From contig JACNKP010000040.1 of NCBI GenBank assembly GCA_014381985.1, positions 1 through 59,889 on the forward strand: a stretch of 59,889 nt of DNA, read 5' to 3'. Made by a program: the position numbers and the translations under genes. The notes under the pieces were generated by a model. It was not told the DNA's origin. It did not search any database and saw only the letters and a list, made by a program, of their open reading frames with translations. This DNA is from SAR92 clade bacterium. Lineage in GTDB: Bacteria; Pseudomonadota; Gammaproteobacteria; Pseudomonadales; Porticoccaceae. Below, one piece after another: positions 1 to 59,889 of the stretch (position 1 is the stretch's first letter; every line of letters begins with the position of its first letter).

Positions 1-1917
1 AGCTGTATGTTCCTCTAGAGAATAGGGGTAAGTTAGGCCGCCATCGGTGGACATTGTAATATTTACACCGGAAACTGATATTGGAGCCTGATCAGTGCCA
101 GCAACATTCCAAGTGACCATGCGGGGGGAGTCAGCGATGTAGACATTTCCCAATGACTGGGAGGTAACTGCGAAAGCGCCTATACTGTCATCATCACCGT
201 CATTATCAACGACCGTCACTTTCATCTCTGTATAAGCAACACCCCCCCCGCCCGAGGAATTATCACGAACCGTGAAGGCGAAATTAAATTCACGAGGCAC
301 CGTTGATAATGTTTCCCATGGAGAGCCAATATAAGGATCCTCCAAAGTCAGATTTCCTGAAATCACACTGGAAACAAGCGGTAAGTAGCGGGTCGGCTCT
401 TGACTTGGCAGCAAGGATCGAAAGTTCGCGCCTTGGGTATTTGTTGGCCCAAACGTTTCACTTGGAACTACGCCGTCGTCTTTTTGCTCCCACGTATAGG
501 TGAGCGAATCTGAGGCATCTAGATCACTGGCCGAACCAGTCAATATAAAGGGTGTGGCCACTGGAATAGTTCTATCTATTAGTGCATCTACCGTCGGTAC
601 ATTATTTTCTATCGTGGTCGTGACAGCGCATGTTTGACTCTTCAGGTAGGCCAAGCTCTGCACAATACTGACATTGTGGTAGTAGTTGTCGGCATAAAAG
701 GCCATGTCATCGCTACCAGTACCGGCGTAACCCATAATGGTACTACCACTGGCGGGCTCTACATTTACCCCTGTTCCCTCACTTCTAAATGAAAAGGTAT
801 GATTAGCACCAATCTGATGCCCCATTTCATGCGCAACAAGATTAACGAAACTATTTCCTCTCGGCTGGCCGGAGGCTGACCATGCACTACCTTTGTATGC
901 ATCGTTACAAACAGCACCGATAGCACCCGCATTGCCGCCACCGCCTGTACCACTAAACAAATGGCCAATATCATAATTAGCACTACCAATTGCTGAATCT
1001 ATCGTCGCTTGCAGCGGAGCATTCGTATTGCCATCAATCGTATCTTCGAACGGATCCGTATTTGAGTCGGTATAAATAATCTCATCGTTATTATCGATAA
1101 GTTCTAATTTGACCCCAATATCTGTTTCTAAAATAAAATTAATGCCGGTTAATGTTGTGTTAATCGCCGATAAACCACCCTCTTTCGTACCGCCGTGGTA
1201 TGAGGTGTATTGACCATTAGCGGCCACAGCCAGGCGATACTTGGTCAAAGCGCTCTCGTCAGAAAATTTCGTCAAGCGCGACATCTCTCCGGATAAACTG
1301 AGATTAGCTTGAGGGTTTATTCTTGACTTTGTCTTCGCGGATAGAGGCTCTGGAGTCGAACAAGAGAGAGCTTTCATCGGCCTAGATTTATTTAGCTTTG
1401 AATAGGCAATATACCTGCTATCTGACTGAGATATCTTCCTAATGGTAGTTCTAGTGTTTGACTCTGAATCAATAATCGTTGCTTCAAGCCCGAAAGGAGA
1501 ATCGCTAAAGTACATTCTAATCTCGGGATGATCCAAAGAAAATCCTCGATACGCCTTAATTCCAGGAAACTTAGCCGCCAAAACTGGTGAAAAATTTGGT
1601 TTCTCTCTAACCTGGAAACGGAGCATTTTGCCGTCGGTATTCGGAAAATAGACAACAGTATCGGTTGTCCCTTTTCGGAAAGTACTATCAAGAGATTCTC
1701 TTAACTCACCTTCATCGAGCGATAAAATTATAGAGGTCGGAAGGTCTGCGTCAAACGACGAAACAGCCAGATCATCAGACGCCTTGCCGTGAAAATACCA
1801 ATACCCTGCAGCACCGCTTTTATCATCAGCCAAGACATCTATGCCACTAGCAAATCCATTTGATACCATCAAAAAAGGAATCAAAAAAACAACTAAAAGT
1901 CGACTCAAAATACGCAT
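1..1917 (-). CDS. Secreted zinc metalloprotease, reprolysin-like (metzincin), 3' end beyond window
   Basis: The frame is open for 639 codons from an ATG at 1917 to the left edge, so the C-terminus is missing. Residues 1-24 form a signal peptide (MRILSR then a hydrophobic run ending near FASG), so the protein is exported. The catalytic zinc motif HEMGHQIGANH lies at residues 363-373 (HExxHxxGxxH), followed about 30 residues later by a Met-turn (STIMGYAG), which marks the metzincin clan and fits the bacterial reprolysin-like M12B group. After the catalytic domain comes a segment starting near ENNVPTVDALID that resembles the beta-sandwich linker common in these proteases. Inferred role: extracellular protein degradation or envelope processing. 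The upstream region is AT-rich and separates it from purA. The exact substrate and the C-terminal anchoring or secretion domain cannot be seen. Confidence 0.85.
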   Translation of the reverse strand, partial: MRILSRLLVVFLIPFLMVSNGFASGIDVLADDKSGAAGYWYFHGKASDDLAVSSFDADLPTSIILSLDEGELRESLDSTFRKGTTDTVVYFPNTDGKMLRFQVREKPNFSPVLAAKFPGIKAYRGFSLDHPEIRMYFSDSPFGLEATIIDSESNTRTTIRKISQSDSRYIAYSKLNKSRPMKALSCSTPEPLSAKTKSRINPQANLSLSGEMSRLTKFSDESALTKYRLAVAANGQYTSYHGGTKEGGLSAINTTLTGINFILETDIGVKLELIDNNDEIIYTDSNTDPFEDTIDGNTNAPLQATIDSAIGSANYDIGHLFSGTGGGGNAGAIGAVCNDAYKGSAWSASGQPRGNSFVNLVAHEMGHQIGANHTFSFRSEGTGVNVEPASGSTIMGYAGTGSDDMAFYADNYYHNVSIVQSLAYLKSQTCAVTTTIENNVPTVDALIDRTIPVATPFILTGSASDLDASDSLTYTWEQKDDGVVPSETFGPTNTQGANFRSLLPSQEPTRYLPLVSSVISGNLTLEDPYIGSPWETLSTVPREFNFAFTVRDNSSGGGGVAYTEMKVTVVDNDGDDDSIGAFAVTSQSLGNVYIADSPRMVTWNVAGTDQAPISVSGVNITMSTDGGLTYPYSLEEHTA

Positions 1918-1957
1918 AAATGTATCCCTAATATATTAATTTATTATTATTATTAGA

Positions 1958-1963
1958 ATTATA
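1958..1963 (-). promoter_or_regulatory. Candidate -10 box (TATAAT) for the metalloprotease gene
   Basis: A perfect TATAAT on the minus strand lies about 40 bases upstream of the metalloprotease ATG. The position 17 bases further upstream (ATGTCA) is a poor -35 match, so the call is tentative; the surrounding sequence is AT-rich and chance matches are likely. Confidence 0.3.
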
Positions 1964-2139
1964 ATTTCTCAAACACTATGTGACATAAAATTCAATTAAG
2001 TCACCCTAAAAAATAATGACTTGCACTATATACCGCACAGCTATGCACGACTATAAGTTCTTTATCATTTTCAGACAGAAATTTTGCTTGATGAAAACGG
2101 CAAAAAGACACTTTGGCGTTTTGGCATGGAGGTGTTTAC

Positions 2140-2155
2140 GCACTGTTTACAGTGC
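2140..2155. repeat. Inverted repeat GCACTG-TTTA-CAGTGC
   Basis: Six perfectly paired bases flank a 4-base loop; read as a palindrome it is GCACTGT-TT-ACAGTGC. It lies between purA and the metalloprotease gene, about 220 bases upstream of the protease start, and no T-run follows on either strand. It could be an operator or a transcript hairpin; the sequence alone does not decide. Confidence 0.5.
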
Positions 2156-2225
2156 ACGGATCTATCTGTAGGTGTTTTCACTCAAGACCACTCACAAAGG
2201 AGGGTTTAGACAATTTCGCTTATGA

Positions 2226-3539
<1,314 letters not shown>

Positions 3540-3561
3540 TTAGTCAAGCCTACCAATCAGG

Positions 3562-4740
3562 CTAGGTTACACTTTGAATTACATATTTTCCGTCAATATT
3601 GACCAATTGACGATCACATTTTAGTTCTGAAAGGTCAACAATCTGATTCTGAAACCCCTGTACCACCCTGTTCCCTTGACTGCGTAAGACAGCTACCTGA
3701 TGATGACATTCGTTATCAGAGGTATAGGGCACGAAAATACCAGCGATAGTGCTTTTAGTACGCTGGCCTTGAGCCACTAGAGACTTGAGATCAAAAGCAA
3801 AACCAGTTGCGGGACGAGAGCGGCCAAAGGCTTCGCCAACATGATCATAACGACCACCATTACCCAGCGCCTTGCCGTACCCCTGAACATATCCTGCGAA
3901 AACAACACCCGTGTGGTAGTGATATCCAGGCAGTTCGCCTAAATCGATATGAATAGACACCCCTGTCTTAGCAACAGAATCTACCACTTCCTCTAACTCA
4001 TTAATGGCTTGCATTACCGCAATCGGTGCACCTTTTAATGCCTTCTTAGCCGCACCTATGACTTCAATGCTACCGGCCAAGCCCGGCAGGGCTTTAAGCC
4101 AACCCCCGAGCTTCTTATCGCTAACATTTAGGTTAATCCAATCATTTAGTTCTGCAGAAGCTTTACGCTGCAATAACTCGAATAACCGGCTTTCGCTGTC
4201 TGCGTCTAAATGAGACCCTGCGAGCAAGCCACGAAAGATGTCCACATGACCCACATCAAGATGCACTTGGTTGACACCTGAGGTTTTCAAAGTCTGTAAA
4301 AAAAGTTCAATTACTTCGATATCGGCGGACAGGGCCGCTTCACCAAACAATTCAACGCCGATTGATATAGGTGTTCGAGACTCCAAAGGCCCTCGCGGAC
4401 GGGTGTGCAACACAGTGCCTGCATAGCAAAGGCGACTAGGGCCTTGGCGGCGCAGACTATGCGCATCCATACGAGCAGTCTGGGGAGTTATGTCTGCTCG
4501 AATCCCCATTAATCGGCCGCTAAGCTGGTCTGTCACACGAAAAGTCATCAAGTCTAGGTCTGACCCAGAACCGCTGAGCAGCGACTCAGTAAATTCAATC
4601 ATCGGAGGAATAACAAGATCATAACCCCAGATGTTATATAGGTCGAGAATCTGGCGTCGCAGGTGCTCGACAACCTGCGCTTGCTCGGGCAGCACTTCGT
4701 CAACTCCATCCGGCAACAACCAACGATCTACATTTGACAC
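3562..4740 (-). CDS. hisZ: ATP phosphoribosyltransferase regulatory subunit HisZ
   Basis: HisZ is a catalytically inactive histidyl-tRNA synthetase paralogue that binds the short form of HisG and is needed for the first step of histidine synthesis and its feedback control. The 392 residues match the usual 390-395. The class II synthetase-like core is visible (RADITPQTARMDAH, the GPLESRTPISIGVELFG region, and GGRYDHVGEAFGRSRPATGFAFDL near residues 290-320). It sits immediately before purA, as in Pseudomonas. Its presence implies a short HisG elsewhere in the genome. It is not HisS itself: it lacks the C-terminal anticodon-binding domain and sits in the typical hisZ position. Confidence 0.95.
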   Translation of the reverse strand: MSNVDRWLLPDGVDEVLPEQAQVVEHLRRQILDLYNIWGYDLVIPPMIEFTESLLSGSGSDLDLMTFRVTDQLSGRLMGIRADITPQTARMDAHSLRRQGPSRLCYAGTVLHTRPRGPLESRTPISIGVELFGEAALSADIEVIELFLQTLKTSGVNQVHLDVGHVDIFRGLLAGSHLDADSESRLFELLQRKASAELNDWINLNVSDKKLGGWLKALPGLAGSIEVIGAAKKALKGAPIAVMQAINELEEVVDSVAKTGVSIHIDLGELPGYHYHTGVVFAGYVQGYGKALGNGGRYDHVGEAFGRSRPATGFAFDLKSLVAQGQRTKSTIAGIFVPYTSDNECHHQVAVLRSQGNRVVQGFQNQIVDLSELKCDRQLVNIDGKYVIQSVT

Positions 4741-4772
4741 ATCAACCCCATAAAATTTGGCGATACTTTAGC

Positions 4773-4958
4773 TTAACGCCAGAAAAACAATAACAACAAA
4801 CCCAGCAGCATGCTGAATAGACCTATCAACCGCATGGCGCTTTCGTCGACTTTACCTAATGTTTTGGCCATATCGCGCCACCGTCCGGGAGCAATAAAGG
4901 GCATTATACCCTCAAAAACCAACATGAGACCTACCGCACGTATGATATCTTCTAACAT
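4773..4958 (-). CDS. Small membrane protein of the DUF2065 (YjeT) family
   Basis: A 61-residue protein with two predicted hydrophobic segments: an N-terminal one (about residues 3-22, containing GLMLVFEGIMPFI) and a C-terminal one (about 42-59, rich in L and F). This and the PGRWRDM segment fit the DUF2065/YjeT family, whose function is unknown and which is typically encoded beside hflC in gammaproteobacteria, as here. I chose the ATG at 4958 because longer alternatives (ATG at 4982, or further upstream at 5033) would run through the intrinsic terminator at 4983-5005, and 61 residues matches the family. A hisZ ATG follows 32 bases downstream. Confidence 0.8.
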   Translation of the reverse strand: MLEDIIRAVGLMLVFEGIMPFIAPGRWRDMAKTLGKVDESAMRLIGLFSMLLGLLLLFFWR

Positions 4959-4982
4959 GAACTTTAGACCTGCAATCGACAT

Positions 4983-5005
4983 AAAAAAAACCGGGTTTCC
5001 CCGGT
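4983..5005 (-). terminator. Intrinsic terminator downstream of hflC
   Basis: On the minus strand a perfect 6-bp GC-rich stem (ACCGGG/CCCGGT, 4-base loop) at 4990-5005 is followed immediately by eight T residues (4983-4990). It lies 80 bases past the hflC stop and would end the hfl transcript before the DUF2065 gene, implying that yjeT-hisZ-purA has its own promoter or depends on read-through. Confidence 0.85.
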
Positions 5006-5050
5006 CTCTAAATTTTAGCAAAATCGCCAGCAATGTGGCAGAGATTTGTG

Positions 5051-5079
5051 AACTAATTATCTTTTTCAGATAATTAGTT
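5051..5079. repeat. Perfect 12-bp inverted repeat just after hflC
   Basis: AACTAATTATCT and its exact reverse complement flank a 5-base loop, starting 6 bases after the hflC stop codon. The stem is AT-rich and not followed by a T-run on the minus strand, so it is not a classical terminator. It lies upstream of the GC-rich terminator at 4983-5005. A 3'-end protecting or RNA processing hairpin is a reasonable guess. Confidence 0.6.
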
Positions 5080-5084
5080 AATCC

Positions 5085-5954
5085 CTATTTTGCATCTTGA
5101 TTGTTCAGATATTTAAAAAAGTCACTATCTGGCTCAACTAACAAGATGTCGCCTTTATTAGAAAAAGCTGACTTGTACGCATTAAGACTGCGGATAAAGG
5201 CATAGAACTCAGGGTCTTGTTGATAGGCATCAGCATATACACTCGCAGCCTCAGCATCGCCTTCACCACGAAGCTCTTCAGAATCTCGATAAGCATTAGC
5301 CAATTCAATAGTGCGCTCACGATCTGCAGAAGCTCTTATTCGCTCAGCCTTTTCTTTACCTGTTGACCGCAACTCCTGAGCTTCTTTATCTCGCTCCGCA
5401 GTCATTCTACGGAACACTTGATTACTCACCTCAGATGGCAAGTCAATTCGCTTGACTCTTATATCAACAATTTCAATACCAAGCTCTTCGCGCACTGAGC
5501 TATTTAAGTCTTCGGTGATGTTTTTCATCAGTAAATCTCGCTCACCAGACACCACTTCACGTAATGTTCTGGAACCAAACTGATTTCGCAGCCCATCATT
5601 AACTCGCTTAGCCAGTCGATTCGCCGCTGTTCTCTCCACACCATTTGTCGCTTTGTAGTAGGCCTCAACATTAGCAATTTTCCACTTAGCATAAGAATCA
5701 ACAATCAAACGCTTCTTCTCAATAGTAAAGAAACTGGCCGGTTCGGCGTCAACGGTTAATATACGAGCATCAAAACGGCGCACTACATCAACAAAAGGCA
5801 TTTTAACGTGCAGCCCCGGCGATATATCTACCTCAATGATCTCACCAAAGCGCGTCTTAACACCACGTTCAACCTCACTAATCACATAAATAGTGTTGCC
5901 AATACCAACTATTATCACCAAAAATATGATCGCTAATTTCATTAAAGTACTCAT
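5085..5954 (-). CDS. hflC: FtsH protease modulator HflC
   Basis: HflC and HflK are SPFH-domain (stomatin/prohibitin-like) inner membrane proteins that form a large periplasmic cage around the FtsH protease and regulate its turnover of membrane proteins. The 289-residue protein has one N-terminal transmembrane helix (about residues 6-26), then the SPFH domain with the YVISEVERGVKTRFGEI start, followed by a charged helical region rich in E, R and A (EERVKRIDLPSEV onward, about 165-235). Its start overlaps the hflK stop by 4 bases (ATGA type), indicating translational coupling. A strong terminator lies downstream. Confidence 0.95.
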   Translation of the reverse strand: MSTLMKLAIIFLVIIVGIGNTIYVISEVERGVKTRFGEIIEVDISPGLHVKMPFVDVVRRFDARILTVDAEPASFFTIEKKRLIVDSYAKWKIANVEAYYKATNGVERTAANRLAKRVNDGLRNQFGSRTLREVVSGERDLLMKNITEDLNSSVREELGIEIVDIRVKRIDLPSEVSNQVFRRMTAERDKEAQELRSTGKEKAERIRASADRERTIELANAYRDSEELRGEGDAEAASVYADAYQQDPEFYAFIRSLNAYKSAFSNKGDILLVEPDSDFFKYLNNQDAK

Positions 5955-7078
5955 CGACGTCTCTCCGATTGAATTTGATTGCTATTCCGCTGAAGTTTTT
6001 CAATCACCTCATTAGCAACTCGATCGATTAGCTGGCTATTAGTCTCCGCGCCGCGGCTTGATATAGTTCCGCCTTGCTGGCCTAACTTATCCAACGGCAA
6101 ATAAAGCATATTATTACCACTCTCGGTGTCTACCAAGATTTTAGTACTATTGGTCATAACCTGCTCAATCGCATCTATGTATAGCCGCTTGCGTGTTACT
6201 TCCGGCGCCTTTTGATACTCTGTCAATAGCTTGATAAAACGATTAGCTTCACCTTGAGATTTGGATACTACCTGTGATAGATATCCCTGCGCCTCTTCTC
6301 TCAAGCGCTGCGCTTCACCCCGAGCTTCAGGTATTACGCCATTTGAGTAGGCCTGAGCTTCGTTAACAAGCCGCTCGAGGTCTTCTCGAGCCTCAATAAC
6401 ATCATCATAGGCCGCCTTAACTTCATTCGGCGGTTTTGCATCTTCGATATTAATCTTAACTACACGAATACCACTAGAATAAAGATCAAGCAGATCTTGA
6501 AGCTTCTCTTGAGTCGCTAAGGCGACCTGTTCACGCTCGGTAGAAATCACACCATCAAGCCCAGTGCTTCCTACCACGTGACGCAATGCACTATCGGTAG
6601 CCAATTGTAAGCTTAGTTCTGGCGACTTAATGCTCAGCACAAAGTCCCTTGCGCTCTCAACGTTGTATTGAACAGAGAGGGCTACCTCTACAATATTTTC
6701 GTCCTGGGTTAGCATAAGCCCACGAGTCGAATACTGACGCTCCTCGGTTACACCCACGGTGGTACGCGAGTCTATAAGGGGAGGATTCCAATGCAGTCCT
6801 GAAGTAGCCGTATCATGGTATTTGCCGAGACGAAGAATAACCGTCTCCTCTTTTGCATCAACCTGGTAAACACCCAAAAGCCCCCAAATGGCAAGTAGGA
6901 CTAAAAGAGCCATTGGCAAAAGACTTTTTAGACTGGGTCCGCCAGATCCACCGCCAGATCCAAACATAGAAAATTTTTCTTTTAACTTTTTTAGGGCTTC
7001 ATCAATATCCGGTGGGCCTTGTTCGTTTCTGTTACCACCCCAAGGATCTTTTCCACCACCCGGTTCATTCCAGGCCAT
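5951..7078 (-). CDS. hflK: FtsH protease modulator HflK
   Basis: Partner of HflC in the HflKC complex that modulates FtsH. The 375-residue protein begins with the typical MAWNEPGGGKDPWGG, a glycine-rich cytoplasmic stretch containing SGGGSGG, one transmembrane helix (about residues 52-72) and the SPFH domain, ending in a coiled-coil rich part. I prefer the ATG at 7078 to the in-frame GTG 12 bases upstream: the upstream codons contain the GGAG ribosome binding site for the ATG, and MAWNEPGG is the family N-terminus. The stop overlaps hflC by 4 bases. hflX lies about 100 bases upstream in the same direction. Confidence 0.95.
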   Translation of the reverse strand: MAWNEPGGGKDPWGGNRNEQGPPDIDEALKKLKEKFSMFGSGGGSGGPSLKSLLPMALLVLLAIWGLLGVYQVDAKEETVILRLGKYHDTATSGLHWNPPLIDSRTTVGVTEERQYSTRGLMLTQDENIVEVALSVQYNVESARDFVLSIKSPELSLQLATDSALRHVVGSTGLDGVISTEREQVALATQEKLQDLLDLYSSGIRVVKINIEDAKPPNEVKAAYDDVIEAREDLERLVNEAQAYSNGVIPEARGEAQRLREEAQGYLSQVVSKSQGEANRFIKLLTEYQKAPEVTRKRLYIDAIEQVMTNSTKILVDTESGNNMLYLPLDKLGQQGGTISSRGAETNSQLIDRVANEVIEKLQRNSNQIQSERRR

Positions 7079-7179
7079 AATATTCTCCACGTTTAATTAA
7101 TGTTTTATTTAAGACGATGATTATAAAGTGCTACGACTACAATGTACGATTAGGTGCAGTTTATTTTTCCACCAGACCT

Positions 7180-8475
7180 TTATAATGTGACCAAATCATG
7201 AGTTTTCAACCCCTCTGCCTTTAAAATACGGAAAAAATCATTCTCAGACAATTGAATTTCCAAGTTTATAGCGCCCTTCTCACTCACGCTTTCATTCAAA
7301 ACAGCTTTATGACGGTACAAGGCAGCACGAAATGAACCCTGACTCTGTTGCAACTGCAAATGTTTGTGGACAATCTTGCTGGGCAATCTTTCGGCTATCG
7401 CCTGCAATAATAAGTCCATGCCCTCACCGGCCAGCGCGGAAACCCACACTGCAATGGGCATACCATCACTATCACGATCAATTCTAGGTGAAAAGTCATC
7501 TAACAAGTCACCTTTATTGTAGACCATCAGTGATGGGATTCTGTCAGCCTCAATTTCTTTTAGCACCTCATCAACACGCACTACATTAGTGGCGCGATCT
7601 TCTGCGGCGGCGTCGATAACATGAAGCAATAAATCAGCCGATACAGCCTCTTCCAAGGTCGCTCTAAATGCATCAACCAAACGGTGAGGTAAATGGCTAA
7701 TAAAACCAACCGTATCAGCAAAAATAACCGTGCCGATATCAGCAATATCCAGCCTGCGCATTGTCGGATCTAGTGTCGCAAATAATTGATCTGCAACGAA
7801 CACATCAGCGTTAGTTAATTTATTAAAGAGTGTTGATTTACCTGCGTTGGTATAGCCCACCAAAGAAACGGTGGGTATTTCAGAGCGTTGCCGACCTCTT
7901 CGACCCTGATCTCGCTGTTTGCGAACTTTTTCGAGACGCTGTTTGATTAATTTAATACGATCTCTGACCATCCGGCGATCAGACTCAAGCTGAGTTTCAC
8001 CAGGTCCACGCATACCAATGCCGCCCTTTTCACGATCAAGGTGGGTCCAACCTCGAACCAGGCGTGATGAAAGATGTTGAAGTTGCGCAAGCTCGACCTG
8101 CAACTTACCTTCATGAGTTCGCGCACGCTGAGCAAAAATATCTAAAATAAGCCCTGTTCTGTCCAAAACCCTGCACTGCAAAACGGCTTCTAAATTACGC
8201 TCCTGACTCGGCGACAAATTATGATTAAATATCACCAATTCGGCATCGACACTCTTTACCGTCGCATTGATCTCATCGAGCTTACCTGTGCCTATAAAAG
8301 TCTTGGCGCTGGGAGATTTTCTGGAGCCAGTAATAAACTCCACAGGATCGCCACCAGCAGAAAGCACTAGTTCTTCAAATTCTCTAGGGTCTTCAGGTTC
8401 AGATTCGCTATTAAGCTTAATATGAACCAGTACCGCTCGTTCGCCAGACTCTGGTCGCTCAAAAAACAATGCCAC
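7180..8475 (-). CDS. hflX: Ribosome-associated GTPase HflX
   Basis: HflX is a translational GTPase-like factor that splits stalled 70S ribosomes, notably under heat stress. The 431-residue protein has an N-terminal HflX domain (with KTFIGTGKLDEI near residues 58-70 and the GPGETQLESDRR motif near 155-166) and a central G domain: G1 GYTNAGKSTL near residue 205, G3 DTVGFI, and G4 YNKGDL, which varies from the common NKxD only by the glycine. It follows hfq after 3 bases, the standard hfq-hflX arrangement. Confidence 0.96.
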   Translation of the reverse strand: MALFFERPESGERAVLVHIKLNSESEPEDPREFEELVLSAGGDPVEFITGSRKSPSAKTFIGTGKLDEINATVKSVDAELVIFNHNLSPSQERNLEAVLQCRVLDRTGLILDIFAQRARTHEGKLQVELAQLQHLSSRLVRGWTHLDREKGGIGMRGPGETQLESDRRMVRDRIKLIKQRLEKVRKQRDQGRRGRQRSEIPTVSLVGYTNAGKSTLFNKLTNADVFVADQLFATLDPTMRRLDIADIGTVIFADTVGFISHLPHRLVDAFRATLEEAVSADLLLHVIDAAAEDRATNVVRVDEVLKEIEADRIPSLMVYNKGDLLDDFSPRIDRDSDGMPIAVWVSALAGEGMDLLLQAIAERLPSKIVHKHLQLQQSQGSFRAALYRHKAVLNESVSEKGAINLEIQLSENDFFRILKAEGLKTHDLVTL

Positions 8476-8478
8476 CGG

Positions 8479-8745
8479 CTAGATTTGGTCATCGCTATAA
8501 TCGCCGCCATCATCTTCATCAGCACCACTACTTGGAAGTCGCACGACACGAGAGGGTACAATTGTAGAAATGGCATGCTTGTACACCATTTGACTGACGG
8601 TATTCTTTAACAGGACAACAAACTGATCAAATGACTCAACCTGGCCTTGGAGCTTAATACCGTTAACTAAAAATATTGACACTGGAACCCGATCTTTTCT
8701 CAACACATTAAGAAAAGGATCCTGCAGGTTATGACCTTTTGACAT
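8479..8745 (-). CDS. hfq: RNA chaperone Hfq
   Basis: Hexameric Sm-like protein that pairs small RNAs with target mRNAs. At 88 residues it retains the E. coli numbering of functional positions: proximal-face Q8, D9, F42, Y55, K56 and H57, distal-face G29-I30-K31, and rim R16-K17. The KHAIST Sm2 motif is intact. The C-terminal tail (about residues 72-88) is short and strongly acidic ([12 protein letters not shown]), as in proteins with an autoinhibitory acidic tip. A good ribosome binding site (GGAG region) lies just before the ATG. It sits between miaA and hflX as in most gammaproteobacteria. Confidence 0.98.
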
Positions 8746-8852
8746 GGAGATTTCTCCTTATTGACTATTCAATATAGGCTGTATGAATCACAGCAAAAAT
8801 GTAAGCGGGATTGCGGGCCGCCGTTAGAAGCTTTCTTTATTGCTCCTTACCT

Positions 8853-9824
8853 CTACAATATGGGGTGCTCTCTTAGTATTTTCAAGCTTTGATTGCATAT
8901 ATTTGCATGACTATAATATTGCTCACCATTATCGACCTGAATTTCGTGCGCGTTTGGCCAATTGCGCAGCCAGGTGATTTGTCGCTTGGCTAACTGGCGA
9001 GTGGCGATAATACCCTTTTCTATAGCCTCTTCCAGGGTTAACAGGCCATCGCAATAATCCCAAATCTGACGATAACCCGCAGATCGCATTGCAGTTGACG
9101 TAGCACTTAGGTCGCCGCGCTGATAAAGCGCCTTGACCTCTGATTCGAGACCCAGCTCCATCATGTGGCGAAAACGCTGAGCAATTCTCTCATGCAATAA
9201 AGAGCGGTTGTTACAGACCAATGCTAACTGAATGACTTCGTATTCATCCTCAATACCCTTTCCTTTTGATAATGATTGCAGCTCTGACAGCGGTGATCCT
9301 GTGATTAGGTAGACCTCAAGAGCTCGTTGAATTCTCTGCGAATGATTTGGATGTAATCGCCCTGCCGTACTTGGGTCAATACGCTTCAGTTCCTCGTGTA
9401 AACTAGGCCAACCAGATTTATCGGCTCGCGCCTGCAGTTCATTACGAATAACTTGATTCGCCTGAGGAAGCTCAGCAAGACCTTCAAGTAATACTTTAAA
9501 GTAGAGCATGGTTCCACCTACAAGCAGAGGTATACGCCCTGAAGCGGAGATCTCACTCATTTTCTCTCTCACGTCTTTAAGAAAATCTCCAGCACTGTAG
9601 GCCTCAGCAGGATCTCTAATATCGATGAGTTGGTGAGGGTGCTTTTTGAGCGTCTCTCCATCAGGTTTAGCGCTACCTATGTCCATCTGGCGGTATACCT
9701 GAGCCGAGTCAACACTAATAATATCTACAGGAAGATGTTCACGAAGGCTCATCGCTACGTCTGTTTTCCCTGAAGCCGTCGGGCCCATGACGAAAATAGC
9801 TGGGGGTAACGATAATACAGACAT
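8853..9824 (-). CDS. miaA: tRNA dimethylallyltransferase MiaA
   Basis: Transfers a dimethylallyl group to N6 of A37 in tRNAs reading UNN codons. The 323-residue protein has the P-loop GPTASGKTD at residues 14-22, the DSAQVYRQMDIGSAKP substrate loop, and the downstream conserved RHMMELG and the RQLAKRQITWLR segment. It lies 11 bases after mutL and 107 bases before hfq in the same direction, consistent with the mutL-miaA-hfq superoperon, which in E. coli has several internal promoters. Nothing unusual. Confidence 0.97.
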   Translation of the reverse strand: MSVLSLPPAIFVMGPTASGKTDVAMSLREHLPVDIISVDSAQVYRQMDIGSAKPDGETLKKHPHQLIDIRDPAEAYSAGDFLKDVREKMSEISASGRIPLLVGGTMLYFKVLLEGLAELPQANQVIRNELQARADKSGWPSLHEELKRIDPSTAGRLHPNHSQRIQRALEVYLITGSPLSELQSLSKGKGIEDEYEVIQLALVCNNRSLLHERIAQRFRHMMELGLESEVKALYQRGDLSATSTAMRSAGYRQIWDYCDGLLTLEEAIEKGIIATRQLAKRQITWLRNWPNAHEIQVDNGEQYYSHANICNQSLKILREHPIL

Positions 9825-9835
9825 ACTAAGGTTAC

Positions 9836-11665
9836 CTATTGTCCCCGTAAAAAAAGCTTATCGAGCTGATCCAGGGTTAATTGAGACCAGGTCGGTCGCC
9901 CATGGTTACATTGCCCGCTGCGCTCTGTTATTTCCATATCACGAAGTAATCCATTCATCTCAGGGATACTAAGCTTTCGGTTGGCTCGCACCGAGCCGTG
10001 ACAGGCCATGGTGGAAAGAATCTCATTAATGTGTTCTCTAATGCGCTGTGAGGTTCCATGTTCTAATAAATCAGAGACTACATCTCGCAATAAACCTTCA
10101 ACTTTTGACCCACGTAAAATAGCTGGTATTTCTCTTACAATCACACTTTCTAGTGCGACCCTCTCGATACTAAAACCAAGCTGCTCAAACAAGCCATAAT
10201 GGGCCTCAACTATATCGGCTTCTCGCTGGCTCAGCGCTAAGCTTTCTGGCACTAATAGTGGCTGTGACGCTAGACTTTGGTCTTCGAAAGCCTGCTTCAT
10301 CTGCTCATAAGTAATTCGTTCATGGGCAGCATGCATGTCGACAACGATTAATCCATGGCTATTTTCTGCAAGGATAAAAATACCTTTTAGCTGAGCGATC
10401 GCAAATCCCAATGGTGGAATCTCGTGCTCTCCCTCTGCCTGATCTTGGCCCTGCCCAGAATAAAGACTCTGATAATTACTTAAGGGCGTGTTAACGCTAT
10501 TAAATCCCGACTGTGACCCCTGCCATGTTTGCTGATAACCAGAAGATGGTGTGCTTAATAGTGACAATGATGACTGTTGCAACTGATTGTCTAGGGCATT
10601 CCCCTGCGTTAACCCTTCTATTCCAGCCGAAGAGTTTTCTGAACCTGTTTGCAAGTGGTCCTGAGGCCGATCGCTGGCTAGGGCGTTTTTTAATGTGCTG
10701 GACACAAAGCTATGAATTGACCCACTCTCACGAAAACGCACTTCATGTTTAGTGGGATGCACATTGACATCCACATCCGAAGGTAGAATCTCTAAAAACA
10801 AAACGTAGGCGGGATGACGGCCATGGTAGAGCACGTCTTGATAAGCCTGACGGACTGCGTGAGAAACAACTTTGTCACGTATAGAACGACCGTTAACGAA
10901 GAAATACTGCAGGTCTGGCTGACTGCGAGAGAACGTGGGTAGCCCTATCCACCCCCATAACCGGATACCTGTGCGGTCATTGTCAATGTAAAGCGCCTGC
11001 TCCATAAATAGTGGGCCACATATGTCGGCAACTCGTTTTTCTTGCTCTGCATGATTTGTGGCGGGGCGTAAATTGAACTGTACCTTTTGGTTATGACGCA
11101 AACTAAATGCCACATCCATTCTACTAAGTGCTAGTTTTTTTATGCCGTCATAGATACGTTTATATTCTGTGCCCTCAGTGCGCAAAAATTTACGCCTAGC
11201 TGGCGTGTTAAAAAACAGATCCCTCACTTCAACGCTCGACCCTCTAGGATGCGGTGCTGGTTGCAGCTCTACGTTCATATCTCGGCCTTCAGAGATCGCT
11301 TTCCATCCTTTGCTGTCCCCAGAGTTTGATGTGAGCGTCAACCGTGATACCGACGCTATGCTAGCCAAAGCCTCGCCGCGAAACCCCAAGGTAGAAACCG
11401 CCTCTAGATCATCTAGATCAGAAATTTTACTCGTCGCATGCCGGCTTAAAGCCAAAGGTAAATCGGCCTCAGAGATACCACACCCATCGTCTCGCACTTT
11501 AATTAGTTTGATACCACCCTGCTCAACCTCAACATCCACTCGCTGTGCGCCCGCATCCAGACTGTTTTCACAGAGCTCCTTAAGTACTGAAGCAGGACGC
11601 TCTACAACTTCTCCTGCGGCAATCTGGTTTGCCAGCTGTGGACTGAGGGTATGAATGCTAAGCAT
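9836..11665 (-). CDS. mutL: DNA mismatch repair protein MutL, endonuclease-type
   Basis: MutL couples MutS mismatch recognition to strand removal. The 609-residue protein has an N-terminal GHKL ATPase ([11 protein letters not shown] at residues 30-40, [11 protein letters not shown] near 60, [10 protein letters not shown] near 95), a variable glutamine- and serine-rich linker (about 340-410), and a C-terminal dimerisation domain. The C-terminal domain carries D443-M-H-A-x2-E449-x4-E454, a variant of the DQHAx2Ex4E endonuclease motif, together with ACHGSVRA and CNHGRP, the companion metal-site motifs. It is therefore predicted to nick DNA itself, as in MutH-lacking bacteria. It lies between amiB and miaA. 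Confidence 0.97.
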
Positions 11666-11706
11666 GATTACAAACCTTAGAATAACGTTTAATGTCGGAG
11701 CTCACT

Positions 11707-13053
11707 TTAGCTTGGTGGAATAGAAATCTTTTGGCCAACACGAATCGAGCTGGACGCCAGATTATTGTATCTTAATATTTTGCTCACTGAAGTGTTGTAA
11801 CGCTGAGCAATCTCAGAAAGTGTGTCCCCAGGAGCAATAACATAGGTTCTTTTTTGTTGAGCATCACTACTTGCCAATAAGGTTCCCACTGGCGGCATTA
11901 GAGCGTAATAGTCGACTAACCCGTCAAATATTGCCTGCGCTATTTTTCTCTGATGGCTTTCGCTGCTCAGCTTTCCAGCCTCTCGAGGGTTGGAGATGTA
12001 ACCCGTCTCAACCAATAACGAAGGGATGTCAGGTGACTTAAGCACTAGAAACGATGCTTGCTCTACGCGCTTTTTGTGCAACTTGGTCACTCTGCCCATA
12101 CTGTTTAAAACATACTTGCCAGCTTCAAGACTTCGACGCAAGGTTTCGTTCATCGAAAGATCAAGTAAAACCCCAGCCAGAACATCATCTTTATCATCTA
12201 AACTTAAGATGCTCGCTCCACCAATAAGATCAGCTCTATTTTCCTTAGATGCCAAGTATCTAGCGGCCTCACTAGTAGCACCCTTAGTTGACAACGCGTA
12301 GACCGAGGCACCATTAACTGATGGATCTGTGAAAGCATCTGCATGCACAGAGATAAAAAAATCAGCTCCCTTCTTATGAGCAATAGCCATACGCTTTCGA
12401 TGGCCAACATAGTAATCACCAGACCGAATCAAAACGCCTTCAAAATACGTGTTTTGATCAAAAAGTTTTTCAATTTTCTTAGAAATTTGCAACGCTACTG
12501 TTTTTTCTAGAACTTTTTTTGGCCCCAGTGCGCCAGGATCCTCTCCGCCGTGGCCCGCATCAATAGCGATGATGATTTTGCGGTTTTTACGTTCTAATAT
12601 CTTATCCACAGTTTTACTGACCGATTTTGTCATACCATAAAGGTCGACTACCAATCGATTGCCATATTTTTCATTGGCTTTAAGGGTAAAACTTTTCGGA
12701 CTGACACTATTTTTTAAGTCTAGGACTATCCGCAGGTCAGTTTTATTGCGTGCTGCATGGCGAATAGCCGAAATTGGTGTTCTGTTCAGATCAAGTTTGT
12801 CCAACGTGGTTTTTAGATCTACATCGACCAAGTCAATAACTAAGCGATCGGGATTTTTGAGGGTCGTCAGTTGATGCTCAGCTACCTCGCTTAAATCAAT
12901 CACTAAGCGCGTATAATCAGGAGAGTGCCATAAACGCACGGACTCTATGTCCGACCCGATTACAGGGGTCGCCATCAACAGCATAAGAGTGGCCACCCAA
13001 CAAGGGAGCCCATCTGTTAATGTCTTCAAATTTTTATGGCCGCTTACTTCCAA
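11707..13053 (-). CDS. amiB: N-acetylmuramoyl-L-alanine amidase (AmiB/AmiC type) with LysM
   Basis: Periplasmic zinc amidase that cleaves the stem peptide from N-acetylmuramic acid, used in daughter cell separation. The 448-residue protein has a hydrophobic N-terminal export signal (about residues 16-33), an AMIN domain (about 35-135), the Amidase_3 domain (about 155-380, with DAGHGGEDPGALG and the SVHADAF zinc-site segment), and one C-terminal LysM repeat (about 402-447, VIAPGDTLSEIAQRYN) for peptidoglycan binding. The start is a TTG at 13053 with an AAGG ribosome binding site 7 bases upstream; no in-frame ATG precedes the signal core. Position between tsaE and mutL matches E. coli amiB. Confidence 0.92.
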   Translation of the reverse strand: MEVSGHKNLKTLTDGLPCWVATLMLLMATPVIGSDIESVRLWHSPDYTRLVIDLSEVAEHQLTTLKNPDRLVIDLVDVDLKTTLDKLDLNRTPISAIRHAARNKTDLRIVLDLKNSVSPKSFTLKANEKYGNRLVVDLYGMTKSVSKTVDKILERKNRKIIIAIDAGHGGEDPGALGPKKVLEKTVALQISKKIEKLFDQNTYFEGVLIRSGDYYVGHRKRMAIAHKKGADFFISVHADAFTDPSVNGASVYALSTKGATSEAARYLASKENRADLIGGASILSLDDKDDVLAGVLLDLSMNETLRRSLEAGKYVLNSMGRVTKLHKKRVEQASFLVLKSPDIPSLLVETGYISNPREAGKLSSESHQRKIAQAIFDGLVDYYALMPPVGTLLASSDAQQKRTYVIAPGDTLSEIAQRYNTSVSKILRYNNLASSSIRVGQKISIPPS

Positions 13054-13084
13054 TGGATGCCTTGCTCTTATTATATTGATGTAA

Positions 13085-13591
13085 CTATGTACTGGTGCCT
13101 CTAACGATTTGGCGAACTAGCTCCTCACCACTAACTGAATAAGCATCCACAGTAACACGGCGTCCGCTTTTCTCATGCTTGATGCTAATACTAACATCTG
13201 CAGTAGGTAAAAATCCCTCACCACGTTCTGGCCATTCTATCAAACAGAGCGCCGCATCTTCCAAGTAATCAGCAAAGCCCATGTAGTCGAGTTCTTCCGC
13301 GTCCATCAGTCGATACAAATCAAAATGGTACACTACGCCAACAGCTAGCTTATAGGGCTCAACCAAAGTGTAAGTTGGGCTTTTGACAGCTCCTTTGTGC
13401 CCTAAACCCTGAAGTACGCCCCGACTAAGGGTTGTTTTTCCAGCACCTAGATCGCCCTGCAACGTAATAATTAGTGGCTTCGGCAACCTTGACGAGAGAC
13501 TGCGCCCAAAGGCAACCATGGCCTCTTCTCCAACGATATTGAGGTCCGCTGTAGCAACTATTTGCCCGTTCACGAAAGCTCCTGATCCCAT
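13085..13591 (-). CDS. tsaE: tRNA threonylcarbamoyladenosine biosynthesis ATPase TsaE
   Basis: TsaE is the ATPase that works with TsaB and TsaD in transferring threonylcarbamoyl to A37 of ANN-decoding tRNAs. The 168-residue protein has the P-loop GDLGAGKT (residues 46-53), the SPTYTLVEPY switch segment and the HFDLYRL motif. It overlaps the 3' end of nnr by 22 bases, a frequent arrangement, so translation is probably coupled. TsaB is also encoded in this window at 43418-44137. Confidence 0.95.
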   Translation of the reverse strand: MGSGAFVNGQIVATADLNIVGEEAMVAFGRSLSSRLPKPLIITLQGDLGAGKTTLSRGVLQGLGHKGAVKSPTYTLVEPYKLAVGVVYHFDLYRLMDAEELDYMGFADYLEDAALCLIEWPERGEGFLPTADVSISIKHEKSGRRVTVDAYSVSGEELVRQIVRGTST

Positions 13592-15090
13592 TGATTCATA
13601 GCTTCAGTTAAATATGGCAATATGTCTGTTGCGACCAAGCCTTTGTATCCTCTATCCTGCACAGCCATATCAGCAGCAGCTGAATGCAGACAACAGCCTA
13701 ATTCAGCTGAAGTTTGCAGGTCCATGCCCTGAGCAATCAAACTACCAATCACACCGCTTAAAATATCACCCATACCACCAGTAGCCATACCAGGATTCCC
13801 ATAGGGGCAGACTTTTATAGGCTCTCCAGCTTGCGCCGACACGAGGGTTCCCGCGCCTTTAAGGATAATAACAGCATTGTATTTTTCTTGTAATCGACGA
13901 ACCGCCTCAAAGCGGTCCGCTTCAACGTCTCCAACAGAAATACCTAAGAGTCTCGCCGCTTCGCCGGGGTGAGGGGTCATAATCCACGACCTATTCTGAA
14001 TATTAGACACAACGCGACCTTCCGATATTATATTCAGTCCATCGGCATCTACAACCATCGGTAGATCGGTTGCCATGGCTTTTTGCATCAGCTGTTCCGA
14101 CCAAGACGACCGCCCTAACCCAGGCCCTATAACTAAAACATTAGGCCGATCGAGCAACGGTTCTAATTGCTGACCTGAGGCTACGGCGCAGGCCATAATC
14201 TCCGGCTGCCGAGCTAGACTTGCGGCAACATGTTCCGGTCTAGTCACCAAGCTGGTCAATCCAGAACCCGTCTTTAAGGACGCCTCTGCTGCCATTATGG
14301 CAGCACCGCCAAAACTTAAGTCCCCTCCGATAACCATACAATGGCCTCGTTGGTTTTTATGCACATCTGCGTCAAGTTCTGGTATGTATTCAACGAGCTC
14401 TGACAGGTCCATCAGTTCGGCTGAGGGTGACATTTTTTGCAAGACAGCTTCTGGTATATCTAGTGAATCATAAATAATTTCACCACACAGGGCGGGCCCC
14501 CTCCCTGTAAACAAACCCTGTTTGGCTCCAACAAATGTCACGGTCAAATCAGCTTTCACTGCTATATCTTCAACCGCACCAGTATCACTGCTTAATCCCG
14601 AGGGAACATCAATAGACAGTACAGGCAGAAAGGAACTATTAATCACCTCGATAGCTAAGGCAAAATTACCACGAAGAGGGCCGCCAAAGCCGGTGCCCAG
14701 CAAGCTATCAACAATTACACCTTGCGAAAGATCACAGTCAACAGAGGGCTCTTGCATGTTTATATTCGCTTCGACGCACAGTTGTTTAGCCAGTTCGGCG
14801 TCCCCAGAGATTGCCTTAGTATTCCCAACTTCATAGATCGTTACCGAGATATTACTCGCTGCCGCCAGCGCTGCGACAATGTACCCATCACCCCCATTAT
14901 TGCCTCCTCCACAGAAGACATGTAAAAAACTAGGCTCGCCAAAGGTTTCAATTAACTCAACAAAGGCAACGGCACCCGCTTTTTGCATCAAATCAAAGCT
15001 AGATATACCGGTATTTTCGATGGCTAGGCGATCTAACTCCCTAACTGTTTTAGCATTAAATAAGGCATCTTGAAGAAGAGTATGCGACAT
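13570..15090 (-). CDS. nnr: Bifunctional NAD(P)H-hydrate repair enzyme (epimerase and dehydratase)
   Basis: Repairs NADHX and NADPHX, damaged hydrated cofactors. The 506-residue protein joins an N-terminal YjeF_N epimerase domain (about residues 10-220, with GGGNNGGDGY and the DSLLGTGFGGPLRG segment) to a C-terminal ribokinase-like ADP-dependent dehydratase domain (about 235-495, with VVDADGLN, TPHPGEAARLL, LKGAGTLV and GNPGMATGGMGD). The domain order and length are normal. It is divergent from queG with a 56-base gap and overlaps tsaE downstream. Confidence 0.96.
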   Translation of the reverse strand: MSHTLLQDALFNAKTVRELDRLAIENTGISSFDLMQKAGAVAFVELIETFGEPSFLHVFCGGGNNGGDGYIVAALAAASNISVTIYEVGNTKAISGDAELAKQLCVEANINMQEPSVDCDLSQGVIVDSLLGTGFGGPLRGNFALAIEVINSSFLPVLSIDVPSGLSSDTGAVEDIAVKADLTVTFVGAKQGLFTGRGPALCGEIIYDSLDIPEAVLQKMSPSAELMDLSELVEYIPELDADVHKNQRGHCMVIGGDLSFGGAAIMAAEASLKTGSGLTSLVTRPEHVAASLARQPEIMACAVASGQQLEPLLDRPNVLVIGPGLGRSSWSEQLMQKAMATDLPMVVDADGLNIISEGRVVSNIQNRSWIMTPHPGEAARLLGISVGDVEADRFEAVRRLQEKYNAVIILKGAGTLVSAQAGEPIKVCPYGNPGMATGGMGDILSGVIGSLIAQGMDLQTSAELGCCLHSAAADMAVQDRGYKGLVATDILPYLTEAMNQWDQELS

Positions 15091-15146
15091 GGAGCATATA
15101 TCCCAGTAAAATTAGGTTAATTATAAGTCAGAATAGCCTTGAAACC

Positions 15147-16235
15147 ATGCATGAATTGATCGGTGAACGAGAGAAACTAGATAATTTAGCCAAAAAGATT
15201 AGAGCTTGGGGTTCAGACCTGGGTTTTCAGCAGGTTTCTATTGTCGAACCAAATTTAGATCTAGCGTCCGAGCGGCTGCATCAATGGTTGGCGAAAGGGT
15301 TTCAGGGATCGATGGCCTGGATGTCTGAGCATGGCGACAAACGTTATGTGGTGAACAAATTAGTTGACCACACTGTTCGTGTTATTTCTGTGCGCATGGA
15401 CTATCTTGCCGACGATAAAATGATCGCCGTCTTAAAGGATGATAACAAAGCCTATATTTCTAGGTATGCCTTGGGACGAGACTATCACAAGGTTATTCGT
15501 AATCGACTCGCCGCTTTAATGAAAAAGATTGAAGACGAAATACCAGAACTCGAGTTATCGCAACGTCCGTTTGTCGATAGCGCGCCCGTGATGGAGAAGC
15601 CTATCGCTGAACAGGCGGGTTTGGGTTGGATCGGTAAGAACACGCTACTGCTTAATGAGGACGCAGGATCATGGTTTTTTCTCGGGGAGATATATACGTC
15701 ATTAAAGTTGCCTGTCGATTCGCAAAAACAAGACAACCAATGCGGAAAATGCAAAGCATGTATTACCGTCTGCCCAACCGATGCGTTTCCAGAGCCCTAT
15801 GTCTTAGACGCGAGACGTTGTATATCCTACCTAACGATTGAGCATAAAGAGGCCATCCCTGAAGAGCTGAGACCGCTAATGGGAAACCGAATTTTTGGCT
15901 GTGACGACTGCCAAATTAGCTGCCCATGGAATCGTTTTGCCACACCCACTAAGGAAGATGACTTTACACCGCGGCATAACCTAGACTCCCCCTCGATGGT
16001 GACTCTATTCAATTGGGAGCCAGAGGAATTCCTCGACAAGACTCAAGGCTCTCCTATCCGCCGCATTGGCCATGAACGCTGGCTGAGGAATATTGCTGTC
16101 GGACTGGGTAATGCGAAAGGATCAGAAGAAATCCTTCTCCAGTTAGAGGCGAAGGCAGAACACCCTTCAGCACTTGTGAGAGAACACGTCGAATGGGCGA
16201 TTAGACAACAGCAGAACAAACTTAAGTCCGAATAA
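15147..16235 (+). CDS. queG: Epoxyqueuosine reductase QueG
   Basis: Cobalamin- and Fe-S-dependent enzyme that performs the final reduction of epoxyqueuosine to queuosine in tRNA. The 362-residue protein has the DUF1730 cobalamin-binding part and two ferredoxin-like [4Fe-4S] motifs: [12 protein letters not shown] (about residues 198-210) and [13 protein letters not shown] (about 252-264). The C-terminal HEAT-like tail ([13 protein letters not shown]) is present. It starts at an ATG in the short divergent region with nnr. Its 3' end overlaps the end of the convergent orn by 14 bases, so the two transcripts are antisense at their tails. Confidence 0.95.
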
Positions 16236-16770
16236 AAACTTCACGGTAGTAGGCTAGCTCTCGGATCGAATCATAGACGTCATCCATGGCCAAATGACTG
16301 CCCTTTTTAGAAAAGCCATCAACCAAATCAGGTCGCCACCGCACGACTAGCTCTTTAAGTGAACTCACGTCAAGATTACGATAATGAAAAAATGAGGCTA
16401 ATTCAGGCATATAACGGACTAAGAATCGCCGATCCTGGCCAATTGAATTACCGCACATAGGCGATTGACCCGGCCCAACCCAATCACTTAAAAATTCGAT
16501 GGTTGCAGACATCGCCTCAATTTCACTGATTTGGCTATTGCGTACTCGCTCAGTCAACCTTGACCCACCGTGTTGTCGAGTGTTCCACTCGTCCATGCCG
16601 TCTAGTAAAGCGTCACTCTGTTTAATCACCATAGAGGGGCCCTCAGCTAACACATTTAACTGAGAGTCAGTCACCACGGTCGCAATTTCAATAATTCGCT
16701 CAACCTGAGGATCTAGCCCCGTCATCTCTAGATCAATCCAGATGAGATTAAGAGGGTCAATTTTTGTCAT
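16222..16770 (-). CDS. orn: Oligoribonuclease
   Basis: 3'-5' exonuclease that degrades RNA di- and oligonucleotides, including pGpG from cyclic di-GMP turnover. The 182-residue protein has the DEDDh exonuclease motifs: WIDLEMTG with D13 and E15, the [13 protein letters not shown] segment with its aspartate, and the [11 protein letters not shown] segment with His and Asp. Length is normal (E. coli 181). It is divergent from rsgA with a 161-base gap, a conserved arrangement, and convergent with queG. Confidence 0.97.
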
Positions 16771-16908
16771 GTGGGTACCTATTTTTGACCTTTGGTGTCG
16801 ATCAGTCTAGTTGTGGTGCTAGGAAAATGTTACTTAGGGCGCTAATGCTATATCCTTACACCCCATAAGGCCAGAAATGGCTACATGTCATCTAGGAAGC
16901 TGTTATCT

Positions 16909-16935
16909 ATGAGTAATCATTTTTACATCTTATGA
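16909..16935 (+). CDS. Possible 8-residue leader peptide coupled to rsgA
   Basis: An ATG at 16909, preceded 9 bases upstream by AGGAAG, opens a frame encoding MSNHFYIL whose TGA stop (16933-16935) overlaps the rsgA ATG as ATGA. The rsgA start itself has no Shine-Dalgarno sequence (TTTTTACATCTT precedes it). Two small hairpins, CCTTA/TAAGG and GCCA-GAAA-TGGC, lie just upstream at about 16856-16883. The arrangement suggests translation of rsgA by reinitiation. There is no protein evidence and the frame is too short to judge by coding statistics. Confidence 0.4.
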   Translation: MSNHFYIL

Positions 16936-17963
16936 GTAAGCGCAGACTCAGTGATCGTCAAAAAGATCGTATTCAATCGATTCAATCTCGCCGCCGTGAA
17001 CGCGCAATGACTAAGAATGCAATTGCGGATGAGGATATTGGCAATCTCGCCAAACTTGGACCCGAGACCCTAGGCACAGTGGTCACCAATTTTGGGTCTC
17101 AAGTGAATATTGAAGCATCAGAAGACCCAATGAAAGGACAGGTAGTGCGTTGTCACATGCGTGCCAACCTCGACAGTCTGGTCACTGGAGATAAGGTCAT
17201 ATGGCGTTTTGCTGAACCCCACGGAGTCGTGGTTGCAAGACAACCACGAGAGTCTGAACTGGTTCGGCCAGACATTTATGGGAAACTCCGTCCAGTAGCC
17301 GCTAATGTTAATTTAATAGCCATTGTGTTTTCGCCAAAGCCTACTGCCTTTAGTAACTTATTGGATCGTTATTTGGTGGCTGCAGAAACTCATGATATTA
17401 AACCATTACTGGTTTTGAATAAAATTGACATGTTGCGTGAAGATGATTATAACGATATTGAGCAGTTGATAGCTGACTACACCTTTATTGGCTATGACAT
17501 TATTCAGGTTTCCTCCAAAACTGGTGAGGGTATTGAAGCCCTCCAAGACTATTTGGCCGGCCAAACAGCAATCTTTGTCGGTCAGTCTGGTGTTGGTAAA
17601 TCGTCGTTGATTAACCTTTTACAACCGCAAGCTAATATGCCGGTTGGCCCTTTATCGCTTGGCAAAGAAAAAGGTACACACACCACAACCATATCTAAAC
17701 TTTTTCACCTTGCTGGTGGTGGTGTATTAATTGACTCCCCAGGGATCCGAGAATTTGCCTTAACGCACCTGAGCAAAGAGAAAGTTATCGACGGATTCAT
17801 TGATTTTCGGCCTTACCTTGGCTACTGTAAGTTCCGCGATTGTAATCATGATAAAGAGGTTGGCTGTAGTCTTTTAGCCGCCGTCGCAGATAAAAGAGTA
17901 CTGGCGATTCGACTCCACAACTATCGTCAGATTCTTTTATCTCAAGAAACCACTAGATTTTAA
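16932..17963 (+). CDS. rsgA: Ribosome small subunit-dependent GTPase RsgA
   Basis: Late 30S assembly GTPase that checks the decoding centre and releases RbfA. The 343-residue protein has a basic N-terminal tail (MSKRRLSDRQKDR), an OB domain (about 45-110), a circularly permuted G domain (G4 LNKIDM near 165, G1 GQSGVGKSSLIN near 217-228, G3 DSPG near 275), and a C-terminal zinc knuckle with CKFRDCNHDKEVGC near residues 298-311. The ATG at 16932 lacks a ribosome binding site and overlaps the stop of a short upstream frame. Divergent from orn. Confidence 0.96.
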   Translation: MSKRRLSDRQKDRIQSIQSRRRERAMTKNAIADEDIGNLAKLGPETLGTVVTNFGSQVNIEASEDPMKGQVVRCHMRANLDSLVTGDKVIWRFAEPHGVVVARQPRESELVRPDIYGKLRPVAANVNLIAIVFSPKPTAFSNLLDRYLVAAETHDIKPLLVLNKIDMLREDDYNDIEQLIADYTFIGYDIIQVSSKTGEGIEALQDYLAGQTAIFVGQSGVGKSSLINLLQPQANMPVGPLSLGKEKGTHTTTISKLFHLAGGGVLIDSPGIREFALTHLSKEKVIDGFIDFRPYLGYCKFRDCNHDKEVGCSLLAAVADKRVLAIRLHNYRQILLSQETTRF

Positions 17964-17990
17964 TATCTGCTAAAATCCAAATCTGCACCG

Positions 17991-18012
17991 CTTTATCTGT
18001 CAGCATAAAGGA
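17991..18012 (+). promoter_or_regulatory. Short hairpin covering the rhdA ribosome binding site
   Basis: CTTTAT (17991-17996) can pair with ATAAAG (18005-18010) across an 8-base loop; the right arm overlaps the AAAGGA ribosome binding site (18007-18012) that precedes the rhdA ATG by 6 bases. With six mostly A-T pairs it would be weak, so any effect on translation may be temperature dependent or negligible. Confidence 0.3.
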
Positions 18013-18018
18013 CGCTTA

Positions 18019-18843
18019 ATGATCGGCACAATACCCCGCCTAATGGAACCTCAGGAGCTAGAGTCTCTGCTGGACGATGAGCGCTTAATTATTATCGATC
18101 TAAGTAGCCTTTCGTTATATTCCTTGCAGCATGTACCCGGTGCTGTGCATCTTCCTTACAGAGCGTTGATGTCCAACAATCCACCAGCAATGGGTAAATG
18201 CCCTAGCTTTAGCGAGGTAGAAGCGCTAATTAACTACCTCGGCATTGATAACACCAAGCATGTCATTGTCTATGATGATGAAGGTGGTGGCTGGGCGGGC
18301 AGGTTCACTTGGATAATGGATTTAGTTGGAATACATAATTGGTCCTATTTAAACGGGGGCATAGTGGCCTGGATAAAAGAAGGGTTTCCGACCGAGAGTT
18401 CACCCAACCTGCCAAATGCTGGCAAAGCTTGCCTTGGCGATGACTTCGCCTACCCCGCTGCTTCGATTTCTGCAGATGAAATTATAGCCTCCCTGGGCGC
18501 TAACGATTTCGCTATATGGGATGCCAGAAATCCGGCGGAGTACTCAGGTGAAATTGTTAGTGCAGCACGAGGCGGCCACATTCCAGGTGCGATTAATCTT
18601 GAGTGGTCCGCACTAATGAGTACCCAATCGAATTTACGTATTCATAATGAGGCACAGGCCATTTTAGATAGCGTGGGGCTAACCAAAGACAAACGTATTG
18701 CTACACACTGCCAACAACATCACCGCTCTGGTTTTACCTATATGGTCGCCCGAATTCTTGGTTACGATAAAATAGCCGGCTATGGCGGTTCATGGGCAGA
18801 ATGGGGTAATCTTGATCACACACCAGTTGAGTATGGCCTCTAA
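18019..18843 (+). CDS. rhdA: Thiosulfate sulfurtransferase (rhodanese), RhdA type
   Basis: Two tandem rhodanese domains (about residues 10-125 and 150-270); the N-terminal one is the inactive copy. The C-terminal domain holds the catalytic Cys231 in HCQQHHRSG, close to the CQTHHR loop characteristic of the Azotobacter/Pseudomonas RhdA subfamily, which transfers sulfane sulfur from thiosulfate to cyanide or other acceptors. The 274-residue length fits. It lies between rsgA and psd, as rhdA does in Pseudomonas, but without the motAB genes that lie in between there. The physiological acceptor is unknown from sequence. Confidence 0.9.
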   Translation: MIGTIPRLMEPQELESLLDDERLIIIDLSSLSLYSLQHVPGAVHLPYRALMSNNPPAMGKCPSFSEVEALINYLGIDNTKHVIVYDDEGGGWAGRFTWIMDLVGIHNWSYLNGGIVAWIKEGFPTESSPNLPNAGKACLGDDFAYPAASISADEIIASLGANDFAIWDARNPAEYSGEIVSAARGGHIPGAINLEWSALMSTQSNLRIHNEAQAILDSVGLTKDKRIATHCQQHHRSGFTYMVARILGYDKIAGYGGSWAEWGNLDHTPVEYGL

Positions 18844-18879
18844 CAGTCCCTCACTCACTTTGACTACTGCTATCTATAT

Positions 18880-19749
18880 ATGAGAATCAAAATTATGAGT
18901 CACCGCGCAGATTTTTTTGTTGCTGCACAACGCATCTTACCCAAGCATGCGCTCTCTCGGATGATAGGCCGAGTGGCAGAGTCAAAACGCCCATGGTTAA
19001 AAAACATTCTCATAAAGCGAGCCATCGCTGCCTTTAATATCAATATGCAAGAAGCTCAAAGCGATAGTCTGGATGATTATGAAAATTTTAATGCTTTCTT
19101 TACTCGGGCTTTGAAAAAAGAGGCGAGACCTATTGACTCCCACCACAATGGCATTGCCTGTCCAGCAGACGGCGTAGTGAGTCAGGCCGGTAACATTAGC
19201 GAGAATAAAATACTACAAGCCAAAGGGATCGATTATTCAGTGAGCCGCATACTAGGAAGCTCAACTGAGGCAAATCACTACAAAAATGGCAGTTTTGCGA
19301 CTATTTATCTATCACCTAAAGATTATCATCGGGTGCACATGCCCATCACCGGGAAATTACTGCGGACACGCTACATCCCAGGAGAATTATTTTCCGTGAA
19401 TGATCTGACAGCGCAGAGTCTAAATGGCTTATTTGCGCGAAATGAACGGCTAGTCTGTGAGTTTGAGTCTGAGCTGGCGGGTCAGTTTTCAGTGATCTTT
19501 GTCGGTGCTATGTTAGTGGCGGGAATTGAAACTGTTTGGGGTGGATTTGAGCAACCGGGGGTCGGGGCTGTGAGAGACAATGACCTCTCTGATCAATCGT
19601 TAATCTATACCAAAGGCGATGAAATCGGTCGATTTAAATTCGGATCAACCATTGTTTTGCTTTTTGGAAAGGATGCGGCCAGTGGATTAGACGCGCTACT
19701 ACCGCAGGCGCCTGTCTCCATGGGTGAGAGCATTGCTCTTCTAAAGTAA
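18880..19749 (+). CDS. psd: Phosphatidylserine decarboxylase proenzyme
   Basis: Inner-membrane pyruvoyl enzyme that makes phosphatidylethanolamine. The 289-residue proenzyme carries the self-cleavage motif FGST at the C-terminal end (Gly255-Ser256); cleavage yields the large beta chain and a small alpha chain with N-terminal pyruvoyl. Other conserved blocks are FNAFFTRALK, CPADGVVSQAG, and LSPKDYHRVHMP. Two starts are possible, ATG at 18880 or at 18895 (MSHRADFF); neither has a strong ribosome binding site. It ends 14 bases before the end of convergent hemE. Confidence 0.95.
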   Translation: MRIKIMSHRADFFVAAQRILPKHALSRMIGRVAESKRPWLKNILIKRAIAAFNINMQEAQSDSLDDYENFNAFFTRALKKEARPIDSHHNGIACPADGVVSQAGNISENKILQAKGIDYSVSRILGSSTEANHYKNGSFATIYLSPKDYHRVHMPITGKLLRTRYIPGELFSVNDLTAQSLNGLFARNERLVCEFESELAGQFSVIFVGAMLVAGIETVWGGFEQPGVGAVRDNDLSDQSLIYTKGDEIGRFKFGSTIVLLFGKDAASGLDALLPQAPVSMGESIALLK

Positions 19750-19763
19750 TCCAGTAGCGTCCA

Positions 19764-20822
19764 CTATCTACCCTCGGAAAAACGATGTACGGCGTCAATG
19801 AATATTTTAGCATTCGCCGGGTCAATATCTGGAGTAATACCATGGCCAAGGTTAAATATGTGGCCATTGCCTGAACCAAAGGACTGTAAAATTTCCTGTA
19901 CTTTGCTTTCAATCGTTTGCTTATCAGCTCGCAGTACGGCTGGATCCATATTGCCTTGAAGCGATACTTGACTGCCTACACGTTTTTTGGCCGATCCTAT
20001 ATCAACAGTCCAATCCAGTCCTAAACAGTGGCAGCCAGTGGCCGCCATCGCTTCTAACCAATGGCCGCCGCCCTTAGTAAAGAGAATAACTGGGACATCT
20101 CGCCCATCTGCATGTGTAATTAAGCCGTTAATGATTTTCTGCATGTAGGCCAATGAAAATATCTTATAGGCTTGATGTTCCAATGCGCCCCCCCAGGTAT
20201 CAAATATCTGTACCACTTGTGCCCCAGCGCGAATCTGAGCATTCAAATAATCAATAACAGACAGCGTCAACTTTTCGAGTAATTGATGCATTAACTCAGG
20301 CTGGGTATAAAGCATTGTTTTAGCTCTAGCAAAGTCTCGGCTACTCTGGCCCTCAATCATATAAGTGGCTAACGTCCAAGGACTTCCCGAAAACCCTATC
20401 AAGGGCACCCGGCCATTTAATTCGCGTCGGATCATAGTCACCGCATCAGTAACATAACTCAGATCCTTGGCTGTATTAACCACCTGCAACTGATCGATGT
20501 CAGCTTCGGTTCTAACCGGTTTACGAAACTTTGGTCCCTCTCCTTCCTCAAAATACAACCCTAATCCCATCGCATCTGGGATGGTCAAAATATCTGAAAA
20601 TAAGATAGCTGCGTCTAATTCAAAACGCTCTAACGGTTGCAAGGTTACCTCGCACGCTAGCTCAGTATTTTTACAGAGGCTCATAAAATCGCCAGCCTTT
20701 GATCTCACCTGTCGATATTCAGGTAAATAACGGCCAGCTTGGCGCATCATCCATACTGGAGTTTTATCAACAGGTTGACGGAATAAAGCCTTTAAAAAGC
20801 GATCATTTTTAAGTTGTGTCAT
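19764..20822 (-). CDS. hemE: Uroporphyrinogen decarboxylase
   Basis: Decarboxylates the four acetate groups of uroporphyrinogen III to give coproporphyrinogen III in haem synthesis. The 352-residue length is normal. Signature segments are present: [16 protein letters not shown] (about residues 21-36), IDTWGG-type active-site region (FDTWGGAL) and [13 protein letters not shown] (about 143-155). It is the last gene of the leftward block that includes the glutamate-synthase-like gene and the diflavin reductase, 38 bases after the latter, and this gltB-x-hemE order matches Pseudomonas except for the identity of x. Confidence 0.98.
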
Positions 20823-20860
20823 AAATTATTTAAATTGGTTCGTTGATTAATAGATTAGAC

Positions 20861-22612
20861 CTAGTATACGTCTCTCAGATAACGCTTTTCACGCTTTAGA
20901 TTATTGACGTACTCTCCAGCTTTGTCAGCGGTCAAATCGCCGTGCTCAGCTATGAGGTCGCATAATGCCTGATCTACGTCTTTAGCCATACGTGTCGCAT
21001 CACCACAAACATAAAAATAGCTGCCTTTTTCAAGCCACTCATAAATATTTGCGCCCTGCTCATGCATTTTTGTTTGTACATAAATTTTCTCGTTTTGATC
21101 TCGCGAAAATGCCAAATCAAGGCGAGTTAACAGGCCAGAATTCTGCATCTCCAGTAACTGCTCTTCATAAATAAAGTCTGCAGCTCTGGTTTGATCACCG
21201 AAGAATAACCAATTCTGACCCTTTGCATTACGTACCTGGCGCTCTTCCAAAAAAGCTCTAAATGGAGCAATTCCAGTACCTGGACCAACCATGATCATTG
21301 GTGCATCGTCATTGTCCGGAATACGGAATGCTTTATTAGGTGAAACGAAGATTCCTACTTTACCGCCCTCTATAACCCGATCGGCCAAAAATGTTGAGCA
21401 AACACCCTGGTGCTCCCTACCTTCTGCTTGCCAGCGCACCGAGGCGACAGTAAGGTGCACAGACCCAAGATGCTGCTTGGGACTGGACGAAATAGAATAA
21501 GCACGATGCTGTAATGGCTTCAATAATCCCAAGAATTCTTCAACTGATAACATGACACTAGGATTTAAATTCAATAGATCTAGAGTGTCTTTACTCCACA
21601 AGTAATCAGCTAAGGCTTCTTTGTCACCATTACTTATTACATGGCTAAAGACATCATCCGCAGCCTTTCTCTCTATCGCTGCCAAAAATTCGCGCGAGGG
21701 CGTCGAGATTTCATAGCGATAAGTCAATAATTCGTCAATCGTTTTAGTTTCGCCCTCAGGCACTACGTTTGGCGCTATGACCAATCTTTGTAGAAGAGAT
21801 GAAACTAATGTGCCATTGTTAATTGGCATCACGTTTAGCGCATCACCAGTCTCATAGCTTAGATCACTGTCGGCAAGGTCAAACTCGTAATGACGTATCT
21901 CCTTAGCTGATGATTCTCCAGACAATAGTCTGTTGGCTGTTATAGATGATGGGAAAGGATTCTTACGGTTCCATATTGATTTGACCACGGCTGGTATCAC
22001 ATCTGACTTAGGTGCTACCGCGCTGCCATCGTTAGCAAGAGGAATTACTCTAGCAATCCACTCCTCAGCCATATCCTCGTAGTCGACATCACAATCTATA
22101 CGCTCAACCAAACGCTTGGCTCCAAGTTGTTCAAGCCGAACGTCCAGTAATTTACCTGCTTGGCAAAACTCATCGTAGCCAGTATCGCCCAACGCCAGAA
22201 TACCAAATTGCATTGCCGGTAATTGAGGCATATTAGAAGCTGAAAGAGCCTCCCAAAATAACTGGGTATTATCAGGCATCTCTCCTTCACCATAAGTCGC
22301 TATGGCAATAATGACTCGCTCCATCGCAGAGAATTCCTCGATCGAGACATCATCTAAACCTTGCACTACCGGCTCAAAACCTTGACCTCGCGCTACGTTT
22401 GCCGCATCCATCGCCAAAGCTTCAGCATTACCTGTTTGAGTACCATAGAATATATTAAGTAGAGGCGCTGATGCCGCCCCTGACTTAAGTAATGCGCCGG
22501 CCTGACTCCCAACCATCGCCTTTGCCGATTGCATGCCCGCCAAAAATCCTGCTAACCAAGATTTTTGGTCACCGGTAAACGGAGCATCTTCAGGAATAAA
22601 TGGGAGCTTCAT
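20861..22612 (-). CDS. NADPH-dependent diflavin reductase, CysJ-like (in the gltD position)
   Basis: A 583-residue protein with all parts of a diflavin reductase: an N-terminal helical lead (PFIPEDAPFTGDQ), a flavodoxin FMN domain (about 52-190; FYGTQTGNAEALA, ATYGEGEMPDN, LALGDTGYDEFC), an FAD-binding domain with RAYSISSSP, and an NADPH domain with GPGTGIAPFRAFLEER, FGDQTRAADFIYEEQL and YVCGDATRMAKDVD, ending in KREKRYLRDVY like CysJ. Family knowledge says it passes electrons NADPH-FAD-FMN to a partner, in CysJ the sulfite reductase haemoprotein CysI. No cysI is nearby. It starts 15 bases after the glutamate-synthase-like stop with a GAGG site between, so the two are co-translated, and it replaces gltD in the gltB-gltD-hemE order. 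Inferred partner: the upstream synthase; alternative: an ordinary CysJ. ATG at 22612 is chosen over TTG at 22615. Confidence 0.85.
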   Translation of the reverse strand: MKLPFIPEDAPFTGDQKSWLAGFLAGMQSAKAMVGSQAGALLKSGAASAPLLNIFYGTQTGNAEALAMDAANVARGQGFEPVVQGLDDVSIEEFSAMERVIIAIATYGEGEMPDNTQLFWEALSASNMPQLPAMQFGILALGDTGYDEFCQAGKLLDVRLEQLGAKRLVERIDCDVDYEDMAEEWIARVIPLANDGSAVAPKSDVIPAVVKSIWNRKNPFPSSITANRLLSGESSAKEIRHYEFDLADSDLSYETGDALNVMPINNGTLVSSLLQRLVIAPNVVPEGETKTIDELLTYRYEISTPSREFLAAIERKAADDVFSHVISNGDKEALADYLWSKDTLDLLNLNPSVMLSVEEFLGLLKPLQHRAYSISSSPKQHLGSVHLTVASVRWQAEGREHQGVCSTFLADRVIEGGKVGIFVSPNKAFRIPDNDDAPMIMVGPGTGIAPFRAFLEERQVRNAKGQNWLFFGDQTRAADFIYEEQLLEMQNSGLLTRLDLAFSRDQNEKIYVQTKMHEQGANIYEWLEKGSYFYVCGDATRMAKDVDQALCDLIAEHGDLTADKAGEYVNNLKREKRYLRDVY

Positions 22613-22627
22613 CAAAAGGCCTCGGTA

Positions 22628-25600
22628 TTAACCCACATTGGGTAAGATATCATTTAGAGCATTATGCGCAAAAAGCTCTTCAAAACTAGGGACGCGCCCC
22701 AGCGCAATTTTATTTTTTTGCTGTTGATACAAGATCCAACCATAGGTCGCAGGACTGTCCATTGACAGAATGTTTCGCAACCTCAACGTCTCCTTGAAAT
22801 CATTGAGCCGTTTACCCGCAATCATCGCAGCTAATTCGGCCGCACTATACGCGGAAATCGCTTCTCGCGCATGTCTCAACAACCCGTTCATGAGAGAAAA
22901 GTCCTCTGTTAGAATGAGATTGCGAGTTGCCTTAATTGCATCTGGATGCTCTATAGAGGTCACATCAGGCAAGCGTTTTAATGATATTTTTTGTGCTGCA
23001 TCTAGCACAGAGTAAGTATTAAGTAGCTCATACATGTCACTACTAGCCAATTCAGGATCCGGCACGTCGCCCTTTATCACGGGCTCACCCGAGCGCCACG
23101 CGCGCTTTAATTTATTGACTTGAAACGCCGCAAGAGCAACTGCAAGCTCTTCCAAAAGCTCCTTGCGTGATTTAGCCTCTAAAATCGCTTCATAATCTTG
23201 ATACTGTAGCAGGGCTTTAGGTGTGATATAGGCGAAATTGGCTCGTTCCTCAGCCCAATGCTCCAATAGCCAGGTCGCTTTTTTAGAGTTGGTAGCATCA
23301 ACATGCCACTGCAACAAGGTATGTACGGCCTGAGCGTGTATTTCGGCCTCTTCTGTAGAATCTGCCAGCGAACCTAGTAGCACCGAGTCATGACTGATAC
23401 TGTTGGTGAATTTCCCATAGGGATCGTATTGGTATGCAAAACCACCTGACATGCCATTACCAAAACCTTTGGCAAATGAACCTAAATTAAGTACGGCTCC
23501 GTTTGTCATATATTCAGCGCAGAAATCACCTACACCTTCAACTACGGCAGTCGCACCAGAATTCCGCACGGCAAATCGATCTCCGGCCTGACCTTCAATA
23601 AAGGTGCGACCTCCGGTTGCACCAAACAATGCAAAATTACCAATTAAAACGTTAGTTCCAGGCTTATCACTACCTCCAGGCGGCGCATGAACAATAATTT
23701 CTCCGCCACAAGCGGTTTTTCCAACACCGTCATTGCAAGTGCCGGTATGCTCTAAGACCATGCCGTCGTTACAAAACGCGCCATAGGACTGCCCCGCAGT
23801 ACCATGAGTGGCTATGCGTACGGCTCTACTGGCGAGAAACCGACGTCCCCGACTATCTTCCAACACTGCCGGTAATTGAGATTTCCGAAGTTCATAATTA
23901 AGCATTCGCTCAATATCTATGGCCAGCTGTCCACCAACACTCTTGTTACAGTTATTAAGAAGCTGGCTGCCAGGCAATTGAATGGATACGTGTTTTTTAT
24001 CAATTAAGGCATCTCTGATCACAGCCATAAAGCCATCATCGACGGCAAAATCTCGCTCCATATAGATAGGATTATTAATCTTATATTCTTCAACCACCGT
24101 CAACATTGCCCGCAGATCGAGTTGGCCAACCGATGATGGGTGATCTAGCAAGTGCAGGAAATCACATCTCCCTCGAGCCTCACGCAAGGAGCGAAACCCG
24201 AGTTGTGCCAGTATTTCTCTAACTTCATGGGCTATATTGAGTAGATATTGCCCTAAAGCACGAGGGTCGCCATCGAAGACTTCTGGGTTTGTGGTTAAGC
24301 CCGCGGGGCATTTTATATTGCAATTTTTAGCCATGACACACTTCAACATCATTAGGGCAGTGGTGCCAAACTCAAAGCTATCTCCTCCCATAAGAGCGGA
24401 TTTAACCACGTCTGACCCAGTTTGATGAGCACCAGAACAACGTAAGACCACCTTCTCCCGCAGACCATTGGCACAGAGAGCTTGATGGACCTCAGCAATA
24501 CCGATTTCAGCAGCGCGCCCGGTGTACTTGAGAGAGGTCACTGAAGCAGCGCCAGTGCCACCGGTACTGCCTGCAACATTAATAACGTCTGCACCCGCTT
24601 TGGCAACCCCTACAGCAATCGTACCTATACCATCTGACGAGACAAGCTTTACAATCACTCTCACTCGTGCAGCTTTAGCGTCGTGAATAAGTTGAGCCAA
24701 ATCCTCAATTGAGTAGGTGTCATGATGGGGCGGCGGCGATATCAGCTCTACTCCCGGAACACCTCCACGAGCAGCGGCAATTTCGACATTTACTTTAGGG
24801 GCAGGTAATTGACCACCCTCTCCTGGCTTAGCACCTTGACCAATTTTAATTTCAATTTCTTCAAGCATTGGATCAGCAAGATAACCTGCCCAAACACCAA
24901 ATCGTCCTGATGCAAACTGCTTGATACGTGAAGCTCTAATAGTCCCGTAGCGTGAAATATGTTCTCCACCCTCCCCGCAGTTAGACATTCCACCTACCAT
25001 GTTGGTGCCGTGCGCAACCGCTTCATGGGCTGTAGCCACCAATGCACCGTGACTCATTGCTCCCGACGCCAGTAATGGTGTTATTTCGCTCGCAGGCTGA
25101 ACGTCACTGAGGTCAACTAATGAGGGTGCCGAACGAAGTCGAGCGAAGTAATCTCTAGCTTCCCCTGCAGCAACAATAGATAGTATTTTTCCACTAACCA
25201 ATTGCTCAACGATATGCACACCAAAGCGATCCGAGCACGATTTAGCCAAGGCCTGTAATCGATCTCCCCGATCAGGCAGCGGACCGGTTAATTGCAAAGC
25301 AAAGGTATCATCTCCGAGAGCTTCACATGTTAGTCCTCGAATAATAAAATGGTTATTACCCGCGCGATTGAATAGCATCATCTCATGGCGAAAATCATCG
25401 GCTTCTGAAATAAAACTAATGTCCGCGGGAAAAGCTAAAACATCTCGAAGTGCCGCAGGCCGTCGCGCGCGCTCTTCAGTCATAGCGCGCGAAAAATCTC
25501 TATAGCCGGGCGTAATGTTGAAATTATCAATCTCAGCGTGGGTAAGTCGATCAAAACTGGTGTTAGTGTAGCCCTCATCGCTGATGCCAAAAGCACCCTC

Positions 25601-28102
25601 CATGCGGTTTAGTGTCAGTAAGCGCAATGCTTCATTAGTGCCTCCGTCACCTTTTTTATCAAAACTAATGTCTTCTTCAGTGAGTTCAACAAAACTTCGG
25701 ACCGCTGTGACCCCATACGAATGGCCAGCGCCTTCTGCGCGCTCTTTAAATAATCCCAACATGGGTATATCGCTTTCTACCTCACAGGCAAGGGCACGCT
25801 CATGCCAGTCAGCAGCAGCCTGAGCGATCTCAGTGAACCCTACTCCTCCCACGGGGGATTTCATATTGGGAAAGTAACGGCGAAATACTGGATCATTAGT
25901 ATTTAAAAAGTTTGGCTCAAAAAACTCGCCACCAGAATAACTTTCAACAGTACACAGGCCAACTTTGCCCATTGTCTTCATCAATGCCTTTTCCGCAGCC
26001 TTGGTGAACTTTAAATAAGCCCCATTAACGTTATCAGCAAATTTTTCCTCGGCACGCATCTGTAATCCCATGGGATATACGGCTGATGCGCCAAAACCAA
26101 GAGCACAGGCAACATGGTGAGAGGAACAGATTTGTCCACTTTCAACAATGAGTGATACACGTAATCGCAGACCTGATTCTATTAACCGTTGATTAATAGC
26201 GGATACAATTAAAGTCATTGATATAGACGTATTAGCACGAGAGACATGCCGATCGCTTATGATAGCTATGCCACCTTGCTCTCTAGCAAAGTGTTCTACA
26301 GAATCACAGATTCCATCAATCGCGTTGACTAAAGCCTCTTCGTTGGCACTCACATCACCAAATACAGGCTCATAAAGCATTGGGAAATGACCAACTGGCG
26401 CCTCTTGTTGAGCCCCAATACTCAACATTTGTGAGTGACTGAGAATTGGTGATTGGATCATAATTTGTCTGCCCGCCTTTGCCCCAATGTTAGGCTTAGC
26501 CCCCAGAGCCACCCGCAGCGTCATCCCTTCCGCCTCACGAATTGAATCTAAAGGCGGATTAGTGACCTGCGCAAACCGTTGAGAGAAATATTTAGCAACA
26601 CCGCCTTCATTATCTGACAGCGCATTAATCGCGTTGCCATAACCCATGGCCGACACCTTTTCAGTACCCGTGGCTAGCATCGGATCCATCATAAATCGAA
26701 AGCATTCTTGATTCTGTGAATAGGCGACATATCGACCCGCCAAAGGCAAATCACCAGAATAGCGCGAAGAGGATGCTTTTTGAGATTCGGGGACCGGTGG
26801 AAGGTCTTCGATTAGGATGCGTGCATCATCCACCAGTTTTGCGTAGTCGCGCTGACTGGCCAAGAGTTCAAGAGCCTCAGAGGTAGTAAAAGAACGTTGC
26901 TTCTGGTGATCATAGTACAGCATACCTCCAGCCTCAATTCGTCCGCGGCTTAATACTGCCTCACTACCAAAATCTACCTGACCTGCTTCAGACATCACCG
27001 CGAGATAACGCTCTGTTTCTATCGTTCTTAATGGCCGTAAGCCAAGACGATCTAAGCGCGCGCCGATTATCGAACCATCGCCAAAAATAAGTGCGGCGGG
27101 ACCATCATTTTTCTCTTCATACAAAGAAAAGTACTCAAGCATAGAGCGTACAGGAAACGACAAGCTTGTATCGTTTTCCCAAGCCGGGGGCATCATAGAC
27201 ACAACAGCAGTCACTAAGTCCAGGTCGTCTTCCACAACACGAGAGTGTAATGTTTGATCTAAACGACAGCTATCTGACTGCCCTTTTGGCCTGATAATAT
27301 TGTTTTCTTTAGCCCTCGCAATAGCGGCCTCGGACAATCGATTCTTTTTATCAGTATTCAGCTCTCCGTTGTGCGCCATCAATCTAAATGGCTGAGCCAT
27401 AGAGGGGTGAGGGTCTGTATTCGTTGAGAATCGAGTATGGAAGTAGAGCGTATTAATACTTTGGTCTACATCATTAAGATCACAAAAATAAGGCACAATT
27501 TCATAGGAATTTAAACGACCTTTAAGCACTTGCATGCGAGATGACATTGAAAGAGGGTACATTCCGTCAAGATCCTCATCGATATAAGCTTCTGACTCTA
27601 TTGAGAGTAACGCTTTGTGTATCCTTTTCTCTAGCGCCGCACCCCTTGTTCCTTTTGGCGCCGCAAAAATCCACTGAGCTATAGGTAGCTGATATTTAAT
27701 TGCAGCCGGACGCAACACCGAATCGTCAACGTCTACACTCCGTGTAATAAGTGTAATCATACCCTCTGCTTTAAGGGCCTCATCAATGAGTTTTTTAGCT
27801 CTAACATGCTGACTTTTATCGTTGGGCAAGAAAAAATTACCCACTCCAAACTCACCAGGCGCTAGACTAGCGCCGACAACTCTGCTGAAAAATGTAACTG
27901 ACAAGTCAATTGAGACACCTGCTCCGTCACCAACCCCTTCAGCTGACATGCCTCCGCGGTGAGGCACCGCACACAGTGCTTCATGGCCTTTAACCAATAA
28001 TTCATGGGTCTGCTTACCGTCTTTTCGAGTAAGAAAACCCACGCCGCAACTACTTTTTTCAAAAGTACTGTCGTATAGGCCAAAGTTTTTTACATCATTC
28101 AT
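22628..28102 (-). CDS. gltB: Large glutamate-synthase-like protein (GltB family, extended)
   Basis: A very large, 1824-residue relative of the glutamate synthase alpha subunit. N-terminal class II glutaminase domain: short propeptide then Cys19-G-V-G-F, the predicted mature nucleophile, with PHRGGMSAEGVGDGAG, FHTRFSTNT and AHNGELN. FMN/synthase domain from about residue 1000: GAMSHGAL, PGEGGQLPAPKV, LISPPPHHDTYSIEDLAQL, GGTGAASVTSLK. The iron-sulfur motif is C1255-x5-C1261-x3-C1265, against C-x5-C-x4-C in classical GltB. A glycine-rich beta-helix (GXGXG type) domain follows, with GGFAYQYD near 1552. About 270 residues remain after that, far more than usual, and the region before the FMN domain is also longer (about 905-1000 has no clear classical counterpart). 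No gltD follows; a diflavin reductase does. Predicted glutamate formation from glutamine and 2-oxoglutarate is probable but unproven for this variant. Start ATG 28102 preferred to GTG 28108. Confidence 0.85.
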   Translation of the reverse strand: MNDVKNFGLYDSTFEKSSCGVGFLTRKDGKQTHELLVKGHEALCAVPHRGGMSAEGVGDGAGVSIDLSVTFFSRVVGASLAPGEFGVGNFFLPNDKSQHVRAKKLIDEALKAEGMITLITRSVDVDDSVLRPAAIKYQLPIAQWIFAAPKGTRGAALEKRIHKALLSIESEAYIDEDLDGMYPLSMSSRMQVLKGRLNSYEIVPYFCDLNDVDQSINTLYFHTRFSTNTDPHPSMAQPFRLMAHNGELNTDKKNRLSEAAIARAKENNIIRPKGQSDSCRLDQTLHSRVVEDDLDLVTAVVSMMPPAWENDTSLSFPVRSMLEYFSLYEEKNDGPAALIFGDGSIIGARLDRLGLRPLRTIETERYLAVMSEAGQVDFGSEAVLSRGRIEAGGMLYYDHQKQRSFTTSEALELLASQRDYAKLVDDARILIEDLPPVPESQKASSSRYSGDLPLAGRYVAYSQNQECFRFMMDPMLATGTEKVSAMGYGNAINALSDNEGGVAKYFSQRFAQVTNPPLDSIREAEGMTLRVALGAKPNIGAKAGRQIMIQSPILSHSQMLSIGAQQEAPVGHFPMLYEPVFGDVSANEEALVNAIDGICDSVEHFAREQGGIAIISDRHVSRANTSISMTLIVSAINQRLIESGLRLRVSLIVESGQICSSHHVACALGFGASAVYPMGLQMRAEEKFADNVNGAYLKFTKAAEKALMKTMGKVGLCTVESYSGGEFFEPNFLNTNDPVFRRYFPNMKSPVGGVGFTEIAQAAADWHERALACEVESDIPMLGLFKERAEGAGHSYGVTAVRSFVELTEEDISFDKKGDGGTNEALRLLTLNRMEGAFGISDEGYTNTSFDRLTHAEIDNFNITPGYRDFSRAMTEERARRPAALRDVLAFPADISFISEADDFRHEMMLFNRAGNNHFIIRGLTCEALGDDTFALQLTGPLPDRGDRLQALAKSCSDRFGVHIVEQLVSGKILSIVAAGEARDYFARLRSAPSLVDLSDVQPASEITPLLASGAMSHGALVATAHEAVAHGTNMVGGMSNCGEGGEHISRYGTIRASRIKQFASGRFGVWAGYLADPMLEEIEIKIGQGAKPGEGGQLPAPKVNVEIAAARGGVPGVELISPPPHHDTYSIEDLAQLIHDAKAARVRVIVKLVSSDGIGTIAVGVAKAGADVINVAGSTGGTGAASVTSLKYTGRAAEIGIAEVHQALCANGLREKVVLRCSGAHQTGSDVVKSALMGGDSFEFGTTALMMLKCVMAKNCNIKCPAGLTTNPEVFDGDPRALGQYLLNIAHEVREILAQLGFRSLREARGRCDFLHLLDHPSSVGQLDLRAMLTVVEEYKINNPIYMERDFAVDDGFMAVIRDALIDKKHVSIQLPGSQLLNNCNKSVGGQLAIDIERMLNYELRKSQLPAVLEDSRGRRFLASRAVRIATHGTAGQSYGAFCNDGMVLEHTGTCNDGVGKTACGGEIIVHAPPGGSDKPGTNVLIGNFALFGATGGRTFIEGQAGDRFAVRNSGATAVVEGVGDFCAEYMTNGAVLNLGSFAKGFGNGMSGGFAYQYDPYGKFTNSISHDSVLLGSLADSTEEAEIHAQAVHTLLQWHVDATNSKKATWLLEHWAEERANFAYITPKALLQYQDYEAILEAKSRKELLEELAVALAAFQVNKLKRAWRSGEPVIKGDVPDPELASSDMYELLNTYSVLDAAQKISLKRLPDVTSIEHPDAIKATRNLILTEDFSLMNGLLRHAREAISAYSAAELAAMIAGKRLNDFKETLRLRNILSMDSPATYGWILYQQQKNKIALGRVPSFEELFAHNALNDILPNVG

Positions 28103-28140
28103 AAGCACAGATTCTTAGTTGAGGACATTTACCGCAATAG

Positions 28141-28152
28141 TTGCGCGCGCAA
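28141..28152. repeat. Palindrome TTGCGCGCGCAA upstream of the gltB-like gene
   Basis: A perfect 12-base palindrome about 40 bases upstream of the gltB-like start in the 257-base gap to aroB. On the minus strand a TAGAAT hexamer (28187-28192) lies further upstream as a possible -10 without a good -35. The palindrome would fall in the leader or promoter and may be an operator; an unusual alternating purine-pyrimidine core of GC steps is also present. No gene is visible in this gap, where pseudomonads carry a SPOR-domain gene. Confidence 0.35.
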
Positions 28153-28359
28153 TCTTATACGGCATTCTTTCACCGAAAGGGTCGCTATTCTACACTTTTA
28201 GCCCGATTCTGGCTATCTGATTACGTTAAACGGTGAGTATTGGAGGTCAGGCAGGCTAGCTCTTTTGAGCCATTTTGGGTTAATACAGAGTATTCACTAA
28301 ACATATACCTAGTCAGTTGGCCCTTATTTACTCAAGACGTTTACCAAGATTCACTCTAA

Positions 28360-29475
28360 TTAACTATGGCAAAATTTAGCGAGAGTGATATCCATCCATT
28401 CCTGAGGAAAATCCTGGCTAACATACGCTGCCCCCAGCCTTCTTAGTAGAACCAACCTCAATTGCCCATCAAGCACCTTCTTATCTCGATGCATTAGCGT
28501 CATGAAAGCATCTGCCGGCATGTCCTCAGGAGGAGCCACCGGCAAAGAAAAGAGGCTGATTAACTTTTTACTTCGGTCAACATCTATTTGAGCAAGATCT
28601 CCTGCGTTCATCGACAAATCAAGCGCCATTGCCATGCCCGCAGCTACTGCTTCGCCATGCAGCCACCCTTGGTACGCCTGAAAAGTTTCAATAGCATGGC
28701 CAAAAGTATGGCCAAGATTAAGAATAGCTCTAATGCCATGCTCGGTTTCATCCGCACTCACGATTTTAGCCTTGTTAATACAGGATTTCTCTATAGCAAC
28801 ATTCAAAGCTGTCTTATCTCGGCGTATTAGCGCGCCGGCATTGGCTTCTAACCACTCGAAGAACGGATAGTCTGCTATCAACCCATATTTAATAACTTCA
28901 GCCATTCCGGCGAAAAACTGCCTGTCGGGCAGCGTATCAAGAGTATCGGTGTCTATAATCACTGCTATTGGCTGGTGAAAAGCGCCCACCATGTTTTTAC
29001 CCAAAGGGTGATTCACGCCCGTTTTGCCGCCAACTGACGAATCAACCTGAGCCAATAGCGTGGTCGGAATTTGAACAAAAGGAACACCTCGTTGATATGA
29101 GGCTGCTGCAAAACCAGTCATATCTCCCACAACTCCACCCCCCAAAGCTATCAGCGTGGTCTTTCGGTCATGGTTTTGTTCGAGCAACTTAGTAAAAATA
29201 CTGTTCAAATGTTCGAGAGTTTTAAAACGCTCTCCATCAGGCAAGGCTACTACATCAACTTGCTTGCCCTCCAAACCTGCCGTTATAGATTCTAGATACA
29301 GAGGGGCAATCGTTTCATTAGTAACGATAAGAACCTTTCCGCCCTGAACATATTGATTCAGATCAACTAAAGAGATTTGCTTGGGACCGATAATGATAGG
29401 GTAGCTTCTATCCCCTAAATCAACGGCAATATGTTTTGAAGCCTTAGGGTCAGGGCTTTCAGAATTAGTCATCAT
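28360..29475 (-). CDS. aroB: 3-Dehydroquinate synthase
   Basis: NAD-dependent, zinc-containing enzyme that converts DAHP to 3-dehydroquinate in the shikimate pathway. The 371-residue protein has GLxxKQ-like N-terminal elements, the NAD-binding region with [21 protein letters not shown] (near 105-125), [19 protein letters not shown] (near 135-153) and the zinc ligands in [11 protein letters not shown] and [12 protein letters not shown] chose ATG 29475 (AAGAG upstream) over GTG 29484. It follows aroK by 64 bases in the same direction, the usual aroKB pair. Confidence 0.97.
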
Positions 29476-29539
29476 AACAAGCACTCTTAAAAATACGCGC
29501 TCTATTTTAACCTGTTAATTACAGATTTGTTTAACCCTT

Positions 29540-30064
29540 TTAATCTGAATTGCTCGTGAGTGTCCTTATAAGCTCCATAGCTACCTTTGGAGCCTTGGTT
29601 CCGCTAGAAGAAAAAATGAGGCTAGCAACTTCACGATAAAGAGGGTCTCTCTCATCAAACAGACTATCGATGACAGCTTTACGGTCATCAACCTGCAGTA
29701 AAGGACGCGCTTTATCCCTCTTAGTGCGTTCATACAACTGCTGTTTGGTTGCCGACAAATAAATGACCTGACCGGCATCAGCCATAGCAATACGGTTCTC
29801 ACAACGCAGAACAATGCCACCCCCAGTTGCTATAATCGCTGTACTAGCGGTATCAATAGCATGCCGAAGTGCCCTAGTCTCTCTCTCACGAAATCCCTCT
29901 TCACCCTCGACGTCAAAGATCCATTGAATATCAGCTCCGCTAGATTTAACAACTTCATGGTCGATATCAAGAAAGGGTCTGCCCAATGCATTAGCCATTT
30001 CCCTACCAATGGTAGACTTGCCCGCGCCCATTGGGCCTATTAAAAAAATATTTTTTTTAGTCAT
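29540..30064 (-). CDS. aroK: Shikimate kinase
   Basis: ATP-dependent phosphorylation of shikimate. The 174-residue protein has the P-loop GPMGAGKST (residues 10-18), the shikimate-binding D-x-D segment FLDIDHEV near 34-41, FRERE and the ATGGGIVLR loop. The start overlaps the pilQ stop by 4 bases (ATGA), so translation is coupled to the pilus operon, the conserved pilQ-aroK junction of gammaproteobacteria. Confidence 0.97.
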   Translation of the reverse strand: MTKKNIFLIGPMGAGKSTIGREMANALGRPFLDIDHEVVKSSGADIQWIFDVEGEEGFRERETRALRHAIDTASTAIIATGGGIVLRCENRIAMADAGQVIYLSATKQQLYERTKRDKARPLLQVDDRKAVIDSLFDERDPLYREVASLIFSSSGTKAPKVAMELIRTLTSNSD

Positions 30065-31800
30065 TTATCCACGAAACTATCGTCTATTACCTTAGGTGTT
30101 ATAAAGATAAGTATTTCACGTTTATCCGTAACACGCAGTTCTTTTCTGAACAATCCGCCCACGCCAGGCAAATCCCCTAAAAATGGGACTTTGTCTACGC
30201 TACTAATTTCTTCCGATTGAAAGATACCACCTAAGACCAATGTTTGCCCATCTCCGACCAAGGCCTGAGTCGAAATTTCAGTAATATCAATGGCTGGTTC
30301 ACCATTAACGCTAAGACTGCCCACTGAGTCTTGCTTAATCAACAAGTCCATAATAACTCTATTGTCAGGGGTTATTTGTGGCGTGACCTCCAGCAGTAAT
30401 ACTGCTTCCTTGAATTCAGTCTCCACCACACCTCCATTGGTTCCTTCAGCCTGCGTAACGGCCTGATAGGGAATCTCGACTCCAGATTTGATTGACGCTT
30501 TTTCCTTGTCGGCTGTAAGAACCTTTGGCCTAGATACTATTTCTCCAAAGCCACTAGCTTGTAGGGCGTTTAACTCAAGATCAATCAAGAAATTGTCCGA
30601 CAAATAACCAAGGCTAAATGCGCTAGTTGGAGAGGCTAACCCAAGATCTGATGCTAAGCGACCCGATAGTTGCTTAGAAGGATCAGTAACCAAATCGGTC
30701 ATTAAATTTACTCCCTGAGCCCCCGCCAACCCCCAAGAAGCACCAAGTTCCTTCCTAAAGTCTGAGGTAGCCTTAACAATGCGAGCTTCAATTAATACCT
30801 GCTTGACTGGAATATCTATAGTCGCCAGCAATATCTTAAAGGCATCAATTTTTTGTTGAATATCCGTTATAATAATAGTGTTGGTTCGGTCATCCATCGC
30901 AGCAGAACCCCGCTCAGAGAAAAGGGATGACTGAGATCGTTTCTCACTACCACCTCCAGATCCAACACTCCCGCCGCTAAGTAATTTGAACACCTCTTGA
31001 GCTTTCGCATATTTAATTCTCGCCACATGGGTCACCAGCGGCGATAAAGAAAGTAATTTCTTGCGGCTATCAACTTCCTTTTGTTCTCTTTCCGCTATTT
31101 CTTCTATGGGTGCTACGAGTAAAATATTCCCAGTCTGGCGCATACCCAGTCCTTTGGACTGCATAATTATATCCAGTGCCTGATCCGAAGGAACATTATC
31201 TAAGTTAAGCGTAATATCACCTTGAACAGAGTCGCTGGCAACTAGATTTAAAGACTTAAAATCAGCAATCAGCTCTAAAACATCACGAACCTTAATGTTT
31301 TGAAATTTAAGATCCATTAAATCGCCTGTGTAAGGTTCCTTTTTACGCTCTTCTTCAAACTGCGGTTGGGTGTTGATTTTTCCAAACACCTCAAGAAGCA
31401 GTTCGCCTGGATTGTCTATGCTTTTGTACGAAAAAGGTCCTTTAGTACCGACGGTCAAAATCACATCAGCATTAGATTGCTTACTATCGATATAGGCTAT
31501 CGGTGTCGAAAAATCAGACACGTCTAAGCGGCGATCTAATTTTTGGGGTAAGTTAATTCTTTTAAAACGCACGGTTATTTTCTTTGCTGTCGCTGCGATA
31601 TCAACGTCAGTGGCTGGATCCGAGTAACGAACAATCAGACGCGCGCTATCTGTTCCACTGGCGCCAAAATCAATATCTGAAATTAGAGGTGGTTCTTGGG
31701 AGGAGACCCCAACAGCAACAAAAAGCGACAACCCAGACATAATAGCGCAGTGAAAAGCCCAGCGTATTGCATCAACCATGCTATTTTTTTTACGTTTCAT
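30061..31800 (-). CDS. pilQ: Type IV pilus outer membrane secretin PilQ
   Basis: Forms the outer membrane gate for the type IV pilus. The 579-residue protein has an N-terminal export signal (hydrophobic about residues 12-32), one AMIN domain (about 40-135), an STN/N0 domain (about 155-225, LKFQNIKVRDVLELIADF), a Secretin_N (N1) domain interrupted by a glycine- and serine-rich loop (SVGSGGGSEKRSQSS), and the C-terminal secretin beta-domain (about 350-575). It is shorter than pseudomonad PilQ (about 710), which has two AMIN domains. Overlaps pilP and aroK by 4 bases each. Confidence 0.95.
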   Translation of the reverse strand: MKRKKNSMVDAIRWAFHCAIMSGLSLFVAVGVSSQEPPLISDIDFGASGTDSARLIVRYSDPATDVDIAATAKKITVRFKRINLPQKLDRRLDVSDFSTPIAYIDSKQSNADVILTVGTKGPFSYKSIDNPGELLLEVFGKINTQPQFEEERKKEPYTGDLMDLKFQNIKVRDVLELIADFKSLNLVASDSVQGDITLNLDNVPSDQALDIIMQSKGLGMRQTGNILLVAPIEEIAEREQKEVDSRKKLLSLSPLVTHVARIKYAKAQEVFKLLSGGSVGSGGGSEKRSQSSLFSERGSAAMDDRTNTIIITDIQQKIDAFKILLATIDIPVKQVLIEARIVKATSDFRKELGASWGLAGAQGVNLMTDLVTDPSKQLSGRLASDLGLASPTSAFSLGYLSDNFLIDLELNALQASGFGEIVSRPKVLTADKEKASIKSGVEIPYQAVTQAEGTNGGVVETEFKEAVLLLEVTPQITPDNRVIMDLLIKQDSVGSLSVNGEPAIDITEISTQALVGDGQTLVLGGIFQSEEISSVDKVPFLGDLPGVGGLFRKELRVTDKREILIFITPKVIDDSFVDK

Positions 31801-32318
31801 TTGGCTTCCTTCATGAGAATAAGTCTAGGGCGAGCAAACCACCTACCCTTGTTATCTGATATTTTTTCTATAATGGTGATTTTGTCAGAGTCAACACTCG
31901 CCACCTCACCAAAGTTCTTGCCCAAATAGCTACCCAACTCAACCTTAGTAACCTTGCCTGATGGGTCGGCAACTAAGCCCCAAATTTTATCTTTATTTCT
32001 CAAAACACCTACCATTGAGAGAAAACTCACCTCGTAGAGCTCTAAAGATTGCTTTTCTCGACTTAAATTTGGCGACTGAGTCTGAGACTCTTCAGCAGTA
32101 ATATTAGCCACAAAATCAGACTCCAAGATAAACGGGCTACGCTTAAATCTTGAACTATAAACATAAATAGGTTGTTCAGAGAATTTCGGGATAGACTCAA
32201 TATCAACTGGCGGCTGCGCTCTAACTTGAATCAGGCGATCCTGTAAACTCAAAACACTACTATCAGAGCAGGCAACGAGAGCTAAAATAAAAGAGCAGCA
32301 TAAAAGTTTATTCATCAT
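31797..32318 (-). CDS. pilP: Type IV pilus assembly lipoprotein PilP
   Basis: Inner-membrane lipoprotein that links the PilNO complex to PilQ. The 173-residue protein has a lipoprotein signal peptide with lipobox LVAC (Cys17, followed by SDSS). The C-terminal beta-domain includes the MVGVLRNKDKIWGLVADPSGKV signature split across about residues 105-127. Overlaps pilO by 11 bases and pilQ by 4. Confidence 0.93.
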   Translation of the reverse strand: MMNKLLCCSFILALVACSDSSVLSLQDRLIQVRAQPPVDIESIPKFSEQPIYVYSSRFKRSPFILESDFVANITAEESQTQSPNLSREKQSLELYEVSFLSMVGVLRNKDKIWGLVADPSGKVTKVELGSYLGKNFGEVASVDSDKITIIEKISDNKGRWFARPRLILMKEAK

Positions 32319-32925
32319 TATTTACCGAATCTACAAACCGGTAGGTCTTTGCCTCCAGTGTCATGATCAAGGGGCCATTTTCCTTATGGTTAATACTGAA
32401 ATCATGCATAGTCACTAGCCGAGTAACCTGAGACAGGCCTGCTACAAACGCCCCCAAAGCATGGTATGAGCCGACGACAGCAATGTTTATCGGTAGTTCA
32501 ACGTAAAGGTCCCGCTTATTCTCTGACTCTAGAGCAACAAAAGATGTCGATAATCCATGATCTGTAGCCACTTTTGAGATATCTTCTATGACTTCTGCAA
32601 CTTCGGACTCCGAGGGCATTTTTGCCGCTTGCGCAGCAAACATAGCGTCGAGTTCGGTCATTTGATTCAGGTATGCCTCCCGCCCTGAAATCAGCGCATA
32701 TTCGCTCTGAAATATCATTAATTTTTCTTCACGGAGCACTGACTCAGCCGACGTACTGTCAAAGATTTCGCGAATAAAAAACGAATAGCCTGCAAAGAGA
32801 ATCAAGCAAATAGAGACTACTAGCGCGGCACCAAAAATGGTGTTAGGCCAAGTCTCTAGATGCCTTAGATCGAAGTCACCTTCGCGTAAGATTATATTTA
32901 AATTAAAACCTGGTGAAGAATCCAT
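32308..32925 (-). CDS. pilO: Type IV pilus inner membrane component PilO
   Basis: Partner of PilN in the alignment subcomplex. The 205-residue protein has a short cytoplasmic N-terminus, one transmembrane helix (about residues 30-51, IFGAALVVSICLILFAGYSFF), a coiled-coil stretch (about 55-105) and a ferredoxin-like periplasmic domain (ELPINIAVVGSYHALGAFVAGLSQ). A good AAGGGA ribosome binding site precedes the ATG, and a stop codon lies in frame just upstream. There is an unusual 105-base gap to pilN rather than an overlap. Confidence 0.93.
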   Translation of the reverse strand: MDSSPGFNLNIILREGDFDLRHLETWPNTIFGAALVVSICLILFAGYSFFIREIFDSTSAESVLREEKLMIFQSEYALISGREAYLNQMTELDAMFAAQAAKMPSESEVAEVIEDISKVATDHGLSTSFVALESENKRDLYVELPINIAVVGSYHALGAFVAGLSQVTRLVTMHDFSINHKENGPLIMTLEAKTYRFVDSVNNDE

Positions 32926-32989
32926 TAAAACGTCCCTTTTTTACACCCAACCCACGTGGGCAATGAAAATCAATCAGACCCTGCACATA

Positions 32990-33011
32990 GCCTTAACAAA
33001 TTACTTAAGGC
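32990..33011. repeat. Inverted repeat between pilN and pilO
   Basis: GCCTTAA (32990-32996) pairs perfectly with TTAAGGC (33005-33011) over an 8-base loop, starting 20 bases past the pilN stop. A second palindrome, CCCACGTGGG, is at 32951-32960. Neither is followed by a T-run, so they look more like RNA processing or stability hairpins inside the pil operon than terminators. Confidence 0.5.
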
Positions 33012-33030
33012 ACCGACTGATACCTTTACC

Positions 33031-33582
33031 CTAATCTCTAACAACATCCAGCTCGACCTCCATGTAGAAAATATTCCCCACTCCTGCGCCTGAACCTGAC
33101 CCCCCTATTTCTTTTAATTTGGCCCGGGTAAAAAGATAGGATTCGTCTAAATTTTTCATTAGAGCTGCCACATCATGGTTCGATCCGGCCACCCCAGAGA
33201 TTGATATCAAATTGTCTTTCCTCTCCAGAGTTGTCAAAGTAACCCCCATAGGCACTGCATTAACAGACTCATCAAACAACCTTACAATTTCGGAACGCGA
33301 GGATTGAACATTTTGGAGAACGCGATTCTTACTGATCAAGTCTCGTTTTTTTCTTTCCAGCCCTTTAACTTCGATCAAGCTTCGGCCCAAACCCGCAATC
33401 TCTTTTTCAATGATTTTTTTCTCACGAATTATCTCTTCTAAATTTGAACTCGATAACATATAGACAAACCCAACAAGCATGACGCTCAAGACGCTCGCCC
33501 CCAACAAGGTGGCCAGCATGGCTTGTTTTCGCAGTTGTCGTGATGTCTCCCTCCACGGAAGGAGGTTGATTGTCTTAGTCAT
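33031..33582 (-). CDS. pilN: Type IV pilus inner membrane component PilN
   Basis: Inner-membrane protein that binds PilM through its N-terminal cytoplasmic tail; the conserved INLLPWRE peptide is present at residues 5-12. One transmembrane helix (about 20-42), a coiled-coil stretch and a small periplasmic domain follow. 183 residues is normal. The ATG overlaps the pilM stop by 4 bases. Confidence 0.94.
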   Translation of the reverse strand: MTKTINLLPWRETSRQLRKQAMLATLLGASVLSVMLVGFVYMLSSSNLEEIIREKKIIEKEIAGLGRSLIEVKGLERKKRDLISKNRVLQNVQSSRSEIVRLFDESVNAVPMGVTLTTLERKDNLISISGVAGSNHDVAALMKNLDESYLFTRAKLKEIGGSGSGAGVGNIFYMEVELDVVRD

Positions 33583-34685
33583 CTACTTTCACTCAAAGCC
33601 AATCCCAAAGCCAGCATCATGGCTGGACCCTCATCTGCGAACGAATTCGCATCAATTGCGTTATTAACCGTCAAATGTTTTAGAACGTCGCCAACCTCAG
33701 CGGGTATTGATAAAGCAGAAGCTATGTCATCGGCTAGCCCATCAAGCTTCGAAACTCCACCTGATAGCACAAGCTTACTAATCACGATAGACTCACTCGA
33801 GGAATAAAATATTTTCATGGCTTTATCGATATGCTTAATTAAAGAATGCTTAAAAGGCTCAAGCATTACCTGTCCGTAATCATCAGACAACCCACCTTTT
33901 CGCTTAGCCCTGCCTGCGTCAGACCAACTCAGATTGTAGTGTTGCTGAATTTCTTCGGTCAGCTGTTTGCCGCCAAACGCCGTTTCAGTTGAGTAAATGA
34001 TTGACTTGCCGCTTATCACTGCAAAAGTAATCTGAGACGCACCTATATCAATAACAGCGTGTGCTTGATTATCATCAGCAGCTTCACCAATAAGGAGACC
34101 GTAGGCGCGCCCTAGAGCAAAACTCTCGACATCGACTATCCTTAGATCTAAACCAGCACTCTGTAAAACAGACTGCCGAAGTTCAACTTGCTCCTTTGGA
34201 CATGCAACCACCTGAACTAAAAGCTCATCTGGCAGTGCTGGGTTCTCGCCTAGAATTATAAAATCAACGCTGGCTTGCTCAAGCGCGTAGGGCAACATAG
34301 CCTCGATGTCGGCCTGAACACGACTCTCTACCTCAAGTGGAGATAGAACAACAGGGACGCTAATAATTGTATTGAGGACAAAAGAACCTGCCATCGCAAC
34401 AGAAACGTCTGAGCATGTGCTCCCTGATTTTTCAAGCACCGCGTTTATCGCATTTGCAACGGCGTGCTCATCAGCTATCTCATGATCCCTGACAGCGCCT
34501 TCTGGAAGGGGCACAACGGCATAGCTTACCACCTCAAAATGCCCTTTTTGGTTGACATGAAGCTCAACTAGTTTCACGGCAGACGAAGATATATCTATGC
34601 CTAACAGAGCGGTGCGGCTAGGAGTACGAAACAGCAACGCATTCAATAATGCCGTTATTTTCGCAATTATTTTTTTTCTATCCAC
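33579..34685 (-). CDS. pilM: Type IV pilus assembly ATPase-fold protein PilM
   Basis: Cytoplasmic actin-like protein that binds PilN and forms the inner ring of the pilus machine. The 368-residue protein shows the phosphate-1 motif LLGIDISSSAVKLVEL (about residues 27-42), HAVIDIGASQITF (about 208-220) and LSGGVSKLDGL near 315. The start is a GTG at 34685 with no clear ribosome binding site; a run of eight A residues follows a few codons later. First gene of the pilMNOPQ operon, divergent from mrcA as in Pseudomonas. Confidence 0.94.
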   Translation of the reverse strand: MDRKKIIAKITALLNALLFRTPSRTALLGIDISSSAVKLVELHVNQKGHFEVVSYAVVPLPEGAVRDHEIADEHAVANAINAVLEKSGSTCSDVSVAMAGSFVLNTIISVPVVLSPLEVESRVQADIEAMLPYALEQASVDFIILGENPALPDELLVQVVACPKEQVELRQSVLQSAGLDLRIVDVESFALGRAYGLLIGEAADDNQAHAVIDIGASQITFAVISGKSIIYSTETAFGGKQLTEEIQQHYNLSWSDAGRAKRKGGLSDDYGQVMLEPFKHSLIKHIDKAMKIFYSSSESIVISKLVLSGGVSKLDGLADDIASALSIPAEVGDVLKHLTVNNAIDANSFADEGPAMMLALGLALSESR

Positions 34686-34770
34686 AGATATGCCAAGCTA
34701 AAATACAGTCGATCTACGGTAACAACACACTTTCTTGATTTCTGTGATGCACTTCACGTTATCAAAGCTC

Positions 34771-34776
34771 TATAAT
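34771..34776 (+). promoter_or_regulatory. Candidate -10 box (TATAAT) for mrcA
   Basis: A perfect TATAAT lies 48 bases before the mrcA ATG in the divergent gap to pilM, and a second TATAAT at 34790-34795. The -35 position of the first (TGCACT at 34748-34753, 17-base spacer) is a weak match to consensus. Confidence 0.4.
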
Positions 34777-34824
34777 GAAAGGATAACGATATAATGCATC
34801 AGTAATGATCAGGAACCTTAGGTA

Positions 34825-37338
34825 ATGAACCTTGGTAAAGCTTTTAAAATAACCGCGGTATGCATCATATCGGGACTCGGCGGCTTTCTCTTAGTCTGCT
34901 CCTGCCTTTTCCTTTACCTCAGCCCTAAATTACCCTCCATCGATGAATTAAAAGATACTCGCTGGCAAATTCCGTTGCGAGTTACCTCGCGAGATTTGAA
35001 AATCATCAGCGAATTTGGAGAGAAAAAAAGATCACCAATAGACTTTGATGAAATACCGACCTTGATGATCGACGCGATTTTAGCGGCAGAAGATGACAGC
35101 TTCTTTGATCACAATGGAATTGTGATCTCTGGTTTAATGCGCGGCGTCGTGCAGCTGGCCACAGAAGGTCGCATTAGGAGCGGCGGAAGCACTATTACAA
35201 TGCAGGTAGCCCGCAATTTCTTTCTATCTAAACGCCAAGAATTCACGCGGAAGTTTAACGAAATATTATTAACTTTTAGAATTGAAAAGGCGCTTACCAA
35301 ACAAGAAATTCTGTCGCTTTATGTAAACAAAATCTTTCTCGGCAACAGAGCCTATGGCTTTGCTGCAGCATCCCATGTCTATTATGGCAAACCGCTGAGT
35401 GAATTAACCCTAGCCCAGATAGCAATGGTTGCAGGATTACCTAAAGCTCCGTCATCCTATAACCCCCTAGCTAACCCAGAGCGGGCAACCATTCGTCGAA
35501 ACTGGATCCTCGGGCGAATGTATAACTTGGATAAAATCACCGAAGGAGCGTATCGAGCAGCCATAGTAGAGGTGGATAATGCCTCTCTACACAGATCTCA
35601 ATCAGAATTAGATGCAGCCTATGCGGCGGAAATGGTTCGCCAACAAGTTATCGCCAAATTTGGCCTAAAAGCCTATACGGAAGGCTATACGGCGATCACC
35701 ACAATAGACTCATCTGCCCAAGCAAGTGCTGTTAGCGCAGTTCAATCGGGAATAAGAGCCTATGATAAACGGCATGGCTATAGAGGTGCCGAACGTAAAA
35801 ATATTGACCCAACTACATGGCAAGAAACTCTCCGAAAAACATCAACAATAGGCCCATTGCAACCAGCAATTGTCTCTTTCGTCCATGATGATCGGTTAAT
35901 ATTACTAAAAAAGAATGGTGAGACCACGATACTTAACTGGGCAGATGGGCTAGATAAACTGCGTCTGTTTAAAACCGTGAATGCCCAATCTCCCCTAATT
36001 GATTCTGCTGCGAGTGTGTTTGAAACTGGGGACCTAATTCGAATAGAGGAGCATGAAAATGGTCGCGTCACCCTGTCCCAAATCCCTCTAATCCAATCTG
36101 CAATGGTAGCACTTGACCCCTTTAACGGCGCCATCAGAGCGCTAGTGGGCGGATTCGATTATCGTCAAAGCACGTTTAATCGTGTCACCCAAGCAAGCCG
36201 ACAGCCGGGGTCCAACTTTAAGCCTTTTATTTACACCACCGCATTGAAAAATGGCTTCACAACAGCATCAATTATCAATGATGCTCCTGTGGTATTTGAA
36301 GATGCCAAACTTGAAGATACCTGGCGCCCTGAGAATGATGGCGGCAAATTTTATGGTCCAACTCGTCTTAGGGAAGCCCTGTACCGGTCAAGAAATCTCG
36401 TTTCCATTCGCTTACTTCGCAGAATAGGCGTTGACCGCACTTTAGAGAGCTTACAATCATTTGGTTTCAACACCAGCGATATGCCATCGGATTTATCAGT
36501 AGCCCTAGGCAGTCATGCCATGAGGCCAATTGACATCGCCACAGGGTATGCCATGTTTGCCAACGATGGTTTTAGAGTCAATTCTCATATTTTAGATAGG
36601 GTGATAGACCGAAATGGCAATGTGATATTTCAGGCACAGCCTGAACTAGCTTGCGATCCATGCGAGCCAGAAAATATCAGAGATGGCCAATTGCCACAAA
36701 CGGCTAACAATCCTTCTAATGACACAGTCGAGCAACAGTTAGAGCAGTTATTCAGTGATATTGAACAAAACTCTCTTGCGGAAGGCGATAAGTACAGTTG
36801 GGAAAAGGTAAAACAAAGCTTAAAACTGGAGCCTATAGCAGTCTCGACACCGGCTGAACGAGTCATTGATCAACAGACTGCATTCTTAATGGACTCCATG
36901 TTGAAAGATGTTATTTTACGGGGAACAGCCAGAAAAGCTAAAACATTAAATCGCTCTGATATCGCCGGTAAAACAGGGACTACAAACGGTCCGCGAGATG
37001 CATGGTTCTCCGGCTACTCTCCAGATCTAGTCGCGACAGCCTGGGTAGGCTTCGACGATAATTCAGTTTTAGGTCGAAATGAATATGGCGGATCTGCCGC
37101 CCTGCCAATATGGATTCAATTTATGGGCGAAGCACTGTCCGAAAAACCTATTGTGGTAAAACGCCAACCAAATGGTATCGTTATGGTAAAAATTGATGCC
37201 AAAACAGGGAAAAGAGTGCCTCCCAATCAGCAAGGTATTTATGAGTTTTTTAAATCGGAAAATGTCCCTGCTGCGCCCGATGACGAAAATGCCTCTACTC
37301 AGTCCGAACAACAGCCACTACCAGATGATTTGTTTTAA
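34825..37338 (+). CDS. mrcA: Penicillin-binding protein 1A
   Basis: Bifunctional inner-membrane peptidoglycan glycosyltransferase and transpeptidase. The 837-residue protein has one N-terminal transmembrane helix (about residues 9-31), a GT51 domain (about 60-230; EDDSFFDHNG with the catalytic glutamate near residue 90, GGSTITMQVARN, KIFLGNRAYG), an OB-like linker (about 330-415) and a transpeptidase domain with S463-x-x-K466 in PGSNFKP, S522-R-N524, and K716-T-G-T719. A CDPC pair near 612 lies in a periplasmic insertion. The gene is divergent from pilM, the conserved ponA/pilM arrangement. Confidence 0.96.
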   Translation: MNLGKAFKITAVCIISGLGGFLLVCSCLFLYLSPKLPSIDELKDTRWQIPLRVTSRDLKIISEFGEKKRSPIDFDEIPTLMIDAILAAEDDSFFDHNGIVISGLMRGVVQLATEGRIRSGGSTITMQVARNFFLSKRQEFTRKFNEILLTFRIEKALTKQEILSLYVNKIFLGNRAYGFAAASHVYYGKPLSELTLAQIAMVAGLPKAPSSYNPLANPERATIRRNWILGRMYNLDKITEGAYRAAIVEVDNASLHRSQSELDAAYAAEMVRQQVIAKFGLKAYTEGYTAITTIDSSAQASAVSAVQSGIRAYDKRHGYRGAERKNIDPTTWQETLRKTSTIGPLQPAIVSFVHDDRLILLKKNGETTILNWADGLDKLRLFKTVNAQSPLIDSAASVFETGDLIRIEEHENGRVTLSQIPLIQSAMVALDPFNGAIRALVGGFDYRQSTFNRVTQASRQPGSNFKPFIYTTALKNGFTTASIINDAPVVFEDAKLEDTWRPENDGGKFYGPTRLREALYRSRNLVSIRLLRRIGVDRTLESLQSFGFNTSDMPSDLSVALGSHAMRPIDIATGYAMFANDGFRVNSHILDRVIDRNGNVIFQAQPELACDPCEPENIRDGQLPQTANNPSNDTVEQQLEQLFSDIEQNSLAEGDKYSWEKVKQSLKLEPIAVSTPAERVIDQQTAFLMDSMLKDVILRGTARKAKTLNRSDIAGKTGTTNGPRDAWFSGYSPDLVATAWVGFDDNSVLGRNEYGGSAALPIWIQFMGEALSEKPIVVKRQPNGIVMVKIDAKTGKRVPPNQQGIYEFFKSENVPAAPDDENASTQSEQQPLPDDLF

Positions 37339-37389
37339 ATCATTGAGATAGATGCCAATTTGGCCGCTAGACTAAACGAGATTTAATAA

Positions 37390-38058
37390 ATGCATATAGA
37401 TTGGCAGAACATAGATACAGTGCTCCTAGACATGGATGGCACTCTCCTTGACCTGCACTTTGATAATTTTTTCTGGCTAGAACATTTACCAAAACGCTAT
37501 GCTGACCAGAACCAAGATAGCGATGGAGACTTAATCGGTGCTCTGCGCCAACAGCTAGTTGACAAACAAGGTACCCTCGAATGGTATTGCACTGACTACT
37601 GGTCTAGTCAATTAGGTGTCAATATCATCGCGTTAAAACAAGAGATAAGCCACCTCATTAAGGAACGACCTCAAGCACATAGTTTTCTTTCAGCACTCAA
37701 AGCCCATCAAAAAAAATGCGTACTGATCACTAACGCCCACCCTGATGCTGTCGCATTAAAATTCTCAGTCACGCGTATCGAACCATTGTTCGACAAGGTG
37801 ATTTCATCTCACCAGTATGGGTATCCAAAAGAGGCGCAAGAATTTTGGCATCGACTTCAAGTGGAGTGCCCATTTGATCCAGAAAGAACCTTATTTATTG
37901 ATGATTCAGAATCAGTACTGCGTGCCGCCAGTGCTTATGGCATTGCCCATTTACTCAGCATTGCAAAACCCGATAGCCAACGTGCGCCTGTTACGTCAGC
38001 TCAATTTAACTCAGTCGGTGACTTTGCGGAAATTCTCTCGATAGCAGGTAATCAATAG
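37390..38058 (+). CDS. yrfG: HAD-family GMP/IMP nucleotidase YrfG
   Basis: A 222-residue haloacid dehalogenase-type phosphatase. Motif I is DMDGTLLDL (residues 15-23, nucleophile D15), motif II lies in LITNAHPD, motif III Lys near the GYPKEAQEFW segment, and motif IV is FIDDSESVL. The FDNFFWLEHLPKRYA cap segment fits the YrfG group, which dephosphorylates GMP and IMP. It lies just before hslR-hslO, as in E. coli. The substrate is inferred from the family. Confidence 0.9.
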   Translation: MHIDWQNIDTVLLDMDGTLLDLHFDNFFWLEHLPKRYADQNQDSDGDLIGALRQQLVDKQGTLEWYCTDYWSSQLGVNIIALKQEISHLIKERPQAHSFLSALKAHQKKCVLITNAHPDAVALKFSVTRIEPLFDKVISSHQYGYPKEAQEFWHRLQVECPFDPERTLFIDDSESVLRAASAYGIAHLLSIAKPDSQRAPVTSAQFNSVGDFAEILSIAGNQ

Positions 38059-38060
38059 CT

Positions 38061-38435
38061 ATGGTGAAGGTGCGACTTGATAAGTGGCTGTGGGCTGCAC
38101 GATTCTTCAAAAATCGCGCGCTCGCAAAGACTGCCATCGACACTGGCAAAATTCATATTGATGGTCAAAAAGCTAAACCGAGCAGGATGGTTGAAGCAAC
38201 CAATACGCTCACGATTCGCCAGGGAGACGTCGAAAAAACTGTGCGTATCATTACAGCTTGTGAGCATCGACGCGGAGCCCCTGAAGCACAACTTCTTTAT
38301 GAAGAAACGGAGTCTAGTATTGAAGCCAGAGAGAAAAAGCCCGCTGAACAACGAGCGTTTCACGGATCCACGCCAGCCTCAACTCGACCCAACAAAAAAC
38401 AACGCCGACAAATCCATCGTTTTATAAAAATTTAA
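38061..38435 (+). CDS. hslR: Heat shock protein 15 (ribosome-associated, S4 domain)
   Basis: Hsp15 binds 50S subunits carrying stalled nascent chain-tRNA. The 124-residue protein begins with the S4 RNA-binding domain (VRLDKWLWAARFFKNRALAK, about residues 4-65) and ends in a basic tail (RPNKKQRRQIHRF). It begins 2 bases after the yrfG stop, preceded by AGGTAA, so the genes are co-transcribed. The yrfG-hslR-hslO order matches E. coli. Confidence 0.94.
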   Translation: MVKVRLDKWLWAARFFKNRALAKTAIDTGKIHIDGQKAKPSRMVEATNTLTIRQGDVEKTVRIITACEHRRGAPEAQLLYEETESSIEAREKKPAEQRAFHGSTPASTRPNKKQRRQIHRFIKI

Positions 38436-38465
38436 CCTTACTGAACTCTAACCTTAAAGTAGAAT

Positions 38466-39359
38466 ATGGCCCCTATGAAAGATCAAGATACTCTGCAGCG
38501 TTTTCTTTTTGATGGCACAGACACAAGGGGTGAAATAACTACCTTGGCGTCGAGCTATCAAAACATGGTCGCCTCGAAAAATTATCCCGCGTCAGTCTCC
38601 TTATTGTTTGGTGAGTTTTTGGCAGCGGCCAGCCTACTTAGTTCCTCACTTAAGTATCCAGGAATAGTGAGCATACAAGCTTCAGGAAGCGGTCCAATAT
38701 CAATGATTATGGCTGAATGCAGTCATGGCCAACAATTACGAGGCATCGTGCGTGGCAATTTTGATAATCTTACCGCCCATCAGCAGAGTGAGCGACAAGG
38801 AGTTTCAGTTCTCCTGGGTAAGTCCACTCTCGCCATTACCGTAGAGCCTGAAAATAGTGAGCGCTACCAAGGTATTGTCCCCATAGAAAATGACAACCTA
38901 AGTGATTGTCTGGAATACTACTTCGAACAATCTGTGCAGTTACCGACGAGAATAAGACTCGCCTCCAATGAAACCTGCGCAGCGGGAATATTGATTCAGC
39001 AAATGCCTAGTAGTCAAACGATGATCGAACAGCAGCATGAGTGGCAGCATCTATGTACCTTATTCGATACTATTAAACCTGGCGAGCAACTTGAATTGTC
39101 GCATAATGACCAATTATATCGGTTGTTCAATAAAGAGAAAGTTCGGCTATTTAACGCTCAGACATTATCATTTTTTTGCAGTTGCTCTAGGCATAGAACC
39201 GAGCAAGCATTAGTCTCACTAGGTATTGAGGAATTACTTGAAACCTGTGAAGATCAAGGTCAGGTATTAATAACCTGTCAGTTTTGTGCTGAACAATATG
39301 AATTCACCAAAGACCAGGTAACGGCGATGTTTAGTCCAAGTAGTGAGCTATTACACTAA
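38466..39359 (+). CDS. hslO: Redox-regulated chaperone Hsp33
   Basis: Holdase activated by oxidation through loss of a zinc bound by four cysteines. These are present as C238-S-C240 and C271-Q-F-C274, the CxC-CxxC redox switch near the C-terminus. The N-terminal domain contains GEFLAAASLLSSSLKYPGIVSIQ and the RGIVRG segment. 297 residues is normal. A small hairpin followed by T5 lies directly after the stop. Confidence 0.96.
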   Translation: MAPMKDQDTLQRFLFDGTDTRGEITTLASSYQNMVASKNYPASVSLLFGEFLAAASLLSSSLKYPGIVSIQASGSGPISMIMAECSHGQQLRGIVRGNFDNLTAHQQSERQGVSVLLGKSTLAITVEPENSERYQGIVPIENDNLSDCLEYYFEQSVQLPTRIRLASNETCAAGILIQQMPSSQTMIEQQHEWQHLCTLFDTIKPGEQLELSHNDQLYRLFNKEKVRLFNAQTLSFFCSCSRHRTEQALVSLGIEELLETCEDQGQVLITCQFCAEQYEFTKDQVTAMFSPSSELLH

Positions 39360-39362
39360 CCT

Positions 39363-39379
39363 TGCCATAAGGCATTTTT
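39363..39379 (+). terminator. Weak intrinsic terminator after hslO
   Basis: TGCC-ATAA-GGCA followed by five T residues, starting 3 bases after the hslO stop. The stem has only four pairs, so termination would be modest; it lies in the short gap to the convergent cytochrome gene. Confidence 0.35.
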
Positions 39380-39444
39380 CGTTTCTTCTTTCCACTGCCA
39401 TGACAACCAAAACCAGATAAATCAAGAGCTTATTTAGGCTGCTT

Positions 39445-39879
39445 TTACTTACTGTTAACTAAAATGTAGTCAATCGCCGATTTAACTTCGTCATCACTGC
39501 ATGTCATGCAGGCTCCACGTGCTGGCATAGCCCGTATACCATTGATTGCATTAGCGTAAACAGTTTCAAGGCCCTGCTCTAATCGCGTAGCCCAAGCACT
39601 AACATCTCCATACCTTGGAGCACCGGCGACACCAGAATTATGGCAAGCCATACAGTTGGTATTATAAACATCAACGCCGGACCGGCCAGCTCCAGAGGTC
39701 ATTGTTTGACTCGCCACAACGACCTGGCCCTCCATTACACTGTGACCCGCTGGCGCTATACGCTCGGCAACCTGTTGCTGCTGACTTGCCGTCAACGTCG
39801 AACCTTCGTCACTGCTGCTACAGCCCCACAATAATAGACTAGTCGCTACAAATACTAAAACCAGATTTGGTCGGTTCAT
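39445..39879 (-). CDS. Cytochrome c5-like protein, putative lipoprotein
   Basis: A 144-residue class I c-type cytochrome. The haem motif CMACH is at residues 76-80, with a downstream axial Met in RAMPARG and the additional CMTCSDDE cysteine pair that is typical of the cytochrome c5 family. The N-terminus is a hydrophobic signal ending in LLLWGC-SSSDEGS; this looks like a lipobox with an atypical Trp at -2, so lipid anchoring to a membrane is likely but not certain. Start ATG 39879 is preferred because the GGAG ribosome binding site lies within the longer TTG-initiated alternative. Role: periplasmic electron carrier; partner unknown. Confidence 0.88.
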   Translation of the reverse strand: MNRPNLVLVFVATSLLLWGCSSSDEGSTLTASQQQQVAERIAPAGHSVMEGQVVVASQTMTSGAGRSGVDVYNTNCMACHNSGVAGAPRYGDVSAWATRLEQGLETVYANAINGIRAMPARGACMTCSDDEVKSAIDYILVNSK

Positions 39880-40023
39880 AAGGGGCTCCAATGAAGTTTA
39901 ATCTCAACGATAAATATCAATTTAGATCACCAATCGAGTTGGTGCTCAAGATGGGCGATAGTATACATGGGTCAAAATGAATTCTCATTACTTAGGCTAA
40001 AAAATTAATAGATTTCTGCCGTC

Positions 40024-41031
40024 CTATTTTAAAGGCCTAATTCCAACAGAATTGCGTAACACCGACATTAAATCCTGACTATGCTGACGAGCTTTTTCAG
40101 CGCCCTGTTGCAGTACGCTCTCTACGCGAGAAGGGTTTGCAATTAACTCCAGATACTTTTCTCGAGGCTCTTCTAGCTGACCGTTGATCAACTCAAATAA
40201 TTGCTTTTTAGCTTCACCCCAGGCAATACCCTCAGCAAAGGCCTCACGCATTGTTGCGGTCTGGTCAGGCGACGCAAAAGCCTGCCATATTTGAAACACC
40301 GTCGAGTCACTCGGATCCTTGGGTTCGCCAGGTTCCAAAAGGTTAGTTTTAATTTTGTTAATATGCTTTTTAAGCTGTTTTTCACTGAGAAATAGCGGAA
40401 TAGTATTACCATAGCTCTTGCTCATCTTACGCCCATCAAGACCCTGCAGAACCGAAGCGTCATCATCAACCTGAGCGCTAGGAAGTACGAAATGATCTCC
40501 ATAGTGATGATTAAATCTCTGAGCAATATCTCTCGCCATTTCCACATGTTGAATCTGGTCTCGTCCTACGGGAATTATGTGCGCATTAAACATTAATATG
40601 TCAGCGGCCATCAATATCGGATAACTAAATAAACCCATAGTCACCGCGGAATCAATATTTTCACCAGATTCTTCATTGGCTTGCACTGCACCTTTATAAG
40701 CATGGGCCCGGTTCATTAAGCCCTTGGCCGTCATGCAGGTAAGAAACCAAGTTAACTGGGGTATTTCAGGTATGTCGGATTGGCGGTAAAAAGTGACCTT
40801 ATCAGGATCTAACCCCAGCGCCAGCCATGCGGCCGCGATTTCTAAAGTAGATTGGTGAACTCTATCAGGATCTTGACACTTAATAAGGGCATGGTAGTCA
40901 GCTAAGAAAAAAAAGGAATCAAAGGAGCCGCTTAAACTAGCTTCAACAGCTGGCCTGATGGCGCCAACGTAATTCCCTAAGTGGGGTGTGCCAGAGGTGG
41001 TAATCCCCGTTAAAACACGCTTTTTACTCAT
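40024..41031 (-). CDS. trpS: Tryptophanyl-tRNA synthetase
   Basis: Class I aminoacyl-tRNA synthetase for tryptophan. 335 residues, against 334 in E. coli. The HIGH-like signature is in [15 protein letters not shown] (HLGN near residues 17-20) and the KMSKS loop is [12 protein letters not shown] near 198-209. Other conserved blocks include [10 protein letters not shown] and [10 protein letters not shown]. Upstream and downstream genes are unrelated and no terminator is obvious. Confidence 0.97.
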
Positions 41032-41080
41032 AAGTAATCTGCCATATTGATTCGAGCCCTATGATAATAGATATACCAGG

Positions 41081-42412
41081 TTACTCAAGTCCTACCGTTA
41101 TTGCTTCAGCTTTATTGAAAAACTCGAGCAACACTCTGGATAAACGCAAAGGATCGTCAGCGCCCGTTATTTCCCGACAGGAGTGCATAGCCAACTGAGG
41201 AATACCCACATCCAGGGTCGGCACGCCAAGTCTTGCAGCAGCGATGGGGCCTATTGTGCTACCACAGCCAAGATCATTACGAGACACAAAAGTCTGGACC
41301 GGTATCTCTAACTCATCGCAAAGTTGCCTAAAAATGCTAGAAGTCAGGCTGGTTGTAGCATAGCGCTGCTTTACATTTACCTTAACTACTGGCCCCCCAT
41401 TTAATTTAGGTAGGTGTCCACCATCATGGTTATTTGAGAAATTTGGATGAGTTGCGTGGGCATTGTCACAAGACATCATTAAGGACTTGTTAATGATACG
41501 ACTGACGAGGCTAGTAGACCCGCCCCCAGACAGTCGATCAATAATGTTCTCCAAGAAGGGGCCATCAGCCCCTATGGCAGAAACGCTGCCTACCTCCTCA
41601 TGATCATTGCAGACCATCAAGCACGTATGAGCTCCACTAGAGCTGATCATCGCCTGAGCCGCCACAAAACAGCTCAATAAATTATCCAACCGCGCCGATG
41701 TGATAAATTCACTATTAAGACCTATAACTGCTGCAGACTGGGTATCATACAAACATAATTCGTAATCAAGAACGGTGTCATCTTCATTAAGAAAGCGCTC
41801 CCGGAGTAGCCGCCGAAATGCTTGGGAGCTCTCACTCGCACCAACAGAAGCTTCTTTCTCCATCATTAAAATCGGAACAATATCGGTTTGAGCATTAATA
41901 GAATGGTCAGTGTTAGCATTCCGATCAAGATGTATTGCAAGGCTGGGTATCGTAGCTACCGCTGTCTTAAAATCAACTAGCTTTTGTTTTAGCTGATTCT
42001 TGGAATTCCGATAGACCACTCGACCAGCAATAGATAAATCTCGATCGAACCATGGGTTTAGTAGCGCGCCGCCATAAACCTCAACACCTAGCTGAAAATA
42101 GCCCTGTTTACTAATATCAGGCTGAGGTTTCACCATTAAACAGGGACTGTCAGTATGAGCCCCAACCAATCTTATCCCATTATTACCGAGATCATCACGG
42201 CCTACCACAAAGGCTATTATTGATGACCCATTGCGAGTCACGAAGTGCTTATCCCCAGCCTTTAGCATCCACTCGTCTGCTTCACTAAGCTCACTAAAGC
42301 CAGCATTGCCAAGCATTTTCTTCATACTTAGAACTGCATGAAAAGGCGTCGGTGAAGCATCTAAGAACGCCATCAAATCAGCATTAAAACTATCCTGGTC
42401 CTGCTTTGTCAT
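41081..42412 (-). CDS. apeB: M18 family aminopeptidase
   Basis: Probable zinc-dependent M18 aminopeptidase removing N-terminal residues from peptides in the cytoplasm. The 443-residue protein begins with the family signature FLDASPTPFHAV; metal-binding segments include VGAHTDSPCLMVKP, NDHEEVGS and the C-terminal LAMHSCREI. Either ATG at 42412 (GGGA 6 bases upstream, chosen) or at 42424 is possible. Expected to form a large dodecameric complex by family analogy. Confidence 0.92.
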   Translation of the reverse strand: MTKQDQDSFNADLMAFLDASPTPFHAVLSMKKMLGNAGFSELSEADEWMLKAGDKHFVTRNGSSIIAFVVGRDDLGNNGIRLVGAHTDSPCLMVKPQPDISKQGYFQLGVEVYGGALLNPWFDRDLSIAGRVVYRNSKNQLKQKLVDFKTAVATIPSLAIHLDRNANTDHSINAQTDIVPILMMEKEASVGASESSQAFRRLLRERFLNEDDTVLDYELCLYDTQSAAVIGLNSEFITSARLDNLLSCFVAAQAMISSSGAHTCLMVCNDHEEVGSVSAIGADGPFLENIIDRLSGGGSTSLVSRIINKSLMMSCDNAHATHPNFSNNHDGGHLPKLNGGPVVKVNVKQRYATTSLTSSIFRQLCDELEIPVQTFVSRNDLGCGSTIGPIAAARLGVPTLDVGIPQLAMHSCREITGADDPLRLSRVLLEFFNKAEAITVGLE

Positions 42413-42485
42413 TATCGATCCCATTTAACTGTTAATCCTACCCTCGAAAGTATCATTATAGGGCGATTTAGGCCCAACCAAAACT

Positions 42486-43355
42486 CTACACTTGCAATCT
42501 AGCCAAAAGACTAGAGGTGTCCCAACGATTACCTCCCAGGGCCTCAACTTCTGCGTAATATTGATCCACAAGCTGAGCTACAGGCAAGGCACTACCATTG
42601 GTCTTGGCCTCCTCTAGAGCAAAAGATAGGTCTTTACGCATCCATTCCACAGCGAAACCATGTTCGTATTCCCCTGCCAACATAGTCTTATATCGATTCT
42701 CCATCTGCCACGATTGAGCTGCACCTTTTGATATAACATCGACCACCTGATGGGCATCTAACCCAGCTCGCTGAGCAAAATTAAGGCCCTCAGCAAGACC
42801 TTGCACTAAGCCCGCAATACAGATCTGATTGACCATCTTACACAGCTGTCCACTCCCCGTAGGGCCCATTAATGTCACTGCCTTTGAAAAACAGGCCACA
42901 ACACTTTCTATTTTGGCAAAATCCTCGACGCTACCTCCACACATTACCGTTAGCTGACCGCCTTCAGCACCCTGCTGTCCCCCGGAAACTGGAGCATCGA
43001 TAAACCCACATTCATGCAGTCTAGCTTCATTCGCCAAATTCTTTGCTAAATCAGCAGAGGTGGTAGTATGGTCAATTAATATTGACCCAGATTTGATCGT
43101 AGAAAAAACACCCTCGCTGCCCATGGTGACGGCCAACACATCTTTATCATTACCAACACAAATAAAAACAATATCCGCATTTTTAGCCGCACCACCTGGA
43201 GTATTGGCAATATTGCCGGAAAACTCAGTCAGCCACCTTTGACCAACCACGCCTGTCCGATTGTAAACAGTCACCGAATGTCCGGCTTTGCTTAACCACC
43301 CAGCCATGGGATAGCCCATGACACCCAGCCCAATAAATCCTATTTTTACACCCAT
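42486..43355 (-). CDS. NAD(P)-dependent beta-hydroxyacid dehydrogenase family protein
   Basis: A 289-residue member of the 3-hydroxyisobutyrate dehydrogenase/tartronate semialdehyde reductase family. Rossmann motif GFIGLGVMGYPMA (residues 6-18), substrate-binding FIDAPVSGGQQGAEGG (about 116-131) and catalytic lysine in CKMVNQ (near 170) are present. Substrate cannot be assigned; candidates are 2-hydroxy-3-oxopropionate, 3-hydroxyisobutyrate or succinic semialdehyde-type acids. No dedicated pathway genes flank it. Confidence 0.85.
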   Translation of the reverse strand: MGVKIGFIGLGVMGYPMAGWLSKAGHSVTVYNRTGVVGQRWLTEFSGNIANTPGGAAKNADIVFICVGNDKDVLAVTMGSEGVFSTIKSGSILIDHTTTSADLAKNLANEARLHECGFIDAPVSGGQQGAEGGQLTVMCGGSVEDFAKIESVVACFSKAVTLMGPTGSGQLCKMVNQICIAGLVQGLAEGLNFAQRAGLDAHQVVDVISKGAAQSWQMENRYKTMLAGEYEHGFAVEWMRKDLSFALEEAKTNGSALPVAQLVDQYYAEVEALGGNRWDTSSLLARLQV

Positions 43356-43417
43356 ACCAAAAAACCCTTATTTTAAACATACCTTCGCTTTTGTCTTACC
43401 ATTAATATCTGTAAAAT

Positions 43418-44137
43418 CTACAAAGAATCCCTTAAACGTTTTCTTTTTTGCCAGGCCTCTGTCCCACGCAGGTAAACCAAGTCTACCGAGTCAACCGGCA
43501 CTGCCATTCCACGCTGGAATTCTTCTACGGCCAAATAAAGTAGGTCTTGAGCATCCGGATAGATCGCGACTAACCGAGTATAATTTTCCATTTCATCGAG
43601 AAAAAGCATATGGCCCTCCCCAATAATAACCTCAGGTTTATGCTCATCAATAAGCGCCAGAGCATTAGACCTACTGAGCAACTGATCGGTAATGAGGGGT
43701 GACACAAATCCTAAATCATTTACCTCATAGCAACCACAATTAAACTCATCCATTCGAGCATCGATGAGCGGCATTATTATTCTCCCTGAACCAGGTTCAC
43801 CATTGAAGGAATCTTGGGCCAAACGACTATAAGAAGCGACCATGACATGGAGGGTGGACATAGGTATCACAGGAATATCAAGTCCGAACGCTAGACCCTG
43901 GACGACAGAAAACCCGATACGTAGTCCTGTAAAGGAACCAGGCCCGATTGTCGTGCCTATTACATCTAATTGGTTGAGCTCAACGCCAGTCTCAGTTAAG
44001 ACTTCATTGACCATCGACATTACCAATCGGGTGTGTGACCTAGGTTCTTCGGAGTAACGCCTAGTCATGCTACCTTGAAATAATAAAGCTACTGAGCAGG
44101 CTGTGGTAGACGTTTCAATGGCGAGGGCAGTTGTCAT
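43418..44137 (-). CDS. tsaB: tRNA threonylcarbamoyladenosine biosynthesis protein TsaB
   Basis: TsaB is the catalytically silent ASKHA-fold partner of TsaD in t6A synthesis. The 239-residue protein shows the N-terminal LAIETSTTACSVAL (residues 5-18), SHTRLVMSMV, and GPGSFTGLRIG near 69-79. TsaE is encoded at 13085-13591. Downstream lies the dehydrogenase gene 62 bases away; upstream is a 191-base gap with hairpins before adk. Confidence 0.94.
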   Translation of the reverse strand: MTTALAIETSTTACSVALLFQGSMTRRYSEEPRSHTRLVMSMVNEVLTETGVELNQLDVIGTTIGPGSFTGLRIGFSVVQGLAFGLDIPVIPMSTLHVMVASYSRLAQDSFNGEPGSGRIIMPLIDARMDEFNCGCYEVNDLGFVSPLITDQLLSRSNALALIDEHKPEVIIGEGHMLFLDEMENYTRLVAIYPDAQDLLYLAVEEFQRGMAVPVDSVDLVYLRGTEAWQKRKRLRDSL

Positions 44138-44235
44138 TAGGCATTTCTCACTTATTTAACAATATCTTATCGCTCAGATGGCCCATTATGGACCCTAAAA
44201 AAAATCCCCAACCGGAAGATTGAGGACATTTCCGT

Positions 44236-44254
44236 ATAGCCCTCGTTAGGCTAT
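44236..44254. repeat. Inverted repeat ATAGCC/GGCTAT in adk-tsaB gap
   Basis: Six perfectly paired bases with a 7-base loop. On the + strand it is followed after a few bases by ATTTTCTT, on the minus strand by no T-run. It lies next to a longer inverted repeat at 44269-44307. Confidence 0.4.
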
Positions 44255-44268
44255 CAGGATTTTCTTAC

Positions 44269-44307
44269 AGCGACTACAGGTTAAAAGCTCAGAAACATGT
44301 AGTCGCT
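44269..44307. repeat. 10-bp perfect inverted repeat downstream of adk
   Basis: AGCGACTACA (44269-44278) and TGTAGTCGCT (44298-44307) are exact reverse complements separated by 19 bases, starting about 20 bases past the adk stop. No T-run follows on the minus strand. It could be an adk 3' UTR hairpin or a binding site. Confidence 0.55.
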
Positions 44308-44328
44308 CAATCTATCAGGTGCTAATTT

Positions 44329-44982
44329 TTACTTGTTAAGTGCCTCTACAAGTCGCTCCTGCACATCCGAAAGCAAGCCTAAACCGCTGACAGAAGAAAA
44401 AGTTGGCGCAGGATTACCACTGGTAGCAAGTTCGGTGTAAAAATTGACCAATGGCTTAGTTTGTTTGTGATACACATCTAGACGATTACGCACTGTCTCT
44501 TCGCTATCATCTGGTCTCTGTATAAGTGGTTCACCGGTTTCATCGTCTAGGCCCGCATTGTTCGGCGGGTTGTGCTCAATGTGATAGATGCGTCCCGAAT
44601 CTTCATGGACACGGCGCCCACTTAACCGGGCAACAATCTCCTCATCTACCACTGCAATCTCTACTACCGCATCAATCAAAATCCCAGCATCAACAATCGC
44701 TCTAGCCTGCGGGATTGTTCGTGGGAATCCATCAAATAAGAATCCATTTTGACAATCCGACTGCTCCACTCGCTCTCTTACCAACGCTATGATTAACTCG
44801 TCAGACACTAGCCCACCAGATGCCATAACATCTTTAACCTCAAGCCCCAAAGGAGTCTCGGCCTTAATAGCAGCACGTAACATATCACCTGTAGATATCT
44901 GCGGAATAGCGTACCTTTCAGTAATAAACTGTGCCTGCGTTCCCTTGCCTGCTCCAGGTGGGCCTAACAAAATCACCTTCAT
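44329..44982 (-). CDS. adk: Adenylate kinase
   Basis: Interconverts AMP, ADP and ATP. The 217-residue long-type enzyme has the P-loop [10 protein letters not shown] (residues 7-16), [13 protein letters not shown] (about 80-92) and a long LID domain (about 122-160; [13 protein letters not shown]) with no zinc-binding cysteines. A GAGGA ribosome binding site lies 9 bases before the ATG. Confidence 0.98.
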
Positions 44983-45151
44983 GAGTACTATTCCTCAACT
45001 CTGATATAACGTGCCAGCTCTAAAGATACAGCTTTTTTGGACTTCAGCCATCAAGCTAGTGGGGGCGTACCATACAGGGATTGCCATTATCGGACAACCC
45101 TAGTACAGCGCCATTACACTTTATCAAACGGCCTTATACTAATGAGCAATA

Positions 45152-45967
45152 TCACTCAGATTGCTTGACTTTGTCCCATAACAATTCAAGCTCACTGGCA
45201 GTCAGATTCTGAATTTCCGCGCCACCAGCCAAAGTCTCTACCTTATCAAAACGACGTTTAAATTTAGCGTTAGCTGCTCGCATTGCCGTCTCAGGATTGA
45301 CCTCTAGATGTCGAGCCAAATTAACACAACTAAATAACAAATCCCCAAGTTCTTCTGTGATCGCGGCTGAATTACCGATGGATATTTCTGCCTCCAGCTC
45401 ATCTATTTCTTCTTTAACTTTCTCTATGACGCCGGCAGTCGTCGGCCAATCGAATCCGACTGAAGCCGCGCGCTTTTGCAGTTTTGTTGCACGACTCAAT
45501 GCTGGCATTGCAAGGGGTATATCATCGAGGACTTTAATCTCGCCCTTTTGGGTACGCTCTTGTTTCTTTAACGACTCCCAGACCTGCTTAATATCCCCAA
45601 CCTCAACTGTATCGGTGTCACGAACAGACTCCAAGGTGCCATCTGGAAACACATGAGGGTGACGTCTTAATAATTTTTCAGTGATCTTGGAGGTTATCTG
45701 ATCAAAATCAAATCGACCCTGCTCTTTGCCCAGTTGGCTGTAAAAAATGATTTGAAATAATAAATCACCTAATTCCTCACTTAAATGCTCCAGGTCATCG
45801 CGTTCAATAGCATCAATAACCTCATACACCTCCTCCAGAGTGTGACTAGCTATTGACTGATAATCTTGCTTCAGGTCCCAAGGGCAGCCGGTCACTGGGT
45901 CGCGCAAGCGCTTCATGAGATAAATCAGATCATCAATACTGTATTTATTGACTGGCATCTTATTCAT
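45152..45967 (-). CDS. mazG: Nucleoside triphosphate pyrophosphohydrolase MazG
   Basis: Hydrolyses NTPs and dNTPs to monophosphates. The 271-residue protein contains two tandem MazG domains: the first (about residues 25-110) with CPWDLKQDYQSI, HTLEEVYEVIDAI and ELGDLLFQI, the second (about 165-250) with EEIDELEAEI and EELGDLLFSCVNLARHL. The acidic metal-binding residues are in place. In pseudomonads mazG follows relA; here cysM lies directly upstream (71 bases), with no relA between. Confidence 0.95.
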   Translation of the reverse strand: MNKMPVNKYSIDDLIYLMKRLRDPVTGCPWDLKQDYQSIASHTLEEVYEVIDAIERDDLEHLSEELGDLLFQIIFYSQLGKEQGRFDFDQITSKITEKLLRRHPHVFPDGTLESVRDTDTVEVGDIKQVWESLKKQERTQKGEIKVLDDIPLAMPALSRATKLQKRAASVGFDWPTTAGVIEKVKEEIDELEAEISIGNSAAITEELGDLLFSCVNLARHLEVNPETAMRAANAKFKRRFDKVETLAGGAEIQNLTASELELLWDKVKQSE

Positions 45968-46038
45968 AGCTTATTAATCACTAATAAAGGGTCAAAGGCT
46001 GCAAGCATGCCCCAACATATTGGCTTAATCTATCATTA

Positions 46039-46926
46039 CTAGACATAAATTCCTGAGGATAAATAACGATCTCCTCTATCGCAGATAATAGTAACAATAA
46101 CCGAATTCTCCAGAATCTTAGATAACTCAAGAGCTACAAAAATTGCACCTCCAGCGGACGCTCCACAAAATATACCCTCCTCTCTAGCTAGTCGGCGCAT
46201 GGTATTCTCGGCGTCTGTCTGTGATATATCGATAACTTGATCAATATTTTTCTCATTAAAAATACCTGGCATATAAGCTTGTGGCCACCGACGAATTCCA
46301 GGTATAGAGGCTCCGTCTTCGGGCTGTAATCCAATTATTTGAACATTTTGATTTTTGCTTTTCAGATAGGCAGAAACTCCCATAATAGTTCCCGTTGTAC
46401 CCATCGAGCTGACAAAATGTGTGACGGTACCCTCGGTATCTCTCCAAATTTCTGGGCCAGTGCCCTGAAAATGAGCTAGTGAGTTATCGGTATTGTTAAA
46501 TTGGTCCAGTACCACGCCCTGACCTTCAGATTGCATTTGCGTAGCAAGGTCGCGAGCACCTTCCATTCCCTGCTCACGACTTACCTCAATTAACTCAGCG
46601 CCATAGGCACGCATGGCCATTTTTCGCTCCGTCGTTGCACTATCAGGCATTATTAAGGTCATTTGGTAACCCATCATGGCGGCCGCCATGGCAAGTGCTA
46701 TTCCGGTGTTACCACTCGTAGCCTCAATCAGTCGATCTCCAGGCTTGATGTCTCCGCGGGTTTGCGCATTGACTATCATACTCATCGCTGGACGATCTTT
46801 AACGCTCCCAGCCGGATTATCACCCTCAAGTTTAGCCAAGATAATATTAGAGGTATTGCCAGGCATTCTCTGGAGCCTAACCAACCGGGTATTACCAATG
46901 CACTCATCAATGGTGGGATATTCCAT
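46039..46926 (-). CDS. cysM: Cysteine synthase B
   Basis: PLP-dependent O-acetylserine sulfhydrylase. The 295-residue protein has the PLP lysine K43 in NPAGSVKDRP, the SGNTG substrate loop near 70-75, and the GTTGT phosphate-binding loop. The short N-terminus and NPAGSVKDRP (rather than NPxxSVKxR of CysK) favour CysM, which can also use thiosulfate. Located between acpS and mazG. Confidence 0.92.
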   Translation of the reverse strand: MEYPTIDECIGNTRLVRLQRMPGNTSNIILAKLEGDNPAGSVKDRPAMSMIVNAQTRGDIKPGDRLIEATSGNTGIALAMAAAMMGYQMTLIMPDSATTERKMAMRAYGAELIEVSREQGMEGARDLATQMQSEGQGVVLDQFNNTDNSLAHFQGTGPEIWRDTEGTVTHFVSSMGTTGTIMGVSAYLKSKNQNVQIIGLQPEDGASIPGIRRWPQAYMPGIFNEKNIDQVIDISQTDAENTMRRLAREEGIFCGASAGGAIFVALELSKILENSVIVTIICDRGDRYLSSGIYV

Positions 46927-46979
46927 AGTCTGCCCTACGCGAAAAGATACCTGAATGTAAGATAAGAAAAGAGAATAAA

Positions 46980-47360
46980 TTAACTACCCAATAAAATAGC
47001 ATAGGCGATGGCATAATGCCGCTCATCGGCCAGACTCAAAAGGACCTTATGGGCGCCTTGTTCAGCCATAATACGCGCCGCACCTCCAGATAGAACAACC
47101 TCAGGCGCACCCTTAGCATTGTTAGTTATAATCATGTCCTGAAAGCTAACGCCGTGCCCAATACCCGTTCCCAAGGCCTTAGCAATAGCTTCCTTCGCTG
47201 CGAAGCGCTTGGCCAAGTGCGCTGCTTTATTTTGACTAGCCTGATATCGCTGTAATTCAACACTGGTTAAAACTCGCTTTGCAAAACTGTCGCTCTGACG
47301 CTCAAGAATATCTGTCATTCGAGCGATTTCAACAATATCGGTTCCTATATTCACTACCAT
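46980..47360 (-). CDS. acpS: Holo-[acyl-carrier-protein] synthase
   Basis: Transfers 4'-phosphopantetheine from CoA to acyl carrier protein. The 126-residue protein has the magnesium-binding IGTDIVEIARM motif (residues 5-15, D8) and the second signature RFAAKEAIAKALGTG (about 53-67). The start overlaps the recO stop by one base (TAATG), so recO and acpS are coupled; in pseudomonads and E. coli pdxJ lies between them. Confidence 0.95.
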   Translation of the reverse strand: MVVNIGTDIVEIARMTDILERQSDSFAKRVLTSVELQRYQASQNKAAHLAKRFAAKEAIAKALGTGIGHGVSFQDMIITNNAKGAPEVVLSGGAARIMAEQGAHKVLLSLADERHYAIAYAILLGS

Positions 47361-48115
47361 TATCTAGATCCCGCAGGCAAATTATTGTTCTTGTTATCAA
47401 TGGTTTCTAAGTGCTGCCGATACAATTCTCGGCTGTGTAACGGACGCCCATCGAGGTAAAAGTCTATCACGCCTCGCAATAACTGTTTAGCTGTTCGTGT
47501 TACTGATATTTTCTCAAAATTCCCTTCACTTAGGGCGATCAAATCGGCGCCAAGGTACGCCCCAGAAACCGCCTTTACATGACTAGCCATCTCGATCAAA
47601 CCTCGTTCAGGTACATAGTTATAAAGTTTGTCTGCTATCAGTGCAGAACCATGCAAAGCCTCGGCATCTAACGCCAACCCATACCCCAATTCTTCAAGTA
47701 GACTTATCTCAAGATGTCTAAGCATAATTTGATCAAAGGAGTTAGTCACAAGTCCGGATAAGAACTGACGATATTGCTGATAGAGATATTCATGAGGGTC
47801 ATGCTCATGGAGTAGTCGATAGAAAAGTTCGTTGACATACAACCCAGTAAACAGGCTTCCACTTTGCAGAAATGCCGGAGCTTGAATAGCGTCAGCTTGG
47901 GTAAGTGTCTTTAGTTCCCCGCGACCCTGCCAGCTAAACTGGTGCTCTGTATAGGGAAAAAGTGCTCTTGTAATACCCTTTTTATTGGGTCGTCGGTAGC
48001 CCTTTGCAACACATCGTATCCGACCATAGTTTTTACTGAACAGGTCGACTAAAAGACTGGTTTCACGATAGGGTATGGTATGTAGAACAAAGCCCAATTC
48101 GGAATCAACCTTCAC
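47360..48115 (-). CDS. recO: DNA repair protein RecO
   Basis: Recombination mediator of the RecF pathway that loads RecA onto SSB-coated DNA. The 251-residue protein has the N-terminal OB fold (GFVLHTIPYRETSLLVDLFS, about residues 9-28) and the helical C-terminal part (GLYVNELFYRLL). No zinc cysteines, as in E. coli-type RecO. It begins 6 bases after era and ends coupled to acpS. Confidence 0.94.
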   Translation of the reverse strand: MKVDSELGFVLHTIPYRETSLLVDLFSKNYGRIRCVAKGYRRPNKKGITRALFPYTEHQFSWQGRGELKTLTQADAIQAPAFLQSGSLFTGLYVNELFYRLLHEHDPHEYLYQQYRQFLSGLVTNSFDQIMLRHLEISLLEELGYGLALDAEALHGSALIADKLYNYVPERGLIEMASHVKAVSGAYLGADLIALSEGNFEKISVTRTAKQLLRGVIDFYLDGRPLHSRELYRQHLETIDNKNNNLPAGSR

Positions 48116-48121
48116 GACAAT

Positions 48122-49021
48122 TTACTCATCCATGTAGCCCAAACTGCGAAGTGCTCTTTCGTCATCCGACCAACCACTTCGAACCTTCACCCAGGTTCGA
48201 AGCATTACTTTACAGCCTAATAAACTTTCAATATCCGCGCGCGCTTGCTCACCTATCTTTTTTAACCGTTCGCCATTGGTTCCTATAATGATCTTCTTCT
48301 GCCCATCGCGCTCCACAAGGATTAACGCACTAATGTGTGTTATCTTTTTCTCAGCACGAAACTCCTCGATTTCTACAGTGACCTGATAGGGAACCTCGGC
48401 ACCCAATTGACGTGTGATTTTTTCACGGACTATTTCAGCCGCCAAAAATTTCTCGCTTCGATCCGTAATTTGATCTTCCGGGTATAGGTGCATTTTCTGT
48501 GGGATATAACCCTTAATTTTTATCTCAAGTTCGTCTAGATTAGTTCTACGCAGAGCGGACAAAGGTATGAATGCTTTCGCATTAACTTTACTGGATAGGA
48601 ATTTTAGATGAGGTAACAGCGCCTCTTTATCATCAATCATATCAACTTTATTAACCGCTACAATAAGAGGCACATCATTGTTTGAGAGATATTTGGCAAC
48701 ATATTCATCAGCTTCACTCCACTCAAAACGATCAACCACAAAAATCACAACGTCCACGTCTGCAATAACGCTAGCCGCAGAACGGTTCATTACTCGGTTA
48801 ATAGCACGCTCTTGATTAGTATGAATGCCTGGAGTATCAACGAAGATCATCTGGAACTCACCCTCAGTCTTTATCCCTAGTAATGTGTGCCGGGTAGTCT
48901 GAGGCTTTCGTGAAGTGATACACAGCTTTTGACCCAACAAATGATTAAGCAAGGTCGACTTGCCAACGTTAGGACGGCCCACAATGGCCACATAACCACA
49001 ATACTTCTGTTCTGATGTCAC
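48122..49021 (-). CDS. era: GTPase Era
   Basis: Essential GTPase in 30S maturation that binds the 3' end of 16S rRNA. The 299-residue protein has a G domain (G1 [10 protein letters not shown] at 15-24, G3 DTPGIH, G4 NKVD) and a C-terminal KH domain with [18 protein letters not shown] near 240-257. The start overlaps the rnc stop by 4 bases, the usual rnc-era coupling. Confidence 0.97.
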
Positions 49022-49707
49022 TTAGATTTCTCCACTTCCTCTAATAATTGTTCGGCAACCATTTGCTCTGCCCGTCTGCGACTACTGGCGGTGGCCGTCA
49101 TCGCTGTGTCAACCGCAGCAATCTTACAGCTCACTGTAAACAGGCGGCTATGAGCCTCCCCTCCGGTGCTGACCAACTGATAGTCAGGTAACGGCTTATT
49201 TCCATGTTGCAACCATTCTTGAAGAGCGGTTTTTGCATCCTTAACTGGCTGAGCTTGTAATGCACTATCGAAAAACGATTTAAACCAAGCGGTGACAATC
49301 TCTCGAGCCGCCTCAATCCCTCGATCTAAATACACAGCGCCAATCAGCGCTTCTACTGTATCGCCGAGGATAGAATCTCGTCGGTGACCGCCACTTTTCA
49401 TTTCGCCTGAACCAAGTAACAGGTCGGGCCCAAGTGCTAATTGCTTTGCCACTTCTGCAAGGGACTCCCCTCGGACGATGTGAGACCGCATACGACTTAA
49501 GTCACCCTCACGCGCCTGTGGGAATTCACGATAAAGAAAATCCGTTACCACTAAACCTAAAATTGAATCGCCTAGAAATTCAAGTCGTTCGTTATTTTCC
49601 GCTGCCACACTTCGGTGTGAAAGTGCCAGAATTAACAGATCCGGATCGATAAATTGGTAACCTAACCGCTTTTGAAGCTGGCCGATATTATTTGCCACCG
49701 TGAACAC
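49018..49707 (-). CDS. rnc: Ribonuclease III
   Basis: Cleaves double-stranded RNA, including rRNA precursors. The 229-residue protein has the RNase III signature [12 protein letters not shown] at residues 39-50 (E40, D47 region) and a C-terminal dsRNA-binding domain (about 156-225). In the rnc-era-recO operon, downstream of lepB with a 107-base gap. Confidence 0.97.
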
Positions 49708-49814
49708 TCAAATTCATTAGGAATAAAGCCCGTAAAAGATCTCTGATCACCATTGTAACATCGCCAGGCATTTCTCAAGGCCTAGGATGGAGAAAAACAC
49801 CGAATAACAGACGG

Positions 49815-50546
49815 CTACTGAATTTTCCCGGCCCTCGAGAAGCTAGGTACGCTAAGGAAATCATCCCAAAACATCCAGCGGGCAAATGCTTTCCCCACAA
49901 TACGCTCTTCTGGCACTGGACCCCAGACGCGGCTATCGCTAGAGTTGTCTCGACTATCACCCATCATAAAATAATGGGCCTGCGGAACCACTGCAGAAAA
50001 ATTCTGACTTATTCGCGTTGGCGGAACACGTTTTTGAATACTATGCTCAACACCATTGAGATTCTCCGTCATTACCACCGACCTAGGAGCCCCAGCCTGG
50101 ATCGCCGTGTCAGTTTGAGTCATAGTTGTATTGTTCACATACAGCTTTCCATTGATGACCTGAATCTTATCGCCCGGCAGACCAACCAATCGCTTAATAA
50201 AATAACGATCTTCATGGGGTGGAAAAAACACAACAACATCACCGCGTTTTGGACTGTCAACATCGAATATTTTAGTTCGCAAAACGGGCAGCCTTAATCC
50301 GTAACTCCACTTGCTCACTAAAATGAAATCGCCAACTTTTAAAGTTGGAACCATAGATTTAGAGGGAATTTGAAACGGCTCAATGAGAAAAGAGCGCAAT
50401 ACCAACACCAGACCCAGCACTGGTGCTAGAGAAGCTGAAAATTCGATTAGGCCCTCTTCCTGTTTAACCAGAAACTTGTTGATGAGCCAAAATACCAACG
50501 AAATTAAAAATACAATCGTTAGTATTAATTCAAAATTAAAATCCAC
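49815..50546 (-). CDS. lepB: Signal peptidase I
   Basis: Removes signal peptides at the outer face of the inner membrane. The 243-residue protein has two N-terminal hydrophobic segments (about residues 5-25 and 40-56), catalytic Ser64 in PSKSMVPTL and general base Lys118 in YFIKRLVGLPGD, and the box E segment GDSRDNSSDSR near 195-205. It is 25 bases after lepA. Confidence 0.97.
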   Translation of the reverse strand: MDFNFELILTIVFLISLVFWLINKFLVKQEEGLIEFSASLAPVLGLVLVLRSFLIEPFQIPSKSMVPTLKVGDFILVSKWSYGLRLPVLRTKIFDVDSPKRGDVVVFFPPHEDRYFIKRLVGLPGDKIQVINGKLYVNNTTMTQTDTAIQAGAPRSVVMTENLNGVEHSIQKRVPPTRISQNFSAVVPQAHYFMMGDSRDNSSDSRVWGPVPEERIVGKAFARWMFWDDFLSVPSFSRAGKIQ

Positions 50547-50571
50547 AATTCATTCCTTTGCTGACAGCTAT

Positions 50572-52365
50572 TTAAGTTTTCAGGACGGCCAAGAATGCAT
50601 CCTGCGGGATTTCGACGTTACCCACTTGCTTCATACGCTTCTTACCCGCTTTTTGCTTCTCAAGTAACTTCTTTTTGCGCGACACATCACCACCATAGCA
50701 TTTCGCAGTAACATTTTTGCGCAAAGCTTTCACCGTTGTGCGCGCTATCACACTTCCGCCAATAGCCGCTTGAATAGCAACATCAAACATTTGCCGCGGA
50801 ATCAACTCTTTCATCTTGTCCGCAAGCTTACGTCCTTTTTGAATCGAATGATCGCGATGAGTAATCGCAGCCAGAGCATCAACCCTGTCGCCATTAATTA
50901 AAATGTCTAGTTTTACCAAAGAGGCCGCTTCAAAACGAACAAAATTATAATCCAGAGATGCAAACCCACGACTGACCGATTTTAATCGATCAAAAAAGTC
51001 CATCACCACCTCGCTCATAGGTAGTTCATAGCGAATTGACACCTGGCCACCCACAAACTGCATATCTTTTTGGATTCCGCGTTTTTGAACACACAGAGTA
51101 ATAACATTACCCACATAATCTTTGGGCACCAAAATATTGGCCTCACAAATCGGCTCTCGCATCTCCTCTATTTGACCAGGATCAGGTAAGTCAGAGGGGT
51201 TAGACATGTACAAAGTCTCCCCTTTGGAGGTAATAATTTCATAAACTACGGTTGGTGCGGTAGTAATCAAGTCAAGATTATATTCTCGCTCAAGTCGCTC
51301 TTGTATGATTTCCATATGCAACATACCAAGAAACCCACAACGGAACCCAAAGCCTAATGCGTCTGAACTTTCAGGCTCATAAAATAGAGAGGCGTCGTTT
51401 ACTGCCAACTTACTTAGAGCTTCACGGAACTCTTCAAAATCGTCTGAGTCTACTGGGAACATCCCGGCATAGACCTGCGGCTTAACACGCTGAAATCCGG
51501 CCAAAGCGTCTACATCTGAAGTCGCTAATGTCGTCACCGTATCCCCGACGGGCGCACCCATTATGTCTTTGATGCCGGCCACCATGAAGCCAACCTCTCC
51601 CGCTCTAAGGATGCCTGTCTCTTTTCGTTTTGGGGTAAAAATACCCACACTATCAACCACATGTGCTTTGCCAATCGACTTGGCAATAATCTTATTTTTG
51701 ACTTGGAGAGTGCCCTGCATTACCCGCAGCAAAGACACCACGCCTAAATAATTATCAAACCAGGAATCAATAATTAAGGCTTGGAGGGGAGCGTCAACAT
51801 CTCCTACAGGTGCTGGAACATGCTTCACTAGTTCCTCTAATATACTCTCGATTCCTTCACCAGTTTTAGCACTGCAACGCACGGCTTCGTCAGCCTGAAT
51901 GCCAATAATATTTTCTATTTCGTTAATAACTTTCTCTGGATCTGCCTGCGGTAAATCCATCTTATTCAATACAGGAATGACCTCTAACCCCTGAGCAATA
52001 GCGGTATAGCAATTAGCAACCGATTGCGCCTCAACACCTTGAGCTGCATCGACGATTAGCAGTGCACCTTCACAGGCAGCCAAGGATCGAGACACTTCAT
52101 ATGAAAAATCAACGTGACCGGGCGTATCGATGAAATTGAGTTGATAGGTGTTACCGTTTAGAGCTGTATATGGCAAGGTTACGCTTTGCGCCTTGATAGT
52201 AATGCCACGCTCACGTTCGATATCCATAGAATCTAAGACTTGAGATTCCATCTCACGCTCACTGAGACCACCACAAATTTGAATAAAGCGATCAGCAATG
52301 GTCGATTTACCATGATCAATGTGAGCAATAATGGAGAAATTTCGTATGTGACTAAGATCTGTCAA
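50572..52365 (-). CDS. lepA: Elongation factor 4 (LepA)
   Basis: Ribosome-associated translational GTPase. Length 597 residues from the TTG at 52365, which gives the family N-terminus (M)[21 protein letters not shown]; a TTG 21 bases further upstream (52386) would add seven residues with no better ribosome binding site. No in-frame ATG is available. Motifs: G1 [10 protein letters not shown]3 DTPGHVDF, G4 NKMDL, and the LepA-specific C-terminal domain ([25 protein letters not shown] split near residues 545-575). Precedes lepB as in most bacteria. Confidence 0.96.
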
Positions 52366-52475
52366 AGGGTTTTCACTGCCGTTCAAAAATGCGAGCGCAG
52401 TCTAGCCTATTTGCTTCTCTGACGCCATCAACCCCTTGATGTAAAGATGTCATAATCAAACAGCATAATAAGTTA

Positions 52476-53846
52476 TCAATCATTAAATTGAATCGTTCTA
52501 AAAATAGCCTGTCCTCGCCGATAAAACCGAATTGGTATTGGCGTGTCATTCGGCAAGCCACCAATAATTCTCTCGTATCCTTTGCTATCATCAATACGAC
52601 TATAGCCCAGCTGCACAATAACATCTCCTTCTATTAACCCGGCGATTGCAGATGGAGATTCCACGGATACTCTTACCACTTTAACGCCGCCCCGCAGTCT
52701 GAGCGACCGTAATTCATCTTCACTAAGTTCTTCAATTAATAGACCCAATCGGTCACTTCCGTCATTGCCGCTTTCTCCGTCTTCTTCCCCTCGATCCAGC
52801 GCACCAATCTCAACCAACATTTTTTTCCGTCTCCCCTCGCGAAAGAGTTCAACTTTAACCTCCTCTCCTGGCGTCATTAAACCAACAATATGAGGCAGAT
52901 CCTCAGAATCAAGGATTGTTTGAGCATCAAAACTAACAATTACGTCCCCTGGCTTAATGCCACTCTTCTCGGCCGGGCTATCAGGCACTACCGCCGTTAC
53001 CAGAGCGCCCTGAGGTCCAGGTAAATCTAATGCTTCGGCCAATTTTTTATTGACACTTTGAATGCCAACGCCCAGCCACCCTCGCTGCACTTTTCCATTA
53101 TTCTTAAGCTGTTTGACCACATTGTTAGCTACGCTGACCGGGATGGCGAAAGATAAGCCAATAGAACCCCCAGAACGAGAATATATCTGGGAATTAATCC
53201 CGACTACCTGCCCATCGAGATTAAATAGAGGCCCGCCTGAATTGCCCGGATTAATCGCTACGTCTGTTTGGATAAAGGGTACATAACTAGTCGACTCTGC
53301 AGACGAAATACTGCGACCTATGGCACTTACAATGCCTGCTGTAACAGAGTAATCGAGACCAAATGGTGAACCTATTGCCAATACCCATGCGCCTACTTTA
53401 AGGTTATCTGGGTCAGCAAAATCTAAGGTCGGCAGGTTATCTGCCTCTATCTTAAGCAATGCGAGATCAGAGAGCCGATCAGAACCAATAACAGTCGCTG
53501 AATACTGACTCCTATCCGCAAACTGCACTTCAATCTCGTCTGCATTATCTACCACGTGATGGTTGGTGAGAATATAACCATCGGCAGAAATAACAAACCC
53601 AGAGCCCATGGTTCTTGATGGCTGCGAAGGCCTACGCCTTTGTTCAAATAGATCACGGAAAATATCCGGTGCCTGACCCTGCATTCGGGACTGTTCTTTT
53701 TGAGAAACCGCTTTACCAACAGTATTGATTTTGACCACTGCCGGCGCGACTTTTTCAACCAATGGAGTGAAATCGGGCAAATTAGCGCCCGCTGCGGATG
53801 CTGCTATTGTAAAAAAACAGGTGATAAAAAAAACTCTGTTTAGCAC
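52476..53846 (-). CDS. mucD: Periplasmic serine protease MucD (DegP/HtrA family)
   Basis: Protease/chaperone for misfolded envelope proteins. The 456-residue protein has a signal peptide (about residues 1-20), a trypsin-like domain with catalytic His97 (TNHHVVD), Asp127 (SDLALLKI) and Ser203 (NPGNSGGPLF), and two PDZ domains (about 240-330 and 365-452). It sits in the rpoE-rseABC-mucD operon as in Pseudomonas, where MucD negatively controls the sigma factor pathway. Confidence 0.95.
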   Translation of the reverse strand: MLNRVFFITCFFTIAASAAGANLPDFTPLVEKVAPAVVKINTVGKAVSQKEQSRMQGQAPDIFRDLFEQRRRPSQPSRTMGSGFVISADGYILTNHHVVDNADEIEVQFADRSQYSATVIGSDRLSDLALLKIEADNLPTLDFADPDNLKVGAWVLAIGSPFGLDYSVTAGIVSAIGRSISSAESTSYVPFIQTDVAINPGNSGGPLFNLDGQVVGINSQIYSRSGGSIGLSFAIPVSVANNVVKQLKNNGKVQRGWLGVGIQSVNKKLAEALDLPGPQGALVTAVVPDSPAEKSGIKPGDVIVSFDAQTILDSEDLPHIVGLMTPGEEVKVELFREGRRKKMLVEIGALDRGEEDGESGNDGSDRLGLLIEELSEDELRSLRLRGGVKVVRVSVESPSAIAGLIEGDVIVQLGYSRIDDSKGYERIIGGLPNDTPIPIRFYRRGQAIFRTIQFND

Positions 53847-53870
53847 TAAAAACTCCTTTGGATTTTACTA

Positions 53871-54356
53871 TCAAATTACGATTAAGGTATCTACTGGCTG
53901 GCTAAGATCAAGAGGAACGCCTGATAACACTGGATTAAGTTTAGGGTCACAATTAGTTTGCTTACTTCTGAGTTTGACTAACAATCCTCCCAAGAAAAGC
54001 CCAAGGGTAGCACCCAAAATACTGAATAAATCCTGTTCCATTGTTTTTATTCCCGAGCCCAAAAGCCAAGCACCAACAACGGCCATTAAAATAGGCAACA
54101 TATAGACCAACAGTGAACCCTTTACTATGACATTCTCTGGAATCCCTATGGTGACACTCTGCCCTAACTCGATACTTTCAGCAGCATAATCCCCTGGCAG
54201 CACTCTAATTCGATTCGTTTTACCGGTTAGTTTAGACAGCAAGCTCTGCCCACAACCTTTTTCAGCGATACAGGTGTCGCAGGCGGTCCTCTGTATGGTC
54301 TCAACCCAAAGGCTACCGTGCTCATTGCTCACCACTATCCCAGTTTCGAAGATCAT
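53871..54356 (-). CDS. rseC: RseC/MucC family regulatory membrane protein
   Basis: A 161-residue inner-membrane protein. The N-terminal cytoplasmic part has a four-cysteine motif within CDTCIAEKGCG (residues 24-34), followed by two transmembrane helices (about 80-102 and 108-128). RseC family proteins modulate sigma-E signalling and also maintain the reduced state of SoxR; the cysteine motif is typical. Located between rseB and mucD, the mucC position. Confidence 0.92.
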   Translation of the reverse strand: MIFETGIVVSNEHGSLWVETIQRTACDTCIAEKGCGQSLLSKLTGKTNRIRVLPGDYAAESIELGQSVTIGIPENVIVKGSLLVYMLPILMAVVGAWLLGSGIKTMEQDLFSILGATLGLFLGGLLVKLRSKQTNCDPKLNPVLSGVPLDLSQPVDTLIVI

Positions 54357-54375
54357 GTTTAAAAGCCTAAACAGG

Positions 54376-55365
54376 TTACGAATTTTTGGCCGTATCAGAT
54401 GCCCAAGTTACCGATTCTATAATTCTTCTCGCCGTATCACTGGGGATTTCACCCACCACAGAAACCGTGAAAAACGAACCCTCTATCAGGACTTTAGACA
54501 CCAAGGCAACCGTCGCTCCTGATGTGGCTGCAAACGAAGGTATCTTAATGCTGGCTTCTGACGATTCAACAAACACCGAGAGAACCGCTAAACCATCAGT
54601 GAACACCATAGAATATTGCCCACCATTCTCATCTAATCGAGAGTCAGTCATCACAAAGCCTGTCGGCATCCAATCAACTTGCCACTCAGGTACGTCTTGC
54701 TGAAGCAACGAGTTATTCTTTTTACAATCAGCCCTCTCATCGGCCTCTAGATTAATAGACCCTGAGGGAACCTCCATTGAATCAAGATCACCCCCAACGG
54801 AAATCTCAATAAACTGAAACCGCTCCATAGGTTTACCAGCAAGACTAATCAGTACGGACTGAAGCATCAGACCGGATTGTTTGTCAATTGCAACAACATA
54901 ACCATAACGCCATGCATCGTTAGGACGTAACATTAACAATGTGGTTTCACGACCCGCAATTCGTTGGGTACCAGCAGCCTCTATTGAATACGATCTTTTT
55001 AGCTGCACATAGCTAGAGTTATTGATATTGAGCCCTGATGTTTCCCCGAGAAAGGCAGCGGTTTTGTGGCACTCTTTTGTGCCACTGAAGCTTGAAAACT
55101 CTCCCTCAGGGCCATTCAAACTGACGATCTGTTCGAAGATCTCAGCATCCCGCACTAAATGAAGAACTTTAGCACTTTTGAGATTCCCCATTTTTTCATA
55201 GGTAACAAGTCCCTCATAATTAAGCCGCTGGGAGGCATTAATCATTTCAACCATTAAGCCATAGGCTGGATCTGTTTGCTGAGAAACCGACGCTCCGCAC
55301 GCAAAAATGGCGGTCATAATAACCGCCATCCTAAATTTCTCTTTCATATAATCTATTACACGCAC
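54376..55365 (-). CDS. rseB: Sigma-E regulatory protein RseB/MucB
   Basis: Periplasmic protein that binds the anti-sigma factor RseA and senses lipopolysaccharide intermediates. The 329-residue protein has a signal peptide (hydrophobic MAVIMTAIFACGAS) and a LolA-like N-terminal domain (LNYEGLVTYEKMGNLKSAKV) plus a C-terminal domain. The start is probably the GTG at 55365, with AGGGTGG upstream and 12 bases after rseA; an internal ATG at 55347 lacks a ribosome binding site. Confidence 0.93.
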   Translation of the reverse strand: MRVIDYMKEKFRMAVIMTAIFACGASVSQQTDPAYGLMVEMINASQRLNYEGLVTYEKMGNLKSAKVLHLVRDAEIFEQIVSLNGPEGEFSSFSGTKECHKTAAFLGETSGLNINNSSYVQLKRSYSIEAAGTQRIAGRETTLLMLRPNDAWRYGYVVAIDKQSGLMLQSVLISLAGKPMERFQFIEISVGGDLDSMEVPSGSINLEADERADCKKNNSLLQQDVPEWQVDWMPTGFVMTDSRLDENGGQYSMVFTDGLAVLSVFVESSEASIKIPSFAATSGATVALVSKVLIEGSFFTVSVVGEIPSDTARRIIESVTWASDTAKNS

Positions 55366-55377
55366 GCTCTAACCACC

Positions 55378-56103
55378 CTATTCTAAAACAGCATCACCCG
55401 ATTCAATACGAGCAAAGGGTAACATACTTTGATTGCTGTTAAGTGCAGCATGACTGGAATGTTTAGCCAAAATGTCAGCTAAATAAAGTCTAACCTCTTG
55501 CTCAGAATATTGCGCTTTAGTCACCTGTTTAACCTCCACTATGGGCTGAGGATATTGTCGAGCTCCATTAAAACCACTGGCACTGACTGTCCGCGCTTGA
55601 GTCTCAACAGGCAGTTGCCAACCTGCTGGAAATTGATTAGCTGGACCGGTACTATTTTCGCCCATCATCTTATCTGATTGGGCAAACTGAGAAGCTTGAT
55701 CGGCACCACCTAAAGGGTTACTAACATTCTGAACGCCAAGCACAGCAACCAAAGCAACTGATGCGGCGACTGCGAAAGGGCCAGCCGAGCTTATGCCTAA
55801 TGACGCACCCACAGCCAAGATGCCTGAGCGACTAAATATTTTAGTCAACGGATTCATCTTATGAGTAACTTCGCTATCAATCGCATCAGAGACCGCTATT
55901 GAATAATCTACAGTGGATACATTGTCTTTGCTTATGACAGCAGATGCCAAATGATAGCGCCGCCATTTTCCCCGAATTTCAACGGCTAACGCGCTGTCGT
56001 TTGCATCCAATTCTTTTAGAATTCGACGAATTTCTATGTCATTTGCCTCGCTATCCATCAGCGCAGATAAAGACTCATTCAATCGATTTTCGTGCTCGCT
56101 CAT
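55378..56103 (-). CDS. rseA: Anti-sigma-E factor RseA/MucA
   Basis: Inner-membrane protein that holds the ECF sigma factor inactive until DegS/RseP-type proteolysis. The 241-residue protein has an N-terminal sigma-binding domain (NESLSALMDSEAND, residues 8-21), a transmembrane helix (about 105-125, AVAASVALVAVLGV) and a glutamine-rich periplasmic C-terminus (about 130-235). It lies 71 bases after rpoE in the same operon. Confidence 0.92.
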   Translation of the reverse strand: MSEHENRLNESLSALMDSEANDIEIRRILKELDANDSALAVEIRGKWRRYHLASAVISKDNVSTVDYSIAVSDAIDSEVTHKMNPLTKIFSRSGILAVGASLGISSAGPFAVAASVALVAVLGVQNVSNPLGGADQASQFAQSDKMMGENSTGPANQFPAGWQLPVETQARTVSASGFNGARQYPQPIVEVKQVTKAQYSEQEVRLYLADILAKHSSHAALNSNQSMLPFARIESGDAVLE

Positions 56104-56174
56104 TTAATTGCCTCGTTAAAAACAAATCAATTTGTTTACATACTGACTATATGACCAATCATTAGCAAAAAGGT

Positions 56175-56780
56175 TCACCCATCTTTTAAACCCCCACCGA
56201 CCAATTTTACCACCTGCAAGTCGATCGTCTCTCTAGCCCTAAAAATACGCGACCTTACCGTTCCAACAGGACAATCCATTATCGTTGCAATTTCATCGTA
56301 ACTCAGACCTTCAAACTCTCGCAACGTCACTGCAGTTCTTAGATCCTCAGGAAGATCAGCAATTGTTTTGTGGATCAAAGCGGCCAGCTCATCTCGAAAA
56401 AGATTATTCTCCGGCGTACCTAAATCCTTAAGATAGTCACTACCTTCATAATACTCAGCATCCATCGCATCAATATCAGAGCCTGGTGGTCGACGACTGC
56501 GCGCAACAAGGTAGTTCTTTGCTGTATTGACGGCGATACGATACAGCCAAGTATAAAACTGACTCTCACCGCGAAATTTGGGTAACGCTCGATAAGCTTT
56601 AATGAACGACTCTTGCACTACATCGGCAACCTCATCGGTATCCCGAACAAAGCGCCCAACGATAGCGTGCATCCTGCTTTGGTATTTGAGTACTAAAAGG
56701 TCAAACGCTCTCTTATCACCTTTTTGAACCCTAACGACCAGTTGCTGATCAGTGGCGTCTTTTTTATTTTCCGTCATCAA
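56175..56780 (-). CDS. rpoE: ECF RNA polymerase sigma factor RpoE/AlgU
   Basis: Extracytoplasmic stress sigma factor. The 201-residue protein has region 2 (FDLLVLKYQSRMHAIVGRFVRD then DVVQESFIKAYRAL and FYTWLYRIAVNTAKNYL) and region 4 (DLRTAVTLREFEGLSYDEIA and CPVGTVRSRIFRARE). The linker has AlgU-like RRPPGSDIDAMDAEYYEG. First gene of the rpoE-rseA-rseB-rseC-mucD operon; a sigma-E-like promoter lies upstream, implying autoregulation. Confidence 0.96.
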   Translation of the reverse strand: MMTENKKDATDQQLVVRVQKGDKRAFDLLVLKYQSRMHAIVGRFVRDTDEVADVVQESFIKAYRALPKFRGESQFYTWLYRIAVNTAKNYLVARSRRPPGSDIDAMDAEYYEGSDYLKDLGTPENNLFRDELAALIHKTIADLPEDLRTAVTLREFEGLSYDEIATIMDCPVGTVRSRIFRARETIDLQVVKLVGGGLKDG

Positions 56781-56852
56781 ACAATCCGTTCTCGCAACTC
56801 TTATGGCCTATTTTTTGAAGCTAACGAAATCTAACATTCGACGGCACTACTC

Positions 56853-56880
56853 TAAAGACAACCGACTGATCGTAAAGTTC
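56853..56880 (-). promoter_or_regulatory. Sigma-E/AlgU-type promoter upstream of rpoE
   Basis: On the minus strand GAACTT (56875-56880) and TCTTT (56854-56858) are separated by 16 bases, close to the sigma-E consensus GAACTT-N16-TCTGA. The sequence GAACTTTAC after the -35 resembles the known E. coli rpoE autoregulated promoter. It lies about 73 bases before the rpoE start, in the divergent gap to nadB. Confidence 0.6.
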
Positions 56881-56934
56881 GCGTGATTCGTACTCTTATA
56901 TTATCATGGCCGACCCAACCTGTGTGGCACACCG

Positions 56935-58557
56935 ATGCAACAAACTCATCTTTATGACGTTATTATTATTGGCAGCGGAGTTGCTGGCCTCACCAGTGCT
57001 CTGCAGTTAGACAAACACTTGCATGTTGCGCTTATTAGTAAAGCATCGTTGCAGGCTGGCGCGTCATGGTTAGCTCAAGGGGGTATTGCCGCTGTATTTG
57101 ACGAGAATGATAGTCCCGCCGCGCACATTGCTGACACATTGGTTGCTGGCGCAGGGCTTTGCCATGAAGAGTCAGTTCGATTCGTGGTTGAAAATGGCCC
57201 CAGCGCGGTTAAATGGCTCATAGATCAGGGTGTGCAGTTTACCAAGGAAAATAATCAGCAAGGCTACCACCTCACCCAAGAAGGCGGCCATAGTCACCGT
57301 CGTATTCTGCATACCGCAGATGCGACAGGTAAAGAAGTCACCGGAACGCTAGTAGATCAAGTTATTGCGGCGTCAAATATTGACATTTTTGAACAGCATT
57401 GTGCCGTAGACCTTGTCACCCAAGCTGATACAGATTCGCGCAAAATTCGTTGCACGGGGGCCTACCTGTTAGATATTACGACAGGTTCTGTATCTTTATT
57501 TCAGGCCAAAAGTGTCATTTTAGCCTCGGGAGGTGCCAGTAAAGCATATCTTTACACCAGCAATCCTGATGGGGCCAGTGGTGATGGTATGGCGATGGCG
57601 TGGCGAAAGGGGTGCAGAGTCGCCAATTTAGAATTCAATCAATTTCATCCAACTTGCCTATATCATCCTAAAGCTAAGTCATTCCTCATTACCGAAGCAC
57701 TTCGAGGTGAAGGTGCTGTATTACGCTTACCTAACGGCAATGCATTTATGAGTGACTTTCACCCCGATGCTGAACTAGCACCTCGGGATGTAGTAGCTCG
57801 GGCTATCGATCATGAAATGAAGCGACTTGGTTGTGACTGTTTATATCTGGATATAAGCCATAAGTCCGCCGACTTTATTACCAAACATTTTCCGACGGTA
57901 TATAAGCAGTGCCTAGAGTTTGGCATTGATATAACTACCGATCCTATTCCTATTGTGCCCGCTGCACACTACACCTGCGGAGGTATTTTAGTATCCAAAG
58001 ATGGGCAAACTGACTTGCAAAATCTTTACGCTGTTGGTGAGAATGCCTTTACCGGTTTACATGGTGCTAATCGGATGGCCAGTAACTCGCTCCTAGAATG
58101 CTTGGTGTATGCCCAGGCCGCTGCGGGAAGAATTAATCAACATATCAATCAGATCGCACCGCCAGATTTCATTCCTGAGTGGGATGAGTCACGCGTCAGT
58201 CATTCTGACGAAGATGTGGTCATCTCCCACAACTGGGATGAATTGCGCCGCTTCATGTGGGATTACGTTGGTATTGTCCGAACTAACAAACGTCTTCAAA
58301 GAGCCCAACATCGCATCAAGTTGTTACAAAAAGAAATACAAGACTACTACAGCAACTGCAAGGTAACCCGAGACTTGTTGGAACTGCGTAACTTAGCGAC
58401 AGTGTCAGAGCTGATTATTCGATGTGCAATGCAACGTAAGGAGAGTCGCGGTCTACACTTTACCCTGGACTATCCCGAGCTCTCTCCGATTGCCCGAGAC
58501 ACGATTATGGTGCCGATTAATTATGCAGCTCAAGATGTGATTATTAATCGTGATTAA
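56935..58557 (+). CDS. nadB: L-aspartate oxidase
   Basis: FAD-dependent oxidation of aspartate to iminoaspartate, first step of de novo NAD synthesis. The 540-residue protein has the FAD motif [17 protein letters not shown] (residues 9-25), [17 protein letters not shown], and the active-site segments [19 protein letters not shown], and [17 protein letters not shown]-like [15 protein letters not shown] near 378-392. The ATG lacks a Shine-Dalgarno site; the GTGTG-G-CACAC palindrome ends 2 bases before it. Divergent from rpoE, the conserved nadB/rpoE arrangement. Its 3' end overlaps convergent ygfX by 4 bases. Confidence 0.96.
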
Positions 58558-58985
58558 ACTTGATCTAATCTTCTAGCCACCAAAAAAATGCGCAACTGAT
58601 GATGCTCTGCCTCTGAAAGAGCATCTCGAGGCAGCGTGCGGCGGACAGTCCTGCCATTAGGGGTTTTAAAATAAATAATAATCAAACTGCTTATTACAAA
58701 TTGATACTCTCGAAGAACAAGTCTGTCTTGCTCTGGCATTCTGCTTAACAGCCAGCAGTCAGTCTCAGATGAAAAAAGTAGCTCCTCAGGTTCCACCTGA
58801 ATCCATGCCTTTACCTCACTAATGAAAAAGCCGGTCACGATACACATCGTCACTAATTTAGGCCAAAATAAAATTGGCATCAATATTAGAAGTGCGATCA
58901 GTAATAACACCAACCAGAGGTTCGCGTAAAAAAGTATTCTCGATGGCTTAAGAGTGAACCGAAGCGGCTTTTTCTCGACTGTCAC
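58554..58985 (-). CDS. ygfX: YgfX (CptA)-like membrane protein
   Basis: A 143-residue small membrane protein with two adjacent hydrophobic segments (about residues 18-40 and 43-60), then a hydrophilic domain ending [20 protein letters not shown]. This architecture and its position beside sdhE, between nadB and ygfZ, fit YgfX, described in E. coli as a partner or toxin of the sdhE locus. Starts with GTG at 58985, inside the 3' end of sdhE, with an overlap of 38 bases. Sequence similarity is low, so context carries much of the call. Confidence 0.75.
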
Positions 58986-59205
58986 GAATTATCTGCAGTA
59001 TCCTTTGCATGTTTGGGTCAGTTGGGTGTTCGCGTTGCATAAACCACATAAATAACGTTTGATCTTCACACTCTAACAAAACCTCGAACCGAAGTTTGTC
59101 ATCTTCTTCTAAGGAATCGTAGACATCCTTCACAAAGGGCGCGAGAATTAAGTCTAGTTCTAACATACCACGGCGACTAGCCCACAATAGACGGTTCTTA
59201 TTCAT
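58948..59205 (-). CDS. sdhE: Succinate dehydrogenase flavinylation factor SdhE
   Basis: Small protein that promotes covalent FAD attachment to SdhA and FrdA. The 85-residue protein has the family RRGMLELD motif (R11-R12-G13-M14-L15-E16-L17-D18), with the functionally key RGxxE, and the ECEDQTLFMWFM segment. It overlaps ygfX by 38 bases and is divergent from ygfZ with a 73-base gap. Confidence 0.94.
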   Translation of the reverse strand: MNKNRLLWASRRGMLELDLILAPFVKDVYDSLEEDDKLRFEVLLECEDQTLFMWFMQREHPTDPNMQRILQIIRDSREKAASVHS

Positions 59206-59278
59206 AGCTAATCAATCAGTGTCAAAAAGGCTATTATAAGAGACAATTAACGATAAACATACAGAGTCATGCAAACCT

Positions 59279-59889
59279 ATGGACTGGCAGTCACTTTTCC
59301 CAAGTCACAACCTCATTGCTAATGCTGAAAATCCCAGTATTGTAGAATCTTTTGGTGAGTCACCATCTGACTATAAATCACTGTCTAAGCAGAATGTATT
59401 AAGCACCGATTTAAGAGGCTACATCCAATTATCCGGCCCCGACACTGAAAAATTTTTGCAGGGTCAAGTCAGCTGCGACATGAGTTTGCTGGAAAAGGGG
59501 AAAACGATTAATGGCGCCCATCTGACCCCTAAGGGCCGTATCACCTTTTTGTTTAGTGCCCACAAGGACCAAGATGACAACATACTACTAGAAACACACC
59601 CTTCAGTAGTTGAATTAGCCATTTCTAGTTTTAAGAAATACTCAGTATTCTTCAAGACTGACATCACTGATGTCAGTGATCAATTTTTCAGCGCTATGAT
59701 TTCTGGGCCCAATAGTGCAGAACGGGTAAAACAAATAACGACATGTCACATCAAACAATATGATTCTTCATTATTTCTCGTCACCGTTGACGCTGGCAGG
59801 GCCATCCAACAGTTTAACTCGCAACCTGCGGCTCTAACGCCGGCAGGCCAAGGTTATAGTGATCTAATGCGGGTTCGAAGTGGCAATGC
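59279..59889 (+). CDS. ygfZ: tRNA-modifying/iron-sulfur repair protein YgfZ (partial, 3' end beyond window)
   Basis: The frame opens at ATG 59279 (MDWQSLFPSHN) and runs 203 codons off the right edge. It shows the GcvT-like folate-binding fold start FLQGQVSCDMSLL and LTPKGRITFLF, characteristic of YgfZ, which supports some Fe-S enzymes such as MiaB. The signature KGCYxGQE segment would lie beyond the window and cannot be checked. The ATG at 59269 is in another frame. Gene order sdhE/ygfZ with nadB nearby matches E. coli. Confidence 0.88.
   Translation, partial: MDWQSLFPSHNLIANAENPSIVESFGESPSDYKSLSKQNVLSTDLRGYIQLSGPDTEKFLQGQVSCDMSLLEKGKTINGAHLTPKGRITFLFSAHKDQDDNILLETHPSVVELAISSFKKYSVFFKTDITDVSDQFFSAMISGPNSAERVKQITTCHIKQYDSSLFLVTVDAGRAIQQFNSQPAALTPAGQGYSDLMRVRSGN

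Follow-up and report, generated by a model that had tools for sequence, protein, structure and literature searches.

A putative glutamate synthase of a SAR92 clade bacterium in which a diflavin reductase stands in the place of GltD

The DNA analyzed here (the window) is a stretch of 59,889 nt from contig JACNKP010000040.1 of the SAR92 clade bacterium assembly GCA_014381985.1; the source genome (G000) comprises 2.5 Mb in 82 contigs and is 98% complete. The genes of interest lie on the minus strand. The first of them, aroB (3-dehydroquinate synthase; 28360..29484), was recognized by Pfam and by its conserved position. It is followed by a long relative of gltB, referred to as gltB-L, which was located by the ORF list and Pfam and occupies 22628-28102 from its ATG, or extends to 28108 from an upstream GTG; with the GTG at 28108 as start the ORF list gives 1826 aa. 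The third gene (20861-22612 from its ATG) encodes a CysJ-like NADPH-FAD-FMN diflavin reductase of 583 aa, the presumed electron-input subunit, assigned by the ORF list, Pfam and NCBIfam, and the fourth is hemE (19764..20822), assigned by similarity and conserved position. Flavodoxin_1 (the FMN domain, PF00258; 22061..22453), FAD_binding_1 (21389..21967) and NAD_binding_1 (20972..21292) are all detected by Pfam in the diflavin protein. The spacer between the gltB-L stop and the diflavin ATG measures 15 nt (22613-22627). ORF coordinates and Pfam domains agree in this respect with an earlier note on this DNA, which had described a GltB-family gene followed after 15 bases by a complete CysJ-type reductase and then by hemE. 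Both genes share one reading frame (window 20861-28105), with only one stop in that frame, a TAA, between them. Promoter- and terminator-like sites were not more numerous than in shuffled sequences.

The gltB-L protein carries the Pfam domains GATase_2, Glu_syn_central, Glu_synthase and GXGXG in this order, and the five relatives found in the PDB are all glutamate synthases. Against the NCBIfam model PRK11750 (GltB equivalog) it scores 1034.9 bits, just below the cut-off of 1047. The class II glutaminase domain has a conserved cysteine (in CGVG; residue 20 counted from 28105; 28046..28048, minus strand) that aligns with C12 of Escherichia coli GltB, is nearly invariant across canonical and long rows of the alignment, and is taken to be the expected N-terminal nucleophile. 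The FMN and 2-oxoglutarate segments are likewise kept with respect to canonical GltB, presumably with the residue roles that they have in known glutamate synthases. When 16 canonical rows (13 from the family of the window and the E. coli sequence counted three times) were compared with 77 long rows, 693 columns were nearly invariant in the former, of which 310 were kept and 172 were fixed to another state in the latter. A replacement of K by M within GGKSNSGEGGE was considered as a modification of the substrate site and dropped, because E. coli has N at that position and the change means little.

Two segments are added to this core, both delimited by alignment. An insert of about residues 803-985 (25151..25699, minus strand) separates the central domain from the FMN domain; it is mostly missing from E. 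coli GltB and gave no significant match in Pfam and PDB sequence searches. Its AlphaFold2 model has a mean pLDDT of 66, with ten-residue blocks of 78-94 from model residue 151 onward; the model being poor overall and the PDB fold matches weak (NikA the best with E 0.097; YbgJK 0.10; AhrC 0.27), no role could be read from its fold. The second segment is a C-terminal extension of about 178 residues (22631..23164, minus strand), which is modeled as all helical with a mean pLDDT of 87. By sequence, solved GltB chains match only its first 50 model residues, that is, the end of the canonical part, and beyond this point no significant match was obtained in Pfam or among PDB sequences. Its fold was equally uninformative as to a role, the best PDB fold match (E 0.58) not being significant.

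The iron-sulfur cysteine motif is also altered. By alignment, gltB-L carries C1256-x5-C1262-x3-C1266 (24308..24340, minus strand), a spacing shared by 94 of 95 long ORFs (some genes being counted more than once), with one ORF lacking the motif. The canonical C-x5-C-x4-C is found in all 32 canonical rows, so that gltB-L keeps the three cysteines but not the x4 spacing. In a second column comparison, confined to the synthase half and set up with 32 canonical and 82 long rows, the cluster loop (E. coli 1098-1125) contains 8 fixed differences, 5 kept columns and 1 variable column; outside the loop there are 34 fixed differences, 165 kept columns and 37 variable ones. The excess in the loop (Fisher, different vs. 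same, p 0.0008) is indicative, as the rows are related. In known glutamate synthases the Fe-S cluster is the point of electron entry, and an excess of differences in this loop points to a strongly altered donor-facing part. The cluster loop of gltB-L may thus be viewed as a remodeled presumed electron entry in a protein whose catalytic columns, in the synthase half, are mostly kept.

Genome-wide profile searches identified gltB-L as the single GltB of the source genome; a third PF01645 match, below the cut-off, was read as an IMP dehydrogenase. Fer4_20, the mark of GltD, is absent from this genome, and the same search was positive in 9 of 14 control genomes. The only NIR_SIR protein lies on another contig (C52). 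The window thus contains neither gltD nor cysI, as pointed out in the earlier note. With regard to other routes to glutamate, the single PF00208 match, a candidate glutamate dehydrogenase (GDH), was read as a zinc-type alcohol dehydrogenase (L093). A large NAD-type GDH is present, so that this organism may also make glutamate without gltB-L, and the claim of a sole route was rejected.

The chromosomal position of the pair was examined in the family to which the window belongs; of 60 genomes sampled, three (G000, G051 and G013) contain gltB-L. None of the three has a recognizable GltD: G000 and G013 lack any Fer4_20 match, and that of G051 is a 591-aa frame far below the GltD cut-offs (209 vs. 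483 and 168 vs. 448), a frame size also seen beside a GltD-sized match in many genomes of the family. A GltD-sized match occurs in all 10 other genomes of the same genus that were sampled. The 13 canonical relatives examined (10 of the same genus and 3 of other genera) all have the order aroK-aroB-gltB-gltD-hemE. The window and its gltB-L relatives amount to 14 loci, two of which (L058 and L125) apparently belong to one genome, their contigs being equal in length; in all 14 the diflavin gene is followed by hemE, and the 12 long enough to show the other flank all have aroB upstream of gltB-L. As relatives of the same genus keep aroB-gltB-gltD-hemE, gltBD has been exchanged in place, with aroB as the upstream and hemE as the downstream flank. 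The occupation of the gltD slot by the reductase had been proposed from the gene order of Pseudomonas, which we take to be gltB-gltD-hemE; it is now borne out within the family itself, where gltD lies at that site in 13/13 canonical relatives. In two genomes of the family (G018 and G022) there is no GltD-sized match to Fer4_20, and no strong match to GltB, canonical or long.

A comparable situation was found in Erwiniaceae (Pantoea, Mixta and Winslowiella), where all 11 loci have gltB-L and the diflavin gene next to arcB, with sspBA following in 9. In E. coli the order is arcB-yhcC-gltBD, with sspBA about 16 kb beyond gltD. Since yhcC was not found in the 11 Erwiniaceae loci, the shared slot is a neighborhood and not a base-exact match. 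Fer4_20 was absent from the four genomes tested (L067, L072, L083 and L085) out of the 11 with loci. SAR92 and Erwiniaceae copies fall into different starred groups of a quick tree, and by this placement the apparent exchange near arcB looks like an event separate from that of SAR92.

Not all carriers of gltB-L lack GltD. Fer4_20 was surveyed in 40 gltB-L genomes, some of them bins, chosen from the best 80 of 336 loci. It was missing from 15, including a Pantoea agglomerans genome with gltB-L on a contig labeled as a complete chromosome. Among the 25 with a match, two have doubtful ones only (G060 and G084) and 23 have a plausible GltD; the latter may carry both systems, and their gltB-L could borrow GltD or serve another role. 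A tandem gltB-gltD-gltB-L-diflavin arrangement occurs beside yhcC and arcB in one genome (G166; L209 and L216; L209:7174-19899), as if at an early stage of displacement, and its GltD passes the TIGR01317 cut-off.

The earlier note had also proposed to survey genomes for the gene pair, which proved to be conserved across phyla. A contig scan confirmed 336 gltB-L stretches, the best 80 of which were used for locus counts; according to their record titles these belong to the SAR92 group, Rhizobiales, Rhodobacterales, SAR116, Betaproteobacteria, Erwiniaceae, Actinomycetota and one verrucomicrobial bin. In 78 of these best 80 the diflavin gene lies directly downstream of gltB-L, with 16-202 nt between match edges; in the other two (L054 and L060) a contig edge falls inside the gene. 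The source genome and 26 others chosen from the same best 80 of 336 loci were searched for diflavins, and each of these 27 gltB-L genomes holds one that is 51-100% identical to that of the window, the remaining ones being full-length paralogs of at most 46% identity and three partial C-terminal-half matches of 49-51%. Within 397 genomes of the window's phylum, the insert of gltB-L was found in six. When at most three candidate diflavins per genome were scored, the six highest-ranking ones (48-100%) came from these same six genomes, and each lies adjacent to gltB-L by its coordinates; the next-best full-length diflavins reach 43-45%, and one partial match 51%. Distances among gltB-L proteins and among their diflavins agree: over 58 of 82 pairs r is 0.91, a value reached by 0 of 2000 permutations, and the two trees have 35 of 55 splits in common (without species-tree control).

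Genetic evidence on this large-subunit family comes from Pantoea ananatis. Strain AJ13355 was reported to have no close homolog of the glutamate synthase (GOGAT) of E. coli, and its putative gltB (PAJ_RS19710) to be 64% identical to a GOGAT large subunit of Agrobacterium tumefaciens (Kharchenko et al., 2025; PMC12364357). According to the same article, which credits Hara (2012), knockout of gltB in P. ananatis results in glutamate auxotrophy; the knockout reported concerns gltB only. The main text of PMC12364357 makes no mention of gltD, flavoprotein, sulfite, small subunit or electron, and the passage that names gltBD refers to E. coli. The P. ananatis copy compared here (L069) shares 68% identity with each of three gltB-L proteins from Agrobacterium, a value that differs from the 64% published for the A. 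tumefaciens comparison (PMC12364357), and 30-42% with E. coli GltB. Being close to the Agrobacterium proteins and far from E. coli GltB, this copy indicates that the gene knocked out in P. ananatis is almost certainly gltB-L, as judged from L069 and not from the AJ13355 gene itself. The published phenotype supports a GOGAT function for the gltB-L family.

Bacterial NADPH-GOGAT is conventionally described as composed of GltB and GltD, and GltD passes electrons from NADPH to GltB through FAD and two [4Fe-4S] clusters; diflavin reductases deliver theirs through FMN. In known glutamate synthases, ammonia derived from glutamine combines with 2-oxoglutarate to give 2-iminoglutarate, which is reduced to glutamate. 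On the evidence given above, the pair most probably encodes a glutamate synthase in which GltD has been replaced by the diflavin reductase (probability about 0.86). We infer that the two proteins form a complex, with the diflavin docking through the added segments of gltB-L. NADPH would give a hydride to FAD and then FMN within the diflavin, from whose FMN single electrons would pass to the Fe-S cluster of gltB-L and on to the FMN of gltB-L, where 2-iminoglutarate formed from 2-oxoglutarate and glutamine-derived ammonia would be reduced to glutamate; the two [4Fe-4S] clusters of GltD would be dispensable. The suggestion of the earlier note, that NADPH electrons may reach the GltB-like protein via the diflavin, gains support from the pairing, the replacement in place, the agreeing distances and the P. 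ananatis knockout.

Another explanation, which we regard as unlikely, is a gltB-L that works as a GOGAT dependent on ferredoxin or flavodoxin, with the diflavin reducing this carrier instead of gltB-L directly. A ferredoxin-dependent glutamate synthase operates without GltD, and its representative PDB 1llw has a large-subunit core in common with gltB-L. A stand-alone flavodoxin gene (17192-17716; nearest to MioC, below the cut-off) follows the diflavin gene at one Rhodococcus locus (L052), and in a second Rhodococcus genome (G086) a flavodoxin-like match lies just after the diflavin. The alignment breaks at the extra residues of 1llw, presumably the ferredoxin loop, and gltB-L, in contrast to 1llw, runs through without them, as E. 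coli GltB does. Besides, it is paired with an NADPH-diflavin reductase that already contains an FMN domain, and no carrier gene adjoins the pair in the other loci sampled. Of 20 proteins scanned, 16 flank gltB-L, in 7 of more than 80 loci, and no related partner was found other than the Rhodococcus flavodoxin; five matched no Pfam family and could be spurious ORFs.

It is very unlikely that the diflavin is CysJ, the flavoprotein of sulfite reductase, and lies beside gltB by chance. The protein does resemble CysJ: it is 37% identical to the E. coli protein, exceeds the NCBIfam cut-off for PRK06214, "sulfite reductase subunit alpha" (448 vs. 432 bits), and scores 577.6 bits with TIGR01931 (cysJ equivalog). 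In 5 of the 27 gltB-L genomes, moreover, it is the only diflavin found. The TIGR01931 score is, however, under the cut-off of 668.15, which is passed by a second CysJ-type diflavin of the source genome (702 bits). This second gene adjoins that of the NIR_SIR protein on contig C52, where the order of ORFs is that of a cysJ-cysI-cysH cluster (cysH read by eye). As the sulfite reductase has its own CysJ, the diflavin of the window is not needed to explain sulfite reduction. The situation that the earlier note had named as contrary to its proposal, a separate gltBD together with cysI and no other cysJ, does not occur here, since there is no gltBD and cysI has its own CysJ beside it. Lastly, the diflavin trails gltB-L across phyla.

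A product other than glutamate, to which the 172 columns fixed differently from the narrow canonical set, the insert and extension, the adjacency to canonical gltBD in one genome and the coexistence with a plausible GltD in others might point, is hardly credible given the conserved glutaminase cysteine and FMN/2-oxoglutarate segments, the presence of gltB-L in place of gltBD in two lineages and the glutamate requirement of the P. ananatis gltB knockout (PMC12364357).

The gene pair likely represents an additional class of glutamate synthase, the NADPH-diflavin GOGAT. Its large subunit would form a lineage apart, marked by a particular cluster loop and the two added segments, and would have evolved together with a diflavin similar to CysJ and NasN. 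As a unit, the two genes would have spread from phylum to phylum and repeatedly displaced gltBD in place; in SAR92-type marine bacteria and in Pantoea this enzyme would be the principal route of ammonium assimilation. It resembles the NADPH-GltBD of the E. coli and Azospirillum type in the four Pfam domains of the large subunit, the catalytic segments and the same or neighboring chromosomal slots; it differs in having a diflavin in lieu of GltD, the insert, the C-terminal extension and the C-x5-C-x3-C loop. With CysJ-CysI sulfite reductase it shares a CysJ-type diflavin feeding an Fe-S enzyme, but the presumed acceptor is a GltB relative and the diflavin, which misses the cysJ equivalog cut-off, is not linked to cysI. 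NasN (Tan et al., 2020, cited in PMC11001197) is described as the NADPH-dependent diflavin nitrate reductase by which Mycobacterium smegmatis assimilates nitrate. There, too, a diflavin serves as the NADPH input of a nitrogen-assimilation enzyme; in NasN it is fused to a molybdopterin enzyme, whereas the partner of gltB-L would be a separate GOGAT subunit.

No description of the gltB-L/diflavin pair was found in the open-access literature, to which the search was mostly confined. A different electron-input subunit, if true, would alter the way in which nitrogen assimilation is deduced from the genomes of SAR92-type marine bacteria, rhizobia, actinobacteria and Pantoea. Some gltB-L genomes look as if they lacked GOGAT, gltB-L being annotated as "glutamate synthase-related" and the reductase matching a sulfite reductase model. 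The pair also offers a test case for which features of GltB take electrons from the clusters of GltD and which from a mobile FMN domain.

As regards the origin of the diflavin, a quick tree built from 84 such proteins places the gltB-L partners together, apart from E. coli CysJ and from the sulfite-reductase CysJ of the source genome. The partner clade is not strictly monophyletic: three long-branched sequences not beside a known gltB-L (L213, L170 and L070) sit among its deepest branches, because of which the partner label needs two changes. Just outside this clade are eight diflavins from long open frames of 1373-1559 aa. One of them (L214) is, by family scan, a molybdopterin oxidoreductase fused to a diflavin; its nearest models are assimilatory nitrate reductase and formate dehydrogenase, with both cut-offs missed, and in our reading it is akin to NasN. 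In two mycobacterial genomes a second CysJ-like diflavin gene, whose product is 43-44% identical to the diflavin of the window, lies about 3 kb upstream of gltB-L (L062:5140-6873 and L070:5189-6922).
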